DNA from: Maritimibacter dapengensis
GTDB taxonomy: Bacteria; Pseudomonadota; Alphaproteobacteria; Rhodobacterales; Rhodobacteraceae
Assembly: GCF_019218265.1 (NCBI RefSeq)
Contig: NZ_JAHUZE010000003.1
Location: 496,001-560,000, forward strand
Reading direction: 5' to 3'
Length of the DNA stretch: 64,000 bases
A model generated the notes under the pieces. The model ran no database searches. It saw nothing but the letters and a program-made list of their open reading frames with translations, and was not told the origin of the DNA. A program made the translations under genes and the position numbers. Positions 1 through 64,000 of the stretch are shown here, piece after piece. The stretch's first letter is position 1, and every line of letters starts with the position of its first letter.

Positions 1-1
1 C

Positions 2-550
2 AATTCCCTCGCCCTGGCGCTGAATTTCGCCGGTCTGGGCAAGAAAGTCCTGCTTCTGGAAGGAGACATTCGCCGCAGGGTGTTTGCCGAGTATTTCGAC
101 ATTACGAACAAGTCTGGATTCCTGGGCGTGCTATCGGGCGAATCCGAGTTCGAAGACGTGGTCACGCACCATGAAGGTCTGGGCATCGACGTGCTGATCG
201 GTGTCAAAAGCGACACTAACGCAGCCGATCTTTTTTCGTCCGAGCGGTTTGCCGAGTTCCTGAGTGAATGTCGTGACCGCTACGACATTGTGGTCATCGA
301 CACCGCCCCGGTGCTCGTCGTCCCCGATTCCCGCATCATCGCGCATCACGTGGACGCCATCGTGTTCACCGTGAAGTGGGATGCGACAACGAAGGTGCAG
401 GTTACCTCGGCGCTGCGCCAGTTCGAAATGGTCGGAAAGCCGGTGACGGGTCTCGCACTCAGCCAGATCGACCCCAAGGGCATGCAACGATACGGCTACG
501 GCGGTCGCTACGGCGCTTACGCCGCCTATGGATCAGACTACGACCAATAA
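2..550 (+). CDS. Polysaccharide co-polymerase tyrosine kinase, C-terminal part (BY-kinase, CpsD/Wzc-type), 5'-truncated
   Basis: The reading frame is open from base 2, so the gene begins before the window. The visible part has a Walker A'-like stretch (KKVLLLEGDIRRR), a Walker B (YDIVVIDTAP) and a tyrosine-rich tail (RYGYGGRYGAYAAYG). That tail is the autophosphorylation cluster typical of bacterial tyrosine kinases that control polysaccharide chain length. In the family the kinase works at the inner membrane with a Wzz-like transmembrane partner, which may be fused upstream and is not visible. Its position ahead of a sugar transferase, glycosyltransferases and a flippase supports a role in exopolysaccharide assembly. 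The first in-frame GTG at 80 is internal to the conserved domain and is not the true start. Confidence 0.9.
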   Translation, partial: NSLALALNFAGLGKKVLLLEGDIRRRVFAEYFDITNKSGFLGVLSGESEFEDVVTHHEGLGIDVLIGVKSDTNAADLFSSERFAEFLSECRDRYDIVVIDTAPVLVVPDSRIIAHHVDAIVFTVKWDATTKVQVTSALRQFEMVGKPVTGLALSQIDPKGMQRYGYGGRYGAYAAYGSDYDQ

Positions 551-944
551 TCCCGCTCAATTCGGTCCAGTTGATGCGCGGCGCTCCGCCGACCGCGACC
601 CCCAGAAGGGAAAAGGACTGGTTTTCCTTAACGTGTTTGGTGGGTCTCGTTAACAATTCTAGGTTGAATCAAGTTTGACCGCATGAGAGTATCTGCCTCA
701 AATCTCCTTGGAGATGTTTTGCTCGGTATTTACACACGCATAAAGTGCAAATGCCGAAGTCACCGCGGACAGGAAAACCCAGGGATAATGTTGAGTGCGT
801 AGTGCCAATGACCGAATACATTCCGGGCTTGATCCATCGTCGAACTCGCTTTTGCCGAACCCTTTGGCCGGTCTCGGTCCTCTTGCGGCTGTCGCTCGCA
901 TTCGGTTCGCGTCCAGCGACAGCGAACACGGCGGCAATCCTGCC
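551..944. other. Non-coding interval upstream of the sugar transferase
   Basis: No convincing gene lies in these 394 bases. Small frames are present but have no family-like sequence and no ribosome binding site. The stretch from about 630 to 770 is more AT-rich than its surroundings and probably carries the promoter of the downstream operon, but no -35/-10 pair stands out. A short perfect inverted repeat (ATCTCC-TT-GGAGAT, 702-715) is present; its 2-nt loop and lack of a clean T-tract make it a poor terminator. Confidence 0.5.
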
Positions 945-1535
945 ATGACGCGCCGCGACCAAACACTCAAACGCGCGATGGATCTGACGTTCTCCGTCGC
1001 CGGACTGATCGTTCTTTGGCCGGTCATTCTCTTGACGGCGGTCCTCGCGCGTTGGGACACCGGAGCCAGCGGGATCTTTCGGCAGGAACGCATCGGAAGG
1101 CATGGCAGACGCTTTCGGTTGCTGAAAGTGCGGACGATGCGCCCGGTCGACGGCACGACGATAACAACCTGCCTTGACGATAGGATCACACCCCTCGGCG
1201 CGAAATTGCGGCGCCTGAAGCTCGACGAGTTGCCTCAGCTCTGGAATGTGCTGCGCGGCGACATGTCTCTCGTCGGTCCCCGGCCCGACGTTCCCGGCTG
1301 GGCGGACCGGCTCGAAGGCGACGCCAGAGCACTTCTCGCCTTGCGCCCCGGCATCACCGGTCCGGCCACCCTTCGCTTCCGTGAGGAGGAAAAAATCCTC
1401 GGTGCCGCAAGCGATCCCGAACGCCACAACGCAGAAGTCATATGGCCCGAAAAGGTCCGTTTGAACCTTGCATACATGGAAGAGTGGAGCCTCCGAGGTG
1501 ACGTCGACTACATCGCAAGAACGGTGTTCGGATGA
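945..1535 (+). CDS. Undecaprenyl-phosphate sugar-1-phosphate transferase (bacterial sugar transferase)
   Basis: A 196-residue initiating glycosyltransferase that loads the first sugar-1-phosphate onto undecaprenyl phosphate at the inner membrane. It has the family order: one membrane hairpin (about residues 13-36), then the cytoplasmic catalytic part with KVRTM (61-65) and the signature LDELPQLWNVLRGDMSLVGP (93-112) followed by RPD. ATG at 945 is chosen because the family always begins just before the 'LKRAMDLTFS' helix. The longer frame from 795 adds about 50 low-complexity residues without family character. It is short, lacking the N-terminal multi-membrane domain of WbaP/WcaJ, so it resembles the PglC/EpsL-size class. 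It overlaps the next gene by 4 bases (ATGA). Confidence 0.93.
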   Translation: MTRRDQTLKRAMDLTFSVAGLIVLWPVILLTAVLARWDTGASGIFRQERIGRHGRRFRLLKVRTMRPVDGTTITTCLDDRITPLGAKLRRLKLDELPQLWNVLRGDMSLVGPRPDVPGWADRLEGDARALLALRPGITGPATLRFREEEKILGAASDPERHNAEVIWPEKVRLNLAYMEEWSLRGDVDYIARTVFG

Positions 1536-2416
1536 ACCGAGCCTGTGATGTTACCCTGCCGTTCACGCCGATCGTCATCATCGGCGCCGGAAGGTCAGGC
1601 ACCAACGCATTGCGCGATGCGATCACCCGTCTCGACGGCTTCGCGACGTGGCCGTGCGACGAGATCAACCCGATCTGGCGTCACGGAAACCTCGATCATC
1701 CGGATGACGAAATCCCTCGGTCAAAAGCAACGCCGCAGGTGCGCGCATACATCAGGGCCGCATTCCTTCGCATCTGGCGTCAACGAGGCAAGCCGCCGTT
1801 CGTGGTGGAAAAAACCTGCGCCAACGCATTGCGTGTGCCGTTCGTCGATGCCGTGCTTCCCGAAGCGCGCTTCATCCATATCCTGCGTGATGGCTACGAC
1901 GTCGTTGCCTCCGCGCGCAAAAGATGGCGTGGCGAGCTAGAAATGCCGGGTCTTCCTTATTTCATCGCAAAGGCACGATACGCGCCCGCCTCCGATCTGC
2001 CGCGTTACGCCTTCTCGGCCGCCAGCGCGCGCCTGGCCCTGCGAACCGGAAAGCGCACACATCTTGGAAGCTGGGGTCCGCGTTTCGCGGGAATGCAGGA
2101 CCACTCCGACCGCCCATTGGACGAACTCGCAGCCCGCCAATGGGCTGCCTGCGTGACCAGCGCGGACGCCGCGTTCAAAACGATCGACCCGGCCCGCTTC
2201 ACCACGCTGCGATACGAGGATTTCACCGCAGATCCGGCGGGCACCCTTGCGGGCCTGCTTGACTGGCTGAGTGAAACGCGACCCGGCGAACAGATCGCCG
2301 CAGCGGCAGGGTCCGTGCGTCGATCTTCGGTCGGCAAAGGCGCATCCGCCGCCTCTGCCTTCGCTGAAACGGTCCATCAGGTGCTCGCACCGCCAATGCG
2401 ACGTCACGGTTACTAG
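1532..2416 (+). CDS. Sulfotransferase family protein (first of two in the locus)
   Basis: A 294-residue protein with the PAPS-binding 5'-phosphosulfate loop near the N-terminus (IIGAGRSGTNALRD, residues 16-29). A later segment (FIHILRDGYDVVASARKRW) matches the 3'-phosphate-binding region of this fold. The family transfers sulfate from PAPS to sugars or other hydroxyl acceptors. The start overlaps the sugar transferase stop by 4 bases, so the two are probably translationally coupled. Its place between the priming transferase and an aminotransferase suggests that it sulfates a sugar of the exported polymer. The acceptor cannot be read from sequence. Confidence 0.85.
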   Translation: MNRACDVTLPFTPIVIIGAGRSGTNALRDAITRLDGFATWPCDEINPIWRHGNLDHPDDEIPRSKATPQVRAYIRAAFLRIWRQRGKPPFVVEKTCANALRVPFVDAVLPEARFIHILRDGYDVVASARKRWRGELEMPGLPYFIAKARYAPASDLPRYAFSAASARLALRTGKRTHLGSWGPRFAGMQDHSDRPLDELAARQWAACVTSADAAFKTIDPARFTTLRYEDFTADPAGTLAGLLDWLSETRPGEQIAAAAGSVRRSSVGKGASAASAFAETVHQVLAPPMRRHGY

Positions 2417-2432
2417 GTTCAAGGAGAAACGT

Positions 2433-3563
2433 ATGAGAATCTGGCTCTCCAGACCTCACATGTCAGGGCGCGAAAAGGCCTACATCGACGAAGCGTTCGC
2501 GTGCAATTTCGTGGCACCGGTCGGCCCGCAACTGAACGCTTTCGAGGATGCGGTTGCCGACTACCTCGGCGGCAATGTCCACTGTGTCGCGCTTGCGTCG
2601 GGATCGGCCGCGCTTCACCTCGCCCTGAAACTCGCGGGTGTCACAGACGGTGACGAGGTGTGGATATCATCCATGACCTTTGCCGGCGGTGTCTTTCCGG
2701 TACTCTATCTCGGCGCAAAACCGGTCTTTTTCGACCTTGACCCCGAAACGTGGACTGTCGACGTCGAACTGATCCGCAATGCCTTCGCCGTCGCCGCCCG
2801 CGAAGGCAGATTGCCGAAAGCCATCGTTCCGACCGACCTTTACGGACAAAGCGTCGATCTCGCCCCGCTTGAGGCATTGGCGGAAGACTACGGGGTGAAG
2901 CTCGTCGTGGATTCCGCCGAAAGCCTGGGCGCGGAATACAAGGACGGTCGCAAATGCGGGACCGGAGGCGACATCGCGATCCTTTCTTTCAATGGAAACA
3001 AGATTATCACGACCTCCGGCGGCGGTATGCTCGTGACCCGTTCCGCCGAAATCGCCGACCGCGCCCGCTTCTTCGCAACGCAGGCCCGCGACCCGGCCCC
3101 GCACTACGAACACTCCGCCTTTGGCTTCAATTACCGCCTCTCCAACGTCTGCGCCGCAATTGGTCTCGGTCAGATGGAGGTCCTGAACGATCGTGTCGAA
3201 CGTCGGCGGAAAATCAATCGCCGTTATCGCGAAGCCCTCCGGCATCCCGGCATCCGGTTCATGCCCGAACCTGACGGCTACAACTCGTCGTTCTGGCTCA
3301 CGGCCGTTTCCGTTGATCCCGATCTATGTGGCATCACGCGGGAAGCCATTCGTGAAACCCTTCTCGAGCATGACATCGAAGCGCGTCCCCTTTGGAAACC
3401 GATGCACATGCAACCTCTCTTCGCGGGCAGCCGCTATATAGGCAACATGGTCGATGAAGACCTGTTTTCGACCGGCCTCTGTCTGCCATCCGGCAGCGAC
3501 ATGTCCGAAACGGAACAGGATGAGGTCGTCGGTCGAATCAACGCGCTCCTCGCAGCGGCCTGA
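2433..3563 (+). CDS. DegT/DnrJ/EryC1/StrS family aminotransferase (sugar aminotransferase)
   Basis: A 376-residue fold-type I PLP enzyme of the family that aminates nucleotide-linked keto sugars. The PLP lysine is K190 in SFNGNKI, the aspartate that contacts the pyridine nitrogen is in VVDSAES (D160), and the N-terminal ASGSAALHLAL helix region is intact. ATG at 2433 is chosen because it has a strong ribosome binding site (AAGGAGA, 2421-2427) and starts the family's usual 'RIWLSRPHMSG' segment. The frame continues upstream to 2271 but that part overlaps the sulfotransferase. It probably supplies an amino sugar for the polymer, possibly a 4-amino-4,6-dideoxy sugar as in PglE/PseC relatives. 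The substrate is an inference. Confidence 0.92.
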   Translation: MRIWLSRPHMSGREKAYIDEAFACNFVAPVGPQLNAFEDAVADYLGGNVHCVALASGSAALHLALKLAGVTDGDEVWISSMTFAGGVFPVLYLGAKPVFFDLDPETWTVDVELIRNAFAVAAREGRLPKAIVPTDLYGQSVDLAPLEALAEDYGVKLVVDSAESLGAEYKDGRKCGTGGDIAILSFNGNKIITTSGGGMLVTRSAEIADRARFFATQARDPAPHYEHSAFGFNYRLSNVCAAIGLGQMEVLNDRVERRRKINRRYREALRHPGIRFMPEPDGYNSSFWLTAVSVDPDLCGITREAIRETLLEHDIEARPLWKPMHMQPLFAGSRYIGNMVDEDLFSTGLCLPSGSDMSETEQDEVVGRINALLAAA

Positions 3564-3568
3564 CCGAC

Positions 3569-4786
3569 ATGAAAGTCCTGCTCACCCACCGCTTCTTCTG
3601 GCCGGACACGCCCCCCTACGCGACCCTTCTTCGCGCAATCGGCGACCAGCTCGCGCAACAGGGGCATCGCGTCCATGTCTTCGCGTCGATCCCATCATAC
3701 CGCGCAGACGGGAACGCGGCACCACGGCGCGAGCAACTCGGGGCGTTGAGTATTCGGCGTGTCGGCGTGCTCCGGAATGAAAAGTCGGCGGCGTGGCGCC
3801 GTGGAGCAAACGTGCTGATATACTGCGCGGCGCTTTTTCTCCACATCCTCAGAACACGCCCGGATGTCGTGACAGCCTCTACCTTCCCCCCGGTTCTCGC
3901 GGGATGGAGTGCGAGCCTTGCCGCCCGGATATGCGGCGCGCGCTTCGTATACCACCTTCAGGATATCCACCCGGAAGTCTCACAAATCAGCGGGGCGGCG
4001 TTCGGTCGGGGCGCCATCTACCGTCTCCTCCGATTACTCGACAATCAGACCCTGCGCCGAGCCTCCGCCATCGTCACGTTGTCACCCGACATGGCGAAAA
4101 CCTTGTCGAACCGTGGCCTCGGGCCGCTCCCGATCCGCATCATCAACAACTTAGCTTTGGACCAGTTCGGCGAAAACAGGGCCGCGCCTGAGCATCTTTT
4201 GAAACCTGCCGGGGTTTGCCGCGTGATCTTCGCCGGCAATCTCGGCCGGTTCCAGAACCTGTCGAAGCTGGCAGACGGAATCGCGCGGCTCTTCGAGACG
4301 AACCCGCAGATCGAATTGTTTTTCCTGGGGGACGGTGCGGCACAGCATGACCTGAAATCGCGTTGGGGAAAGCATCCGCAGGTCAAGTTCGCGCCCTTTC
4401 TTCCATTCGACCAGGCGCGCGACCTGATTGCCGGTGCTGATGTGGGACTCGTATCACTGGAACGCGGCATCTACCGGGTCGCCTATCCTTCGAAACTCCT
4501 CACCTATCTGGGCCTCGGCGTTCCCGTTCTCGCACTCGTCGAGCCGGAAAGCCACCTTGCACGTGATCTGGTCGCATCGAGTGTCGGTGTCGTTCCCGAT
4601 ACCGATCATCCCGAGCGTATCGCTCAGGCACTGGCTCGGCTGATTGCCGCCAGACCCGAGCGCCGCACCGTATTGAAGGCCCACGACCGCCTCGCCAACC
4701 GTGACGAAATACTCGCGACATGGTGTCATTTGATCGCGTCGCTGGACACCGGCGCAGGACTTCATCCCGCACCGGAGACGAGCTGA
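3569..4786 (+). CDS. Glycosyltransferase family 4 (WbuB/WcaI-like)
   Basis: A 405-residue GT-B glycosyltransferase. The N-terminal Rossmann half begins MKVLLTHRFFWPDTPPYATL. The C-terminal donor half contains VIFAGNLGRFQNL (about 214-226) and the region YPSKLLTYLGLGVPVLAL, which is characteristic of WbuB-type enzymes. It sits 5 bases after the aminotransferase and its stop overlaps the next start by one base (TGATG). It would transfer an amino or deoxy sugar to the lipid-linked repeat unit on the cytoplasmic face. Donor and acceptor are unknown. Confidence 0.9.
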   Translation: MKVLLTHRFFWPDTPPYATLLRAIGDQLAQQGHRVHVFASIPSYRADGNAAPRREQLGALSIRRVGVLRNEKSAAWRRGANVLIYCAALFLHILRTRPDVVTASTFPPVLAGWSASLAARICGARFVYHLQDIHPEVSQISGAAFGRGAIYRLLRLLDNQTLRRASAIVTLSPDMAKTLSNRGLGPLPIRIINNLALDQFGENRAAPEHLLKPAGVCRVIFAGNLGRFQNLSKLADGIARLFETNPQIELFFLGDGAAQHDLKSRWGKHPQVKFAPFLPFDQARDLIAGADVGLVSLERGIYRVAYPSKLLTYLGLGVPVLALVEPESHLARDLVASSVGVVPDTDHPERIAQALARLIAARPERRTVLKAHDRLANRDEILATWCHLIASLDTGAGLHPAPETS

Positions 4787-5892
4787 TGCAGCCGGCCCCG
4801 CACGTGATGATAGACGCTCTGAACCTCAACGCGGGCGGCGGGTCCGTTGTCATGGCGCGGCTCGCTAAGGCCTTGGTGCTCAAGGGAAGCCGCGTCACTG
4901 TCTTGACGGCTCGTGAGCTTCCCGAATGCGACCTTGCCGCGAACGGCGTAAACATCCTCCCGATACCCGGCGCGCACGGCGCTATTCGCGCCTACATCTA
5001 CCGCGCCACGCGGCTGGACCGTCTTGCCCACGACGCGAAGGCCGACGCTCTCGTGAGTTTCAATTACTTCAGCCCTGTCACGCTTCCTCAGGCGACCTAT
5101 CATATCAACGTCATCCCGTTCCTCCCCTTCCGCCAGCGCCGCGCGGCCGTTGGGATGCCCCGCGCCCTGCTTCAACCGCGCGCTGCCCACGCCGCGCTGG
5201 GCCAAAGCTCGATCAACCTGTTCGAATCCGCGCATCTTCGCGAGCTCGCGCGGTCCAGCGCGCCGGAACACGAAACCGACCACGTTGCCTACGCGGGCAT
5301 AGACATTCCTTCGCAGTCAGGGCCCCGCCATTCGCCCCCGCGGGTCGAAACCGTCTGCATGATCACCAGCGGCGCACCGCACAAGCAAAACACGATCGCT
5401 CTTTCCGCATTTCGTGCCTTCGCGGTATCCCGGCCCATGGCCCGTTTGGAGATTTTCGGAAACACCCAAGCGATCCGTTCGAGTCTTTCACCCGGCCTGC
5501 GATCCTTTTGCGACAATTCCGGACAAGTCGCATTTCGCGGCTATGTCGACCGCGATACCCTGTATGGCACGTTGTCCACTGCCTTCGCGCTTCTGACCGC
5601 ATCGGAGCTGGAAAGCTTTTACATGGTTGCGCTGGAAGCGATGATTGTCGGCTGCCCGGTCATCGCCGCCGACATTTCGTCGGTTCGCGAAAGCACAGGT
5701 GAAGCCGCGCAGCTTTTCCCCGCCGGCGATTGGCGTGCCGCGGCTTTCGCGCTGGATGATCTGACAGACCCGGATTGGTGGTGCGCCGTATCGCAGAATG
5801 GCTACGAATGGGCACGCCACTTCGACGCCAGGAAACTTTCTGCAAGCTTCGCGGACAAAATCCTCTCGCTCATAGATCGTGAGGCCGCATGA
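4786..5892 (+). CDS. Glycosyltransferase family 4
   Basis: A 368-residue GT4 enzyme. The donor-binding region shows the E-x7-E pattern (ESFYMVALE within ASELESFYMVALEAM), followed by GCPVIAADISSVRE, both typical of retaining GT-B transferases. Translation most likely starts at ATG 4786, where TGATG couples it to the preceding stop. An upstream in-frame ATG at 4720 lies inside the neighbour and gives an arginine-rich, non-family N-terminus. The N-terminal 'LNLNAGGGSVVMARLAKAL' is the usual nucleotide-sugar transferase opening. It acts in repeat-unit assembly together with the previous gene. Confidence 0.9.
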   Translation: MQPAPHVMIDALNLNAGGGSVVMARLAKALVLKGSRVTVLTARELPECDLAANGVNILPIPGAHGAIRAYIYRATRLDRLAHDAKADALVSFNYFSPVTLPQATYHINVIPFLPFRQRRAAVGMPRALLQPRAAHAALGQSSINLFESAHLRELARSSAPEHETDHVAYAGIDIPSQSGPRHSPPRVETVCMITSGAPHKQNTIALSAFRAFAVSRPMARLEIFGNTQAIRSSLSPGLRSFCDNSGQVAFRGYVDRDTLYGTLSTAFALLTASELESFYMVALEAMIVGCPVIAADISSVRESTGEAAQLFPAGDWRAAAFALDDLTDPDWWCAVSQNGYEWARHFDARKLSASFADKILSLIDREAA

Positions 5893-7427
5893 CCGCCAAC
5901 AGGATCAGGATCGCGAGCAATTACCTGCGCCTTCTCGTGACGTTCGCGAGCGGTCTGCTCATCGTCCGACTGCTCGCAGAAATCGGCGCTTCGGCGCTCA
6001 ATATCTACCTGATCGTCATCTCAGGCACGGGTTTCGCCTTCTTCATGAAGATCGTGATGCAGGAAAGCGTCGTCCCGCTTCTTGGCCTCTCGTTCGAAGA
6101 CCGGTCTTTCGCTCGCACATACTGGATCAGCTTTCTTTTTGCCGCGTTCGCGAGCCTTTTTGCCTGCACAATCTTTCTTGTGCTCTGGCTGCTTCGCGAC
6201 AAATTCGACACCGGCAACCTGCCCGACACGACCTTCGCGCTCGCCTTGGCATCCGGCGCCCTCAGAACCGTGTTCTCGTCGCTCGCAACACCGCCAACTC
6301 AGGCCCTCCTCGTGGTCGGACGCGTGGTCGCCTACAACGTCATCCTCGCGTCGGAACGGCTCGCAGACCTTGTCGCTGTCGTTGGGCTTCTGGTTGTTGC
6401 GGGCGATGCGGGCGACGTGAAACTGGCGAACGCGTTCTTCGTGACCTCTGCGGCGCTCTACATTCTGGTGCAGGTCGCGGCCTTCGCCGTCGCCCGTGCG
6501 GCCGACGCCCGTTTCGGATTCCGACCCGTCAGGATCGGCGCACGGGATCTTCGATGGACGCGTCGCATCTTCGGCTGGAACATCGCCATCGTCGTCGCCT
6601 TCCTGCTCTATCTCCGCTTCTCGACACTCGCGGTCAACGTCGCATTCGGTGAAGGCCCGACGCTTGTCCTTGGCCTCGTCTTTCTACTCATCGGCTACCA
6701 GCGGCAAATCTCCATGGGACTCGTGATCGGCCTCGACGCGGCAATCGCCCGGCTCTACGGCGCCGGAAAACCCGGCCCGAACGCCGAGATTCGCGCGATC
6801 GTGCTCCGCTCCACCTATGTTCAAAGCGTCTTCAGCTTCGGCTCGGTCACGATCCTCTGGGTGCTGGCCGACCCGCTTTTCCGCTACTGGCTGGGCGACA
6901 GCTTGCGCGGGAGCGGATGGAACGTCGAAACGGCTGCGACCCTGTTCCGGATCATGTCCCTCGGCGTCCTCGCCCGCTCCTTGTCGGAGAATTGGATGAA
7001 AATCCTCAACGGCCAAGGCCGCGTTGGAACCTACGCCCCGTGGCTGCTCGCGGGGGGCGTGGTCTATGGGGTCTTCGTCCTGATTGGAATAAACCTGAAT
7101 ACATCTGCCGACACCGTTCTTCTGATCCTCGCGGTGGTGTTTTCCACGCTCTACGTCCTGAACCACGTCGTCGTGGTTCCCTGGCGCCTCGTATCCGAAA
7201 TGGGCGTCCATGCAAAAGAAGTCGGCTTGGCGGCATTGCTCCCGGGTGGCGTGCTTGCGCTGGGCCTGATGACCTTGTCCGTAATCCTCGACCCGACTCA
7301 GTCGCTGTTCGCCGCCGTGGCTTGGGTTGCATTCGGCAGCCTCGGGGGGCTCGCGCTGTTGCACCCGACCGCAACGCGCAGGTTCATAAACCCGGATGAA
7401 ATGAATTTGGCGAGGCAACCAAGATGA
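5889..7427 (+). CDS. Polysaccharide flippase (Wzx/MurJ-superfamily membrane protein)
   Basis: A 512-residue, very hydrophobic protein with about 12-14 predicted membrane helices spread over the whole length. It opens with 'NYLRLLVTFASGLLIVRLLAEIGAS', the usual first helix of Wzx/RfbX-type exporters. It would move lipid-linked oligosaccharide across the inner membrane. It starts within the stop of the glycosyltransferase (ATGA, 5889-5892) and ends overlapping the acyltransferase, so it belongs to a tight operon. No enzymatic motif is present. Divergence inside this superfamily is high, so the assignment rests on topology and context. Confidence 0.85.
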   Translation: MTANRIRIASNYLRLLVTFASGLLIVRLLAEIGASALNIYLIVISGTGFAFFMKIVMQESVVPLLGLSFEDRSFARTYWISFLFAAFASLFACTIFLVLWLLRDKFDTGNLPDTTFALALASGALRTVFSSLATPPTQALLVVGRVVAYNVILASERLADLVAVVGLLVVAGDAGDVKLANAFFVTSAALYILVQVAAFAVARAADARFGFRPVRIGARDLRWTRRIFGWNIAIVVAFLLYLRFSTLAVNVAFGEGPTLVLGLVFLLIGYQRQISMGLVIGLDAAIARLYGAGKPGPNAEIRAIVLRSTYVQSVFSFGSVTILWVLADPLFRYWLGDSLRGSGWNVETAATLFRIMSLGVLARSLSENWMKILNGQGRVGTYAPWLLAGGVVYGVFVLIGINLNTSADTVLLILAVVFSTLYVLNHVVVVPWRLVSEMGVHAKEVGLAALLPGGVLALGLMTLSVILDPTQSLFAAVAWVAFGSLGGLALLHPTATRRFINPDEMNLARQPR

Positions 7428-8056
7428 GTGCATTGCCAACGAAGAGAACGCGCTTTCGCCGATTGCGTCGTGAGCTGCTGCCCGAGGCTGTCATAGAACT
7501 CATCGCCCGGTTCGGTGGATGGCTGTCAGAACTCATCCGGGAAGACAGCGGGTATTCGGCAGAAGTCCGACTTCGCGCCGCGCTTGTAAACGCGCGTTTG
7601 GGCTTCGGGTTCAGGGAACTGGCGCGCGGCACAGTTCTGGCGCGCCCAGGGCAGATCGCAATCGGACACGGCGTGGTGTTTCGCAACAATGTGGTCGTGA
7701 TGCCGGGAGCCGGGACCTTTTCAATCGGTGACGGCTCGCACATTTCGCATCACGTGCTGATGGCGGCGGGCGGCGGGATATCCATCGGCAGGGACTGCGC
7801 GATTTCCAGCGGTGTCGTCTTCTACTCCGTGACCAACAAACGCGCTCAATTCGGGCAGCGCCTGGCCGATCTTGCACCCGAAAAGGCTCCGATAACGATT
7901 GGCGATCATGTCCACGTCGGAGCGAACGCGACCATCCTTCCCGGTGTCGTAGTCGGCGATTACGCGGTGATCGGTGCTGGTGCCGTCGTCACCCGAGACG
8001 TTGCGCCGGGTGCCATCGTCGTCGGTGTTCCGGCGCACCCCGTGAAGGAGAAGTGA
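7424..8056 (+). CDS. Hexapeptide-repeat acyltransferase (WcaF/LbH family)
   Basis: A 210-residue protein whose middle and C-terminal two thirds are left-handed beta-helix hexapeptide repeats (FSIGDGSHISHHV, ISIGRDCAISSGV, ITIGDHVHVGANATILPGVVVGDYAVIGAGAVVTRDV split over several coils). The closing GAIVVGVPAHPVK is standard for sugar O-acetyltransferases of the CysE/LacA/WcaF group. It probably acetylates a sugar of the exopolysaccharide using acetyl-CoA. It overlaps the flippase gene by 4 bases and is followed after 1 base by the second sulfotransferase. Confidence 0.88.
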   Translation: MSALPTKRTRFRRLRRELLPEAVIELIARFGGWLSELIREDSGYSAEVRLRAALVNARLGFGFRELARGTVLARPGQIAIGHGVVFRNNVVVMPGAGTFSIGDGSHISHHVLMAAGGGISIGRDCAISSGVVFYSVTNKRAQFGQRLADLAPEKAPITIGDHVHVGANATILPGVVVGDYAVIGAGAVVTRDVAPGAIVVGVPAHPVKEK

Positions 8057-8057
8057 C

Positions 8058-8972
8058 ATGGGAATCACAGCACGCGCGATGGCCTTCACCGAACGAAACC
8101 GCGGCGCACTCGTCGCGAATGCCTGGCGGCAGGCCCTTGTGCGACCCTGGGTCAGGTTCCGCCTGTGGACATCGGTGGGACGCCTCTTCGCGCCGCGACT
8201 GCCGGATCGCTGGCTGTTCATCGGCGGATGCTACAATTCCGGCACAACGATCCTGCGCGAAATGCTCGGCGCTCATCCTGAAATCGGAACACTCCCGCGC
8301 GAAGGCGTCGAGCTGACCTCGGTCTTCCCGGATATCGAGCAAGGTGGGTGGCAGCGGATGTGGCACCGCAACGCTGACCTCACGGATCTTTCCCATGCCG
8401 ACCCCAAGACCCTCGCACGTCAAGCCGCCCGTGACTGGGCGCCGTGGTGGCCGAATGGCAAACGGGTGTTTCTCGAAAAATCCATCATCCACGGTGCATG
8501 GATGCCGGTGCTGGAAGCGGGGTTCGAGAACTGCCGTTTCGTCGGCGTCGTGCGAAATGGATTGTGCGCGGCAGAAGGTATCCGGCGTCGCGCCCACCCG
8601 TCCGGCAACGCAGCCGACGAATTGGGTGCCAACACCTACCCGATCGAAGAAGCGGCCGCGCAATGGGTCGCCTCGAACCAGCGTCTGTTGGAAGACCGTG
8701 AGAAAGTCTCGAACTTCCTTGAAATCAGGTACGAAGACCTCACGGCCGACCCCATCGCGACACTGGTCAGGCTCTTCCGTTTCGTCGGCGTCGATGAACA
8801 CGCCGCCCGCGACCTCGGCGGGGGCGTCATCGCCGTGGGTAAACGCCGTTTCACGATCCGTGATGACAACCCGGCGAGTATCGCGCGACTGACATCCTCG
8901 GACCGCGCGGCACACCGCGACGTGGCAGGTCCGATGATGGTGAAACTCGGCTATGACGGAGCGCCTCGATGA
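8058..8972 (+). CDS. Sulfotransferase family protein (second of two in the locus)
   Basis: A 304-residue P-loop sulfotransferase. The PAPS loop is GCYNSGTT (57-64) inside WLFIGGCYNSGTTILREML. The later CRFVGVVRNGLCAAEGIRRR resembles the 3'-phosphate-binding strand and helix. A basic N-terminal extension (about 45 residues) precedes the fold. The ribosome binding site AAGGAG lies at 8045-8050, just before the acyltransferase stop. It is not a close copy of the first sulfotransferase, so the polymer may be sulfated at two positions or on two sugars. Confidence 0.82.
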   Translation: MGITARAMAFTERNRGALVANAWRQALVRPWVRFRLWTSVGRLFAPRLPDRWLFIGGCYNSGTTILREMLGAHPEIGTLPREGVELTSVFPDIEQGGWQRMWHRNADLTDLSHADPKTLARQAARDWAPWWPNGKRVFLEKSIIHGAWMPVLEAGFENCRFVGVVRNGLCAAEGIRRRAHPSGNAADELGANTYPIEEAAAQWVASNQRLLEDREKVSNFLEIRYEDLTADPIATLVRLFRFVGVDEHAARDLGGGVIAVGKRRFTIRDDNPASIARLTSSDRAAHRDVAGPMMVKLGYDGAPR

Positions 8973-9868
8973 CAGGAGCAATCACTCTATCGCTGGATTT
9001 CGAACTCGGTTGGGGCGTGGTGGGGAATGGCATGTGGCGCAGGCGTGAGGCAGCGGGCGTCTATCGCGATCTGCGTCCCAGTCTCAAACGCTTCGTCGCT
9101 TTGCTCGACGATCTTGAAATCCCCTGCATCTGGGCGGTCGTCGGCGCGATGATCGAAGCGCCACCCGACCGCGATCTCGGCCACCTCCGCGGCAGCTTTG
9201 CGAACCGGACCCGCGCCTTTCTCGCGACGGCGGAGCAGGCCACCCACGACGGGCGCGACCTGCTCGACACTGTGCTGACCTCCCGCACGCCGCACGTCTT
9301 CGGCACCCATGGCTACAGCCACGTCCTTTTCGATGACGCCGATCAGGACGAAATCGTGCTCGGGCAAGACATCTCAAAAGCGACCCGCGCGAATGAGAAA
9401 GCCGGACTGGATCACAGGTTCTTCGTCTTCCCCGAAAACCGGGCAGCCCATTTCCATCTTTTCTCAGGGTCAGGTGTCGAAGTCGCGCGGATGCATGCCC
9501 TGAATGAAGCCGCCCCCGGCCAACGCGGCAACCTCGCATCCCGGTTCTGCGCGTCGATCATGCGGCCGGTCAGCCCGGTTACCGAGATACCCTCGAACGA
9601 TGGACCGATCCTCCACCACGCGAGCGAACTTGTGAACTGGGGCGAAAATGCGGGTCGTCTGAAAAGAACCATGACCAAGCGCCGCCTGAAGTTGGCGCTG
9701 AACCGGGCACAGCGCGGCGATCATGTGCATTTCTGGCTTCACCCCTTCGATCTCGTCGCAACGCCTGGTCTGGAAGACTATGTTCAGAACTGGGTGAAAG
9801 ATATCGCCAAGGGCAGAGATCGGGGTTCGTGGTCCATCGACGCACGGGAGGCGGCCCGTGCCGCATAA
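8969..9868 (+). CDS. Polysaccharide deacetylase family protein
   Basis: A 299-residue NodB-like CE4-type protein. The catalytic-base aspartate motif is LSLDFELGWG (D10, E12), and the metal-binding histidines fit HGYSHVLF (H114, H118). It lacks a signal peptide, so it is probably cytoplasmic or acts on a precursor, unlike secreted chitin deacetylases. It starts inside the stop of the sulfotransferase (ATGA, 8969-8972). In this context it may remove an N-acetyl group so that a free amine can be used for sulfation or charge. That step is inference. Confidence 0.82.
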   Translation: MTGAITLSLDFELGWGVVGNGMWRRREAAGVYRDLRPSLKRFVALLDDLEIPCIWAVVGAMIEAPPDRDLGHLRGSFANRTRAFLATAEQATHDGRDLLDTVLTSRTPHVFGTHGYSHVLFDDADQDEIVLGQDISKATRANEKAGLDHRFFVFPENRAAHFHLFSGSGVEVARMHALNEAAPGQRGNLASRFCASIMRPVSPVTEIPSNDGPILHHASELVNWGENAGRLKRTMTKRRLKLALNRAQRGDHVHFWLHPFDLVATPGLEDYVQNWVKDIAKGRDRGSWSIDAREAARAA

Positions 9869-9931
9869 GGGCCGAACATCCAGCCGTCGAGCGACAAGCA
9901 TAGGCGGACAAGACCGACCGGGGAGTGAAGC

Positions 9932-11242
9932 GTGAGCGCCCAAGCCTCAGGTTTGGCCTTGCGCCCGACGTTGGGCTCAGTTTCCGGCGTTTTTGTAGCG
10001 GCAATTTTCCTTCTTGCACCGTTCACATGGAGCTACGTCGCCTCCGTGGGAGGGATGCTCGTTCGCGCCGTTGACGTTTGCATCCTCGTCCTGATCGCGA
10101 TCGTCGCCATGAAAGGGCGTCTCACGGTCGTATCTACCGTGGTCCCCCTGGCGCTCACGGGCCTCATCATGTTGTCGTTGCTACGCGCGATCATCTTCAG
10201 CGACGCCGGGTCAGTCGTGTCCGCCATCAAGATGAGCTATTATCTCGTTGCCGCGCTTGCCGTCGCAACTGTAGTTTCCAGCCGGTCCTATTCCACGTCC
10301 CGCTCGACCGCCGCCGCGATCCTTCTCGTGTCCCCGGTCTTGCTCACATTTGGTATCGGGGTATTCGACGTGTTTTCCGAACTCGTCGCATCGCGATCCA
10401 TTTCAGCCGTATCCAGCATTCTCTTCCGCGGTTGGAACGAGATCTTTTCGAACAATTTGTTCGGCGTTGCAGGCGATCTCGAAGTCCACGGCGTCGCCTT
10501 TCGGAACTCTGCCGGAATGGCGTTTCTTATCTCGTCGCTGTACTTTTTTCTTGATCGCAGCCGGGCGAGCAAGGTCGCTTTCATACTCCTCATGGTCGTC
10601 GCGACGATGATGTTCTCAAGGTCGGTCTGGCTCTTCCAGTTGATTTTTCTCGCGCTCCTTTTGCTTACATCCCGAAGAAAGGACCGCTTTGTCGGGATCT
10701 TCCTGATCACCCTCGTTGCGGCACTCGTGGTCGCAATTCCGGATTTGGGGGTCGCTTGGCTCGAACGCATCGCATCATCCATCGGCAGAGAAGAAATGAT
10801 TTCCGCTGCATTGCGAGAATTCGAAAACGCGTGGGTGCTGGGCCGTCCCGAAGGCGCTGAACTCGGGCTGGCGAGCGGTGACATGAAAGACGTTCACAAT
10901 GTGCCACTGGCATTCGGACTAAAGACCGGTCTACTCGGCCTGTCTCTGAGCTTGCTGATCGCCGGCTACTTTTTCTTCCAGATGACCATACGCACGATAA
11001 CGCTGATGTCGGGTCGGGTCGAAAACCGGCAATCCGAAATCGTTTGCATCGTGTTGTGCGCAGTCTTGCTCGTTCGGCCGCTGGTGTCCGCAAGCCACGA
11101 CATTTACTTCTCGATTGGCGAATGGTGCGCTTTGGGGCTTTATCTCGCGCTCGCGCAAAACCGAGATGAAGCGGTTAAGAGGCGCACCCAAAAGAGAACA
11201 CAAGAAGCCGTGCACTCCGCGCCCAACCGCGCCACCGCCTAG
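9932..11242 (+). CDS. O-antigen ligase/polymerase-like integral membrane protein (Wzy/WaaL type)
   Basis: A 436-residue hydrophobic protein with about 10-12 predicted helices and a longer polar loop near residues 270-330 (around EDFENAW-like and LGLASGDMKDVHNVPLAFGL). The 'VHNVPLAFGLKTGLLGL' segment resembles the H-N motif of the Wzy_C/O-antigen ligase domain. The start is GTG 9932, preceded by a GGGGAG ribosome binding site at 9919-9925. As the only such protein in the locus, it is the likely polymerase that joins flipped repeat units in the periplasm. It overlaps the mannose enzyme gene tail to tail by 4 bases. Confidence 0.75.
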   Translation: MSAQASGLALRPTLGSVSGVFVAAIFLLAPFTWSYVASVGGMLVRAVDVCILVLIAIVAMKGRLTVVSTVVPLALTGLIMLSLLRAIIFSDAGSVVSAIKMSYYLVAALAVATVVSSRSYSTSRSTAAAILLVSPVLLTFGIGVFDVFSELVASRSISAVSSILFRGWNEIFSNNLFGVAGDLEVHGVAFRNSAGMAFLISSLYFFLDRSRASKVAFILLMVVATMMFSRSVWLFQLIFLALLLLTSRRKDRFVGIFLITLVAALVVAIPDLGVAWLERIASSIGREEMISAALREFENAWVLGRPEGAELGLASGDMKDVHNVPLAFGLKTGLLGLSLSLLIAGYFFFQMTIRTITLMSGRVENRQSEIVCIVLCAVLLVRPLVSASHDIYFSIGEWCALGLYLALAQNRDEAVKRRTQKRTQEAVHSAPNRATA

Positions 11243-12681
11243 CTCCGCGCGTAGATATCCTCGTAACGGACAATATCGTCCTCACCGACATAAGCGCCGG
11301 TCTGCACTTCGATCAGAACCATCGGCACGCGTCCGGGGTTCTCCATCCGGTGAACGGCCCCGAGCGGGATATAGACGCTTTCGTTCTCGCTGACGAGCTT
11401 GACTTCCTTGTCCACCGTCACCTTCGCCGTGCCTTCGACCACGATCCAGTGTTCCGAACGGTGGAAATGGCTTTGCAGCGACAGCGACGCGCCGGGATGG
11501 ACGAGAATACGCTTCACCTGGAACCGACCGCCGACGACGAGGCTCTCGAACCAGCCCCAGGGGCGGTGATCCTTGGGAAACATCGTCGCCTGATCCGCGC
11601 CCTTCGCCTTGAGCGCGTTCACCGCTTCTTTCACGTCCTGCGCGCGGCTCATGTCGGCGACCAGCACCGCGTCGTTCATCGCCACCGCCATGATGTTATC
11701 AAGCCCGATGCCCACGACCTCCAGCCGCTCGTTCTCGGACCGCAGAAGCGAGTTGGTGCAGTCGATCGCCGTCGCCTCGCCCGAGGTGACGACACCGTTC
11801 TCGTCCGGCCCGCTGTCACGCCACACGGCGTCCCAGCCACCCAGATCCGACCAGCCGCCATCATAGGGCACGACCGACAGGTTCTCGGCCTTCTCCATCA
11901 CGGCATAGTCGATGGAAATATCCTCGGCCTCGCCCCACGGCCCCGGTGCGAGCCGCAGGAACCCGAGATCCACCTCGGCTTCGGCCAACGCCCCGCGGAC
12001 CGGCTTCATCAGATCCTTCGCATGGGTCTTGAACGCGTCGATGATGTCGCGCGCGCGGAACAGGAAGATCCCTGCATTCCACAGGAAGTTCCCCGCCTTA
12101 ACCATCTCCTCGGCCCGAGCGGCGTCAGGTTTCTCGACGAAGCGGTTCAACTTCACCGCCGCCCTGTCCTTGCCGGGCTTGTCCGACAGGTCGAGGTAGC
12201 CATATCCGGTTTCCGCCCGATCCGGTGTGATCCCGAAGGTCACGAGGTCGCCGGCCTCCACCGCCTCCAGACCCCGCGCCACGGCATCGCGGAACGCCTC
12301 CGGGTCCGGCACCACATGATCCGACGGCGCGACCAGCATGATCGCCTCCGGGTCCGTCTCGGCAACCCTGAGCGCGGCGGCGAGCACAGCGGGCGCGGTG
12401 TTGCGCCCCTCCGGTTCGATCACGACCGCGCCGGGGTCGATCCCGACGCCAGCAAGCTGCTCGGTCACGATGAACCGAAAGTCCGAATTGGTCAAAACCA
12501 CGGGCTTCTCGAAGCTCAAAGCCTCCGTCGCACCCGACAGCCGAAGCGCGGACGCCTGAAACAGCGTGTTGTCTCCGATCAGCGGAACGAACTGCTTGGG
12601 ATAGGATTTTCGCGACAAAGGCCAGAGCCGGGTGCCGGAGCCGCCGCAGAGCAGCACGGGAGTGATCTTTGCAGGCGCCAT
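11239..12681 (-). CDS. manC: Mannose-1-phosphate guanylyltransferase / mannose-6-phosphate isomerase (bifunctional)
   Basis: A 480-residue enzyme making GDP-mannose. The N-terminal nucleotidyltransferase starts TPVLLCGGSGTRLWPLSRK and continues with SYPKQF. A C-terminal cupin isomerase domain (about 360-475) contains VKRILVHPGASLSLQSHFHR and SEHWIVVEGTA. ATG 12681 is preferred because it is preceded by GGTGGAG and starts right at the conserved domain. Another in-frame ATG at 12720 would add 13 residues. GDP-mannose would feed the adjacent polysaccharide locus. It is convergent with the polymerase gene and divergent from modA. Confidence 0.94.
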   Translation of the reverse strand: MAPAKITPVLLCGGSGTRLWPLSRKSYPKQFVPLIGDNTLFQASALRLSGATEALSFEKPVVLTNSDFRFIVTEQLAGVGIDPGAVVIEPEGRNTAPAVLAAALRVAETDPEAIMLVAPSDHVVPDPEAFRDAVARGLEAVEAGDLVTFGITPDRAETGYGYLDLSDKPGKDRAAVKLNRFVEKPDAARAEEMVKAGNFLWNAGIFLFRARDIIDAFKTHAKDLMKPVRGALAEAEVDLGFLRLAPGPWGEAEDISIDYAVMEKAENLSVVPYDGGWSDLGGWDAVWRDSGPDENGVVTSGEATAIDCTNSLLRSENERLEVVGIGLDNIMAVAMNDAVLVADMSRAQDVKEAVNALKAKGADQATMFPKDHRPWGWFESLVVGGRFQVKRILVHPGASLSLQSHFHRSEHWIVVEGTAKVTVDKEVKLVSENESVYIPLGAVHRMENPGRVPMVLIEVQTGAYVGEDDIVRYEDIYARS

Positions 12682-12816
12682 GGGCTCCACCGTCTTTGTT
12701 CCGTCGCGTCCAACATACATCGCAACCCAAACCTTTGACCACAAGATGATTTCTGCACTCCCAAAGCCGGATTCCCGCCTTGCGGACCGCCCCACGCATA
12801 GGGCTATGGTGGAGCG

Positions 12817-13572
12817 ATGCTGCGCCTTGCGACCATATGCGCCTGCCTTCTGGCGGCACCGGCCATGGCCGACGACCTCACGGTCTTCGCCGCCGCAAGC
12901 CTGCGTGACGCGCTGAGCGACGTGGCCGCGCTATATGAGGCCGAGACGGGCACAGATGTTACCCTGTCCTTCGCAGGCTCGGGTCTTCTCGCACGTCAGA
13001 TCGGGTTCGGCGCCCCGGCGGACGTGTTCATCTCCGCCAACACCGAATGGATGGACGTCCTCGACGCCGACGGCGACATCGTCTCCGACAGCCTCCGTGA
13101 TATCCTTCAAAACAGCCTCGTTCTGGTCGCCCGAGCACCGTCGCCGGACGTGGAGCTCACCGCCAAGGCGTTAATGGGAGCGCTCGGGCCGGAGGGATAC
13201 CTCGCGATGGGCGTCGTCACGTCGGTTCCCGCCGGTATCTATGGCAAAGCCGCGTTCGAGCATCTCGGCATTTGGCCCATGCTCGAAGGCCGGGTCGCAC
13301 AGGCCGACAACGTGCGCGCCGCGCTCGCACTCGTGGCGACAGGTGAAGCGCCCCTGGGCGTCGTCTACGCCACCGATGCGAAAGCGGATGACAGGGTCGC
13401 GATCGTCGCCCGCTTTCCCGACGACAGCCACGCACCGATCCGCTATCCCGCCGCCCGCGTGAGCCGAAGCGAGGCCCGCGACGCAGATGCGTTTCTCGCC
13501 TACCTCACCGGCGAAACCGCGCGCAGAATATTCGCCGATTATGGCTTCGACGCGGTCGAGGATACGCCGTGA
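12817..13572 (+). CDS. modA: Molybdate ABC transporter, periplasmic binding protein
   Basis: A 251-residue protein with a short signal peptide (about residues 1-18, ending AMA) and the ModA core DLTVFAAASLRDALSDVA. FAGSGLLARQIGFGAPADVF follows, the oxyanion-binding part of the family. It captures molybdate or tungstate in the periplasm for ModB/ModC. It is the first gene of a modABC operon in which each downstream start overlaps the upstream stop (GTGA at 13569, ATGA at 14255). No Mo-box-like ModE site was recognised in the divergent gap to manC. Confidence 0.95.
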   Translation: MLRLATICACLLAAPAMADDLTVFAAASLRDALSDVAALYEAETGTDVTLSFAGSGLLARQIGFGAPADVFISANTEWMDVLDADGDIVSDSLRDILQNSLVLVARAPSPDVELTAKALMGALGPEGYLAMGVVTSVPAGIYGKAAFEHLGIWPMLEGRVAQADNVRAALALVATGEAPLGVVYATDAKADDRVAIVARFPDDSHAPIRYPAARVSRSEARDADAFLAYLTGETARRIFADYGFDAVEDTP

Positions 13573-14258
13573 ACTGGCTCGGCCCAGAAGAGTGGCAGGC
13601 GGTCGCGCTCTCGCTCAAAGTCTCATTCTGGGCCATGTTAGGGTCTATTCCGTTCGGACTTCTAACAGCCTACGCACTGGCGCGCTGGCGTTTTCCTGGC
13701 CGTCAGGTGCTGAACGGCCTCGTGCATTTGCCACTCATCCTGCCCCCTGTCGTGACCGGCTATCTCCTGCTCCTCGCCTTCGGAACCCAGGGACCGCTTG
13801 GCCGCCTTCTCGATCCGCTCGGCATCACCTTCGCCTTCCGCTGGACCGGGGCCGCGCTCGCCGCCGCGATCATGGCTTTCCCGCTTATGGTCCGTGCGAT
13901 GCGTCTGTCCATCGAAGCGGTCGACCCGAAACTCGAAGACGCCGCCGCCACCCTCGGCGCATCCCGCCTTCAGGTCTTCGTCACGGTCACCCTGCCGCTG
14001 ATCCTGCCGGGCATCCTGACCGGCGCGATCCTCGCCTTCGCGAAAGCCATGGGCGAATTCGGCGCCACCATCACATTCGTCTCTAACATACCCGGACAGA
14101 CGCAAACCCTGCCCTCTGCAATCTACGCGTTCCTACAAGTTCCCGGTGGTGAAAGCGCCGCATTGCGGCTCGTCGCGGTGTCGGTTGCCATCGCCTTGGG
14201 CGCGCTCGCATTGTCCGAATGGCTCGCCCGCCGGGTGGCGCGGAGGGTTGGCGGATGA
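13569..14258 (+). CDS. modB: Molybdate ABC transporter permease
   Basis: A 229-residue inner-membrane permease with about five helices. The EAA loop that contacts the ATPase is EAVDPKLEDAAATLGASRLQ, near residues 115-135. It starts with GTG overlapping the modA stop (GTGA) and ends in ATGA with modC, consistent with translational coupling of the operon. The N-terminal 'WLGPEEWQAVALSLKVSFWA' matches ModB homologues. Confidence 0.95.
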   Translation: MNWLGPEEWQAVALSLKVSFWAMLGSIPFGLLTAYALARWRFPGRQVLNGLVHLPLILPPVVTGYLLLLAFGTQGPLGRLLDPLGITFAFRWTGAALAAAIMAFPLMVRAMRLSIEAVDPKLEDAAATLGASRLQVFVTVTLPLILPGILTGAILAFAKAMGEFGATITFVSNIPGQTQTLPSAIYAFLQVPGGESAALRLVAVSVAIALGALALSEWLARRVARRVGG

Positions 14259-15340
14259 GCCTCAAAGTGTCCATCCAACACCGCCTCGGGGATTTCGCCC
14301 TCGACGTGGCCTTCGAAGCGCCTCCTGGCGTCACCGTTCTCTTCGGACGGTCCGGATCGGGCAAGACCAGCGTCGTGAACGCCGTCGCCGGACTGATGCG
14401 CCCGGAACAGGGTCTGATCGAGCTCGACGGAGAGGTTCTGCAAGACAGGACGTCATGGACCCCGCCGCATCGGCGCCGCATGGGCTACGTGTTTCAGGAC
14501 ACGCGCCTGTTCCCGCATCTGACGGTGGAACGAAATCTTGCCTACGGTCGCAAGTACGCGCCAAAAGGTGCAAACCTTCCCAAGTTGGACACTATTGTTG
14601 AGCTTTTGGGTATCGGCGCGCTGCTCTCTCGCCGTCCGGCCGACCTGTCCGGCGGCGAGAAAAGCCGGGTCGCGATCGGGCGCGCGCTCCTTTCAGGGCC
14701 AAGGCTTCTACTGGCCGACGAACCGCTCGCCGCGCTCGACGATGACCATAAGTCAGAAATACTGCCATATTTCGAGAGGTTACGGGACGAGCTTGATGTG
14801 CCCGTGCTTTACGTGAGCCATTCCGCCGCCGAAGTCGCCCGCCTCGCGACCACGATAATTGTCCTGGAACAGGGTCACATATTGCGCACCGGCCCAGCGC
14901 AAGAAGTGCTTGCCGATCCGCAGATCACGCCCCTCGGACCGGGCGCGGCGGGCGCGATGCTCGAGGCCAAGGTGGTCGCGCATCACGCCGACGGGCTGTC
15001 GGAATTGTCCGCCGGCTCAACCCGGCTCCTCATCCCTCATGTCCCGTGCGATCCCGGCCAGACATTACGCGTACTGGTCGAGGCGCAGGACGTCATGCTC
15101 GCCAAGACCCGGCCCGAAGGCATATCCGCGTTGAACGTGCTCGCCGCGACGATCCGCGACGTCCGCATTGGCGACGGCCCCGGCGCGATGGTGCAGCTTG
15201 ATGCTGGCGGGAACCTCATGCTGGCACGGGTGACGCGCCGGTCGGTCGATGCCTTGGGTCTTGCACCGGGACAGGAGATTTTTGCCATCCTGAAGGCCGT
15301 GTCGGTAGCGCGCGAGCATCTGGGCAAGACCCGCGCCTAG
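14255..15340 (+). CDS. modC: Molybdate ABC transporter ATP-binding protein
   Basis: A 361-residue ATPase. Walker A is GRSGSGKTS (31-39), the signature is LSGGEKSRVAIGRAL, and Walker B is LLLADEPLAALD. A C-terminal Mop/TOBE domain (about 285-358) senses oxyanion, as in other ModC proteins. ATG 14255 is chosen because it overlaps the modB stop and begins at the family N-terminus. The frame extends to 14219 without support. The last 4 bases overlap the convergent kinase gene. Confidence 0.95.
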   Translation: MSLKVSIQHRLGDFALDVAFEAPPGVTVLFGRSGSGKTSVVNAVAGLMRPEQGLIELDGEVLQDRTSWTPPHRRRMGYVFQDTRLFPHLTVERNLAYGRKYAPKGANLPKLDTIVELLGIGALLSRRPADLSGGEKSRVAIGRALLSGPRLLLADEPLAALDDDHKSEILPYFERLRDELDVPVLYVSHSAAEVARLATTIIVLEQGHILRTGPAQEVLADPQITPLGPGAAGAMLEAKVVAHHADGLSELSAGSTRLLIPHVPCDPGQTLRVLVEAQDVMLAKTRPEGISALNVLAATIRDVRIGDGPGAMVQLDAGGNLMLARVTRRSVDALGLAPGQEIFAILKAVSVAREHLGKTRA

Positions 15341-16224
15341 CGCGCCGCGCGAAACCCGGACAAAAGCGTCTCTTCTTCGTCCGCCGCGATCGGCGTAATG
15401 CCCTGCGCTTCAAGCGCCCGCGAATATGCGTCCCGCATCCCGTCGCGCCCGATTAGCGCCACCTGCTGACCAAGCCAGAACGGTTTCATCGCGGCCAGCT
15501 CGAGGCCAAGAAACGCGCCGAGAACCGCCTCGCGGCTATCCTCCGCGCTGGTGTTTCCAAGCGCAACTTGAGCAGCGTTAGAGCCTATTTTCTGCCCGAT
15601 CCGCTCAGGCCGCGACATCACGTCTTCCATCGAGGCGAGGCCGATCTCGCCCAATGTCGCGTCCATCGGCTCTACGTTCATCGCGCGAAGCGACCCTTCG
15701 GTCAGGTCGCGGGTCAGCACGGTCTGGAATGACACCACCTCGCCCGCGCTCACATGCACCCAATGACTGCGCGCACCGGGCAAACACAGCACCCCGTCGA
15801 ACCCTTCGTTCGCGGCAAGGTATCCGGCCACGCGAAGCGTGTCGGCCAGCATGAGCGCGGGGGGCGCGGCCTGCACCAGCCCGGGCACCACCCGCACATC
15901 GAGCCTCGCGTCACGCATCGCCACCCGCACCGCGCTTCCCGGCTCGACGGGACGACAAGGCACCTTGCGCCCCGCAACATCATCCGACCAGAACCCGGGC
16001 CGCGCCGGGTCGCCTGCGATTAGGATCTCGGTCGGCGCGTCATCTTCGAGATAACCGGCGATCAGCCCGCCCAATGCGATCTCGAACGCTTCGGGGCCAA
16101 GTGCGCGCGTGTCTTCGGTCCCGTCCAACCGCGCCTTTACCTGACCCGCGTCGTCCATCACCCAGATCCGAAGTGCCCCCGGCCGCCATTCGACTGCCAT
16201 CCAGTCGGTTTGCCTGTCGTTCAT
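15337..16224 (-). CDS. 2-dehydro-3-deoxygalactonokinase family protein
   Basis: A 295-residue protein of the DgoK family, which phosphorylates 2-keto-3-deoxygalactonate in the De Ley-Doudoroff pathway. Family-like segments are 'AVEWRPGALRIWVMD' at the N-terminus, 'FDGVLCLPGARSHWVHV', 'VVSFQTVLTRDL' and the C-terminal 'QQVALIGRDGMRDAYSRALEAQGI'. No galactonate dehydratase or aldolase gene lies beside it, so it is isolated here between modC and the mutase gene. The exact sugar substrate is uncertain. Confidence 0.8.
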   Translation of the reverse strand: MNDRQTDWMAVEWRPGALRIWVMDDAGQVKARLDGTEDTRALGPEAFEIALGGLIAGYLEDDAPTEILIAGDPARPGFWSDDVAGRKVPCRPVEPGSAVRVAMRDARLDVRVVPGLVQAAPPALMLADTLRVAGYLAANEGFDGVLCLPGARSHWVHVSAGEVVSFQTVLTRDLTEGSLRAMNVEPMDATLGEIGLASMEDVMSRPERIGQKIGSNAAQVALGNTSAEDSREAVLGAFLGLELAAMKPFWLGQQVALIGRDGMRDAYSRALEAQGITPIAADEEETLLSGFRAAR

Positions 16225-16261
16225 CCCGATATCCGATGCTCTTGAAACCAGAGGTATCTAG

Positions 16262-17491
<1,230 letters not shown>

Positions 17492-17513
17492 CCAGTTAAC
17501 CCTGCCTGATCGG

Positions 17514-17533
17514 TTAGGTCCCATTTGACCTAA
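17514..17533. promoter_or_regulatory. Perfect 7-bp inverted repeat immediately before the M10 protease start
   Basis: TTAGGTC (17514-17520) and GACCTAA (17527-17533) form a perfect dyad with a 6-base centre. It directly abuts the first ATG (17534). It could be an operator, an mRNA hairpin that hides the start, or the weak end of the glf transcript. There is no T-tract. Confidence 0.35.
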
Positions 17534-19234
17534 ATGAATGATAAATTGCTCACGGGGTGTCCATTGCAGGGCCGGGAGATGAGCGAATTTCGCGCCGAAA
17601 AACCTGTTGTCGCGGTTGCTTATGCAACCGATGCCTCGGGTCATGCCGATTCGGGCGACGGATCGGAAACGTCCGGCCGGGTTGCCGAAACCCCTACAGC
17701 CGCGATCGACTGGGGTGATACGCTCTCGGACACGGAAATCAGTGTCTATTTCGCCCAAAATCGCGACTACGTCGTATCCGATAGCGGCACCGTCTACTAT
17801 AGCGAGGGCTGGAACGCATATGAGGTCCAGCAGGTGACCCGGGCGTTCCGTCTTATCGAGGCGGTTACCAAAGTAACATTCACACAGGTCGACAGTTTCT
17901 TCAGCGCGGATTTCGTTCTGGGTCTGGACGCCGACGAACAAATGGCCCCGCACAGGCTCGGTTTCTTCAACCCCCCTTACTATCCGGGCCACGGGCGCGG
18001 CATGTTCAACGGTGCCGCATGGGATCGGGAACCGGGAGGCGATCTTGAAATTGGCGGTGTCGGTTTCGCCACGATCGTGCACGAGCTCTTGCATGGTCTC
18101 GGCCTCGCACACCCGCATGACGAAGGCGGCTCATCCGGCGTCCTGTCCGGCGTCAGTAACGCGTTCGGTGACTATGGCGATTTCGATCTCAATCAGGGCG
18201 TCTTCACAGTGATGTCCTACAACGAAGGCCTGAACACTGGAACCATCGGGCGCGGCCCCGGCGCAGACGGTCTCTGGGGTGTCGAAGCGGGGCCGATGGC
18301 GCTCGACATCGCCGTTCTACAGGCGGCCTACGGCGCGAACATGACCCACGCGACGGGTGATGACACCTATGATCTGCCCGGTCTGAACGGAACTGGAACC
18401 TATTGGGTCTCGATCTGGGATGCCGGAGGCTACGACACCATCCGTTACGGCGGCGTGTTCGACTGCGTGATCGACCTTCGCCCCGCCAAACTCGACTACA
18501 GCATTGGGGGAGGCGGCTTTCTCTCTGCGGCCGATGGCATTGCGGGCGGCTTCACCATCGCCAACGGGGTGACGATCGAACGTGCGATTTCCGGGCGAGG
18601 CAATGACCGGGTCATCGGAAACGACGCCGACAACCTGATCGTTACGCGGGCCGGACATGACACCGTATCAGGAGGAGCTGGCGACGATGTCGTGCGCTCA
18701 GGCGGCGGCAACGATCTGTTGCGGGGGCAGGATGGCAACGATCTCCTCCTCGGGGGCGAAGGGGATGATCAGCTCTTCGGACAAGACGGCAATGACCGGA
18801 TCAAGGCCGGGACCGGCGACGATCTCGCGACAGGTGGCGCGGGCGACGATCTCATCATCGCGCACGCCGGGTCGGATCAGATCATCGCCGGCGCTGGAAA
18901 CGACATTATCCGCGCGAACGCGGGCGACGACCTCGTGAACCCGGGAACCGGTGATGATACCGTCCAACTTGGCGCTGGAAGTGACAGGTTCGTGTTTCGA
19001 AGCGGCGATGGGTCCGATGTGATCCAGGACTTCGATCCAACATGTGACAGGCTCATCCTCGATCCGCATCTGCTACCGAACCCAACGGATCCACGCGGAA
19101 TCCTGGATGTCGCGTTTCAGACCTCGTCGGGTGTGCAGTTGAAGTTCGATTCAGGTGACATGATCCAGTTGCTGGGCGTAATGAACAGTCACGACCTGAT
19201 AAGCGCGTTTCATGTCGCCGATCACCTCGGCTAG
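17534..19234 (+). CDS. Serralysin-like M10 metalloprotease with RTX repeats
   Basis: A 566-residue secreted-type protease. The zinc-binding motif is HELLHGLGLAH (183-193) and the Met-turn is MSYN (227-230), as in the M10B serralysin family. After about residue 370 come repeated GGxGxDx calcium-binding nonapeptides (for example GGAGDDVV, GGGNDLLRG, GTGDDLAT) to about 480. A C-terminal region (DRFVFRSGDGSDVIQDFDP onwards) is typical of type I secretion substrates. There is no Sec signal peptide, as expected for type I export. No exporter genes are seen here. ATG 17534 has no ribosome binding site; ATG 17579 (residue 16) is a plausible alternative. Convergent, 4-base overlap with the next RTX gene. 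Confidence 0.9.
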   Translation: MNDKLLTGCPLQGREMSEFRAEKPVVAVAYATDASGHADSGDGSETSGRVAETPTAAIDWGDTLSDTEISVYFAQNRDYVVSDSGTVYYSEGWNAYEVQQVTRAFRLIEAVTKVTFTQVDSFFSADFVLGLDADEQMAPHRLGFFNPPYYPGHGRGMFNGAAWDREPGGDLEIGGVGFATIVHELLHGLGLAHPHDEGGSSGVLSGVSNAFGDYGDFDLNQGVFTVMSYNEGLNTGTIGRGPGADGLWGVEAGPMALDIAVLQAAYGANMTHATGDDTYDLPGLNGTGTYWVSIWDAGGYDTIRYGGVFDCVIDLRPAKLDYSIGGGGFLSAADGIAGGFTIANGVTIERAISGRGNDRVIGNDADNLIVTRAGHDTVSGGAGDDVVRSGGGNDLLRGQDGNDLLLGGEGDDQLFGQDGNDRIKAGTGDDLATGGAGDDLIIAHAGSDQIIAGAGNDIIRANAGDDLVNPGTGDDTVQLGAGSDRFVFRSGDGSDVIQDFDPTCDRLILDPHLLPNPTDPRGILDVAFQTSSGVQLKFDSGDMIQLLGVMNSHDLISAFHVADHLG

Positions 19235-22200
19235 CTGAAGTTGATATCGTCGAACCAAAACCCGCGTCCATCGTGATTGACAAGGACGACGGACCCCTCA
19301 TCCCACTCGACCGTGACATGTGGACCAGCCTTCGAGATCGAAACGTCACTCTTGTCGATCCCGCGAAACAAGAGCCTATCCTGCCTTAAGTTGAACCCGC
19401 GAACGAAGTTTTCGCCGCTCGTCTGTGTGAAGATGAACCTGTCACGACCAGCCCCGCCAATAAGAGTATCCGTACCACTTCCTGCGACGAGCAGATCGTT
19501 TCCGCCGCCGCCAATGAGCCGGTCATTGCCGGATGCCCCATAGAGTTTGTCGTGACCGCCCCCTCCATTTAGAATGTCATCGTCCTGTTGCCCGCATAGC
19601 CGGTCGTTCCCGTCCTGACCCAACAGCACGTCGTTACCCGCATTCCCAAAAAGCACATCGTCATGTTGCCCGCCGATCACACGATCGTAGCCGTCACCAC
19701 CATAGAGCCTGTCTCGTCCCGCATGGCCGAACATGACGTCGCGATCCGCGTCGCCGTACATCCGATCATTGCCGCCATGTCCGAAAAGCCGATCCATGTC
19801 ATGCCCGCCGTGAATCTCGTCATGTCCAGCGCCGCCATAAAGGCGGTCGTTTCCTGCCCCACCATCCAGTATGTCGTCTCCGGCGTTGCCGTTGAGCACA
19901 TCGACGCCCGCGCCACCCTCCAAGCGGTCCTCGCCCGTGTCTCCGATCAGCACATCGTTCCCCGCACCACCATCAAGCGTGTCGTTATCCGCGCCACCGT
20001 GGATCCAGTCGTGGCCATCACCGCCTCGGATCAGGTCGAGGCCCGCCTCGCCGTGCAACGCGTCATCGTCGCCTCCACCGTCGAGGATATCGTCGCCCGC
20101 ACCGCCATAGAGTGTGTCCGCGCCTGCGCGACCATAGATCTCGTCATTACCCGAAGCGCCATAGGCCTGATCGGCGCCGTCCCCCGCGTCGATCAGGTCA
20201 TGCCCGGTCTTTCCGCCCAGCGTGTCATTACCGTCTTCGCCATAAAGCTGGTCATTGCCGCCCCCGGTGACGATGTAATCATTTCCGCCCCCGCCGAAGA
20301 CGATGTCATTCTCGCCCGGCCCCTCGCCGAGGCTGTCGAAATACCTGTCGTTTCCGTCCCCGAGATAGGCTTCGTCCGATCCCGCCCCTCCGGTCACGTC
20401 GTCATGACCCGCGCCAGCATGGATCACGTCATCTCCGCTGCCGCCGTCGATCTCGTCTGCGGAAGCGCCGGTCCTGATGGTATCGTCGCCCGCCCCGCCA
20501 TGAACGTTGTCACCATCGGCTGACCCGCTCTGCCCCAGGTCGTCGTAGCTGTCATCGCCTGCATCAAGAAAGACCCTGTTTCTGCCAAAACCGCCATCTA
20601 CCTGGTCATTTCCCCCACCGGCGTGGACTTCGTCATCACCCGCGCCAATCAGGATGGTATCGGCGTTGCCGGTGCCGTCGATCAGATCATCACCGTCGGT
20701 GTCCTTAAAATCATACGGTTCCGGATCATCATCTCCTCCACCGCCCCCGTCGTCTCCCCCCGTCGGGTCGTCGGGGAAGCTGTACCCCGACAAATCCATC
20801 GGGCGGTCCGGCGTCGTCATCACGGCGCCACGAATTTGATGGGCCGCCAGCGTGCCGCCGTTTGCGGACCGCACCATCAACGTCTCATCGCGCCACGTCA
20901 CCTCGGCACCATCGGCGTTCGGTAGGATCGTCAGGGTTTGCGGGACGTAGAAAAACGGCCATGACGAAAGGTCGAGCCGGTCGACCGAGGGATCGAAATC
21001 TATGATGACGTCGCGTTGCCCGTCATCGCGCAGAACGAACACATCCGCGCCCGCACCGCCGGTCAGAACATCCTCACCTTTCCCGTCGACCAGAATATCG
21101 TCACCGCCACCGCCGGAGATCGCGTCGTCTCCCGCGCGACCGACAAGAAGATCATCGCTACCCCCACCGGTCACTGCCTCGCCCGCGTTGTCCGCAAGGA
21201 ACTGCGCGCCCTGACCCGATACGTCCCATGACAGGTCACTCAGCCCGCTTTCCGCCTGGCTCGCCACGATGATTCTGATTCGGTCGTTCAATAAACCAGC
21301 CGCGATTGCCGAAACATTCGCGATTGCGACCTGGCCCGGTCCGCCGCCGACCCAGTTGTTCACGATCGTCTCCAGATACTGAAGCGTCCCGCCCGGCATG
21401 ACCACGAAGAGCGTTACACCGTCATCCGCCCCACCTGCGGCCACGAACTGCCTGCCATCCACTTCGACCGTCGCCAAACTCGTGACCCCGCCGAACCGCG
21501 TGAATCCATTGTCGATGACATGGTCGGTCCGGGTCAGGGACCCGTCCGGCTCGAGCAGAAAAACGGAAAGCGCCCCGGAATTGTCCGTAGCAGAACTGGC
21601 GATGACGAAACTATCGCCCAGGACTTCGACAATGGCGACCTGCGTCGGGTCCATCATACCCGATCCGTCTGCCTTGCCGAGATTCGTGACGAGCGTTGCC
21701 GTGTCCGCACCGAGCACGTAGCTCTTGATCCCGTCGCTCCCCGCGTCGCCCACGACGAGGATATCCGCGCCGCCTAGAGTGACTTGCGCCGCGGCGGTGA
21801 CGAAACTGTCGTAGGAAATCGTTTCATCCGGGATATCGGCAAACCCGACAAGATCGCCGCCCGCGTCCCGCCGCGCCCAGGCGAGCGCGCCCTCCTGACT
21901 GACGAATGCCAGTATGCCACCGTCGCCCGAAATCGCGGACGAGCGCCCAAAGCTCGCACCCAAGCCGTCGTAGGTGACATGAGTGCCAATCTGCCCGTTC
22001 TCCGTGAAAGAAAAGGCACTAACTTTGCCGAACTCCGCAGAACCGACGACGATCTCCAGCCCGCCGTCGGGTGCATTGACGACTGCGAACACATCCGACA
22101 GACCCTGAATCCACCCGCCGTCAAAAACCTCCAAATCGACGAGCACGGGGGGCGCCAACGCGTCGAGGCCATAGGTCGCCAACCCACCATTCCGCCCGGA

Positions 22201-22311
22201 CCCGGAAATCAGTGTCAGGCCACTTCCGTTTTCGACGAATTCAAGACGGTCGATCCCGGCATCCAGAACCCCAAGCCCCGCGTAAAACCGCCCCTCGACC
22301 TTGATCGACAC
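19231..22311 (-). CDS. Large RTX calcium-binding exoprotein with N-terminal beta-propeller-like domain
   Basis: A 1026-residue acidic protein. Residues 1 to about 370 contain repeated strands with patterns such as 'ILVVGDAGSDGIKSYVLG' and 'FVAAGGADDGVTLFVVMPGG', consistent with a beta-propeller (FG-GAP/lactonase-like). A first RTX block follows at about 380-430. After a Gly/Asp-rich linker (GGDDGGGGGDDDPEP), a long block of GGxGxDxL nonapeptides runs from about 530 to 970. The C-terminus matches type I secretion substrates. It has no enzymatic motif that I recognise. It may be a secreted adhesin or matrix protein. The dense DNA repeats at 19.4-20.7 kb are explained by these coding repeats. 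Confidence 0.85.
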   Translation of the reverse strand: MSIKVEGRFYAGLGVLDAGIDRLEFVENGSGLTLISGSGRNGGLATYGLDALAPPVLVDLEVFDGGWIQGLSDVFAVVNAPDGGLEIVVGSAEFGKVSAFSFTENGQIGTHVTYDGLGASFGRSSAISGDGGILAFVSQEGALAWARRDAGGDLVGFADIPDETISYDSFVTAAAQVTLGGADILVVGDAGSDGIKSYVLGADTATLVTNLGKADGSGMMDPTQVAIVEVLGDSFVIASSATDNSGALSVFLLEPDGSLTRTDHVIDNGFTRFGGVTSLATVEVDGRQFVAAGGADDGVTLFVVMPGGTLQYLETIVNNWVGGGPGQVAIANVSAIAAGLLNDRIRIIVASQAESGLSDLSWDVSGQGAQFLADNAGEAVTGGGSDDLLVGRAGDDAISGGGGDDILVDGKGEDVLTGGAGADVFVLRDDGQRDVIIDFDPSVDRLDLSSWPFFYVPQTLTILPNADGAEVTWRDETLMVRSANGGTLAAHQIRGAVMTTPDRPMDLSGYSFPDDPTGGDDGGGGGDDDPEPYDFKDTDGDDLIDGTGNADTILIGAGDDEVHAGGGNDQVDGGFGRNRVFLDAGDDSYDDLGQSGSADGDNVHGGAGDDTIRTGASADEIDGGSGDDVIHAGAGHDDVTGGAGSDEAYLGDGNDRYFDSLGEGPGENDIVFGGGGNDYIVTGGGNDQLYGEDGNDTLGGKTGHDLIDAGDGADQAYGASGNDEIYGRAGADTLYGGAGDDILDGGGDDDALHGEAGLDLIRGGDGHDWIHGGADNDTLDGGAGNDVLIGDTGEDRLEGGAGVDVLNGNAGDDILDGGAGNDRLYGGAGHDEIHGGHDMDRLFGHGGNDRMYGDADRDVMFGHAGRDRLYGGDGYDRVIGGQHDDVLFGNAGNDVLLGQDGNDRLCGQQDDDILNGGGGHDKLYGASGNDRLIGGGGNDLLVAGSGTDTLIGGAGRDRFIFTQTSGENFVRGFNLRQDRLLFRGIDKSDVSISKAGPHVTVEWDEGSVVLVNHDGRGFWFDDINFS

Positions 22312-22457
22312 ACCACACCTCCGCTTCCCAAGCGGGTGTGTTGTGGCCGGCGGAACGGGCAGGGTGCGGAGCGCAATTGTGACGCCACAGCGGAGAATAT
22401 CGCCAAGTTTTCGGTATTTTCAGAACCCGTTAAGGAACCCGGTTCGGCGGCATCCCG

Positions 22458-23117
22458 TCAGGATTGCGCCATACGTTTCTCATGCACCTCGATGGCGTCT
22501 TCGATGTCATCGAAATATTCGATCTTGCCGTCATTCAATACGACGCCGGCATCGCAGAAATCCCGAAGCTCACCCATGTTGTGGCTCACCATGATCGCCG
22601 ACGCGTTCTTGACCCGGTCGAGGAAAACCGCCCGACTCTTGCGCCGGAACGACGCATCGCCGACCGATGTGACCTCGTCGACCAGATAGGTGTCGAACCT
22701 GATTCCCATCACCGTGCCGAACGTGATCCGGGATCGCATACCGGAGGAGTAGGTGCTGAATGGCATGAAGAAATGGTCGCCCAGCTCTGCGAAGTGACGC
22801 ACGAACTCGACAAGCTCGTCACTGTCGACGCCATAGATCCGCGCGACGAACCGGACATTCTGCGCGCCGGTCATGTCCTTGTGAAATGATGATGCGAGTC
22901 CGACCGGCCAGGAAATGGAGCCATCGGTCAGAACCCGCCCCGTCGTGGGTTTCTGTGCGCCGGAAATGATCTGCAACAGGGTCGATTTCCCCGCACCATT
23001 GCGCCCAAGCAGGCCAAGCGATTTGCCGGTCGGCAGGGTCAGGTTCAGGTTGTCGATGACCACCTTGTGCCGATTTCTCACCCAATAGGTCTTCGACAGG
23101 TTCTCGAACCGGATCAT
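22458..23117 (-). CDS. Capsular polysaccharide export ABC transporter ATPase (KpsT-like)
   Basis: A 219-residue ABC ATPase of the ABC-2 polysaccharide export class. Walker A is GRNGAGKST (38-46), the signature is YSSGMRSR (123-130), and Walker B is TYLVDEVTSVGD. The short length and the 'YSSGMRSRITFG' signature fit KpsT/CtrD/BexA rather than the longer Wzt. It lies 4 bases downstream of the KpsE-like gene and energises export of a lipid-linked capsule together with the divergent permease. Confidence 0.9.
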   Translation of the reverse strand: MIRFENLSKTYWVRNRHKVVIDNLNLTLPTGKSLGLLGRNGAGKSTLLQIISGAQKPTTGRVLTDGSISWPVGLASSFHKDMTGAQNVRFVARIYGVDSDELVEFVRHFAELGDHFFMPFSTYSSGMRSRITFGTVMGIRFDTYLVDEVTSVGDASFRRKSRAVFLDRVKNASAIMVSHNMGELRDFCDAGVVLNDGKIEYFDDIEDAIEVHEKRMAQS

Positions 23118-23121
23118 CCGG

Positions 23122-24495
23122 TCACCCCCTGTCGCGGATCGAGTAATACATCAAGACGAACAAGGCCCACCCAAGCGTCAGAAACAGCGTCGCCATGAAG
23201 ATGATCTGCCCATGCCGAGGGTATTCGGCAGTTTCGGGTAGAGTGGGGAGGACATAGGTCGCCAGATATCGTGATTGGCGGGTCGCATTTGCGACGGCGG
23301 CATCCCGTTGCGCCAGAGCGGCGCGGTAGGTCTCTTCCGCGAACTCCCGGTCCACCGCAAGGCTTTCGTATTCCGCAATCAGGGTCGGATAGCCCTCGAC
23401 ACCCTCATAACTCTGATCCGAGGCGAAATTCTGCCGCTCTTCCCGAAGCCGCTCACGGATGACGTCGATCCGCCGCTGCGCCTGCACGACCCGCTGGTCC
23501 TCCTGACTGGCCTGCTGAACGAGCAGATCATAGTCGATCAATGCCTGCGCCAGTTGTTGCTGCAGGGAATTCTGCACGCCCATGCGATTCTGAATGTCCG
23601 CTTCCGGGTCGACGATCTGCGTGCGGGTGCGGAACCTGACCAGTGCTTCACGCGCCGTCTTGAGCCGCTCGACCGAAGTTGCCAGATCCTCCTCCGCCGC
23701 CTGAAGCATATCCGCGCGCGCCTGTGCGTTGAGATCGTTCACAAGAGCCTGGCTCTCCTGCAAAATCTGATCGGCCAACGACTGCGCGAAGTCTGCGCTG
23801 AACGCCTGAACTTCGAGCCCGATAAGCCCTGTGTTGCTGTCGAAATCGACATGCACGACGCGGCCCCAGAAATCGTGAAGGTCCTCGATCGTGCCGCCGG
23901 GCTTCAGCGCGAACAGCGGATCCTGTTCGTAGTGCTGGGAAAAATGCGTCCAGAGATCCAGTGACTCGTTGACCCGACGGACAAGCTCCTGGCTCTGGAT
24001 GAACTCGTAAAGGATGTCGGAATCCAGCGCCCCCGAGACGCCCGCAGCCCCTGCGAACTGAGCCAGTCCGGTGAGAGCCATACCGCCGCCATCGTCCTCC
24101 TGCCGGACGGTGAAGCCCACATCCGAAGCGTATTTGTCGGCAGCTCGCTCGAACACGTACCAGGTCACCGCCGCAACCGGCAGCGCAACAATCAGGAAGA
24201 ATGACAATATGAGGCCGAAATGCCGTTTCCGAGTCTTCGCCTTCTGAGCCATGGGGCGCACCACGACCCGGGGCATGGGCCGCGCCCGCGTGCGTTCGCG
24301 CGCCCGCTCCTGCCGCTCTTCTTCGGTCAGCTCGGCGTTCTCGGCGGCAATCGCGGCCTTCCGTTCGGCCCTTGCCCGAGCCTTCGCGTCATTCTCCGTC
24401 GTCGTCGCTTCCGATCGCTCGGAAGTGTCCGCGTCGGGCGCGTCATCCTTCTCAGGCGCAGCCTTCTTTCGCGACGAGCTCGTATCCTCGGCCAA
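23122..24495 (-). CDS. Capsule export inner-membrane protein (KpsE/CtrB/BexC-like polysaccharide co-polymerase)
   Basis: A 457-residue protein. A long charged cytoplasmic N-terminus (about 1-90, rich in Glu, Arg and Ala) precedes the first membrane helix (about 93-113). A large periplasmic part has a long coiled coil (about 245-390), and a second helix (about 430-450) ends near the C-terminus. This topology is that of KpsE-type periplasmic adaptors linking the ABC transporter to an outer-membrane polysaccharide exporter. The N-terminal extension is longer than in enteric KpsE. The outer-membrane KpsD partner and the KpsC/KpsS enzymes are not in this window. Confidence 0.88.
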   Translation of the reverse strand: MAEDTSSSRKKAAPEKDDAPDADTSERSEATTTENDAKARARAERKAAIAAENAELTEEERQERARERTRARPMPRVVVRPMAQKAKTRKRHFGLILSFFLIVALPVAAVTWYVFERAADKYASDVGFTVRQEDDGGGMALTGLAQFAGAAGVSGALDSDILYEFIQSQELVRRVNESLDLWTHFSQHYEQDPLFALKPGGTIEDLHDFWGRVVHVDFDSNTGLIGLEVQAFSADFAQSLADQILQESQALVNDLNAQARADMLQAAEEDLATSVERLKTAREALVRFRTRTQIVDPEADIQNRMGVQNSLQQQLAQALIDYDLLVQQASQEDQRVVQAQRRIDVIRERLREERQNFASDQSYEGVEGYPTLIAEYESLAVDREFAEETYRAALAQRDAAVANATRQSRYLATYVLPTLPETAEYPRHGQIIFMATLFLTLGWALFVLMYYSIRDRG

Positions 24496-24583
24496 GAGCG
24501 CTACCTTTCACACGCAATTGAGTTTTTCCGGCCCCTTCTACATAATAGACCATTGCAAGGCCAGACAGTAGGACTGCACTCAC

Positions 24584-25426
24584 ATGAGCGCGACGGCACC
24601 TCCCGAAATCGAGATTCCCAAAGCCCTCCAGCCGATCGGCTCGACGGGCCGAATGCGTTCGTTCCCGACTTTCAGGTCGGTCTTCGCACTGATGCTGCGT
24701 GAGATGGGGCAAAAATACGGGAAATCCCCGGGCGGCTATCTCTGGGCGCTGGCCTCTCCCATGATCTTCATCATGGTGATGACGATCGCTTTCAGCCTGC
24801 TCGCGCGGACCCCGCCAATCGGCAAGACGTTCATCATGTTCTACGCGTCGGGCTTTCTGGTGTTCTCGATTTTCAACCAACTCGCAGGCCCGGTTTCCGG
24901 TGCGCTGACGTTCAACAAATCTCTGCTCCAGTTTCCAACCGTGACATGGATCGATTCCATTATTGCACGCTTTCTCCTGAATTTCCTGACCGCGCTCATC
25001 GTCTATTTCATCCTGCTCTACGCTATCGCGTTCTTCTCACCGGAATCTCCGCGGTTCGATGTGCCGCTGATGCTCGAGGCGGTCGTGCTGGCCGGCGGCA
25101 TATCGCTCGCCTGGGGTGTGTTCACCTGCTACCTGTTCGCCGAACTCCCTGTCCTCGGTGACTTCTGGAAATTCGCCTCACGCCCACTCTTCATCGCGTC
25201 CGGCGTGCTGTTCATGTATGAAGACTTCCCGGAATCGGTGCAGAACATCCTCTACTGGAACCCGCTCATGCACGTCGTTTCGCTCGGTCGCGCGGCCGTC
25301 TATCCCCGCTACGACGCGGCCTTCGTCAGCACGACCTATGTGATGCTGTTCATAATGCTCTTGCTCGTTCCCGGCCTGCTGCTGGTGCGCCAGCACCACG
25401 ACCGCCTTCTGAACCGGGGCAAATGA
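24584..25426 (+). CDS. Capsular polysaccharide export ABC transporter permease (KpsM-like)
   Basis: A 280-residue ABC-2 type permease with six predicted helices. Segments such as GGYLWALASPMIFIMVMTIA and the C-terminal 'LYWNPLMHVVSLGRAAVYPRYDA' are typical of KpsM/CtrC/BexB. It is transcribed away from kpsE/kpsT from an 88-base divergent gap, an unusual split for genes that normally form one operon. It ends just before a strong bidirectional terminator. Confidence 0.9.
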   Translation: MSATAPPEIEIPKALQPIGSTGRMRSFPTFRSVFALMLREMGQKYGKSPGGYLWALASPMIFIMVMTIAFSLLARTPPIGKTFIMFYASGFLVFSIFNQLAGPVSGALTFNKSLLQFPTVTWIDSIIARFLLNFLTALIVYFILLYAIAFFSPESPRFDVPLMLEAVVLAGGISLAWGVFTCYLFAELPVLGDFWKFASRPLFIASGVLFMYEDFPESVQNILYWNPLMHVVSLGRAAVYPRYDAAFVSTTYVMLFIMLLLVPGLLLVRQHHDRLLNRGK

Positions 25427-25427
25427 A

Positions 25428-25451
25428 AAACGGGGCCGCGAGGCCCCGTTT
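25428..25451. terminator. Bidirectional rho-independent terminator between kpsM and metF
   Basis: A perfect 10-bp stem AAACGGGGCC / GGCCCCGTTT with a GCGA tetraloop. The A-run on one side and T-run on the other serve both convergent genes. Confidence 0.85.
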
Positions 25452-25477
25452 CCCGTCATTTCTCTGTCGTTCGAACC

Positions 25478-26353
25478 TTACGCGCCATTCTCGCGCATGT
25501 ATTCCGCGCTCGTCTTGATCCCGCCAAGCGGGAAGAAATGGATCTTGTCGATCAGGCTGTCGGGGTTCTCGGCCTTGTATACGGCGAGATCGTTCAGAAC
25601 TTCGGTCGGCTCGAACGGACGCATCAGCTTGGTCAGATCCTTCGCACGCTTCTGAAGCACGCCAAGGCTCGGACCCACGCCGCAGGCGATGGCGAACTTG
25701 ATCAGCGTCTGAAGCTTCGCAGGCCCGGCGACACCGGCATGAACCGGCATGGTGATGCCCATATCGGCCAGCCGTTCGGCCCATTCCGTCACCGGCTTCG
25801 CGGCAAAGGCGAACTGGGTGATGATCGCCATCTCGGCATCCGAGCGGTCTTTGTAGGCCTGCTTCCAGCGCAGCGCTTCGTCCACGTTCGTCGTCGTGCC
25901 CTTGGCGTCGATGTCCTTGTTGCCTTCCGGGTGTCCGGCAATGTGAAGCCTCTTGAACCCGTCGAAATACCCGGTCTCGAGCAATTGGATCGAGCTGTCG
26001 ATCTTACCCACCGGAGTCGTCGGCGACCCACCGAGCAGAAGCGCGGTTTCCACACCGGCTTCCGACACGTAGCGGTCGATCCACTCCTTCAGTTGCGCCT
26101 CGTCGCGCATGATCCGCGCCGGGAAATGCGGCATGACCTCGAACCCGCCTGCGGCAAGCCGCTTGGCGGTGTCGGTCATCTCTTCGATCGGCGTGCCCTC
26201 GATATGCGCGATGTAGACGCGCGTGCCGGCGGGCAGGATCGCGGTGAAATCCTCCACTTTCGCCGCAGTGCGCGGCATCACTTCGATCGAAACGCCTTCC
26301 AGCAACTCGGCAAGCGGGGCGGCATTGTTTTTCGTCAGGGAAACCACAGACAT
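25478..26353 (-). CDS. metF: Methylenetetrahydrofolate reductase (MetF-like)
   Basis: A 291-residue TIM-barrel protein of the MetF family. Recognisable parts are 'GFEVMPHFPARIM', 'ALLLGGSPTTPVG', 'IAGHPEGNKDID' and 'MGITMPVHAGVAGPAKLQTLIKFAIACGVG'. It interconverts 5,10-methylene- and 5-methyl-tetrahydrofolate. It lies 10 bases downstream of a LigM-like demethylase that would produce 5-methyl-THF. In this place it may run in the oxidative direction and not only serve methionine synthesis, as proposed for metF beside ligM in sphingomonads. Direction of flux is inference. Confidence 0.88.
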   Translation of the reverse strand: MSVVSLTKNNAAPLAELLEGVSIEVMPRTAAKVEDFTAILPAGTRVYIAHIEGTPIEEMTDTAKRLAAGGFEVMPHFPARIMRDEAQLKEWIDRYVSEAGVETALLLGGSPTTPVGKIDSSIQLLETGYFDGFKRLHIAGHPEGNKDIDAKGTTTNVDEALRWKQAYKDRSDAEMAIITQFAFAAKPVTEWAERLADMGITMPVHAGVAGPAKLQTLIKFAIACGVGPSLGVLQKRAKDLTKLMRPFEPTEVLNDLAVYKAENPDSLIDKIHFFPLGGIKTSAEYMRENGA

Positions 26354-26363
26354 CGACCTCTCC

Positions 26364-27740
26364 TCAAGTTTGGCTACGATACGTCAGGCGGGACGCTTCG
26401 TGAATGGGCCAAGGATGCACTTCGGCGCGGACCTCCGCCTGACGGTGCCGCTCGACGGTCGGTTTAGAGGAACCGCCATCGGGCTCACCCCACGTTACCG
26501 TCACTTCAGTGCCGTTTTCCGCCACTTCCGGGTTCAGAACGGCAAGGCTGATCCAGGCGCGTTCGTTCGCGGAATAGGCGGGCGCGATGCTGATTCCCAC
26601 CGGCTTGCCGTCCTTGGTGGCAAGGTCGTAGGGGTAGGAGGCATAATGCGCCGCCGGGAAATCCATGTTCTTCGTCGGCAGGTCTTCGTGACCAAGCTGA
26701 CCGGCATAGACTTTCTGCACGTCGTCATGGTCCCAGACCAGTGTGACCTTTTTGCGGTGCGGACCGTCGGCCATCTTTTCCAAAGCCTCGCGGCCAATGA
26801 AATCATGATCGAACTTCACAACGCGGCCATAATCCACATCCCACGGCGTCATGTAGTAATCTTCGACATTTCCGGTCTTCATGGACCCGCCGAGCGTCGA
26901 GATCGCCTCGAACGCGTTGGCCTTCAACCACTCGCGGTAAGGCTTCATCTTCTCGCCAGTGTAGATCGCCGGAAGCACCGAAGGCACCCAGCCTGATTCC
27001 GCTGCGGCCGACGCATAGGCGCGGCTACCGACAAGGCGCAGGCCGAATTCCTTGCCTGCTTCGATCAACGCGGCCTTGACCTTTTCGCCCTCGTCGAACG
27101 GCCCCCAGATTTCAAGACCTTGCGCACCGCCCATGCCGTGCGACAGCGTCTGCGCCTTGCATCCCGCGATGGTGATCTCGCCCATGTTGAAGAACTTGGT
27201 CGTCAACTCGCCGCCTTCGTTCACCTTGTTGAGAAGGTCGAGAGCAAGCGGCCCCTGCACCTCGTAACGATAGGTCAGGCGGCGGTTGTCGGGATCGTCC
27301 AGCTTACGCTCGTCGCGGGTGATGGTGACGTCATATCCGCCGGTTTCCGCGTGATACTGAACCCAGTTCGGCACGATGGGGCGACCGACGATGTTCACTT
27401 CGTCATCTTCCAGACCGAAGACGATCGAGTCACCGATCAGGTAGCCGTCATAGTTGACGCAGACGATCTGCTTGGCTTTGCCCTTGCCGAATTTGGCATA
27501 GGAATTGACCGAGATGTCGGACAGGAGCTTCATGACGTCCGGGCCTTTTACGTAAAGGTCGGTCATGTGGAAGCTCTGGTTCATGAGCGCCACGCCCTCG
27601 CGCCAGGCGCGCTGCTCTTCGGCCCAATGGGTGTATTCCGGTTCGATCGGAAACGGGTATCGCCCCATCTGGTTCTCGTAGAGCATTTCAAAGGGGCTGT
27701 CGTAGTCTTTCAGCCGGTCTTCAAGCGACTTAGCGCACAT
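26364..27740 (-). CDS. LigM-like tetrahydrofolate-dependent O-demethylase / aminomethyltransferase family (copy 1)
   Basis: A 458-residue GcvT-fold protein. It resembles the aryl O-demethylase LigM over its full length, including 'WGEPDGGSSKPTVERH' near the C-terminus. Residues corresponding to those reported for LigM (numbering recalled) are present: the histidine H58 in QSFHM, the arginine R120 in VGRP and the catalytic tyrosine Y242 in GSRAY. The family moves a methyl group from a methoxy substrate to THF. ATG 27740 is supported by a GGGAGG ribosome binding site. The frame runs far upstream through the LysR gene without meaning. Upstream regulation is probably by the divergent LysR protein. 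Substrate unknown; members are often annotated simply as aminomethyltransferase. Confidence 0.82.
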   Translation of the reverse strand: MCAKSLEDRLKDYDSPFEMLYENQMGRYPFPIEPEYTHWAEEQRAWREGVALMNQSFHMTDLYVKGPDVMKLLSDISVNSYAKFGKGKAKQIVCVNYDGYLIGDSIVFGLEDDEVNIVGRPIVPNWVQYHAETGGYDVTITRDERKLDDPDNRRLTYRYEVQGPLALDLLNKVNEGGELTTKFFNMGEITIAGCKAQTLSHGMGGAQGLEIWGPFDEGEKVKAALIEAGKEFGLRLVGSRAYASAAAESGWVPSVLPAIYTGEKMKPYREWLKANAFEAISTLGGSMKTGNVEDYYMTPWDVDYGRVVKFDHDFIGREALEKMADGPHRKKVTLVWDHDDVQKVYAGQLGHEDLPTKNMDFPAAHYASYPYDLATKDGKPVGISIAPAYSANERAWISLAVLNPEVAENGTEVTVTWGEPDGGSSKPTVERHRQAEVRAEVHPWPIHEASRLTYRSQT

Positions 27741-27798
27741 TCGGTGTCCTCCCGGATTCGGTGATGCGCCAGATATAGGGGCCGCCGATGCAGTCCGC

Positions 27799-27817
27799 TT
27801 ATGCGCAGTTTGTATAA
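27799..27817. promoter_or_regulatory. Putative LysR-type operator (TTAT-N11-ATAA) in the divergent gap
   Basis: TTAT (27799-27802) and ATAA (27814-27817) separated by 11 bases match the T-N11-A rule for LysR boxes. A second CGCTTAT half-site follows at 27830-27836. On the + strand a TATATA -10 element (27834-27839) ends six bases before the LysR ATG, implying a leaderless message. Confidence 0.5.
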
Positions 27818-27845
27818 ATGATCGCAAATCGCTTATATAGTGCCT

Positions 27846-29054
27846 ATGCAACCGCAAACTTCGCCCCTGTCGGCGCGCCATATCCGGGTGATCCGGGCCT
27901 TGTCCGAGCATCGGAGGTTGTCCGACGCCGCCGATTCCGTCGCGCTGTCGCAACCCGCATTTTCGCGCTCGCTCCACGATGCCGAAGAACGCCTCGGGGT
28001 CTCCCTGTTTCAACGTGGCTGGGCCGGCTCCGAACCGACGGCGATGGGAGACATCGTGATCGCACAATGCCGCCGCATCTTCGCGGATATGGAAGCGGTG
28101 GAGCGTGGCGCGCTGGGCAATACAGGTGTCTTGCGCTTGCCCAATCTCGTGCGATGGCGGCATCTGCGCGCGGTCGCCGCCGTGGTCCGTCATGGCACCG
28201 CCTCAGCGGGGGCGCAGGCACTCGGCATCAGCCAGCCTGCCGTCTCCCAATCGCTGACCGCCTGCCAGGATTACGTGCGCGAACCGCTCTTCGCACGTCG
28301 ACAGACCGGGCTGGAGGCGCTGGAGCCCGCGCGCGCCCTCGCTGCGCTGTGGGACCGGATCGCCGGGGTCCTGTCCGACATACCCACGCGGCTCGAAGCT
28401 ACGGGAGATGAACTCGTGGGGCGCGTGTCGGTCGGAATGCTGCCTTTCTCTGGTCAATCCATGGTGCTCGATGCGTTTGGCGAAATCACCCGTCGCCACC
28501 CGCTGGTCCACCTTGTCGCCGTGCCGGGCGGCTATGACACGTTGTCCGACGCCCTCAAACGCGGCGAGATTGACCTGATCATGGGTGTGCTTCGCGCCCC
28601 GTCACCGGTTCCCGGTTTCGTCGAAGAACACCTGTATTTCGAGAACTACCTGATGATCGCCCGCCACGATCACCCGGTCCATCGCGCCGCAGTTTCCATC
28701 GAGGAGCTCGCCGGAGAACAATGGATTGTCGCGCCCCACGGCACCCCGATCCGTGCCTTTTTCGACCGAACCTTCCGTGACGCCGGTGCAAGTCCCCCAG
28801 CGCAATCCGCCGAGATGTTTTCATTCTCGAACGCAGAACAGATGATCGTCGCGAGCGGCTCGATCGCGCTCCTGTGCTACGGGCGATCCGGGTTGAAACG
28901 GCTTCGCCCGGAGCTGAAACCGGTTGATGTCGACCTCCCCGGCTCCCGTGTCTCGATCGGCGTCACCCGGTTCGGAGACGGCCCACCAAGCGACGCGATT
29001 GCCGAGTTTCTGCGGATCCTGCGGGAGAAGATTGACGAAGCGGGCGAGGCATAA
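27846..29054 (+). CDS. LysR-family regulator with two tandem N-terminal HTH domains
   Basis: A 402-residue regulator, about 100 residues longer than usual for the family. A first winged HTH spans residues about 8-75 (RHIRVIRALSEHRRLSDAAD, SQPAFSRSLHDAEERLG). A second complete LysR HTH follows at about 100-160 (RWRHLRAVAAVVRHGTASA, ALGISQPAVSQSLTACQDYV). The co-inducer-binding domain then runs to the end ('FVEEHLYFENYLMIARHDHP', 'EQWIVAPHGTPIRAFF'). It is divergent from the LigM-like/metF pair and probably controls it. GTG 27840 is an alternative start. No Shine-Dalgarno is visible; a TATATA element at the right distance suggests a leaderless transcript. Confidence 0.85.
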   Translation: MQPQTSPLSARHIRVIRALSEHRRLSDAADSVALSQPAFSRSLHDAEERLGVSLFQRGWAGSEPTAMGDIVIAQCRRIFADMEAVERGALGNTGVLRLPNLVRWRHLRAVAAVVRHGTASAGAQALGISQPAVSQSLTACQDYVREPLFARRQTGLEALEPARALAALWDRIAGVLSDIPTRLEATGDELVGRVSVGMLPFSGQSMVLDAFGEITRRHPLVHLVAVPGGYDTLSDALKRGEIDLIMGVLRAPSPVPGFVEEHLYFENYLMIARHDHPVHRAAVSIEELAGEQWIVAPHGTPIRAFFDRTFRDAGASPPAQSAEMFSFSNAEQMIVASGSIALLCYGRSGLKRLRPELKPVDVDLPGSRVSIGVTRFGDGPPSDAIAEFLRILREKIDEAGEA

Positions 29055-29069
29055 GGGCAGGGCGCGAAC

Positions 29070-29124
29070 CGCACGTGATGCCATACGCATGCCATACGCA
29101 ATACATACGTGAGACATACGTGGA
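29070..29124. repeat. Phased 11-bp tandem repeat array, locus 1 (consensus CCATAYGYNNN)
   Basis: Four contiguous 11-base units: CCATACGCATG (29081), CCATACGCAAT (29092), ACATACGTGAG (29103) and ACATACGTGGA (29114). A degenerate unit, CGCACGTGATG, precedes them at 29070. The array fills the gap between the convergent LysR and YciI genes. A second array of the same type lies at 52943-52997. Confidence 0.75.
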
Positions 29125-29135
29125 TTCCGGCGGTT

Positions 29136-29450
29136 TCAGCCGCTCATCCGCTCCGAAATCCGGTGCGCCTGGAACCCGTCCGCAAGCCGGGTGAGCCTGA
29201 GCGTGTCGACCACGCCTTCGGTGTAAAACGGGTCGCCCTCGGCAAAGGCGCGCGCGTTCTCTTCGCTGTCCGCTTCGAGCACGCCCCAATGCCCGATCGC
29301 ATTGCCGTCTGCATCCCACAAAGCCGACCCGATCAGCACGGAACACAGGCCGTTTCCGCCCGTTCCGACCCAATCGCGATGCGTGGGGCGAAGCCTGTCG
29401 CGTTCGTCCTGTTTGTCGGGGTGGTGGATGTTCTCCATGAGATAAAACAA
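29136..29450 (-). CDS. YciI-family protein
   Basis: A 104-residue ferredoxin-like alpha/beta protein with the YciI pattern. It has an N-terminal 'RPTHRDWV' histidine region, central 'GSALWDADGNAIGHWGVLEADS' and the segment 'AFAEGDPFYTEGVVDTLRLT'. Some relatives cleave chlorinated or hydroxylated muconolactones, but most are uncharacterised. It is the last gene of the run gntR - ligM-like - dctPQM - hydrolase - yciI and starts 4 bases after the hydrolase stop. A role in an aromatic or lactone pathway is possible but unproven. Confidence 0.85.
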   Translation of the reverse strand: MFYLMENIHHPDKQDERDRLRPTHRDWVGTGGNGLCSVLIGSALWDADGNAIGHWGVLEADSEENARAFAEGDPFYTEGVVDTLRLTRLADGFQAHRISERMSG

Positions 29451-29454
29451 GGCT

Positions 29455-30132
29455 CTATTCCTGCAAAAAACGGGCTATGAGTGGCCCGACGATCTCGGGT
29501 TTCTCGACCGGAGCAAAATGACCCGCGTCCTCGATGATCTCCAGCCGTGCGTTGGGCAGACGGCTCACCAGCTCTTCATGCTGAGCGACCGGCGACCACT
29601 GGTCCTGCCGCCCGACGACGACGAGCGTCTCGCACTTGATTTCGTGCAGATAGGACGACGCATCGGGCCGCGTCACCAACGCCCGGATCTGCCGCTCATG
29701 CGCTTCGGCATCCTTGCGCAGCACCATGTCGGTGAGACCCTTCATCAGCTCCGGCGTCTGGTTCGGCTCATACACCATCGGCGGCAACCACCGCGCCGCC
29801 AAAGCCTCCATCCCGTTCTCATGCCTATAAGCCACGATCTCGGCGCGCGCGTCGATTTCGCCTTCTTTCAAAGGGTGAAACCCGGTGTCCAGAAGCGCCA
29901 GCTTGCGCACACGCCCCGGCGCAATCCGTGCGATTTCCATCGCGACCCGCGCGCCCATGGAATGACCCGCGACTTCCAGCGGCCCCTCGGAAATGGCAAG
30001 GCAATCGGCCGCCATCTGCGCGATGCTTTCCTGCGTCGAGACATCTGCCACCATCGCCTGATCCATATGGTCCAGAATCGGCTCCCAACAGAACCGGTCG
30101 CAAAGCAAACCGGGGATCAGAATCGCGGTCAT
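29455..30132 (-). CDS. Alpha/beta hydrolase
   Basis: A 225-residue alpha/beta hydrolase fold enzyme. The nucleophile elbow is GHSMG (S58), and the likely acid and base are D177 (GRQDQWSP) and H205 (DAGHFAP). There is no signal peptide, so it acts in the cytoplasm. It overlaps dctM by 4 bases and is followed by the YciI gene, indicating co-expression with the TRAP transporter. It would hydrolyse an ester, lactone or ring-cleavage product of the imported compound. The substrate cannot be inferred from sequence. Confidence 0.85.
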   Translation of the reverse strand: MTAILIPGLLCDRFCWEPILDHMDQAMVADVSTQESIAQMAADCLAISEGPLEVAGHSMGARVAMEIARIAPGRVRKLALLDTGFHPLKEGEIDARAEIVAYRHENGMEALAARWLPPMVYEPNQTPELMKGLTDMVLRKDAEAHERQIRALVTRPDASSYLHEIKCETLVVVGRQDQWSPVAQHEELVSRLPNARLEIIEDAGHFAPVEKPEIVGPLIARFLQE

Positions 30133-31433
30133 TGGATCATCGTGTTGGGCAGGATCAGCGCGATCTGCGGGAAAGCGACGAGCAGGATGAGCGTCACCAG
30201 CATCGCGAACCAGAACGGCGCCACGCCACGGAACATCTTCGCGAGCGACACGTCTGGCGCCACGGATTTCACGATGAACACGTTTAATCCGACCGGCGGC
30301 GAGATCAGGCCCATTTCCAGTGTCAGAACGACAAGCACACCGAACCAGATCGGGTCGATGCCAAGCTGCTGCACAACCGGGAAGAAGATCGGCATCGACA
30401 GCACCATCATCGCGAACCCTTCAAGGAAGCAGCCGAGGATCAGGTAAATCGCCAGCATGATCGCCAGTACGCCGATCACCGGAATCGCCAGACCCTCGAG
30501 ATAGGTGCCGAGCCATTGCGGAATGTGGCTGAGCGCGAGGAAGGTCTTGATCATGTACGCCGAGATCAGGATCAGCATCACGGTCGCGGTGGTCACGACG
30601 CTGTCCTGCGCGGCCTTCCAGAATTTCGCGAAGTTCAGGTTGCCCATGAGCGTCCCGAACAGGATCACGAGACCCGCGCCAACGGCCGAGGCTTCGACGG
30701 GCGAGAAGATGCCCGTGTAGATGCCGCCAATCGTCAGAACGATCACGAGTAGGATCGGAGCCGCACCGCCGGTGGACCGCATCTTTTCCGTAAACGTCGT
30801 GGACGGACCTTTCGGCCCCATCGCGGGCTTGAACCACGTGATGACGAGGATCGTCAGGATGAACATGGACAGCAGCAAAAGACCCGGAAGCACACCTGCA
30901 AGGAAGAGCCGCCCGATCGATTCCTGCGTCAGGAGCGCATAGATCACGAAACCGGTAGAGGGCGGGATCAGGATGCCAAGCGTGCCGCCAGCCGCAACGA
31001 CGCCGGTCGAAAGCCGGTCGTCGTATTCGAACCGCTTCATTTCCGACAGCGACACGCGCCCGATGGTCAGGGCCGAAGCCACCGAGGACCCCGACAGTGC
31101 GGCGAAACCACCGCATGCGACCACGGTGGCCGAAGCCAACCCGCCCCGGATCGACCCGATCCAGGCATAAGCCGCGTCATAGAGTTTCCGGCTCATCCCG
31201 GTCTCGGTCGCCACGTTCCCCATCAGAATGAACAGCGGAACCACCACGAGCTCGACCTTCGCGGCGAGCGAGAAGCTGTCCGAGGCCAGCTGGCTCAACG
31301 CGGCCTGCGGTGAGTTCAGGATGGAAACGCCCACGAATCCGACCGCGAACATGGCGAAGGCCACCGGGATACGCAGTCCGAGAAGGACGAATAGCGAAAT
31401 GAGCCCGATGAGCCCGATCATTTCCCCGCTCAT
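30129..31433 (-). CDS. dctM: TRAP transporter large permease (DctM)
   Basis: A 434-residue DctM protein with about 12 helices. It begins 'GLIGLISLFVLLGLRIPVAF' and carries the conserved 'VVPLFILMGNVATETGMSRKLYDAAYAWIG' region split over two helices, 'GTLGILIPPS' and 'PVGLNVFIVKSVAPDVSL'. It is the sodium-coupled transport subunit of a tripartite periplasmic transporter. It overlaps dctQ and the hydrolase by 4 bases on each side. Confidence 0.95.
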   Translation of the reverse strand: MSGEMIGLIGLISLFVLLGLRIPVAFAMFAVGFVGVSILNSPQAALSQLASDSFSLAAKVELVVVPLFILMGNVATETGMSRKLYDAAYAWIGSIRGGLASATVVACGGFAALSGSSVASALTIGRVSLSEMKRFEYDDRLSTGVVAAGGTLGILIPPSTGFVIYALLTQESIGRLFLAGVLPGLLLLSMFILTILVITWFKPAMGPKGPSTTFTEKMRSTGGAAPILLVIVLTIGGIYTGIFSPVEASAVGAGLVILFGTLMGNLNFAKFWKAAQDSVVTTATVMLILISAYMIKTFLALSHIPQWLGTYLEGLAIPVIGVLAIMLAIYLILGCFLEGFAMMVLSMPIFFPVVQQLGIDPIWFGVLVVLTLEMGLISPPVGLNVFIVKSVAPDVSLAKMFRGVAPFWFAMLVTLILLVAFPQIALILPNTMIQ

Positions 31434-31948
31434 GCGCGCCCCTTGCTTTCCTGCCCGTTGTCACCCGTCACGATCAACTGGACGGCGCGAAGTGTCATGG
31501 CGAGTGCCGTGACGATCGACATCACGACGATGGCGCCTTTGAACCAGTCGAATTGAAGGTCGATAATGTTTGTTGTCTGCACGATATTCATCTGGAACCG
31601 CATCAGATAGATCGACTGCCATGTCGTCCAGGCGATCCCGGCGAAAATCACGGCGCCGATGATGGCCGAGGCAAAATCGCCGGCCCAGATCATCCAACGC
31701 GGCATCGTGCCTTCGAAGAGGTCCACGTTGACGTGGCCCCCGATCTTGTCGCACAGCGCCATGCCACCGAACACGATCAAGGTCATGCCCATTGCGGTGA
31801 TGTCCTGCGCACCGGTGAGGGGCGCTCCGAAGAACCGCCCGATCACATCGACAAGAATGACGGTGACCTCGACCACGAGGCCTACCGTGCCGATAAGGGC
31901 AGTCAGGCGAATAAGCCTGTCTGCCCAGTTGTTTAGCCGTGCCAGCAA
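31430..31948 (-). CDS. dctQ: TRAP transporter small permease (DctQ)
   Basis: A 172-residue protein with four membrane helices. The family features are 'VILVDVIGRFFGAPLTGAQDI' and 'FGGMALCDKIGGHVNVDLFE', followed by two helices. It pairs with the DctM protein encoded immediately downstream and the DctP protein encoded 3 bases upstream. Confidence 0.94.
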   Translation of the reverse strand: MLARLNNWADRLIRLTALIGTVGLVVEVTVILVDVIGRFFGAPLTGAQDITAMGMTLIVFGGMALCDKIGGHVNVDLFEGTMPRWMIWAGDFASAIIGAVIFAGIAWTTWQSIYLMRFQMNIVQTTNIIDLQFDWFKGAIVVMSIVTALAMTLRAVQLIVTGDNGQESKGRA

Positions 31949-31951
31949 GTC

Positions 31952-32932
31952 TTACATGCCCTGCATGGTCTTGAGGACGTCTTCGCCGCCCACATTCGCG
32001 ACGACTTCGTCACGGATCGGGTAGGTCAGTTCCTCGAACGCGGCGCGCTCTTCGTCGGTCAGCGTGTAGACGGTGTTGTCGTCCATGCTCGAGATCTGCT
32101 CGATCACCGACTCGGCGCGGGCGTACCAGCCCTCTTCGGCGGATTTCGAAAGCTCACGACCCGCGATGGCGTCGATTGCCGCCTTTTCCGCGTCCGGCAG
32201 GCTGTCATACTTCGACTGGTTCATCACGACGTAGAACGAGATGTGGCCAAGCGGCGCGTTGAGCGTGTAGCTGTTCGCCACCTCATCGAGTTTGAAGTCG
32301 CCGATGGCCGACGCGCCGGTGATGACGCCGTCGATCAGGCCGGTCTGAAGCGAGTTGTAGATCTCGCCGGCCGGCATCTGAACCGGGGTCGCTCCAAGGG
32401 ATTCGACGGCGGCTGCGGCTGCGGAGCCGGAGACGCGGATCTTCAGACCTTCGAGGTCGGCGGGCGTGCGCACGTCCACGTCCTTCATGATGAAGACGTT
32501 CGGTTCCGAGAGCCAAAGCGCAAGCGGCTTGGTGCCCGGAAACTCGCCGTCGAGCTGGCCTGCCTCATAGGCGTTCCAGATCATGTCGTAGCCGGTCATG
32601 CCCTCGGGCTTCGCGCCCGGAAGCTCGGAGACCATGGTCAGCGGGAACTGCGACGAGGTGTAGCCCTGAAGGCCCCAGACGATGTCGGCCACGCCCTGAA
32701 CCACGCGGACATATTGCTCGAGCGGGCCAGCGCCAAGCTCGCCGCCCGGATAGACGTCGATCTGGAGACCGCTGTCGGCGGTCGCGGCCTGAAGCGGCTC
32801 GATGGTCGATTTCGTAAGCGTGTGCGCGGGCGGAACCCAGTGCGCGAATTTGACCGTTTCGGCCAGGCCCGGCGCGGCGGCTGCCACGGTGAGCGCGGCG
32901 GCGGCGGCTGCGGTACGAAGTGCGGTAATCAT
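31952..32932 (-). CDS. dctP: TRAP transporter substrate-binding protein (DctP)
   Basis: A 326-residue periplasmic protein with a signal peptide (about 1-24, ending LAETVKFAH). Family segments include 'WVPPAHTLTKSTIEP', 'VYPGGELGAGPLEQY', 'LKIRVSGSAAAAAVESLGATPV' and 'EIYNSLQTGLIDGVITG'. The arginine in LKIRVSG is the usual ligand-carboxylate contact in DctP proteins, so the substrate is probably an organic acid. It is the first gene of the transporter set, about 210 bases downstream of the second LigM-like gene, with a purine-rich GGAGGAAAAAGGA leader. Confidence 0.93.
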   Translation of the reverse strand: MITALRTAAAAAALTVAAAAPGLAETVKFAHWVPPAHTLTKSTIEPLQAATADSGLQIDVYPGGELGAGPLEQYVRVVQGVADIVWGLQGYTSSQFPLTMVSELPGAKPEGMTGYDMIWNAYEAGQLDGEFPGTKPLALWLSEPNVFIMKDVDVRTPADLEGLKIRVSGSAAAAAVESLGATPVQMPAGEIYNSLQTGLIDGVITGASAIGDFKLDEVANSYTLNAPLGHISFYVVMNQSKYDSLPDAEKAAIDAIAGRELSKSAEEGWYARAESVIEQISSMDDNTVYTLTDEERAAFEELTYPIRDEVVANVGGEDVLKTMQGM

Positions 32933-33145
32933 TCCTTTTTCCTCCCAAGGTTCTGATCTGCCGGCCCAAGACTAGGGCGGTTTGCCGCCGCAACCTAGAA
33001 GCAAAAGGGGGTCGAGCAAATCACATTCGCGCCTACCTCGATAAGTTGAGGCTATTTTGATGCCATAAACGGCGGCGCTCTTGAGCCGTTCGGCAAATCG
33101 GACGCGGCGGGGTGTCGCACCAGCCGCGTCCGGGTGTCTTCAGAC

Positions 33146-34555
33146 TCAGGAGCCTTTGGTGCGCCAGCTGTCTGCGTAGCTTTCGCGAGCTTCGGTCGAG
33201 TAGGGCGTCGGCGAGACGCGAACGCGAATCGTCGTCTGCTCATGCGGCTCGACCGAGGTTTTCTTGGAGCCGCCGTCCGGTTCGCCCCAGGTCATCTCGA
33301 GAACGTCGCCGACTTCGACCGACTGATCCACCACGCCGAGCGACAAGAGGCAGCGCTCGTTGAAGGAATAGCCGTTGAACATCGACATGCCGACCATCTT
33401 GTCGCCCTGTTTCACCATGTCCGCGGTGGACGAGGCGTAGTTCGGCTGCGGGAAGTCGATCCACTTGTAGTTCTTCTCACCCGGAGCGAAGGACGAAGCG
33501 ATGACTTTCATCACGTCTTCCGCGTTCCACTCGAAGGTGACCTTCTTGCGGTTGGACTCGGACCCTTTCATCTTGGTCAGGGCGTCTTTGCCGATGAAGT
33601 CGTCTTTCTTCCAGCCGATGTAGAAGCCGTAGCCAAGCTCGAACGGGTTCACGTAGTAGTCTTCGATGTTGTCCGAGACGAACGAACCGCCGATGGAGCC
33701 TGCCGCCTCGTAGTGGTTCTCGGTGAGCCACTCACGGTACTCTTTCATCATGCCGTCGCCGGTGTAGATGCCGGGCAGCGGCGAAGGGATCCAGCCGCTC
33801 TCGACCGTGTTGGTCGAATAGGCGCGCGAACCCACGAAGTGCATTTCGACGCCGACTTCGCGGGCGGCCTGCTGAATGGTCGTCTGGATGTAGTGTTTGT
33901 CGGCATACGGACCCCAGATTTCCAGACCGGGCGCACCGGCCATGCCGTGACGCAGGGCCTGAACCTTGCGGGTGCCGATGTTGATCGTGTCGACGTGGAA
34001 GAACTTGATCTCCGGAACCGGGCCGCCGTTGATCTTTTCAAAGATCTTGTCGGCATCGGGGCCCTGGATCTGGAAACGGTAATGCGTGCGGTAGATCGCC
34101 TTGCCATCCGGGCGCGAATCCGAGCGCGGGTCGTAGGACACCTTGACGTTCCACTTGCCGATCGCGGCCTGGAACATGATCCAGTTCGAGGTCGGGGCGC
34201 GGCCAACGGTGACGTACTTGTTGTCATCGAGGCGGAAGATGATGTGGTCGCCGATCACGTGGCCGGCCGGGGTCACGGGCACGAAGTGCTTCGCGCGGCC
34301 CATGTCGAAGTTGCCGAAGTCGTTGATACCGACGTGGCTCAGAAACGCGGCGGCGTCCGGGCCTTCGACGGTGACTTCGTCCATGTGGTGCGACTGGTCA
34401 TAAACCACGACCGAGTCACGCCAAGCGTTCTGCTCGGAACGCCAGTTGGTGAATTCCGGCGCGACACCCGGATAGATGTACATGCCGATTTTGGAATTGC
34501 GCAGGTGATCGACGATGTTCGTCTCCTGCATGACTTGCTCAAGGCTCTTGACCAT
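33146..34555 (-). CDS. LigM-like tetrahydrofolate-dependent O-demethylase (copy 2)
   Basis: A 469-residue protein that resembles the aryl O-demethylase LigM more closely than copy 1, from 'RNSKIGMYIYPGVAPEFTNW' to 'SVEPHEQTTIRVRVSPTPYS'. The LigM-equivalent residues recalled from its structure are present: H57 (SHHM), R119 (TVGRAP) and catalytic Y246 (VGSRAYSTN). It would transfer a methyl group from a methoxylated, probably carboxylated substrate to THF. The start has a GGGAGG ribosome binding site. A TGTATACA palindrome sits on its -10 region, implying control by the adjacent GntR protein. The downstream TRAP transporter is a candidate importer for its substrate. Confidence 0.85.
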   Translation of the reverse strand: MVKSLEQVMQETNIVDHLRNSKIGMYIYPGVAPEFTNWRSEQNAWRDSVVVYDQSHHMDEVTVEGPDAAAFLSHVGINDFGNFDMGRAKHFVPVTPAGHVIGDHIIFRLDDNKYVTVGRAPTSNWIMFQAAIGKWNVKVSYDPRSDSRPDGKAIYRTHYRFQIQGPDADKIFEKINGGPVPEIKFFHVDTINIGTRKVQALRHGMAGAPGLEIWGPYADKHYIQTTIQQAAREVGVEMHFVGSRAYSTNTVESGWIPSPLPGIYTGDGMMKEYREWLTENHYEAAGSIGGSFVSDNIEDYYVNPFELGYGFYIGWKKDDFIGKDALTKMKGSESNRKKVTFEWNAEDVMKVIASSFAPGEKNYKWIDFPQPNYASSTADMVKQGDKMVGMSMFNGYSFNERCLLSLGVVDQSVEVGDVLEMTWGEPDGGSKKTSVEPHEQTTIRVRVSPTPYSTEARESYADSWRTKGS

Positions 34556-34579
34556 GATGTCCTCCCTGGGATGAAAATT

Positions 34580-34587
34580 GTATACAT
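34580..34587. promoter_or_regulatory. GntR-type operator TGTATACA on the promoter of the second LigM-like gene
   Basis: The 8-bp palindrome TGTATACA contains the candidate -10 (TATACA) of a minus-strand promoter whose -35 is TTGCGC with a 17-base spacer. The same palindrome occurs twice in front of the gntR gene (35404-35425). This arrangement fits repression by steric block. Confidence 0.65.
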
Positions 34588-34669
34588 GGATGCCATGCGC
34601 GGCGCAAAATGCAAGCGGTTTTCGGGATTTTCGCCGAAAATTGCCGCAAAATGTATGCGCGACCGCGTG

Positions 34670-35389
34670 TTACTCCACGACGAGAGCCATCGCCGGATGC
34701 GCGAAATCCGCGCCGAGCGCCTTGGCCTCGAGGTTTCGCCGCGCGATTCGGGCGTGTTCGCGCGCCAGCGCCTCGGCCCGCGCACCCTCACGGCCTGCTA
34801 TCGCTTCGATCATCGCCCGATGCTGCGCCTGAGCGAGGATCAGCGACTGAATCATCCCGTCCCGGTCGCGTTGCCGAAACACGAACGCCGAGGGTGATGC
34901 GAAGGGCAGCGACTTCACCCGCTCCAGCTCGCTCTGCACGATGGGAGAGGGGCAAAGCCGCGACAATTCGTCATGAAATGCTGCGTTCAGCTCGGAATAC
35001 AGGTCCAGGTCCGGCTGCCCGGAAACGGCAAAACAGGCGTCGATTCGACCGACCAGTTCATTGACATGGCTGATTTGTTCGTCGGAAACGCCAGCTTCTG
35101 CGGCAAGCCGAACCGCCGTGCCTTCGAGCACGCCGCGAAGCTCGATGGCGTCGACCACATCGGCATGGGTAAACGACCGCACGACGAAGCCGCCGCTCTG
35201 CGCGCGCTCCAACAGACCTTCCTCCGCAAGCCGGCTCATCGCCTCGCGCACAGGGGTCCGGGACACGTCGAGTTCCTCGGCCAAAGCGACCTCGAACAAC
35301 CGTGTGCCACCGGGCAATTCGCCCTTGATGATCCGCTGCCGCAGGTCGTAGGCCGCTCGTTTCGCGTTGGTATTGCCACGATCACTCAC
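34670..35389 (-). CDS. GntR-family (FCD domain) transcriptional regulator
   Basis: A 239-residue FadR-type regulator. The N-terminal winged HTH contains 'LRQRIIKGELPGGTRLFEVA' and 'LDVSRTPVREAMSRLAEEGL'. The C-terminal helical FCD domain has 'AIELRGVLEGTAVRLAAE', 'FHDELSRLC' and 'QHRAMIEAI', whose histidines often bind a metal-organic acid ligand. GTG 35389 is chosen because of the GGAGGG ribosome binding site ahead of it; the frame extends upstream without support. It is the first gene of the run leading to the LigM-like enzyme and TRAP transporter and probably represses itself and them. Confidence 0.9.
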   Translation of the reverse strand: MSDRGNTNAKRAAYDLRQRIIKGELPGGTRLFEVALAEELDVSRTPVREAMSRLAEEGLLERAQSGGFVVRSFTHADVVDAIELRGVLEGTAVRLAAEAGVSDEQISHVNELVGRIDACFAVSGQPDLDLYSELNAAFHDELSRLCPSPIVQSELERVKSLPFASPSAFVFRQRDRDGMIQSLILAQAQHRAMIEAIAGREGARAEALAREHARIARRNLEAKALGADFAHPAMALVVE

Positions 35390-35403
35390 ACTGAACCCTC
35401 CGA

Positions 35404-35443
35404 TGTATACACGGGAATGTATACAAAGCGCGGCGCGTGTCAA
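35404..35443 (-). promoter_or_regulatory. gntR promoter with two TGTATACA operators
   Basis: Two TGTATACA palindromes (35404-35411 and 35418-35425) have centres 14 bases apart. On the minus strand a TTGACA -35 (35443-35438), a 16-base spacer and a TACATT -10 (35421-35416) overlap the second palindrome. This predicts autoregulation by the encoded GntR protein. Confidence 0.65.
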
Positions 35444-35447
35444 AGGC

Positions 35448-36479
35448 TCAAAGGTTGTCTTCGACCCTGAGCCCGTCCGGGATTTCGTCCTGCGCATCGA
35501 GCACCAGCGCCGCCATGACGCGACCGACCTCAGGCGCGATCCCGAAGCCGATCTTGAAGCCACCATTGGCGACGAAATGGCCGTCGCGCCCCGGCCATGC
35601 GCCCAGCATGGGCGCACGCGTCCGCGCTCGGGGCCTCAGCCCGGCCCATCTCTCGATCACCGGCGCGTCGGCGAGCGCCGGCACCGCGGCGCGCGCCCGG
35701 TCGAGCACCTCGTCGAGCTGATCGTCGCAGGTGTTAGGCTCGTCGAAGTCCCGTTCCGTTGTGGAACCGATGGCGGTCGTCCCATCGGCATGGGGTACGA
35801 TATGCACCGTGTCCGCGAAAATCTGCGGCAGGTCGCGCGCGTCGAAATCGAGAAGCGCGGATTGCCCCTTGACCGGCGCCCCCACCAGACGCCCGCGCGC
35901 CTCGGTCATCTCGACGAGCCCCGCCGCGCCCGTGGCCCAGACCACCGCGCCTTCGTCCGGGGCTTCGGGCACAACGTCGCCCCCCTTCGCGCGGATCGCG
36001 GCGGCAAGGGCCGCGACCGCCTTGCGCGGAAACATCCGGGCGGTGAGCGTGTCATGGATCAGCCTGCCGGTGGGTGACAGGGGCGCCCATTCGCCCGCCT
36101 CGACGATCTCCCAAACATATCGGCCTTCCCACAATTCCCGCGCGGTCGCGGCACGGGCCTCGGCCAGCGCCAGCGCGTGATCGTCGGCGATGGGTTGCAG
36201 CCGCCCGGTTCGCGCGTAACTCGAGGGCAGACCGCCGACCTCCTCGACGTCGCGCCAGAACGCTTCGCCCCGGTCGAGCGCCGCGAATTGAAACGCCTTC
36301 TTTGCGTTCCAGTTCTCCGGCACATGCGGCGCGAGCGCGCCGACCAGCCCGCCCGACGCTCCGGCCCCGACCCCGCCGGGATCGACCACGCGCACTTTGG
36401 CCCCGCGCGACACGCAGGCCCAGGCGACGGCCAGCCCGAAGGCCCCCGCGCCGCGCACCGTCACATCGACCATTGCCAA
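35448..36479 (-). CDS. FAD-dependent oxidoreductase (DAAO fold; MnmC C-terminal-domain-like)
   Basis: A 343-residue glycine oxidase-fold flavoprotein. The dinucleotide motif is VRGAGAFGLAVAWAC at the N-terminus and the C-terminal FAD motif includes 'VANGGFKIGFGIAPEVGR'. It is divergent from an mnmD-type methyltransferase gene. In E. coli these two activities are fused in MnmC, so this protein probably removes the carboxymethyl group from cmnm5(s2)U in tRNA. A general amino-acid oxidase is the alternative. The start at TTG 36479 has a GGAGGG ribosome binding site at the ideal 8-base distance. ATG 36473 is the alternative. Confidence 0.78.
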   Translation of the reverse strand: MAMVDVTVRGAGAFGLAVAWACVSRGAKVRVVDPGGVGAGASGGLVGALAPHVPENWNAKKAFQFAALDRGEAFWRDVEEVGGLPSSYARTGRLQPIADDHALALAEARAATARELWEGRYVWEIVEAGEWAPLSPTGRLIHDTLTARMFPRKAVAALAAAIRAKGGDVVPEAPDEGAVVWATGAAGLVEMTEARGRLVGAPVKGQSALLDFDARDLPQIFADTVHIVPHADGTTAIGSTTERDFDEPNTCDDQLDEVLDRARAAVPALADAPVIERWAGLRPRARTRAPMLGAWPGRDGHFVANGGFKIGFGIAPEVGRVMAALVLDAQDEIPDGLRVEDNL

Positions 36480-36532
36480 GCCAGAGACCCTCCTGCATCG
36501 TCCGCGTCTCGGACCCTTCGATAGGCGAAACC

Positions 36533-37201
36533 ATGAGCGAGAACCAGAGCGCGGAGTTGGAGTGGCGGGACGGCATGGTGCCGGTCTCGACCCGGTTCGA
36601 CGATCCCTATTTCTCGATCCATGACGGGCTGGCGGAAACCCGGCACGTGTTTCTGGGGGGAAACGACCTTCCCGAACGCTGCGTGCCGGGGTTCCATGTC
36701 GCGGAGCTGGGATTTGGCACCGGTCTAAACATGCTGGCGATGGTGCTGGCCCTGCGCGAAAGCAACATCCCGATCCGCTACACCTCGTTCGAAGCCTACC
36801 CGATGGCGGTCGATGACATCGCCCGCGCGTTGGATACGTTTCCCGAGGCGCGCGCCGTGGCCGACCCCTTGCTTGCCGTCTGGGGTGCAGGGATCCGGTT
36901 CTTCACAATCGGCCCGCTCAGCGTGGACGTGATCGAAGGCGATGCGCGCGAAACGCTCCCGGCATGGGATAGACAAGCAGACGCCTGGTTCCTCGACGGC
37001 TTCTCGCCCGCCAAAAACCCGGAACTCTGGTCGCCTGACCTCATGGCGCAAGTCGCCCGCCACACCGCACCCGGCGGCACGGCGGCGACATACACCGCGG
37101 CGGGCTTCGTAAGGCGCGGTCTGGAGGACGCAGGCTTTGACGTCACCCGCGTGCCGGGATACGGGCGCAAGCGTCACATGACGGTTGCGAGGTTGCGATG
37201 A
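36533..37201 (+). CDS. mnmD: tRNA (5-methylaminomethyl-2-thiouridine) methyltransferase, MnmD-type
   Basis: A 222-residue SAM-dependent methyltransferase matching the N-terminal domain of MnmC. The SAM-binding loop is VAELGFGTGLNML. The family-defining 'QADAWFLDGFSPAKNPELW' and C-terminal 'YGRKRHMTVARL' are present. It converts nm5(s2)U to mnm5(s2)U at the wobble position of certain tRNAs. ATG 36533 starts the conserved protein; the frame continues upstream inside the divergent neighbour and is ignored. It overlaps the exporter gene by 4 bases. Confidence 0.9.
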   Translation: MSENQSAELEWRDGMVPVSTRFDDPYFSIHDGLAETRHVFLGGNDLPERCVPGFHVAELGFGTGLNMLAMVLALRESNIPIRYTSFEAYPMAVDDIARALDTFPEARAVADPLLAVWGAGIRFFTIGPLSVDVIEGDARETLPAWDRQADAWFLDGFSPAKNPELWSPDLMAQVARHTAPGGTAATYTAAGFVRRGLEDAGFDVTRVPGYGRKRHMTVARLR

Positions 37202-38100
37202 GCCAAAACAACACCCGCGCGGGCATCTTGCTGATGATAGCCGCCGTGTTCGTCTTCGCGGTGCAGGATGGCGTGTCACGCCTGCTCGCAGAAGAATACA
37301 ATGTCTGGATGATCGTGATGATCCGCTATTGGTTCTTCGCGCTGTTCGTCATCGCGGTCGCGGCGCGAAGCAAAGGCGGCATCCGCGCAGCCGCGCGCAC
37401 AAGCCAGCCAGTTCTACAGACTTTCCGCGGCGTGCTCCTGATCTTCGAGATCGTCGTGACCGTCTATGCCTTCGTCGTGCTCGGGCTGATCCCCACCCAC
37501 GCGCTCTTCGCCTCTTACCCGCTTATGATCGCGGCGCTGTCGGGCCCCGTGCTGGGCGAAAAGGTCGGGCCACGGCGCTGGGCAGCGATCGGGGTCGGCT
37601 TCATCGGTATCCTCATCATCCTGCGCCCCGGCCTTGCGGTGTTCGCGCCCGAGGCGCTCATCGCGCTCCTCGCTGCGCTTTTGTTCGCGATCTACGGCCT
37701 CGCCACCCGCTATGTCGCGCATCGCGATTCGGCGGCGACCTCGTTTTTCTGGACGGGCGTCACCGGCATGGTCGCGATCACCGCGATTGGCGCGTTTTAC
37801 TGGGAGCCGATGGCGCGGGAGGACTGGCTCTGGATGGGTCTGCTCTGCATCACCGGTGCGTCTGGGCATTACCTGCTCATCAAGTGCTACGAACAGGCCG
37901 AGGCCAGCGCGGTGCAGCCCTTCGCCTATTTCCAGCTCGTCTTCGTGTCGATCATCGCGATTAGCTTTTTCGGAGAAACCACGGACCTGCCAACGGTGAT
38001 TGGCGCGGCCATCGTCGTGGGCGCGGGGCTGTTCACGGTCTGGCGCGAGCGTCAGGTCAGCCGCAGATCTACCGCCGCTTCAGCATTGAGACGAAGTTGA
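37198..38100 (+). CDS. EamA/DMT-family transporter
   Basis: A 300-residue membrane protein with ten predicted helices in two EamA repeats, the usual drug/metabolite exporter layout. Features are 'AAVFVFAVQDGVSRLLAEEY' in helix 1 and 'FAYFQLVFVSIIAISFFGE' near the end. It begins in the stop of mnmD (ATGA). Its 3' end overlaps the convergent transglycosylase gene by 32 bases. The exported compound is unknown. Confidence 0.88.
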   Translation: MSQNNTRAGILLMIAAVFVFAVQDGVSRLLAEEYNVWMIVMIRYWFFALFVIAVAARSKGGIRAAARTSQPVLQTFRGVLLIFEIVVTVYAFVVLGLIPTHALFASYPLMIAALSGPVLGEKVGPRRWAAIGVGFIGILIILRPGLAVFAPEALIALLAALLFAIYGLATRYVAHRDSAATSFFWTGVTGMVAITAIGAFYWEPMAREDWLWMGLLCITGASGHYLLIKCYEQAEASAVQPFAYFQLVFVSIIAISFFGETTDLPTVIGAAIVVGAGLFTVWRERQVSRRSTAASALRRS

Positions 38101-40039
38101 GCGGGCCACCCGGCACGTCGCCCGCGCGCCGTGCTTCGTAGATCGGCAGGCTTTCGGTCACGCGCATAACATAGGTCTGGGTTTCGTTGAACGGGATCAT
38201 TTCGATCCAATCCACGATATCCACGTCCGGGTCGCGCGGGTCGCCCAGCGTTTTCTGCCAGGAATTCGCGCGACCGGGGCCTGCGTTATAAGCCACCGCG
38301 ATCAGGATCGGGTTGTTGCCATAACGCTCCATCAACCACGCGAGGTACTCGCTGCCGAGCCGCGTGTTGTACTGCTTGTCCGCCGTGAGTTTCGCGCGGA
38401 CGTAATCCACCCCGACCCGGTTCGCCATGTCCTTCGCGGTTCCGGGCATGAGCTGCATCAGCCCCATCGCCCCGGCATGGGACGAAACTTCGTGGTCGAA
38501 CTCGCTCTCCCGGCGCGCGATGGACAATTCCAGAGCGCGGGGCACCGTCGGATTGCCGCGGCCGATCTCGGGGACCGGGAAGTAGGATGCTTCCAACACC
38601 TTCTCGAAGTTCACCGCGTGTTTGGCCATGACCAGCGCGACATGATGCGCATCCACGCTCATCGCCCAGTCGCCCAAGGCCCCGGTTTCGGCCCGGTCCA
38701 GACGCTCGGACAGATGCACCACCATGCGTTCGGTCAGGTAAGTCTCGCCCGCCGCCCATGTGAGCCGCGCGGCCTCCATGATTGGCGTGCCCCAGAAACT
38801 CGCTTGCCGGAAGTCGGGGAACTCCTCGGTCCCGGCCAGCTTCGGGTCGAGCGGCAACCCGGCCTTCTCCGCAGACAAGAGCCCGTAGAACGCCGTCTGG
38901 TGCTCGCCCCCGAAGGCATAGGCCGCGCGGGCGGCTTCGGCATTGCCCAAAGCTTCATGTGCGCGGCCTTCCCAGTACCCGGCGCGGCTCAGGCTGATCG
39001 GCGTGTCCACCGTCGTGCGAAAGGTCTGAAAATGCTTCAGCGCGTCTTCCGGCCGGTCGAGGAACCGAAGCGCGAGATAACCGGCGAGCCATTCGCTGTC
39101 CTCCCGGTTCCACCCCTCGTCGATATGGTGATTTGCGGCGAGGTCATAGGCGGTCTCATAGCGCCCCTCCCGCATCGCCCAACGGGCGAGGTTTCGGCGC
39201 TGATATCCCCATTCGTCCGGCTTTCCGAGGCTCTCCGCGCTCCCCGACCGTTCGAGAATCAGCTCGATCGTGTCGTCGTTGCGCCCCTTTCGCGCCCGCC
39301 ACAGCATCCGCTCATAGGCAAGGCCGGGATCGTCGGCGAGCGCGTCGGGCACTTTCTCGATCATCCCGTCCACGCCGGGTTTATCGTCCCTGAGCCCGAT
39401 CCGGGCGCGGGCGAGAATCTGGTGCTCCGTGTCGATGCGAGCCATGTGCCGCTCGGCCTGACTTTCAAGCCCCCGCCACAACAGCATGTCCATGCGCTGC
39501 CAGTGAAATTCGGCCAGCGTCTTTGGCCAGACCACCATGAACAGCGCTTCTTCCTCGCTCGTCAGCGCGAAGTTGGTCCAGGCGCGCCGCGCCTCTGCCA
39601 TTGCCGCGTCTTTCTCGCCGCTTTCCCACAGCGCGCGGGCGTAGCGCAGCGATCCGGTACCTGTCTCGGGCTTCACATCCGCGAAGAACGCCAGCACGTC
39701 CGACCGCCGCGCATCCTCTGGAATGGTCTTCTCCGACCGTTCGCGCAGCAAGTCGATCCCCGGCCAGTCGCCGCGTCGTTCCAGAAACGCCTGCGTTTCG
39801 GCAAAACTGCCCTGGCTCGCCCTCAGGCGGTTCCACTGGATCACGTCCCACGGCAGCGACTCTTCCGGCCCGGCCGCAACGAGCGCCGCGTCCCATTTTC
39901 CGTCCCGCATCAGGTCGAGCGCATTTTTCAGGGCCACGACCTCGCCTTCGTCCTGCGCCGGGGCGGACGTTGCGGCCACAATAGCCGTGAGCAGGGCAGC
40001 AAGGAAAAGGCGGGCGTCGGTCAGGGCGCGTCTCATCAT
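38069..40039 (-). CDS. Soluble lytic murein transglycosylase (Slt70-like)
   Basis: A 656-residue periplasmic enzyme with a signal peptide (MMRRALTDARLFLAALLTAI, then VAATSAPAQ). A long alpha-helical superhelix follows (TPR-like, about residues 30-470). The C-terminal lysozyme-like domain has the catalytic glutamate in ARRESEF, then 'SHAGAMGLMQLMPGTA' and 'AVAYNAGPGRANSW'. It cleaves peptidoglycan with formation of 1,6-anhydromuropeptides. ATG 40039 (or 40036) is chosen because it begins the signal peptide; the frame start at 40090 adds 17 non-signal residues. Divergent from dapA. Confidence 0.93.
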   Translation of the reverse strand: MMRRALTDARLFLAALLTAIVAATSAPAQDEGEVVALKNALDLMRDGKWDAALVAAGPEESLPWDVIQWNRLRASQGSFAETQAFLERRGDWPGIDLLRERSEKTIPEDARRSDVLAFFADVKPETGTGSLRYARALWESGEKDAAMAEARRAWTNFALTSEEEALFMVVWPKTLAEFHWQRMDMLLWRGLESQAERHMARIDTEHQILARARIGLRDDKPGVDGMIEKVPDALADDPGLAYERMLWRARKGRNDDTIELILERSGSAESLGKPDEWGYQRRNLARWAMREGRYETAYDLAANHHIDEGWNREDSEWLAGYLALRFLDRPEDALKHFQTFRTTVDTPISLSRAGYWEGRAHEALGNAEAARAAYAFGGEHQTAFYGLLSAEKAGLPLDPKLAGTEEFPDFRQASFWGTPIMEAARLTWAAGETYLTERMVVHLSERLDRAETGALGDWAMSVDAHHVALVMAKHAVNFEKVLEASYFPVPEIGRGNPTVPRALELSIARRESEFDHEVSSHAGAMGLMQLMPGTAKDMANRVGVDYVRAKLTADKQYNTRLGSEYLAWLMERYGNNPILIAVAYNAGPGRANSWQKTLGDPRDPDVDIVDWIEMIPFNETQTYVMRVTESLPIYEARRAGDVPGGPLNFVSMLKRR

Positions 40040-40191
40040 GAGCGCATAGGTAGCGCATCGAAAAAGCGCTTCAACACACATTCTTGGCATTTCGGCGGAT
40101 CGCGGCTAGTTTCCGCGCGTTTTCACGCCGGGCGACTCACCGCGCGGCTCATAGGGTATCAACGGCCCTCAACGACAGACAGGAGCGTGAC

Positions 40192-41064
40192 ATGCTGAAA
40201 GGTTCCATCCCGGCCCTTGTGACGCCGTTCAAGAACGGCAAAGTGGATGTCGATGCGCTCAAACGTCTGGTGGACTGGCATGTCGATCAGGGGTCGCACG
40301 GGCTGGTCCCGGTGGGCACGACCGGGGAAAGCCCGACGCTTCTGCACGAAGAGCATGAGCTTGTCGTGAAAACCGTGGTCGAGCATGCCGCCGGTCGGCT
40401 CAAGGTGATTGCCGGCTCCGGGTCGAACAACACGGTCGAGGCGCTGCATTTCACCCAGTTCGCAAAGAACGTGGGCGCGGATGCCGCGCTGGTGGTGACG
40501 CCCTACTACAACAAGCCGACGCAACAGGGGCTGATCGCCCATTTCCTTGCGGTGGCCGAGGTGGGCCTGCCGATCATCATCTATAACATTCCGGGTCGCT
40601 CCGCCGTGGACATGGCGCCCGCGACCATGGCCGAGCTTGCCAAGCACGAGATGATCATCGGCGTGAAGGATGCGACCGGTGATCTTGCGCGCGTGGCGTG
40701 GCAGCGCGACCTTTGCGGGCGCGACTTCATCCAACTGTCCGGCGAAGATCCGACCGCGCATGGCTTCAACGCAATGGGCGGGGTCGGCTGCATCTCGGTC
40801 ACGGCCAATGTCGCCCCGGCGCTGTGTTCAGAGCTTCAGGAAGCCACGCTGGAAGGCGACTATGGCCGTGCGCTCGACATTCAGGACCGTTTGATGCCGC
40901 TCCACCGCGCAGTGTTCATGGAGCCGGGCGTGGCCGGTGCCAAATATGGCATGGCCAAGCTGGGCCTCATCGAAGAGGACGTGCGCCTGCCGCTCATGCC
41001 GCTCGCGGACGAAACCCGCGCGGCGATGGATGCGGCGATGACCCATGCGGGGCTGATCAACTGA
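40192..41064 (+). CDS. dapA: 4-hydroxy-tetrahydrodipicolinate synthase
   Basis: A 290-residue class I aldolase-fold enzyme. It condenses pyruvate with aspartate semialdehyde in lysine and diaminopimelate synthesis. The Schiff-base lysine is K159 in GVKDATGDL, the tyrosine of the proton relay is Y131 in IIIYNIPGR, and [10 protein letters not shown] carries the conserved threonines. ATG 40192 has an AGGAG ribosome binding site at 40181-40185. The pathway position next to smpB and a transglycosylase is common in Rhodobacterales. Confidence 0.96.
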
Positions 41065-41513
41065 TCCGCGTCCGGCGCTACCGGCCGGACGACGCCCCGG
41101 CGCTGGCCGAGGTCTTTCACGCGGCGGTCCACGGGGCCGCCGCAGCGCATTACACCGCCGCCCAACGCGCCGCATGGTCCCCCGCGCCACGGCCCGAGAT
41201 ATTCGCGGACCGCGAAGCCGACGGGCGGATGGTCTTCGTCGCGGACAGCGGCGGCGTAACCGGCTTCATCGAGCTGGAGCGGGACGGCCACATCGACTGC
41301 TTCTACACCCACCCCCGCGGTGCAGGCCCGGCGCTCTACGACGCGCTGGAAGAGGCGGCACGCACCCTCGGCCTCTCGGCACTCTTCGTCGAAGCCAGCG
41401 AAACCGCCCGACCCTTTTTCGAGGCGCGGGGTTTCGTCGTGGAGCAGCGGCGCGAGGTCGAACGACAGGGCGTCGAACTTCATAATTATCGCATGAGCAT
41501 GGCGCTGGGGTAG
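41061..41513 (+). CDS. GNAT-family N-acetyltransferase with probable CTG start
   Basis: About 150 residues with the GNAT order: '[20 protein letters not shown]' at the N-terminus, '[20 protein letters not shown]' in the core, the acetyl-CoA region [18 protein letters not shown], and '[19 protein letters not shown]' in the last strand-helix. There is no ATG, GTG or TTG in frame at the right place. CTG 41061 overlaps the dapA stop (CTGA) and gives exactly the family N-terminus, so translation probably begins there by coupling. The acetylated substrate is unknown. Confidence 0.78.
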
Positions 41514-41660
41514 GGCACTCTTGTTCCTTTGAGTTGGTGAGCGCATAGGCGTGATCGGAGCAGTTGCGATGACCGGATTGAGCCTACTCCTGACTTTGCC
41601 GTTTCAGAAATGATGCTCTAAAGATCGACTTGCTGCCGACTGTCATGCTTGGGGCCGTGA

Positions 41661-41999
41661 ATGCGAGTTTTTTGGAAAATGTTCGGCGCGGCTGTGGCCG
41701 GTTCTTTGACGACCTGGCTACTCTTCGTAGCAATAAACCGACCAGCCGAGCACCAATACCTCATCACCACAACATCCTATTATTTCAAGCGCATGTCTGA
41801 AATTGAAAACACTGGCGTTGCATCTTTCGCTGACTGCAGGCTTCAACGAGGTGACGCTTCCGACCGAAGAATGGGAGTTGCGATGTTTGGTCTTTGTAGG
41901 AGCGAGACTGAGACCGTAGTATATTCCTTCACTATCGCGTTAAGCCCTACTGCGACCTTCGTTTACGATGACATGGAAGTGCGAAGCGTTGGTGATTGA
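41661..41999 (+). CDS. Hypothetical membrane-anchored protein
   Basis: A 112-residue protein I do not recognise. It has a single N-terminal hydrophobic segment (about residues 7-25, FGAAVAGSLTTWLLFVAIN) followed by a polar domain with two cysteines (C59, C79 by my count). The gene is distinctly less GC-rich than its neighbours and uses A/T-ending codons, as does the whole stretch 41.5-42.7 kb. This suggests a transferred or recently acquired segment. No ribosome binding site is obvious. Confidence 0.5.
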   Translation: MRVFWKMFGAAVAGSLTTWLLFVAINRPAEHQYLITTTSYYFKRMSEIENTGVASFADCRLQRGDASDRRMGVAMFGLCRSETETVVYSFTIALSPTATFVYDDMEVRSVGD

Positions 42000-42110
42000 C
42001 GTCGGCTTCGTCCGCATTTTCGCCGTGCGTGCATGTAGCAAAGAGGCTCCGATCAAGCCCTAACGAACCGAATCCAAGCAGTCGCAGCACTCGCTACTTT
42101 CGAAGAAAAA

Positions 42111-42629
42111 CTAGTTCGCTTGAAGCTCGGCGATGACAGCATCAACTACTGCATAACCCGCGCGTGATAGATGAGGGCACTTAATCAGCTTTCCATCAGT
42201 CCAGCCGGCGAGATGATTTGCCGCTGGCACGCCATGTGCGATGATTGTGTTGGGTTTCAATGTTGCCAACATTAGATCAAAGGCCGCTGTGTCGCTGTCC
42301 GGCATATTTGCCATTCTTGTTGATGGAACAGCGAAAATGTTGGTCTCTAGGATGTCTGGTATTGACGCCCTCAAACGGTCAATTCGGCGGCGCGTAGCGG
42401 AAGGACCTTTTCCGCGCTTCTCTCGTTCAGCATCATAGTCATTGCGCCATGACTGAAGATCGAAACCGCTGTCCGAGGACCAATACTGCCACCAGTCGCC
42501 GCCTGTAGTCGCGGCGTTGTATCCTACAACCCACGTGGCGCAATCCGAAGGGAAGCCATCGCAAACAAAAGGCCTGTGTCTTGATGGTCTACCAATTATT
42601 GTCGCAAGCTTTTCTTCGAAATCAGTCAT
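42111..42629 (-). CDS. Hypothetical protein with uracil-DNA glycosylase-superfamily features
   Basis: A 172-residue protein. 'FVCDGFPSDCATWVVGYNAA' resembles the first active-site motif of the UDG superfamily (GxNPA). 'LETNIFAVPS' fits the middle strand, and 'CPHLSRAG' is in the position of the HPS-type second motif. This is a fold-level guess. Base composition is lower in GC than the surrounding genes, like the neighbouring membrane protein, so the two may form one acquired islet. It reads convergently with that gene. Confidence 0.55.
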   Translation of the reverse strand: MTDFEEKLATIIGRPSRHRPFVCDGFPSDCATWVVGYNAATTGGDWWQYWSSDSGFDLQSWRNDYDAEREKRGKGPSATRRRIDRLRASIPDILETNIFAVPSTRMANMPDSDTAAFDLMLATLKPNTIIAHGVPAANHLAGWTDGKLIKCPHLSRAGYAVVDAVIAELQAN

Positions 42630-42729
42630 TGGTTGACGTTTGCAAGGGTTTGTTGCGTGTGCAAGCTAGATCCTCGTCATCACCGGCAGCGGTCCCCCAC
42701 CAACCAAACCCTCCGCGTACCAGTCCCCG

Positions 42730-43173
42730 TCAGTCGCCCCAACCCGCCGATAGCATCCGCATCCTTGGCGCATGCCGCCGCCCGTACATGAACCGTGCCC
42801 ATGCTCGGAATATCGGCGTGCGCCAGCCTGCGTCGATCTCGATCCGGTCGGTCAGGCGGCTGCCCTCTGCGGTCGGCTCGACCGTCACGGTATGCTGCCA
42901 GGACCGCACGCCCATGCCCCGCTCGGACGAGCGCAGCACCATCGCGTCGTCGTCGCATTCCACGACTTCCATGTAATAAGGCTGCGGCGGAAGCCGACCG
43001 AAGAGCGAGGTCGTGACGTCCATCTTTTGCCCCGTCACGGTCCGCCCCTCGGGCACGCCTTCGAAGGTGACGAGCCCGTCCATGACCTCCTTCAACGCGT
43101 CGTAATCCGTGGCGAGCGCCCAGACACGTTCGGGCGGGAATGGGTAGTCGTGGGTAAGGATGACCGGCTTCAT
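42730..43173 (-). CDS. SRPBCC (START-like) family protein
   Basis: A 147-residue protein with the pattern of the SRPBCC/polyketide-cyclase fold: N-terminal 'LTHDYPFPPERVWALATDYD', a central beta sheet ('YYMEVVECDDDAMVLRSSERG', 'WQHTVTVEPTAEGSRLTDRI') and a C-terminal amphipathic helix. Such proteins bind hydrophobic ligands; no specific role is evident. GC content returns to the genome average here. Divergent from smpB. Confidence 0.7.
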   Translation of the reverse strand: MKPVILTHDYPFPPERVWALATDYDALKEVMDGLVTFEGVPEGRTVTGQKMDVTTSLFGRLPPQPYYMEVVECDDDAMVLRSSERGMGVRSWQHTVTVEPTAEGSRLTDRIEIDAGWRTPIFRAWARFMYGRRHAPRMRMLSAGWGD

Positions 43174-43247
43174 GGCCGCGAGATTAGCGTCGAATTCCGG
43201 GTGGGCAACCTTCCCTCGCCCAGCCGGCTCGCCTATATGGGGGGACC

Positions 43248-43724
43248 ATGGCCAAGAAAGACGACAACCCTAACTACAAGGTGATCGCCGAGAACCGGCG
43301 GGCGCGGCACGATTACGCGATCGAGGACGACATCGAATGCGGGATCCAGTTGCAGGGCTCCGAGGTGAAATCGCTGCGCACCAACACGGCCAACATCGCC
43401 GAAAGCTACGCGGCGGTGGAGGATGGCGAGCTGTGGCTGGTGAACAGCTATATCGCGCCCTACGAGCAGGCCAAGACCTGGGGGCATGAGGAACGTCGCC
43501 GCCGCAAGCTGCTGGTCTCGAAGAAAGAGCTGTCGCGCCTCTGGAACGACACCCAACGCAAGGGCATGACCATCGTGCCGCTCGTGCTCTACTTCAACCA
43601 CAAGGGCATCGCGAAGCTGAAGGTCGGGATCGCCAAGGGCAAGAAGCTTCATGACAAGCGCGCCGACAAAGCCAAACAGGATTGGAACCGCCAGAAGCAG
43701 AGGCTTCTGAAACAGAACGGTTAG
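43248..43724 (+). CDS. smpB: SsrA-binding protein
   Basis: A 158-residue SmpB with '[20 protein letters not shown]', '[14 protein letters not shown]', 'KLLVSKKEL' and the basic tail '[18 protein letters not shown]'. It binds tmRNA and delivers it to stalled ribosomes. The tmRNA gene itself is not in this window. It ends overlapping a convergent VOC gene by 4 bases. Confidence 0.97.
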
Positions 43725-44089
43725 CCGCCCGCCGGTTCCCACAATTCGATCGGGTTGCCTTCCGGGTCGTGGATACGGGCGAACCGGCCCACGCCCTCCA
43801 TTTCCTCTTCGCGGCTGATGTCGATGTCAGCCTCACGCAATTGCGCCAGCATGGCGTCGAGGTCGTTCACCCGGAAATTCAGCATGAACGCCTGATCGTC
43901 ACGACCGAAATAGTCGGTATCGGCAGAGAAGGGCGCGAAGACGGTCGGTCCGGCCTCCTGGATCCAAGGCGCATCGTCCGGGCCTTCGGGCACGAGGTTG
44001 ACCCCAAGCGTGTCGCGATACCACGCGGCCAACGCCTTCGTGTCCTGCGCCCGGAAGAAGAACCCGCCGATTCCCGTCACCTTTTCCAT
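43721..44089 (-). CDS. VOC (glyoxalase/bleomycin-resistance) family protein
   Basis: A 122-residue two-beta-alpha-beta3 protein. '[21 protein letters not shown]' and '[16 protein letters not shown]' are the classic start and end of single-domain VOC proteins, the last glutamate being a metal ligand. Function is unknown. It lies 1 base downstream of a GyrI-like gene in the same direction, so they are probably co-transcribed. Confidence 0.85.
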
Positions 44090-44090
44090 C

Positions 44091-44570
44091 TCACGTTCCT
44101 TTCGTGACCGGCACCCAGATCTCGTAACTCATCGTGCCGTTGTCCGGGTTCGAGTCCTCCGGATAAAGCTCGAACACCGCGCCTTCACGTGGCGCGAAAC
44201 CGGATGACGGAAGCCATTCCGCGAACACCTTGTCGAAGTATTGCGGCATCTCGGTCATCGGCGTGCGCAGACAGAACCGCGCATAGGTGCCCGCCGACAG
44301 GTGGATGTGACAGGTGCCCTCCGGCTGCGGCGCGTCGGCATCGTCGATCTCGACGCCCACGCCGTAACGAAACGACCCGTCTGGCCGCGCATCCATCGAC
44401 ACCCCGTAAAGCACCGGGCTGATGACGGTTTGCATCTCACCCCGGAGCGCGAAGAACTTTTCATAGAGCTGCGGAATCTCGCCACGCCGGGACATATCGT
44501 AGTCATCGGCAAGTCCGACGAGGGTCTTCGCGCTGACCATCAGAATGTCGGGTTCGGGAAGCGTCACCAT
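44091..44570 (-). CDS. GyrI-like / AraC effector-binding domain protein
   Basis: A 159-residue SHS2-type small-molecule-binding protein without a DNA-binding domain. Family features are 'LVGLADDYDMSRRGEIPQLYEKF', 'YGVSMDARPDGSFRYGVGVEI', 'AGTYARFCL' and the C-terminal 'FELYPEDSNPDNGTMSYEIWVPV'. Stand-alone members bind or hydrolyse small amphipathic compounds or protect gyrase. The specific role is unknown. First gene of a two-gene unit with the VOC gene. Confidence 0.8.
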   Translation of the reverse strand: MVTLPEPDILMVSAKTLVGLADDYDMSRRGEIPQLYEKFFALRGEMQTVISPVLYGVSMDARPDGSFRYGVGVEIDDADAPQPEGTCHIHLSAGTYARFCLRTPMTEMPQYFDKVFAEWLPSSGFAPREGAVFELYPEDSNPDNGTMSYEIWVPVTKGT

Positions 44571-44672
44571 GATCGTATCCTCGTATCCTGCTGAACCACT
44601 GTGTCGGTTTTCACGCGTCTTGTCACCTTTGGGCGGTTCAATCCGGCCTTAGATCATTACAATCCGCCGAAA

Positions 44673-44715
44673 CGCTGCGTCGCAGCGCAACAAAATGTCG
44701 CTTTGGGATTGTTGC
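44673..44715. promoter_or_regulatory. Two dyads in the etfB upstream region
   Basis: A perfect dyad CGCTGCG-T-CGCAGCG (44673-44687) is followed by a wider inverted repeat GCAACAA (44687-44693) / TTGTTGC (44709-44715). Either could be an operator for the etfBA operon starting at 44790. The first contains CTGC-N3-GCAG, a pattern reported for PhaR sites in Paracoccus; the link is speculative. Confidence 0.3.
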
Positions 44716-44789
44716 CATCCCCCGCCCGGCGCTACACCATGCAGCAGACTCAATGCCCGCCAGGGGCGCAAAGGGAGAGGTCGTAGCTC

Positions 44790-45548
44790 ATGAAGGTACT
44801 CGTACCCGTGAAGCGCGTGATCGACTACAACGTGAAGGCCAAGGTTAAGTCCGATGGGTCTGGCGTCGATCTCGCCAATGTCAAAATGTCGATGAACCCG
44901 TTCGACGAGATTGCCGTGGAAGAGGCGATCCGTCTGAAGGAAGCGGGCAAGGCCGAAGAGGTCGTCGTGGTGTCCATCGGTGTGAAGCAGGCGCAGGAAA
45001 CGCTGCGCACGGCGCTGGCGATGGGTGCCGACCGCGCGATCCTCGTGGTTGCGGCCGACGACGTTCACAACGACATCGAGCCGCTGGCGGTCGCCAAGAT
45101 CCTCAAGGCGGTGATCGACGAGGAAGAGCCCAAGCTGGTCATCGCCGGCAAGCAGGCGATCGACAACGACATGAACGCGACCGGTCAGATGCTCGCGGCG
45201 CTTCTGGGCTGGGGTCAGGCGACCTTCGCTTCGGAACTCGACCTCGACGGCGACAGCGCGAAAGTCACCCGCGAAGTCGACGGCGGGCTTCAGACCATCG
45301 AGGTCAAGCTGCCGGCCATCGTCACCGCCGACCTGCGCCTGAACGAGCCGCGCTATGCGAGCCTGCCCAACATCATGAAGGCCAAGAAGAAGCCGCTGGA
45401 TGAGAAGACCGCCGACGATTACGGCGTCGACGTCAGCCCGCGCCTCGAGGTCGTGAAGGTCTCCGAGCCGCCCGAACGCTCCGCCGGGATCAAGGTGGAA
45501 AGCGTGGACGAGCTCGTCTCGAAACTCAAAGAGAAAGGGGTGGTGTAA
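44790..45548 (+). CDS. etfB: Electron transfer flavoprotein beta subunit
   Basis: A 252-residue ETF beta protein with '[20 protein letters not shown]', the AMP-binding region '[23 protein letters not shown]' and the recognition loop ending '[12 protein letters not shown]', which docks on acyl-CoA dehydrogenases. It passes electrons from many dehydrogenases to ETF-quinone oxidoreductase. The stop overlaps the etfA start by one base (TAATG). Confidence 0.97.
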
Positions 45549-46474
45549 TGGCTGTTCTTCTTCTGGGTGAAGTCAACGCGGGCGAGCTTTCGGTCGATGC
45601 GACCGCCAAGGCCGTGGCCGCCGTGCAGTCGCTGGGCGACGTGACCGTGCTCTGCGCCGGGGCCGCTGCCGCCGACGCGGGCGCCGAGGCCGCCAAGATC
45701 GACGGTGTGGCAAAGGTGCTGGTCGCCGAGGGCGACTCGCTGGGCCACCGTCTGGCCGAACCGACCGCCGACCTGATCGTGTCGCTTGCGGGCGATTACA
45801 GCCACATCTGCGCACCGGCCACGACGGATGCGAAGAACGTGATGCCGCGCGTCGCGGCGCTGCTCGACGCGATGGTGATCTCGGACGTCTCCGGCGTCGT
45901 CGATGCCGACACGTTCGAGCGCCCGATCTACGCGGGCAACGCGATCCAGACCGTGAAATCCTCGGATGAGAAGAAGGTCTTCACCGTGCGCACCTCGTCC
46001 TTCGACGCGGCCGGTGACGGCGGGTCGGCGAACGTCGAGACGATCGACGCGCCGGCGGCGTCCGACCTCAGCTCCTGGGTCGAGGACAAGATGGCGGAAA
46101 GCGACCGCCCGGAACTCACCTCGGCGGGCATCGTCGTGTCGGGTGGCCGTGGCGTCGGGTCGGAAGACGACTTCGAACTGATCGAGAAACTGGCCGACAA
46201 GCTCGGCGCCGCCGTCGGGGCCTCGCGCGCCGCGGTCGACTCGGGCTTCGCGCCGAACGACTGGCAGGTGGGCCAGACCGGCAAGGTCGTGGCCCCCGAG
46301 CTCTACGTCGCCGTCGGCATCTCGGGCGCGATCCAGCACCTCGCGGGGATGAAGGATTCGAAGATCATCGTGGCGATCAACAAGGACGAAGAAGCCCCGA
46401 TCTTTCAGGTCGCGGATTACGGCCTCGTCGCCGACCTCTTCACCGCCGTGCCGGAGCTGATCGAAAAGCTCTGA
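45548..46474 (+). CDS. etfA: Electron transfer flavoprotein alpha subunit
   Basis: A 308-residue ETF alpha protein. The C-terminal FAD domain contains '[20 protein letters not shown]', '[20 protein letters not shown]' and '[19 protein letters not shown]', all family signatures. It forms the heterodimer with EtfB. A strong terminator follows at 46509-46534, closing the operon. Confidence 0.97.
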
Positions 46475-46508
46475 CTGGCGGGTTCCAGACACCTATCAAA
46501 ACCAAAAG

Positions 46509-46534
46509 GCCCGCCGACTGGCGGGCTTTTTTTT
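46509..46534 (+). terminator. Rho-independent terminator of etfBA
   Basis: A perfect stem GCCCGCC / GGCGGGC with a GACT tetraloop, followed by eight T residues (46527-46534), 35 bases after the etfA stop. Confidence 0.92.
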
Positions 46535-46677
46535 GACGATGAGGCAGATTGAATCTCGTGTCCCGTGGATGCCACGATCTGTCGAACGGCAACTCCCGAA
46601 GATATCCATGCGAGCCGCGCGATGGATAACCGCTTGGCGGGACGAAGCCGACCTTTACTACAACATCCAACGGCTTG

Positions 46678-47154
46678 TCAGTCGGTCGCCTCGACAACCT
46701 TTGCGAGGTTTTGAAGCGAGGAGTTCAGACCGACTGCGTGATCCTCGGGTCGGATGCCTTCTGGTACATTCTCGCATGCGACTAACACTGTGGTCTGTTG
46801 TCCAGCACTCTCAAGTGTCCATGTCTGCTTCATCGCACCCGCGAAGCTTGGGTCGGTCGAGTCGAAGACAACCCGCTGCACGACCTGCCTTCCGGGCGTA
46901 AGTTCATCGAACACAACCCGAAATCTGTCTTCATGTTCTGTTGTCTTGCCGGGGACTGTTGGTGCTGCCTCGCCGTGATAGAGGCTCATGACGTACCCGC
47001 CACCTTTCAACGCGCTTATCTCATGGACCTTGCCAGTCATCCCTTCTGGAGGCAGCCACCTCTCAAGCAGAGATGGCTCAAGGAAGGCACGATAGATGGC
47101 GTCGGCGGAAGACGCGATTTTTCGCTCTGCGCGGTCGATACGTTCTGAGTTCAT
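46678..47154 (-). CDS. AHSA1/SRPBCC-family protein
   Basis: A 158-residue protein of the AHSA1-like START superfamily. It has 'ERKIASSADAIYRAFLEPSLLERWLPP', 'YVMSLYHGEA', 'EDRFRVVFDELTPGRQVVQRV', 'WTLESAGQQTTVLVACENVP' and a closing helix. These small proteins are often of unknown function. The gene and its flanks (46.5-47.4 kb) are visibly less GC-rich than the etf and pre genes on either side, suggesting an acquired insert between them. Confidence 0.78.
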   Translation of the reverse strand: MNSERIDRAERKIASSADAIYRAFLEPSLLERWLPPEGMTGKVHEISALKGGGYVMSLYHGEAAPTVPGKTTEHEDRFRVVFDELTPGRQVVQRVVFDSTDPSFAGAMKQTWTLESAGQQTTVLVACENVPEGIRPEDHAVGLNSSLQNLAKVVEATD

Positions 47155-47344
47155 GCCCTAGACTATCATAACCTTCCGCACCGCAGAAGAAGACAACAAG
47201 GACTCAATGCGGACATTGCGCTCGGAGCTTCTGTCCGCCTCGTCCGCGCACCTGCCTTCGCGAAACGCACATCATTTGAGCATCGCCACCGCGACCTGCT
47301 CAGACCGCAAACATCCTTCGGTTTCTGCCGCGCCGCAGCTAAAA

Positions 47345-47360
47345 TTTACCATTTGATAAA
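47345..47360. promoter_or_regulatory. RutR-like dyad upstream of preT
   Basis: TTTACCATTTGATAAA agrees with 11 of the 14 specified positions of the E. coli RutR consensus TTGACCA-NN-TGGTCAA. It lies in an AT-rich block flanked by AAATTT runs, overlapping a possible TAAAAT -10 (47340-47345) and about 50 bases before the preT ATG. A better match precedes the amidohydrolase gene at 50490. Confidence 0.45.
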
Positions 47361-47408
47361 ATTTCTGACCCGTGCAAGCGTGTGACAAAACCAAGCAAGG
47401 AGACAGGG

Positions 47409-48731
47409 ATGGCACATTCTCCGATGACGCCAGGTGTTGTGGCAGGTCGACTCGAGCACGAGGCTTTGTCGAAAAATTTCGCGGATCTGCATCCGCCGCT
47501 GGACGCGCATGAGGCGCAGGTCGCGGCGGATCGGTGCTATTTCTGCTACGATGCGCCCTGCATGGAAGCCTGTCCGACCTCGATCGACATTCCGCTGTTC
47601 ATCCGCCAGATCCTGACAGGAACGCCGGAAGCCGCGGGCAAGACCATTCTGGACCAGAACATTCTCGGCGGCATGTGCGCCCGCGTCTGTCCGACAGAAA
47701 CGCTCTGCGAAGAGGTCTGTGTGCGCGAAACCGCCGAGGGCGAGCCGGTCCAGATCGGCCGCCTGCAACGCTTCGCGACCGACACGTTGATGTGGCAGGG
47801 GCCGCAGCCCTACACCCGCGCCGCGCCGACCGGCAAGCGCGTGGCGGTGGTGGGGGCCGGGCCGGCCGGTCTCGCCTGTGCCCATCGGCTCGCCATGTAT
47901 GGCCATGACGTGACGCTCTACGATGCGCGCGAAAAGGCGGGGGGGCTGAACGAATTCGGCATCGCGTCCTACAAAAGCGTCGACGACTTCGCCTCGCGTG
48001 AGGTCGAATGGCTCATGGGTATCGGCGGGATCGAGTTGAAGCTTGGCGCGGCGCTCGGCAATTCGCTCCACCTGTCGCAGATTTCCGAAGACTACGACGC
48101 GGTCTTCCTCGGGATCGGGCTGGTGGACACCAACGACCTCGGGATCGAGGGCGAGGGGCTCGAAGGGGTCGAGGACGCGGTGGATTTCATCGCCAAGCTG
48201 CGCCAGTCCCACAACCTGCGCAACCTTCCCATCGGGCGGCGCGTGGTCGTCATCGGCGGCGGCATGACCGCCATCGACGCGGCGACGCAGGCCAAGCTTC
48301 TCGGCGCGGAAGAGGTCACGCTGGTTTATCGGCGCGGGCAGGACAAGATGCCCGCCTCGGAATACGAACAGGACCTCGCGGCCTCCAAGGGCGTGCATAT
48401 CGTCTGCAACGCGGCCCCGGTGAAGATCACCGGCGGCAACCACGTCGAAGGGATCGAATTCGCCTACACCGACGACAACGCGAAACCTTTGGACGAGACC
48501 TTCACGCTCCCCGCCGATCAGGTGTTCAAGGCCATCGGGCAGACGCTCGGCGACGGTCACGGGTTGGAGATCGACGGGCGCAAGATCGCGGTGTCCGGGG
48601 CAGGGCGCACCACGCGGCCCGGCATCTGGGCAGGCGGCGACTGTGCTGCGGGTGGCGATGACCTCACCGTCACGGCGGTCGCCGAGGGGCGCGACGCCGC
48701 CGAAGACATCCACGCGAGCCTCATGGGGTAA
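47409..48731 (+). CDS. preT: NAD-dependent dihydropyrimidine dehydrogenase subunit PreT
   Basis: A 440-residue FAD/NAD(P)-binding, Fe-S protein of the GltD/PreT family. The N-terminal cysteine clusters are 'RCYFCYDAPCMEACPTSIDI' and 'GGMCARVCPTETLCEEVCV'. Dinucleotide motifs are VVGAGPAGLACAHRLA and VVVIGGGMTAIDAATQA, with 'GIWAGGDCAAGG' at the end. With PreA it reduces uracil and thymine to dihydropyrimidines, the first step of the reductive pathway. ATG 47409 has an AAGGAGA ribosome binding site at 47397-47403; the upstream in-frame GTG at 47382 is unlikely. A small VOC gene separates it from preA. Confidence 0.92.
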   Translation: MAHSPMTPGVVAGRLEHEALSKNFADLHPPLDAHEAQVAADRCYFCYDAPCMEACPTSIDIPLFIRQILTGTPEAAGKTILDQNILGGMCARVCPTETLCEEVCVRETAEGEPVQIGRLQRFATDTLMWQGPQPYTRAAPTGKRVAVVGAGPAGLACAHRLAMYGHDVTLYDAREKAGGLNEFGIASYKSVDDFASREVEWLMGIGGIELKLGAALGNSLHLSQISEDYDAVFLGIGLVDTNDLGIEGEGLEGVEDAVDFIAKLRQSHNLRNLPIGRRVVVIGGGMTAIDAATQAKLLGAEEVTLVYRRGQDKMPASEYEQDLAASKGVHIVCNAAPVKITGGNHVEGIEFAYTDDNAKPLDETFTLPADQVFKAIGQTLGDGHGLEIDGRKIAVSGAGRTTRPGIWAGGDCAAGGDDLTVTAVAEGRDAAEDIHASLMG

Positions 48732-48753
48732 TCCCCGGATCGGAGCCAGGCCC

Positions 48754-49125
48754 ATGCCCAGCCACATCCACTTTCAGACCATAGGCGCCACGGATCAGGC
48801 CCGCGCGGTCGCGTTCTATACCGACAAGCTCGGCTTCTCGGTCCACACGGACGCGGAATACGGCGAAGACCGCTGGATCTTTTTGACGCTTCCGGGCGCG
48901 CGCACCCGGCTCCAGATCTCCAAGGTCGCGTCGATCACCCCGCGCGAGACGCCCGACCTCGTCCTTCACTGCGACGACGTGGACGCCGATGTCGCCGCGC
49001 TCAAAGCCGCCGGCGTCCCCATCCACCTCGGCCCGGACGCAGCGCCGTGGGATCCGACGACCCGCTGGGCGATGATCCACGACAGCGAGGGCAACCTCAT
49101 TCTTCTCCAGACGGAAGGAGCCTGA
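48754..49125 (+). CDS. VOC-family protein between preT and preA
   Basis: A 123-residue single-domain VOC protein: 'IHFQTIGATDQARAVAFYTD' at the start, 'WIFLTLPGARTRLQIS' in the middle, and 'RWAMIHDSEGNLILLQTE' at the end. The ATG at 48754 lies 22 bases after preT, and the next gene follows after 3 bases, so it is in the operon. It may act on an aldehyde or keto by-product of pyrimidine degradation, but nothing in the sequence proves that. A second VOC gene sits later in the cluster (54508). Confidence 0.83.
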   Translation: MPSHIHFQTIGATDQARAVAFYTDKLGFSVHTDAEYGEDRWIFLTLPGARTRLQISKVASITPRETPDLVLHCDDVDADVAALKAAGVPIHLGPDAAPWDPTTRWAMIHDSEGNLILLQTEGA

Positions 49126-49128
49126 CAA

Positions 49129-50457
49129 ATGGCAGACCTGAAAACCACTTTCGCGGGGATCACCTCGCCCAACCCGTTCTGGCTCGCATCGGCCCCGCCG
49201 ACCGACAAGGAATACAACGTCCGCCGCGCGTTCGAGGCCGGCTGGGGCGGCGTGGTGTGGAAGACGCTGGGCGAAGAAGGCCCCCCTGTCGTCAACGTCA
49301 ACGGCCCTCGCTACGGCGCGATCTGGGGCGCGGACCGGCGGCTTCTGGGGCTGAACAACATCGAGCTCATCACCGACCGCCCGCTCGAGACCAACCTCGA
49401 AGAGATCAAGCGCGTCAAAGCCGACTATCCCGACCGTGCGGTGGTCGTCTCTCTCATGGTGCCACTGGACGAGGATGCGTGGCGCAAGATCCTCGACCGG
49501 GTCGGCGAAACCGGAGCGGACGGGGTCGAGCTGAACTTCGGTTGTCCGCACGGCATGGCCGAACGCGGCATGGGGTCCGCCGTGGGGCAGGTGCCGGAAT
49601 ACGTGGGCCAGATCACCGAATGGGTCAAAAAGCACTCCGACCTGCCTTGCATCGTCAAGCTGACGCCGAACATCACCGACATCACCAAACCCGCGCTCGC
49701 CGCGAAACAGGGGGGCGCGGATGCGGTGTCGATGATCAACACGATCAACTCGATCACCAGCGTGAACCTCGATGAAATGTGCCCCGAGCCGATGATCGAC
49801 GGCTACGGCACCCATGGCGGCTATTGCGGCCCGGCGGTGAAACCCATCGCCATGAACATGGTCGCCGAGGTCGCCCGCAACGCCGAGACGCGGGGCATCC
49901 CGATCTCGGCCATCGGCGGCATCACCACGTGGCGCGACGCGGCGGAGTTCATGTCGCTCGGTGCAGGGAACGCACAGGTCTGCACCGCAGCCATGACCTA
50001 CGGTTTCAAGATCGTGCAGGAGATGATTTCGGGCCTCAACCAGTGGATGGACCAGAAAGGCTATGCCACGACGAGCGAATTCATCGGCCGCGCCGTGCCC
50101 CGCGTCACTGACTGGCAGCATCTCAACCTCGATTACGTCACCAAGGCCGAGATCAACGAAGACCTCTGCATCAAGTGCGGTCGTTGCTACGCCGCCTGCG
50201 AAGACACCTCGCATCAGGCGATCGAGATGGGGCCGGACCGGACCTTCAGCGTGAAAGACGACGAATGCGTCGCCTGCAACCTCTGCGTCAACGTCTGTCC
50301 GGTCGAAGGCTGCATCACGATGCGACGTCTGAAACCCGGTGAAGTCGATCAGCGCACCGGCATGACGATCCCCGCCGAAGACGACAAACGCACATGGCTT
50401 GAGCATCCGAACAACCCGGACGGCGACCCGCTGACCTGCATCTCGCGGGGTCAGTGA
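49129..50457 (+). CDS. preA: NAD-dependent dihydropyrimidine dehydrogenase subunit PreA
   Basis: A 442-residue FMN-binding TIM-barrel protein related to dihydroorotate dehydrogenase. It has 'FAGITSPNPFWLASAPPTDK' at the N-terminus, 'ADGVELNFGCPHGMAERGMG' with the catalytic-loop cysteine nearby, and 'ISAIGGITTWRDAAEFMSLG'. A C-terminal 2x[4Fe-4S] ferredoxin domain carries CIKCGRCYAAC and CVACNLCVNVCP. It is the pyrimidine-reducing subunit partnered with PreT. Downstream lies a promoter and RutR-like site before the next gene. Confidence 0.95.
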   Translation: MADLKTTFAGITSPNPFWLASAPPTDKEYNVRRAFEAGWGGVVWKTLGEEGPPVVNVNGPRYGAIWGADRRLLGLNNIELITDRPLETNLEEIKRVKADYPDRAVVVSLMVPLDEDAWRKILDRVGETGADGVELNFGCPHGMAERGMGSAVGQVPEYVGQITEWVKKHSDLPCIVKLTPNITDITKPALAAKQGGADAVSMINTINSITSVNLDEMCPEPMIDGYGTHGGYCGPAVKPIAMNMVAEVARNAETRGIPISAIGGITTWRDAAEFMSLGAGNAQVCTAAMTYGFKIVQEMISGLNQWMDQKGYATTSEFIGRAVPRVTDWQHLNLDYVTKAEINEDLCIKCGRCYAACEDTSHQAIEMGPDRTFSVKDDECVACNLCVNVCPVEGCITMRRLKPGEVDQRTGMTIPAEDDKRTWLEHPNNPDGDPLTCISRGQ

Positions 50458-50458
50458 A

Positions 50459-50507
50459 TTGACAGTGGGAGGGGCTGTGCTAGCCTCGATTTAACCGAAT
50501 GGTCAAA
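50459..50507 (+). promoter_or_regulatory. Promoter with RutR-like operator upstream of the amidohydrolase gene
   Basis: A TTGACA -35 (50459-50464), a 16-base spacer and an extended -10 TGC-TAGCCT (50481-50486) are followed at once by TTAACCGAATGGTCAA (50491-50506). That dyad agrees with 12 of the 14 specified positions of the RutR consensus TTGACCA-NN-TGGTCAA. The dyad would cover the transcription start, fitting repression relieved by pyrimidine. The 266-base gap contains no other clear feature. Confidence 0.6.
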
Positions 50508-50723
50508 CACACGAACACCGCCACGACGCCAAGGAAATAAGGCTTCGGGCAAAACGACAGGGAAACGGTAGCGCGCCTGGTTTGCGAGATCACGCGCCCG
50601 TATCGACAGATCGGACGACCCCTTCTCCGGGCGCCTTTCGTTTTCCTGCCGCCTGATTTTTGGGCGGGCGGCCTGCGGTGCAGGCACCTCCCCGCCCTGC
50701 GACAAAAAGGACAGGAGAGCGAC

Positions 50724-51986
50724 ATGGCAGCCCCCACCAACGCCCCCGGCGAAAACCTCCGCATCAATGGCGACCGGCTCTGGGACAGCCTCATGGAGAT
50801 GGCCAAAATCGGCCCCGGCGTGGCGGGCGGCAACAACCGCCAGACGCTGACCGATGCCGATGCCGAGGGCCGCGCGTTGTTTCAGAAATGGTGCGAGGAT
50901 GCGGGATGCTCGATGGGCGTCGATACCATGGGCAACATGTTCGCAACCCGCCCCGGCGAAGACCCCGACGCGCTCCCGGTCTACATGGGCTCGCACCTCG
51001 ATACGCAGCCCACGGGCGGCAAGTATGACGGCGTTCTCGGTGTGCTCGGCGCGCTCGAGGCGGTGCGCTCGATGAACGATCTGGGCATCAAGACAAAGCA
51101 TCCCATCGTCATCGCCAACTGGACCAACGAAGAGGGCACGCGCTTCGCCCCCGCCATGCTCGCCTCCGGCGTCTTCGCAGGCGTGCACACGCAGGATTGG
51201 GCCTATGACCGCGAAGATGCGGAAGGAAAGAAATTCGGAGATGAGCTGAAGCGCATCGGCTGGGTCGGCGACGAAGAAGTCGGTGCGCGCAAGATGCACG
51301 CGATGTTCGAACTGCACATCGAACAGGGCCCGATCTTGGAGGCCGAAGGCAAAGACATCGGCGTCGTCACCCACGGTCAGGGCCTGTCATGGACGCAGGT
51401 GACGGTGACGGGGAAAGAGGCGCACACCGGCTCCACCCCGATGCCCATGCGCAAGAACGCAGGGCTCGGCATGGCGCGCATCCTCGATCTGGTCGACGAA
51501 ATCGCGCTGTCTCATGCTCCCCATGCGGTCGGCGCGGCCGGTCATATCGAGGTGCACCCAAACTCCCGCAACGTGATCCCCGGCAAGGCGATTTTCACCG
51601 TCGACTTCCGCCACCCGGAGCTTGAGGTGATCCAGGACATGGAAAAACGGCTCGACGCGGGCGCGAAAAAGATCGCGAGCGACATGGGGTTGGAGATCGA
51701 ACTGGAAAAGGTCGGCGGCTTCGATCCGGTGCAATTCGACGAAGGCTGCGTGAGTGCCGTGCGCGACGCCGCCGAACGGCTCGGCTACAGCCATATGGAC
51801 ATCATCTCCGGCGCGGGCCACGACGCCTGCTGGATCAACCAGGTCGCCCCGACCTCCATGATCATGTGTCCCTGCGTCGATGGGCTGTCCCACAACGAGG
51901 CCGAAGACATCTCGAAAGAATGGGCCACAGCGGGCGCCGACGTCATGTTCCACGCCGCCCTCGAAACAGCGGAGATCGTGGGTTGA
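50724..51986 (+). CDS. M20-type hydantoinase/carbamoylase (probable beta-ureidopropionase)
   Basis: A 420-residue di-zinc amidohydrolase. Key segments are 'LPVYMGSHLDTQPTGGKYDG' with the metal-binding His and Asp, 'IANWTNEEGTRFAPAMLASG' with the metal-binding Glu, 'FELHIEQGPILEAEGK', and 'MDIISGAGHDACW'. The family includes allantoate amidohydrolase, N-carbamoyl-L-amino acid hydrolase and bacterial beta-ureidopropionase (PydC). Between preA and dihydropyrimidinase the last role is the best inference: N-carbamoyl-beta-alanine to beta-alanine, CO2 and ammonia. The ribosome binding site is AGGAGAG before ATG 50724. Confidence 0.88.
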   Translation: MAAPTNAPGENLRINGDRLWDSLMEMAKIGPGVAGGNNRQTLTDADAEGRALFQKWCEDAGCSMGVDTMGNMFATRPGEDPDALPVYMGSHLDTQPTGGKYDGVLGVLGALEAVRSMNDLGIKTKHPIVIANWTNEEGTRFAPAMLASGVFAGVHTQDWAYDREDAEGKKFGDELKRIGWVGDEEVGARKMHAMFELHIEQGPILEAEGKDIGVVTHGQGLSWTQVTVTGKEAHTGSTPMPMRKNAGLGMARILDLVDEIALSHAPHAVGAAGHIEVHPNSRNVIPGKAIFTVDFRHPELEVIQDMEKRLDAGAKKIASDMGLEIELEKVGGFDPVQFDEGCVSAVRDAAERLGYSHMDIISGAGHDACWINQVAPTSMIMCPCVDGLSHNEAEDISKEWATAGADVMFHAALETAEIVG

Positions 51987-52043
51987 TCCCAACCACCGCC
52001 ATACCCACTCTGGCCCCGATGCGTGGCCGCTCGACCTTACGCC

Positions 52044-52111
52044 GAGGTCCCGGGTCAAGCCCGGGACGGGTGGTTTTCTTTGCACCCGCCCCGGCCTTGA
52101 GCCGGGGCCTC
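52044..52111 (+). repeat. 68-bp palindromic repeat element, copy 1
   Basis: The element begins GAGGTCCCGGGTCAAG and ends AGCCGGGGCCTC. Each end is a hairpin (CCCGGGTCAAGCCCGGG and CCCCGGCCTTGAGCCGGGG), and the two hairpins are imperfect inverted copies of each other around a variable T-rich middle. Two further copies of exactly 68 bases occur at 52452 and 55725, all in the same orientation and all between genes. It is REP/BIME-like. This copy is the left flank of the GIY-YIG gene. Confidence 0.9.
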
Positions 52112-52160
52112 ACCGGTTCTCCTTCACAGATTATTAACCAGCCCTTCCTACGGTCCACGC

Positions 52161-52445
52161 ATGACGCAATGGGTCTATATAATGGCCTCCCGACCGGGCG
52201 GCGCACTCTACGTGGGTCGCACCGCGCACCTGCGCGACCGGGTCGAGGCACATCGCGCGGGGATGTCCGCGCATACGGCGAAATACAAGATAAAGACTTT
52301 GGTCTGGTTCGAACCCCACGAAGATTTCGAAGCCGCGCTCAAGCGCGAACGCAGCCTGAAACGCTGGCGACGGGCGTGGAAAGATGCGTTGATCATGGTG
52401 TCCAATCCTCACTGGCGCGACCTTGCCGCCGCGATCCCGGAGTGA
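52161..52445 (+). CDS. Small GIY-YIG nuclease-superfamily protein
   Basis: A 94-residue single-domain protein with the GIY-YIG signature in its variant form: 'WVYIMASRPGGALYVGRTAH' supplies the VYI and YVG strands, followed by the conserved arginine (LRDRVEAHR) and later glutamate (FEAALKRERSLKRWRRAWK). It is of the UPF0213/YhbQ size class, with no DNA-binding accessory domain. It is bracketed at 49 and 6 bases by two directly oriented copies of the 68-bp palindromic element. It interrupts the pyrimidine cluster, with which it has no obvious functional link. This layout suggests a repeat-associated nuclease cassette. Confidence 0.88.
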   Translation: MTQWVYIMASRPGGALYVGRTAHLRDRVEAHRAGMSAHTAKYKIKTLVWFEPHEDFEAALKRERSLKRWRRAWKDALIMVSNPHWRDLAAAIPE

Positions 52446-52451
52446 TCCGCC

Positions 52452-52519
52452 GAGGTCCCGGGTCAAGCCCGGGACGCGCAGCCTTTTTTGCACCCGCCCC
52501 GGCCCTGAGCCGGGGACTC
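52452..52519 (+). repeat. 68-bp palindromic repeat element, copy 2
   Basis: It has the same 68-base length, orientation and two-hairpin design as copy 1. Left-arm identity is complete over GAGGTCCCGGGTCAAGCCCG. The middle differs (a run of six T at 52484-52489) and the right arm carries substitutions (CCCTGAG, GGGGACTC). It begins 6 bases after the GIY-YIG stop codon, forming the right flank of that gene. Confidence 0.9.
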
Positions 52520-52542
52520 GTGCCAAGGCGAGGGCGCTCTCT

Positions 52543-52884
52543 ATGACGACCCCCGCAGACGCCCAGGAGATCGCCCATATCAAGAGCAAGCTCGACGCCG
52601 AGATTGCGGGCTACGACCCGGCAACGGCGGATGCCGGGTTTCACGACCTGAACGCCGCGCGGTTCGCCGAGTTCAAGGCCGCGCTCATCGAACCGAAGCT
52701 GATGGAGGTGAACCTCCCCGGCGGCATCACCGACCATGCCTGGGCCGTCACCACGCCGAAGGGCCCCTACAGGGTGTTCTGGCTTCCGTGGTCCGACGTG
52801 TTCTCGCTCGCCGTCGAGAGCAAGTTCGGCCCCTGCGACATCAGCGTGCATGGCGATGCCATCGGCTGCTATGCGAGCGTGTGA
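52543..52884 (+). CDS. Hypothetical protein in the pyrimidine cluster
   Basis: A 113-residue soluble protein that I do not recognise. It has an N-terminal helical part ('AQEIAHIKSKLDAEIAGYDP', 'LNAARFAEFKAALIEPKLM') and a C-terminal strand-rich part ('YRVFWLPWSDVFSLAVESKF', 'CDISVHGDAIGCYASV'). ATG 52543 is chosen because the frame upstream merely translates the palindromic element. An AAGGCGAGGG purine run precedes it. GC content is like the genome. It may belong with the pyrimidine operon, from which the repeat cassette has partly separated it. Confidence 0.6.
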   Translation: MTTPADAQEIAHIKSKLDAEIAGYDPATADAGFHDLNAARFAEFKAALIEPKLMEVNLPGGITDHAWAVTTPKGPYRVFWLPWSDVFSLAVESKFGPCDISVHGDAIGCYASV

Positions 52885-52942
52885 GGTGGGGATGGCACTT
52901 TGCATTAACGAAGTCCGGCGCGTCGGGAGCACAGACGTCGAT

Positions 52943-52997
52943 CCATACGCGAACCATACGTGTTCCATATGTCTTCCATATGTGAACGCATGCACAG
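52943..52997. repeat. Phased 11-bp tandem repeat array, locus 2 (consensus CCATAYGYNNN)
   Basis: Four contiguous 11-base units: CCATACGCGAA (52943), CCATACGTGTT (52954), CCATATGTCTT (52965) and CCATATGTGAA (52976). A degenerate CGCATGCACAG follows at 52987. It lies 50-104 bases before the dihydropyrimidinase start. The core CCATAYG and the 11-base period match the array at 29081-29124. Confidence 0.75.
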
Positions 52998-53046
52998 ACC
53001 CGGCGGTTAACCGGGCGCACTCTGCGAAATAACAGGAGAGGACAAC

Positions 53047-54504
53047 ATGCCAACCAAAGTCATCAAAGACGGCACGATCGTCACCGCCGACCTGACCTAC
53101 AAGGCCGACGTTCTGGTCGAAGACGGAAAGATCATCGAGATCGGCCAGGGGCTGAAAGGCGATGAAACCCTTGACGCATCAGGGTGTTACGTCATGCCCG
53201 GCGGCATCGACCCGCACACCCATTTGGAAATGCCGTTCATGGGCACCTATTCCTCTGACGATTTCGAAAGCGGCACACGCGCGGCACTCGCCGGCGGGAC
53301 CACGATGGTCGTCGATTTCGCCCTGCCGAACCCCGGTGAAAGCCTGCTCGACGCCTTGAAACGTTGGGACAACAAGTCCACCAGCGCATCCTGCGACTAC
53401 TCGTTCCACATGGCCGTCACGTGGTGGGGCGAGCAGGTGTTTAACGAAATGGAAACCGTGGTGAAAGAACGTGGCATCAACACGTTCAAGCACTTCCTCG
53501 CCTACAAGGGCGCGCTGATGGTGAACGACGATGAGCTCTATTCGTCCTTCATGCGGCTCGCGGAACTCGGCGCGACGCCGATGGTGCATGCCGAGAACGG
53601 CGACGTTGTGGCGGAACTTTCGGCGAAACTTCTGGCGGAAGGCAACACCGGCCCCGAGGCGCACGCCTATTCCCGCCCGCCACAGGTCGAGGGCGAAGCC
53701 ACGAATCGCGCGATCATGATTGCCGACATGGCCGGCGCGCCGCTCTATGTCGTCCACGTCTCATGCGAGGAAAGCCACGAAGCGATCCGCCGCGCCAAGA
53801 TGCAGGGCAAGCGCGTCTGGGGTGAGCCGCTGATCCAGCACCTGACGCTTGATGAGTCCGAGTATTTCAACAAGGACTGGGACCACGCCGCGCGTCGTGT
53901 CATGTCGCCCCCCTTCCGCAACAAGCAGCATCAGGACAGTCTCTGGGCCGGTCTCGGTTCGGGCACATTGTCGGTCGTCGCGACTGACCATTGCGCCTTC
54001 ACCACCGAGCAGAAACGCTACGGTGTCGGTGACTTCACGAAAATTCCCAATGGAACCGGGGGCTTGGAGGATCGTATCCCCATGCTTTGGACCTATGGCG
54101 TTGGCACTGGCCGCCTGACGATGAACGAATTTGTCGCCGTCACATCGACCAACATCGCCAAGATCCTGAACTGCTACCCGAAGAAGGGAGCGATCCTCGT
54201 CGGGGCGGATGCCGATATCATGGTCCTCGACCCGGAGAAGGAAAAGACGATCACGGCGGACAAGCAGGTCTCCTCGATCGACTACAACGTGTTCGAGGGC
54301 AAGCATGTCAAAGGTCTGCCGCGCTACGTGCTGACCCGTGGTATGGTTGCGGTCATGGATGGCGAGATGCAGGAAAAGCAGGGCCACGGCAAATTCGTCG
54401 CCCGCGAACCCAACGCCACGGTGAACAAGGCGCTGTCGAAGTGGAAAGAACTGACCGCACCGCAGCCCATCGAACGCTCTGGCATTCCAGCGACGGGGGT
54501 GTAA
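53047..54504 (+). CDS. hydA: Dihydropyrimidinase
   Basis: A 485-residue cyclic amidohydrolase. It opens dihydrouracil or dihydrothymine to N-carbamoyl-beta-amino acids, the second step of the pathway. Metal ligands are visible: H57 and H59 (DPHTHLEMP), carboxylated K154 (FLAYKGALM), H181 (MVHAENGD), H237 (YVVHVSCEES) and D314 (VVATDHCAFT). An ACAGGAGAGGAC leader provides the ribosome binding site. It is followed after 3 bases by a VOC gene, and then by the ABC transporter genes, so transport and degradation are likely co-expressed. Confidence 0.96.
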   Translation: MPTKVIKDGTIVTADLTYKADVLVEDGKIIEIGQGLKGDETLDASGCYVMPGGIDPHTHLEMPFMGTYSSDDFESGTRAALAGGTTMVVDFALPNPGESLLDALKRWDNKSTSASCDYSFHMAVTWWGEQVFNEMETVVKERGINTFKHFLAYKGALMVNDDELYSSFMRLAELGATPMVHAENGDVVAELSAKLLAEGNTGPEAHAYSRPPQVEGEATNRAIMIADMAGAPLYVVHVSCEESHEAIRRAKMQGKRVWGEPLIQHLTLDESEYFNKDWDHAARRVMSPPFRNKQHQDSLWAGLGSGTLSVVATDHCAFTTEQKRYGVGDFTKIPNGTGGLEDRIPMLWTYGVGTGRLTMNEFVAVTSTNIAKILNCYPKKGAILVGADADIMVLDPEKEKTITADKQVSSIDYNVFEGKHVKGLPRYVLTRGMVAVMDGEMQEKQGHGKFVAREPNATVNKALSKWKELTAPQPIERSGIPATGV

Positions 54505-54507
54505 GGC

Positions 54508-54933
54508 TTGACCAGCCCCGCGACACCCACCGGCGTTCTCGAAGCCGCGGTCTATGTCGACGATCTCGACAAGGCCGAGGGTTTCTACGCCGGGGTCGTG
54601 GGGCTGGACGTCATCACCCGGCTCGATCCGCGCCACGTGTTCTTCGCCTGCGGGACCAGCGTCGTGCTGGCTTTCGTGGCCGAGGAAACCCTGGTGCCGC
54701 CGGGCGAAGATAAACTTCCGGTGCCGCCGCATGGCGCGGTCGGGCCGGGGCATATCTGTTTTTCCGTACCGGGCGAAGACCTGGACGGGTGGGTCGAGCA
54801 TCTCTCGGCCGAGGGGATTGGTATCGAAAGCGACTTCCACTGGCCGCACGGACCGCGCAGTATCTACGTGCGTGACCCGGCGGGGAATTCGGTGGAATTC
54901 GCAGAGCCGAAGCTATGGGGACTTGGGACGTGA
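54508..54933 (+). CDS. VOC-family protein downstream of dihydropyrimidinase
   Basis: A 141-residue VOC protein with a TTG start at 54508, 3 bases after the dihydropyrimidinase stop. Family features are 'EAAVYVDDLDKAEGFYAGVV' at the N-terminus, 'GHICFSVPGEDLDGWVEHL' and 'IYVRDPAGNSVEFAEPKLW' at the end. It overlaps the ABC ATPase start. Function unknown; it is the second VOC gene in this cluster, which is notable. Confidence 0.85.
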   Translation: MTSPATPTGVLEAAVYVDDLDKAEGFYAGVVGLDVITRLDPRHVFFACGTSVVLAFVAEETLVPPGEDKLPVPPHGAVGPGHICFSVPGEDLDGWVEHLSAEGIGIESDFHWPHGPRSIYVRDPAGNSVEFAEPKLWGLGT

Positions 54934-55709
54934 CAACACCCGTGATCGAGGCGAAAGACCTCGACCTTACATTTCAGACGAACGATGGGCCGGTTCATGC
55001 GCTCAAGGGCGTGGACCTCGGGATCGAGAAGGGCGATTTCGTCAGCTTCATCGGCCCGTCCGGTTGCGGCAAGACGACCTTTCTGCGGGTGATCGCGGGG
55101 TTGGAGCACGCGACCGGCGGGACCGTCACCGTGAACGGCATGACACCAGACGAGGCGCGCCGGAACCGGGCCTATGGCTACGTGTTTCAGGCCGCGGGTC
55201 TTTATCCGTGGCGCACCATCGCGGGCAACATCCGATTGCCGCTCGAAATCATGGGCATCCCGAAATCCGAACATGCCGACCGTGTCCGTCGTGTGCTCGA
55301 ACTGGTGGACCTTGCCGGATTCGAGAAGAAGTTTCCCTGGCAATTGTCCGGCGGGATGCAGCAGCGGGCGAGTATCGCCCGTGCGCTCGCCTTCGATGCC
55401 GACATCCTTCTGATGGACGAGCCCTTCGGTGCGCTGGACGAGATCGTGCGCGACCACCTGAACGAGCAACTTCTGGAACTCTGGGCAAGCACGCAAAAGA
55501 CTATCGCTTTCGTGACCCACTCGATCCCCGAGGCGGTCTATCTGTCCACGAAGATCGTCGTCATGTCGCCACGTCCGGGGCGGATCACCGACGTGATCGA
55601 GTCGCCCCTCCCGAAAGAGCGCCCGCTCGACATCCGCGACACGCCAGAGTTTCTGGAAGTCGCCCACCGTGTGCGTGAGGGGCTGCGCGAAGGGCACAGC
55701 TATGACTAG
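54915..55709 (+). CDS. ABC transporter ATP-binding protein (SsuB/ThiZ-like) of the pyrimidine cluster
   Basis: A 264-residue ATPase of the nitrate/sulfonate/taurine class. Walker A is GPSGCGKTT, the signature is LSGGMQQRASIARAL, Walker B is ILLMDEPFGALD, and the H-loop is FVTHSIPEA. Two starts are possible: ATG 54915, or GTG 54930, which would overlap the upstream stop as GTGA like many genes here. It powers the two permeases downstream. Between this gene and the first permease lies copy 3 of the 68-bp palindromic element. Confidence 0.93.
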   Translation: MGTWDVTTPVIEAKDLDLTFQTNDGPVHALKGVDLGIEKGDFVSFIGPSGCGKTTFLRVIAGLEHATGGTVTVNGMTPDEARRNRAYGYVFQAAGLYPWRTIAGNIRLPLEIMGIPKSEHADRVRRVLELVDLAGFEKKFPWQLSGGMQQRASIARALAFDADILLMDEPFGALDEIVRDHLNEQLLELWASTQKTIAFVTHSIPEAVYLSTKIVVMSPRPGRITDVIESPLPKERPLDIRDTPEFLEVAHRVREGLREGHSYD

Positions 55710-55724
55710 GGGGCGGCAGGGGCA

Positions 55725-55792
55725 GAGGTCCCGGGTCAGGCCCGGGACGGGTTGGGCCAAGCTGTCCCGCCCCGGCCTTGCGCCGGGGCCTC
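55725..55792 (+). repeat. 68-bp palindromic repeat element, copy 3
   Basis: It is again 68 bases and in the same orientation as copies 1 and 2, from GAGGTCCCGGGTCAGG to GCGCCGGGGCCTC. The loops carry matching changes (TCAGG and TTGCG in place of TCAAG and TTGAG). It fills the gap between the ABC ATPase and permease genes inside an apparent operon, so transcripts would carry its hairpins. Confidence 0.9.
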
Positions 55793-55823
55793 TTGGAGAA
55801 CCTCCGCTCAAGGGGCGCGCGGC

Positions 55824-56699
55824 ATGAAAACCATCCTCCCCATTCTCACCGTCGTCGCAGCTATCGTCGCGATCTGGTACGCCGCCGCGATCCCGATGAA
55901 TGCGCAATGGGCCAAGGATCAGGCGGCTCGCGCCGACACCACCCTGACCACCGGTGAGCTTGTGCTCGACACCTGGTCACAGGAGCGCCCGCGCCTACCT
56001 GCCCCGCATCAGGTGCTGTCCGAGCTGTGGGATTCGACCGGAGACATGGCGCTGAACGGGCGGGCGTTCTCGAAACGCTCGCTGATCCTGCATGCCTGGT
56101 ACACGCTTTCCGCCACGCTCCTCGGGTTCGCGATCGGGACCGGGTTGGGCATCCTGCTTGCGGTCGGGATCGTGCATTCGAAAGCCATGGACATGGGCGT
56201 CATGCCCTGGGCCATCGCGTCGCAGACCATCCCCATCCTCGCCATCGCGCCAATGATCATCGTGGTTCTGAACAGCATGGGCATTTCCGGCATCATCCCG
56301 AAAGCGATCATCTCGGCCTATCTGAGCTTCTTCCCGGTCGTTGTCGGCATGGTCAAAGGGCTGCGCAGCCCGGCGATGATGGACCTCGACCTGATGCGCA
56401 CCTATAGCGCCAGCCGGTCGCAGACCTTCTGGAAACTCCGCCTTCCCGCCTCCATGCCCTATCTCTTCGCCTCGCTGAAGGTGGGCATTGCCGCCGCTCT
56501 TGTCGGGACCATCGTGGGCGAGCTGCCGACCGGTGCGATCCGGGGTCTGGGCGCTCGGATGCTGTCGGGGAGCTATTACGGCCAGACGATCCAGATCTGG
56601 TCGGCGCTCTTCGCCGCCGCGATCCTCGCCGCGCTTCTGGTCGGGATCATCGGGATCATACAGCGCAGGTCGCTCAAACGCATGGGGATGGCGGCATGA
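55824..56699 (+). CDS. ABC transporter permease (SsuC/ThiX-like), first of two
   Basis: A 291-residue permease with about six to seven helices and the BPD_transp_1 core. 'SATLLGFAIGTGLGILLAVG', 'TIPILAIAPMIIVVLNSMGI' and the EAA-like 'MRTYSASRSQTFWKLRLPAS' are visible. ATG 55824 is preceded by AAGGGG. The upstream frame only translates the 68-bp repeat. The N-terminal region before the core is longer than in the second permease. It probably forms a heterodimer with that protein. Confidence 0.92.
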   Translation: MKTILPILTVVAAIVAIWYAAAIPMNAQWAKDQAARADTTLTTGELVLDTWSQERPRLPAPHQVLSELWDSTGDMALNGRAFSKRSLILHAWYTLSATLLGFAIGTGLGILLAVGIVHSKAMDMGVMPWAIASQTIPILAIAPMIIVVLNSMGISGIIPKAIISAYLSFFPVVVGMVKGLRSPAMMDLDLMRTYSASRSQTFWKLRLPASMPYLFASLKVGIAAALVGTIVGELPTGAIRGLGARMLSGSYYGQTIQIWSALFAAAILAALLVGIIGIIQRRSLKRMGMAA

Positions 56700-57547
56700 G
56701 TTGGGGTTGGCTGATCTTCGCGCTCGTCTTCTGGGCCGCCGCCTATGCGCTCAACGTGCGCCTCGCCAATTCGAGCGCTTCGGGCACGCGGGCGGTGGGG
56801 CTCGCGGTTCCGATCATCTTCGGCATCACCATTCTTGTCGTCTGGGAAGGGCTGGTGCGCGGGTTGAACGTGCCGCTCGTGATCCTGCCCGCACCCTCTG
56901 CGATCTATGCGAAATTCGTGACCTCCGTTCCGACCCTGTGGGAAGATTTCGTGCAGACTTTCATCAAGGGCGCGATGACGGGGTATATCATCGGCTGCGG
57001 CGCGGCGTTCATCACAGCGGTCCTGATCGACCGGTCCAAGTTCCTGCAAGCGGGGCTTCTGCCCGTCGGCAATTTCATCGCGGCCCTGCCCATTGTCGGC
57101 ACTGCGCCGATCCTCGTCATGTGGTTCGGATTCGACTGGGAGTCGAAGGCCGCCGTGGTCGTCGTCATGGTGTTCTTCCCGATGCTGGTGAACACCGTCG
57201 AGGGGCTGGCCGCCACAACCGCGATGCAACGTGACCTGATGTCGACCTATCACGCGAGCTATCTACAGACGCTCACGAAACTGCGGCTTCCCGCCGCCAT
57301 GCCCTTCATCTTCAACGGGCTGAAAATTTCAACAACCCTCGCCCTGATCGGGGCAATCGTCGCCGAGTTTTTCGGCAGTCCGATCAAGGGGATGGGTTTT
57401 CGTATTTCCACCGAGGTCGGCAAGCTCGGGCTTGATATGGTCTGGGCGGAAATCGCGGTTGCGGCCATTGCCGGGAGCGCGTTCTACGGCGCGGTTGCGC
57501 TGATAGAAAAAGGGGTGACCTTCTGGCACCCGTCACAAAGAGGTTGA
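56696..57547 (+). CDS. ABC transporter permease (SsuC/ThiX-like), second of two
   Basis: A 283-residue permease of the same family as the previous gene, with 'VPLVILPAPSAIYAKFVTSV', 'ALPIVGTAPILVMWFGFDWE' and the coupling helix 'MSTYHASYLQTLTKLRLPAA'. It starts in the stop of the first permease (ATGA, 56696-56699). Having two different permeases rather than one homodimer is a feature of this transporter set. Confidence 0.92.
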   Translation: MSWGWLIFALVFWAAAYALNVRLANSSASGTRAVGLAVPIIFGITILVVWEGLVRGLNVPLVILPAPSAIYAKFVTSVPTLWEDFVQTFIKGAMTGYIIGCGAAFITAVLIDRSKFLQAGLLPVGNFIAALPIVGTAPILVMWFGFDWESKAAVVVVMVFFPMLVNTVEGLAATTAMQRDLMSTYHASYLQTLTKLRLPAAMPFIFNGLKISTTLALIGAIVAEFFGSPIKGMGFRISTEVGKLGLDMVWAEIAVAAIAGSAFYGAVALIEKGVTFWHPSQRG

Positions 57548-57578
57548 GCAAACAATCTTACCAACGGGAGAAAGACCA

Positions 57579-58565
57579 ATGATGAAAACAATGAAAGCGG
57601 CCGTCGCCGCACTGGCCCTGACGCCGGCCGCCGCGCTGGCGCAGGATGAGGTCACGCTGCAACTCAAATGGGTGACGCAAGCCCAGTTCGCAGGCTACTA
57701 CGTGGCCCAGGAACAGGGGTTCTACGAAGAAGAGGGCCTTGACGTCACGATCAAGCCGGGCGGCCCTGACATCGCGCCGGTTCAGGTGCTGATGGGCGGC
57801 GGGGCCGACGTGATGGTCGACTGGATGCCCTCCGCACTTGCCGCACGGGAACAGGGCGCGCCGGTCGTGAACATCGCGCAGCCGTTCAAATCGTCGGGCA
57901 TGATGCTCACCTGTCTCAAGGAAACCGGCATCGAAAGCCCCGACGACTTCGCCGGCAACACGCTGGGCGTCTGGTTCTTCGGGAACGAATACCCGTTTCT
58001 GAGCTGGATGAGCACGCTGGGCATCCCGACCGAGGGCGGCGAGGATGGTGTCGAAGTCCTCAAGCAGGGCTTCAACGTCGACCCGCTCCTGCAAAAGCAG
58101 GCGGCCTGTATCTCGGTCATGACCTACAACGAGTACTGGCAGATCATCGACGCGGGCATTTCCGAGGATGATCTTGTCACGTTCAAGTATGAGGATCAGG
58201 GCGTCGCGACGCTCGAGGACGGTCTCTACGTGCTCGAGGAAAACCTCGCGGATGACGCGTTCAAGGACAAGATGGTGCGCTTCGTGCGGGCTTCGATGAA
58301 AGGCTGGAAATGGGCCGAGGAGAACCCGGAAGAGGCCGCGATGATCGTGCTCGACAATGACGAGACCGGCGCACAGACCGAAGAGCATCAGGTCCGCATG
58401 ATGGGCGAGATCGCCAAGCTGACCGCTGGCTCCGACGGCGCGCTGGACGTGGCGGATTACGACCGCACGGTGGCGACGCTGATGGCGGGCGGCTCCGACC
58501 CGGTCATCACGAAAGAGCCGGAAGGCGCCTATACGCTAGAAATCACCGACGCGGCGCTTCAGTAA
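57579..58565 (+). CDS. ABC transporter substrate-binding protein (NMT1/THI5-like), probable pyrimidine-related ligand
   Basis: A 328-residue periplasmic protein with a signal peptide (about 1-21, ending ALA-QD). Its NMT1/ThiY-type core has 'VTLQLKWVTQAQFAGYYVAQ', 'QGFYEEEGLDVTIKPGGPDI' and 'MVDWMPSALAAREQGAPVVN'. Relatives bind formyl-aminopyrimidine, riboflavin or other heterocycles. Together with the downstream position in a pyrimidine degradation cluster this suggests uptake of uracil, thymine or a related base. A GGGAG ribosome binding site precedes the start, and a strong terminator follows. Confidence 0.9.
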   Translation: MMKTMKAAVAALALTPAAALAQDEVTLQLKWVTQAQFAGYYVAQEQGFYEEEGLDVTIKPGGPDIAPVQVLMGGGADVMVDWMPSALAAREQGAPVVNIAQPFKSSGMMLTCLKETGIESPDDFAGNTLGVWFFGNEYPFLSWMSTLGIPTEGGEDGVEVLKQGFNVDPLLQKQAACISVMTYNEYWQIIDAGISEDDLVTFKYEDQGVATLEDGLYVLEENLADDAFKDKMVRFVRASMKGWKWAEENPEEAAMIVLDNDETGAQTEEHQVRMMGEIAKLTAGSDGALDVADYDRTVATLMAGGSDPVITKEPEGAYTLEITDAALQ

Positions 58566-58588
58566 GCGTTCGTTTGGAAGAACGGAAA

Positions 58589-58615
58589 GGGCGGCCCTGA
58601 TGGGCCGCCCTTTTT
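58589..58615 (+). terminator. Rho-independent terminator of the pyrimidine/ABC operon
   Basis: A perfect stem GGGCGGCCC / GGGCCGCCC with a TGAT loop, flanked by AAA on one side and TTTTT (58611-58615) on the other. It can serve both the ABC operon and the convergent HTH gene. Confidence 0.9.
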
Positions 58616-58803
58616 CATGGCTGGAAGATGTCTTCGATTGACTGGCCGAACACCCGTGCAATGGCGAAGGCGAGCGGCAGACTGGGGTCGTATTTTCCGC
58701 GTTCCAGCGCGATCACGGTCTGTCGCGACACCTCGAGCGCCTCTGCGAGCGCGGCCTGCGACCAGCCTTTTTCGGCTCTGAGTTCTTTGATCCGGTTGTT
58801 CAT
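58615..58803 (-). CDS. Small XRE-family (Cro/CI-type) regulator
   Basis: A 62-residue protein that is almost only a helix-turn-helix: 'NRIKELRAEKGWSQAALAEA' followed by 'LEVSRQTVIALERGKYDPSL' and 'IARVFGQSIEDIF'. It belongs to the YozG-like class, usually encoded beside a small membrane protein. That is the case here: it overlaps the upstream membrane protein gene by 4 bases. It probably represses its own two-gene operon through the 18-bp dyad at 59190. Confidence 0.9.
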   Translation of the reverse strand: MNNRIKELRAEKGWSQAALAEALEVSRQTVIALERGKYDPSLPLAFAIARVFGQSIEDIFQP

Positions 58804-59177
58804 GTGTATCGGTACCGTCCGACAAATGTCCCGATCAGCCAGAGCGCGGCCATGATCGGCCAGACCACGAACATCGAAAGCTTCGGCAAGCCGACGCCCT
58901 CGAGAAACCCGTAGCCGAACGTGAGGACGGCGGTGCCGAGAAAGGCGAGCGCGAAGGCGTCGAACTGGATCTTGCGTTGCATCTCGTCAAGCCGGTGAAG
59001 TGTTGCGATCACCGTCACAACGACATAGGCCGCGCCGATCATCGGCAGTAATGCGAGGGCGGTGTTGCCCACCGTCGGCGCGAAATCTCCGCGCGCATCC
59101 AGCGCGCCTTGGGACAGGATCAGCAGCCCCGCATATAGCGCGAGACCGATCGTCAAATGAATGAACATGCGTCGCAT
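58800..59177 (-). CDS. Small four-helix membrane protein co-encoded with the XRE regulator
   Basis: A 125-residue hydrophobic protein with four predicted helices (about 5-23, 38-60, 72-92 and 100-120). The polar 'HRLDEMQRKIQFDAFALAF' between helices 2 and 3 is typical of the small membrane partners of YozG-like regulators. Function unknown. ATG 59177 (or 59168) follows an AAGGAGG ribosome binding site. First gene of the two-gene unit. Confidence 0.75.
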   Translation of the reverse strand: MRRMFIHLTIGLALYAGLLILSQGALDARGDFAPTVGNTALALLPMIGAAYVVVTVIATLHRLDEMQRKIQFDAFALAFLGTAVLTFGYGFLEGVGLPKLSMFVVWPIMAALWLIGTFVGRYRYT

Positions 59178-59189
59178 GGGACCTCCTTT

Positions 59190-59233
59190 TGTAAAGTGTC
59201 CTTTACATATGGGGAGAGGCCGCAGAGTGTCAA
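59190..59233 (-). promoter_or_regulatory. Promoter and 18-bp operator of the membrane protein/XRE pair
   Basis: A minus-strand TTGACA (59233-59228) precedes a TATGTA -10 with an 18-base spacer. Directly after it lies a perfect dyad TGTAAAG-TGTC-CTTTACA (59190-59207) that overlaps the -10 and start site. A further CTTTACA half-site is at 59239-59245. The layout predicts autorepression by the small XRE protein. Confidence 0.65.
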
Positions 59234-59240
59234 GGGTGCT

Positions 59241-59638
59241 TTACATTTGCCCAGCGCGGCGCGTGCCCAATCCCTCGAGTATCGGACACTCCGGCCTGTC
59301 GTCGCCGTGACAGCAGTGGACGAGATGGGCGAGGGCGTCGCGCATCGCAGTGAGGTCCGCAATCTTCGCTTCGATTTCCGCCAGATGGCCTTCGGCCACC
59401 TTCTTCACTTCACCCGAAGCGCGGGACTTGTCCTGATAGAGGGCAAGCAATTTGCGGCAATCGTCGATCGAGAATCCCAGCGCACGGGACCGCGCGAGGA
59501 ACGTGAGGTTGTGCACGTCCACGTCCGAGAAATCGCGATAGCCATTCGCGCCCCGATCCGGTTTCACGAGGTCGATATCCTCGTAATACCGGATCGTCTT
59601 GGGGGGCAGGCCAGAAGCCTGTGCGGCGTCGGAAATGT

Positions 59639-59642
<4 letters not shown>
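59241..59642 (-). CDS. cueR: Copper-responsive MerR-family regulator (CueR)
   Basis: A 133-residue MerR protein. The N-terminal HTH is '[20 protein letters not shown]', followed by a dimerisation helix. The metal-binding loop near the C-terminus has two cysteines in the CueR spacing (CHGDDRPEC, preceded by an extra Cys). It activates copA through a promoter with a 19-base spacer when Cu(I) binds. It overlaps the copA stop by 4 bases and is therefore in the copA operon, so activation is self-reinforcing. Confidence 0.93.
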
Positions 59643-62077
<2,435 letters not shown>

Positions 62078-62098
62078 TGCGAGTCTCCTTCGCGACAC

Positions 62099-62129
62099 TA
62101 CATAGGGCTTCCAGTCACTGGAAGGTCAA
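62099..62129 (-). promoter_or_regulatory. CueR-type copA promoter with 19-bp spacer dyad
   Basis: On the minus strand the -35 is TTGACC (62129-62124) and the -10 is TATGTA (62104-62099), separated by 19 bases. The perfect dyad CTTCCAGTCACTGGAAG (62108-62124) lies between them. This overlong spacer with a central dyad is the hallmark of MerR-family activation. The -35 plus dyad closely resembles copper-responsive CueR sites. Confidence 0.88.
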
Positions 62130-62210
62130 GAGGCCGCGGTTCAGATCGCCGAAACACAGTTGACGAAACCCGCGAGACGGCCCAAGTCGGAGCGAGAGAA
62201 GGAGATCGTA

Positions 62211-62408
62211 ATGACCCGTTTTTCTGTTCCCGACATGTCCTGTGGTCACTGCAAGGCCAAGATCGAAGACGCCGTTCTCGACGCTGACGAGGGCGCCGTC
62301 ATGGAGTTTGACTTCGAAAAGCGTGAGGTCGAGGTGGACAGCACGCTCGACCCCGTTGCGCTGGAAGCCGCGATCAAGGGCGCAGGTTTTTCGCCCCGCG
62401 CGGCCTGA
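62211..62408 (+). CDS. copZ: Copper chaperone / heavy-metal-associated domain protein (CopZ-like)
   Basis: A 65-residue single HMA domain protein with the metal site in MSCGHCKAKIEDAV and the usual ending 'AAIKGAGFSPRAA'. ATG 62211 is chosen for the GAAGGAG ribosome binding site; the frame start at 62160 gives a basic, non-family N-terminus. It is divergent from copA and would hand Cu(I) to the CopA pump. Whether the shared intergenic region also drives it in a copper-dependent way cannot be seen directly. Confidence 0.9.
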   Translation: MTRFSVPDMSCGHCKAKIEDAVLDADEGAVMEFDFEKREVEVDSTLDPVALEAAIKGAGFSPRAA

Positions 62409-62465
62409 CTTTTCGCGCCACCGATGCTCGGCTAGTCTCTGGTTCAAGGGAAACAGGGTGACGGC

Positions 62466-63749
62466 ATGGTGAAACGTCCCGGACTGGCAGTCTATCTCGC
62501 GGCGCAGAAACTGCGCGGCAGGGCGCGTGCACGTGCGCGGCTCGACAAGGGCGTGGCCGCGGGCGTCGAGGATGCCGACCGCGGTTTCGAACGGCTTGGC
62601 CGCAGTGAAGTGCCGCGCCCGGACGGACCGCTCGTCTGGCTTCATGCCGGCAATGAGGGCGAGGCCCTGGGGTTCCCGGAACTCATCGACCGGTTGCTCG
62701 AGGAGCGCGACGATCTGAACGTTCTGGTCACGACCGCCGCGCATGATCCGACGCATCCGCTCGAAGCGCGGCTTCCAAGCTCCGTGATCCTGCAATATGC
62801 GCCCTACGACTATGCCTCGGGGGCCGAAGCGTTTCTGGCGCATTGGCAGCCGGACCTGTGCCTTTGGTCGGAAAACCGGTTTGAGCCGGGGCTGATCGAC
62901 GGAGCGGCGCGGCGCGGGTGCGAATTGATCCTGATGGATGCGCGCGTGCCGGACCGGACCGGCGTTCGGTGGGTCCGTGGCATCCGCCGCAGCACGTTGC
63001 ACCATTTCCGGCATGTCCTTGCCGGAGACGACAACGCCGCAAAAGGGCTTCAGGCGCTCGGGGTCGACCCGGACAAGATCGAGATGACAGGGTTCTTGCA
63101 GGAGGGGATCGCGCCTTTGCCGTGCTCGCAGGCAGAGCGAGACATGCTTGCCGAAGAGCTGGCCGCGCGTCCCGTCTGGCTGGCCGCTTGCGTCAGCGGT
63201 GACGAAATCAGGATGGTCGAGATGGTGCACCAGCGCGTCATCCGTCGATCGCACCGGCTTCTGTTGATCCTCGTGCCGGAGGACAAGAGCAAGGGGCCGG
63301 AAATCGCGACCGCGTTGAAAGATGCGGGATGGGTCGTCGGGCTGAGATCGGTCGAGGACGAACCCGAGCCGGAGGTCGAGATTTTCGTGGCGGACATGCC
63401 CGATGAAATGGGTCTGTGGTATCGGCTCGCGCCTGTTTCGTTCATGGGCGGCACTTTTTCGGGTGGACCGGTGCGCAACCCATACGAGGCGGCCGCGCTG
63501 GGCTCGGCGGTGTTGTTCGGGCCGGCGCATGGGCCCTGGGGCGAAAGTTACGGGCGGTTGCAGGATGCGGGCGCGGCGCGGTCCGTCGTGGATCAGGAAA
63601 GCCTTGCCTGGTCGCTGGAGCTGCTGCTGTCCCCGGAAAAGGTCGCCGAAATGGCGGCAGCGGCCTGGGAAGTCACGACGAACGGGGCGGAAGCGACGGA
63701 TCGGGTCGTGGAACTCGCGATCGAGGCGCTGGATCGGAAAGGCGTTTGA
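62466..63749 (+). CDS. waaA: 3-deoxy-D-manno-octulosonic acid transferase (KdtA/WaaA-like)
   Basis: A 427-residue GT-B enzyme that adds KDO to lipid A precursor. Matches to the family are 'PDGPLVWLHAGNEGEALGFP' (the catalytic GE after the first strand), 'DLCLWSENRFEPGLIDGAAR', 'VSFMGGTFSGGPVRNPYEAA' and 'ALGSAVLFGPAH'. The first motif has AGNEGE where most members have a VSxGE-type sequence, so it is a divergent member. No N-terminal membrane helix is obvious. It is followed by lpxK with a TGATG junction, which supports the lipid A role. Confidence 0.85.
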   Translation: MVKRPGLAVYLAAQKLRGRARARARLDKGVAAGVEDADRGFERLGRSEVPRPDGPLVWLHAGNEGEALGFPELIDRLLEERDDLNVLVTTAAHDPTHPLEARLPSSVILQYAPYDYASGAEAFLAHWQPDLCLWSENRFEPGLIDGAARRGCELILMDARVPDRTGVRWVRGIRRSTLHHFRHVLAGDDNAAKGLQALGVDPDKIEMTGFLQEGIAPLPCSQAERDMLAEELAARPVWLAACVSGDEIRMVEMVHQRVIRRSHRLLLILVPEDKSKGPEIATALKDAGWVVGLRSVEDEPEPEVEIFVADMPDEMGLWYRLAPVSFMGGTFSGGPVRNPYEAAALGSAVLFGPAHGPWGESYGRLQDAGAARSVVDQESLAWSLELLLSPEKVAEMAAAAWEVTTNGAEATDRVVELAIEALDRKGV

Positions 63750-64000
63750 TGCGCGGACCTGTCGCCTGGCTGTCGCGGTTGTCCGCGCGGCGCGCCATAT
63801 CGCGGCCCGCACCTCTGCCGGTCGTGGCGGTCGGCAGTCTTTCGACCGGCGGCACCGGCAAGACGCCGACAGTGATCGCGCTTGCACAACGGCTCGCCGG
63901 GCAGGGGCGCGAGGTTCATGTCGTGACACGCGGCGATGGTGCTGCCGTGAGGATCAATGAACGCGAGCACAGGGCCGAGGAGGTTGGCGACGAACCGCTG
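63749..64000 (+). CDS. lpxK: Tetraacyldisaccharide 4'-kinase, N-terminal part (cut by window end)
   Basis: The frame is open from ATG 63749 to the last base (84 residues). It contains the Walker A of the LpxK family (VGSLSTGGTGKTPTV), a 'VVTRGDG' segment in the place of the usual SRGYGG, and the family's 'EVGDEPL' at the end. LpxK phosphorylates the 4'-position of the lipid A disaccharide at the inner membrane. It overlaps the waaA stop by one base (TGATG). Most of the protein lies beyond the window. Confidence 0.9.
   Translation, partial: MRGPVAWLSRLSARRAISRPAPLPVVAVGSLSTGGTGKTPTVIALAQRLAGQGREVHVVTRGDGAAVRINEREHRAEEVGDEPL

Follow-up and report, generated by a model that had tools for sequence, protein, structure and literature searches.

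A GIY-YIG nuclease gene between paired hairpin elements in Maritimibacter dapengensis and the hairpin brackets of its homologues in other bacteria

The window, a stretch of 64,000 nucleotides from Maritimibacter dapengensis contig NZ_JAHUZE010000003.1, carries a small GIY-YIG nuclease gene between two hairpin elements at a hyuC-hydA locus. The features are:

50724..51986, plus strand: left neighbour, M20-family hydrolase (hyuC-like), 420 aa, PF01546
52044..52111, plus strand: upstream 68-bp bipartite element with inverted hairpins at 52047-52067 and 52088-52108
52161..52445, plus strand: GIY-YIG nuclease gene, 94 aa, pI 10.3, PF01541 (E=1.6e-12)
52452..52519, plus strand: downstream 68-bp bipartite element with hairpins at 52455-52475 and about 52497-52515
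52543..52884, plus strand: small ORF with no Pfam match and an uncertain start codon, lying between unit and hydA
53047..54504, plus strand: right landmark, amidohydrolase (dihydropyrimidinase/hydA-like), 485 aa, PF01979
55725..55792, plus strand: third 68-bp element copy, flanked by ORFs for an ABC ATPase and a permease

The earlier note had described a 94-residue GIY-YIG gene between two-hairpin elements of exactly 68 bp in the same orientation. The Pfam match confirms the gene, and the two elements agree at 60 of 68 positions. Each is composed of two inverted hairpins 41 bp apart with stems of 7-8 and a loop of 5. The downstream element begins 6 bp past the GIY-YIG stop codon. The third copy, missed by the earlier note, has the exact 68-bp length and lies 3.2 kb downstream of the unit; the ABC ATPase and permease labels beside it were read off the ORF translations rather than taken from a family search. 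The pattern GTCCCGGGTCAAGCCCGGGAC, with up to 3 mismatches, occurs three times in the window and in none of 100 dinucleotide shuffles. As single-stranded DNA, the upstream element forms a single long, imperfect hairpin (z -5.35 on the plus strand, -6.62 on the minus strand). The downstream element folds as separate hairpins (z -3.12, one of 200 shuffles folding equally well).

The earlier note had also suggested a genome-wide look for the element and for small GIY-YIG genes. The whole genome (3.96 Mb, 20 contigs) harbors a single gene of the 94-aa GIY-YIG kind and 30 hairpins of the form GYCCCGGN7CCGGGRC, compared with one match to a reversed control pattern. Three of the 30 and one near-match flank the gene. 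Many of the hairpins stand in pairs or triples with starts 35-64 bp apart. The sole other GIY-YIG match in the genome is weak (E=0.019) and lies within a 676-aa frame, presumably UvrC.

The protein belongs to the GIY-YIG superfamily according to its motif with Tyr, Arg and Glu, the PF01541 match, the structural model and the fold search. An alignment of 20 rows retained the catalytic residues, the loss of which the earlier note had counted against its proposal: Y6, Y17, G19, E63 and N82 are invariant, and R27 is present in at least 90% of the rows. The Tyr, Arg and Glu residues are taken here to have the catalytic roles usual for the fold. An AlphaFold2 model reached a pLDDT of 96.5. Foldseek returned 1zg2 (UPF0213) at E=2.4e-4 as the sole match below 0.001, followed with weak E-values by 1ywl, Slx1 and UvrC domains. 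These domains share the fold but differ in sequence, with 13-26% identity in the listed alignments, and to our knowledge none is associated with repeats. Median dN/dS of the GIY-YIG gene was 0.16 (26 of 36 pairs, those with dS <2.5), which indicates purifying selection on the protein. Its sequence changes faster than that of hyuC, with a median pairwise identity of 0.62 compared with 0.77 in 14 taxa. A defence-system reading was rejected for want of a PADLOC match, and phage carriage because the homologue L091, used as query, matched neither phage records nor viral contigs.

The repeats resemble a described superfamily. CGTC-tagged REPs carry a CGTC (or TGTC/CCTC) tag, occur mostly in Alphaproteobacteria, include the dRS3 repeats of Neisseria and RPE-4/RPE-6 of Rickettsia, and are apparently without a dedicated transposase (Di Nocera et al., 2013, PMC3733652). 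The majority consensus of 131 gene-flanking loop-5 hairpins, oriented by the loop, reads CGTC-stem-CTTGA-stem-CCA, the tag and tail letters holding at 50-75% per position. It shares with the superfamily the CGTC tag, a stem of 8-9, a loop of 4-5, a CCA-like tail and the inverted dimers. Both nearest hairpins could be oriented at 34 genes: they are inverted with tags outward at 22, direct at 10 and inverted the opposite way at 2. The window copies have a stem of 8, a loop of 5 and inverted dimers. They differ in a CCCGTC tag that partly enters the stem (CCCGTCCCGGG) and in a CTC tail. The window element is a Rhodobacteraceae-type variant of the CGTC-tagged REPs and fits the superfamily description only as a variant. 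The other difference is the gene: the survey found no tied transposase gene (PMC3733652), whereas a GIY-YIG gene is tied to the repeats here.

The association was followed in other genomes. A hairpin was defined as a perfect stem of at least 7 with a loop of 3-7 and at least 4 G/C in the stem, and a matched bracket as a hairpin pair at least 80% identical, one on each side within 300 bp. Of 289 alphaproteobacterial genomes scanned with a profile, 97 contain homologues, the largest number in one genome being 11. The set examined comprised 129 genes, namely 108 distinct genes among the matches listed (usually the best place per genome first, then further copies) and 21 places in genomes of the family; the counts omit L148 (the L096 gene), L074 (the window gene) and a fragment of 11 aa in L147. 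Matched brackets surround 64 of the 129 genes, compared with 10 of 8702 control positions taken from these loci. Some hairpin lies within 300 bp of 113 genes and on both sides of 76, and 65 genes have no matched pair within that distance. Hairpins number 0.65 per 100 bp within 100 bp of the gene and 0.06 per 100 bp at distances of 500-4000 bp. Ten of the 11 homologues in one genome, G320, were read (L082, L106, L109, L115, L121, L191-L195); several have different hairpin types adjacent.

A second set of named loci from many phyla was obtained with one homologue as query and may overlap the alphaproteobacterial set. It consisted of 80 loci, 9 of which were dropped as the gene lay too near a contig end. 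Among the 71 with full flanks, 34 show a matched bracket, compared with 7 of 7402 controls. Bracketed genes were found in Desulfobacterota, Chloroflexota, Planctomycetota, Omnitrophota and candidate-phylum bacteria besides Proteobacteria. Ten further loci (L284-L293, with L287 the same gene as L080) were read by eye outside the counts. Stems vary between genomes yet match within a locus. Matched brackets are thus commoner by hundreds of times at GIY-YIG genes than at control positions. On the counts from both sets, the bracketing is real, general and not a product of chance, and the enrichment beside GIY-YIG genes that the earlier note had proposed as a check is borne out.

Short T-rich stretches follow about 10 bases past the first hairpin of each 68-bp element in the window, as would suit ordinary transcription terminators of a small foreign gene. 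Terminators would hardly occur upstream of the gene as well as downstream, form inverted pairs throughout the genome, or vary in their stems between genomes while the tags stay. The terminator reading is scarcely credible and is disfavoured by the both-side placement and the genome-wide copies.

A protein feature goes along with the bracket. Homologues with a KxWxRxWK motif, which was picked after the data and the tree had been seen, have a matched bracket in 62 of 105 cases, and those without it in 0 of 20. Any nearby hairpin was found for 101 of the 105 and 9 of the 20, respectively. The motif is absent from just 1 of 70 homologues in the named-locus set.

Repeat number was compared with gene presence in 198 genomes of the family, one per genus. 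A GIY-YIG homologue is present in 19 of them, at 21 places. Copies of GYCCCGGN7CCGGGRC have a median of 24 in genomes with the gene and 2 in those without (Mann-Whitney p=4.7e-8). At least 9 copies occur in all 15 genomes with a GYCCCGG-flanked gene (median 63), in 0 of 4 whose gene has other or no flanks, and in 15 of 179 gene-less genomes (p=1.7e-14 for 15/15 against 15/179), a cut-off chosen after the counts had been seen and statistics that ignore phylogeny. The reversed control pattern has a mean of 1.1 in the 15 GYCCCGG-flanked genomes. Two of the genomes, G009 and G049, hold only 9 and 12 genomic hairpins, two and one of which flank the gene. The dependence extends to the stem. For three stem types in 28 genomes, at least 5 copies, a cut-off also set afterwards, occurred in 6/6, 5/5 and 5/5 of the genomes predicted to have them from the stem beside their gene and in 1/22, 1/23 and 4/23 of the others. 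One of the last four, G001, was set aside, since its listed TCCCCGC matches form a CRISPR-like array: the hairpins at G001:C2:421757-422751 are in tandem with a 61-bp spacing.

These data bear on the idea that the nuclease is a passenger, unconnected to the hairpins, and that repeats simply mark neutral intergenic spots where small foreign genes settle. The patchy distribution of the gene and its location among unrelated genes would agree with it. It does not explain the matched stems on both sides, the flanking copies in the hairpin-poor genomes G009 and G049, or the lack of brackets around homologues without KxWxRxWK, though some of these have a hairpin nearby. A mere passenger is very improbable and is disfavoured by the position controls.

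Copy number and gene are not strictly coupled. Hairpin-rich gene-less genomes of the family are G116 (355 copies), G010 (88), G181 (57), G105 (46) and G179 (36); the G010 assembly is 100% complete and that of G116 94%. A profile search of the 15 gene-less genomes with at least 9 copies yielded only two weak matches, one in G179 (E=5e-4) and one in G118 (E=0.005), each in a frame above 600 aa. Five genomes (G412, G474, G307, G399, G318) have at least 5 hairpins of a stem type borne by no gene seen there, and the second genes of G474 and G307 do not account for their TCCCCGC hairpins.

Whole hairpin-gene-hairpin units differ by presence or absence between relatives; no target-site duplication and no exact edge of an insertion emerged from the comparisons. 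Azospirillum lipoferum 4B has element, gene and element between sufB and sufC, 617 bp in total. In three Azospirillum relatives the two suf genes are separated by 87-129 bp that contain no unit gene and no element. Among the best 20 records listed, eleven others of Azospirillum, with the three relatives included, covered only 44-48% of the query. In Shinella, a relative lacks about 683 bp that include the unit and has about 116 unalignable bases in their place. A direction can be presumed for these differences; it is clearest in Azospirillum, since the relatives have sufB next to sufC. An empty-site comparison of the element at G000 C1:863711 aligned one flank only in most relatives.

The locus of the window has a history of its own. 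Among 17 homologue loci tested for neighbours (L037-L039 and L041 were left out), 15, namely 14 family places and L075, have hyuC and/or hydA beside the gene. Thirteen have both; hyuC is present in 14 and hydA in 14 of the 15. L036 and L040 have neither. The position of the gene is therefore not random. The earlier note had seen no functional tie between the unit and the surrounding cluster; the neighbours are indeed unrelated to the gene, though its placement beside them recurs.

Nineteen further hyuC-hydA loci from relatives were read by script. Gene and exact hairpins are present in two (G009, G003), and 17 lack the GIY-YIG gene; 15 of these 17 have no exact GYCCCGG-type hairpin within roughly 3 kb. 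The gene is thus not a fixture of the locus regardless of repeats, as one of the refuting conditions of the earlier note would have it. G487, one of the 15, has degenerate hairpins at the site. A weak protein match there (E=0.002) was rejected as a gene remnant; it overlaps the neighbouring small ORF. Another gene-less locus, in G486, has one exact hairpin. G490, of the same genus as the window, has a single bipartite element without a GIY-YIG gene at the very site of the window; folded within a 91-nt stretch, this element gave a z of -0.85, not distinct from shuffles. Recombination of a pair of direct elements could have left the state of G490, and the reverse event could have led from it to the full unit. 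From the comparison of these loci, the gene of the window subclade seldom changes place, although many genomes lack it.

Two hyuC-hydA loci, L022 (G152) and L034 (G140), have hyuC sequences 90% identical and GIY-YIG proteins 48% identical. The two proteins are from different subclades, and their presence at one site may reflect repeated insertion or replacement. In a test of vertical descent the GIY-YIG gene showed no congruence with hyuC or hydA (rho -0.06 and 0.08), against a hyuC-hydA control that was itself weak (rho 0.29, 64/2000). About 0.7 kb of extra coding-looking sequence stands between hyuC and the next shared genes in L127 (G485) and, after the GIY-YIG gene, in L138 (G003). This spot may therefore take up other genes too.

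The residence of one subclade at one locus would also suit a housekeeping role, in which the nuclease trims or resolves fork-stalling hairpins and is kept beside the repeats because both arrived together. Purifying selection and a structure resembling the nuclease domains of UPF0213, Slx1 and UvrC point the same way. Such host upkeep is nevertheless improbable: 179 of the 198 family genomes manage without the gene, and most gene-less genomes have few hairpins to be maintained (median 2).

A nuclease family with related properties has reportedly been described, and the finding is not wholly new in this respect. In a 2025 study in Nature Communications the Veyrier group reportedly defines Ssn as nucleases of the GIY-YIG superfamily with sequence-specific cutting of single-stranded DNA. 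The Neisseria enzyme is said to act at the repeat NTS and to have thousands of homologues. A frame of Neisseria gonorrhoeae, taken here to be the published Ssn, has 44.7% identity over 89% of the window protein. It lies amid ATTCCCGC hairpins of ATTCCC type with gtc/gacg ends, which are dRS3-type. This locus, L302, is at NZ_CP119140.1 1880787-1884041, in a 2.17-Mb record that is labelled a plasmid and, judged by its size, looks like the chromosome; its gene table has 12 features in all, none over the GIY-YIG frame. Like Ssn, the window protein is a small stand-alone GIY-YIG protein. Its gene is bracketed and 30 hairpins occur in the genome, and many cognate copies, also around the gene, are presumably a mark of Ssn systems. 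The window unit differs in its repeat type (GTCCCGGG/CTTGA) and in the bacterial branch, and we know of no link between units of this type and natural transformation. Among the literature matches listed, with few full texts covered, no title or abstract ties GIY-YIG proteins to REP, RAYT, CGTC or palindromic repeats.

The second comparison is with RAYTs, on which the earlier note had modelled its proposal. RAYT genes are always flanked by a pair of inverted REPs, the abundance of REPs is tied to the gene, the genes evolve fast and gene and REPs coevolve (PMC2817692). The GIY-YIG units resemble REP/RAYT units and REPINs in a single gene flanked by REPs, often inverted, in the inverted pair as genomic unit, and in a repeat abundance tied to gene presence, as in the copy counts of the GYCCCGG-flanked genomes. 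Fast evolution relative to hyuC is a further likeness. As to coevolution, the signs differ. The tree shows a weak clustering of loop class (14 changes compared with 18.6 when shuffled, 8/500 as low, one duplicate gene included). Hairpin and protein similarity did not correlate among 50 matched class genes (Mantel rho 0.009, 843/2000 permutations as high). Brackets are constant for RAYTs (PMC2817692); for GIY-YIG genes they are only common, at about half of the alphaproteobacterial genes, and outward-inverted in 22/34. The tag is CGTC instead of GTAG, and the gene between the elements encodes a GIY-YIG fold instead of an HUH/Y1 tyrosine transposase. The window unit is therefore not a RAYT unit. 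GIY-YIG enzymes are not expected to form a covalent DNA intermediate, unlike RAYTs. The anatomical half of the proposed analogy is strongly supported by the brackets, the copy numbers and the presence or absence of whole units. The functional half is less firm: the unit may work like a RAYT unit.

The unit is rather likely to be a REP-associated locus of an Ssn-type nuclease between its own cognate repeats, in which nicking of hairpins would lead to repair-driven spread of the element. This reading draws on the brackets and their generality, the stem matching within loci, the dependence of copy number on the gene, the purifying selection and the presence or absence of whole units, and further on the motif-bracket association and the Neisseria homologue amid dRS3-type hairpins. 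The protein would recognise the hairpin when the DNA is single-stranded, as in replication, repair or incoming DNA, and would nick at or beside it. Repair or recombination at the nicks would then spread, convert or delete the two-hairpin element and would sometimes move or remove the whole element-gene-element unit. The genomic two-hairpin copies would be non-autonomous offspring of the unit. On the basis of homology and of what is reported for the family, recognition of the hairpin is likely and its nicking is presumed. It is plausible that the nuclease propagates the repeats. Being hydrolytic, GIY-YIG enzymes cannot join strands, and host enzymes would be needed for that step. The hairpin-rich gene-less genomes and the fixation of the window subclade at one locus count against simple propagation. 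The explanation as a whole is further weakened by the 65 homologues without a matched pair, by hairpin similarity that is independent of protein similarity, and by the stem types that none of the genes seen in a genome bears.

The same points give some weight to a nuclease that uses the repeats without spreading them. It would cut incoming or replicating single-stranded DNA and so tune transformation or recombination, the repeats being spread by other means. The activity reported for Neisseria Ssn, the hairpin-rich genomes without a gene and the inability of a hydrolytic enzyme to join strands agree with this role. The dependence of copy number on gene presence and stem type and the differences in whole units speak against it; they are compatible with it in so far as enzyme-driven selection could keep the repeats. 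On balance, use without spread is unlikely, and the repeat-spreading Ssn-type locus is preferred.

Since many homologues elsewhere among bacteria have their own hairpins on both sides, the GIY-YIG family is probably the partner that a large class of bacterial repeats has lacked so far. A wider proposal, the prospects of which are evenly balanced, is that GIY-YIG nucleases are the missing enzymes of the CGTC-tagged REPs and form a second propagation system beside the RAYTs, unrelated in fold, across much of the bacterial domain. In such a system the enzyme would nick single-stranded hairpins and host repair would copy them, with no covalent intermediate of the transposase type. It would extend to candidate-phylum bacteria.

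The repeat-bracketed GIY-YIG family is a concrete candidate for the question raised in 2013 by CGTC palindromes, among them dRS3, Rickettsia palindromic elements and many alphaproteobacterial repeats, that apparently lack a dedicated transposase (PMC3733652). Each bracketed locus pairs an enzyme with its likely target, and the loci together make a list of candidate sequence-specific single-strand nucleases. If the proposal is true, the spread of short repeats in bacteria would have evolved at least twice, by unrelated nucleases.
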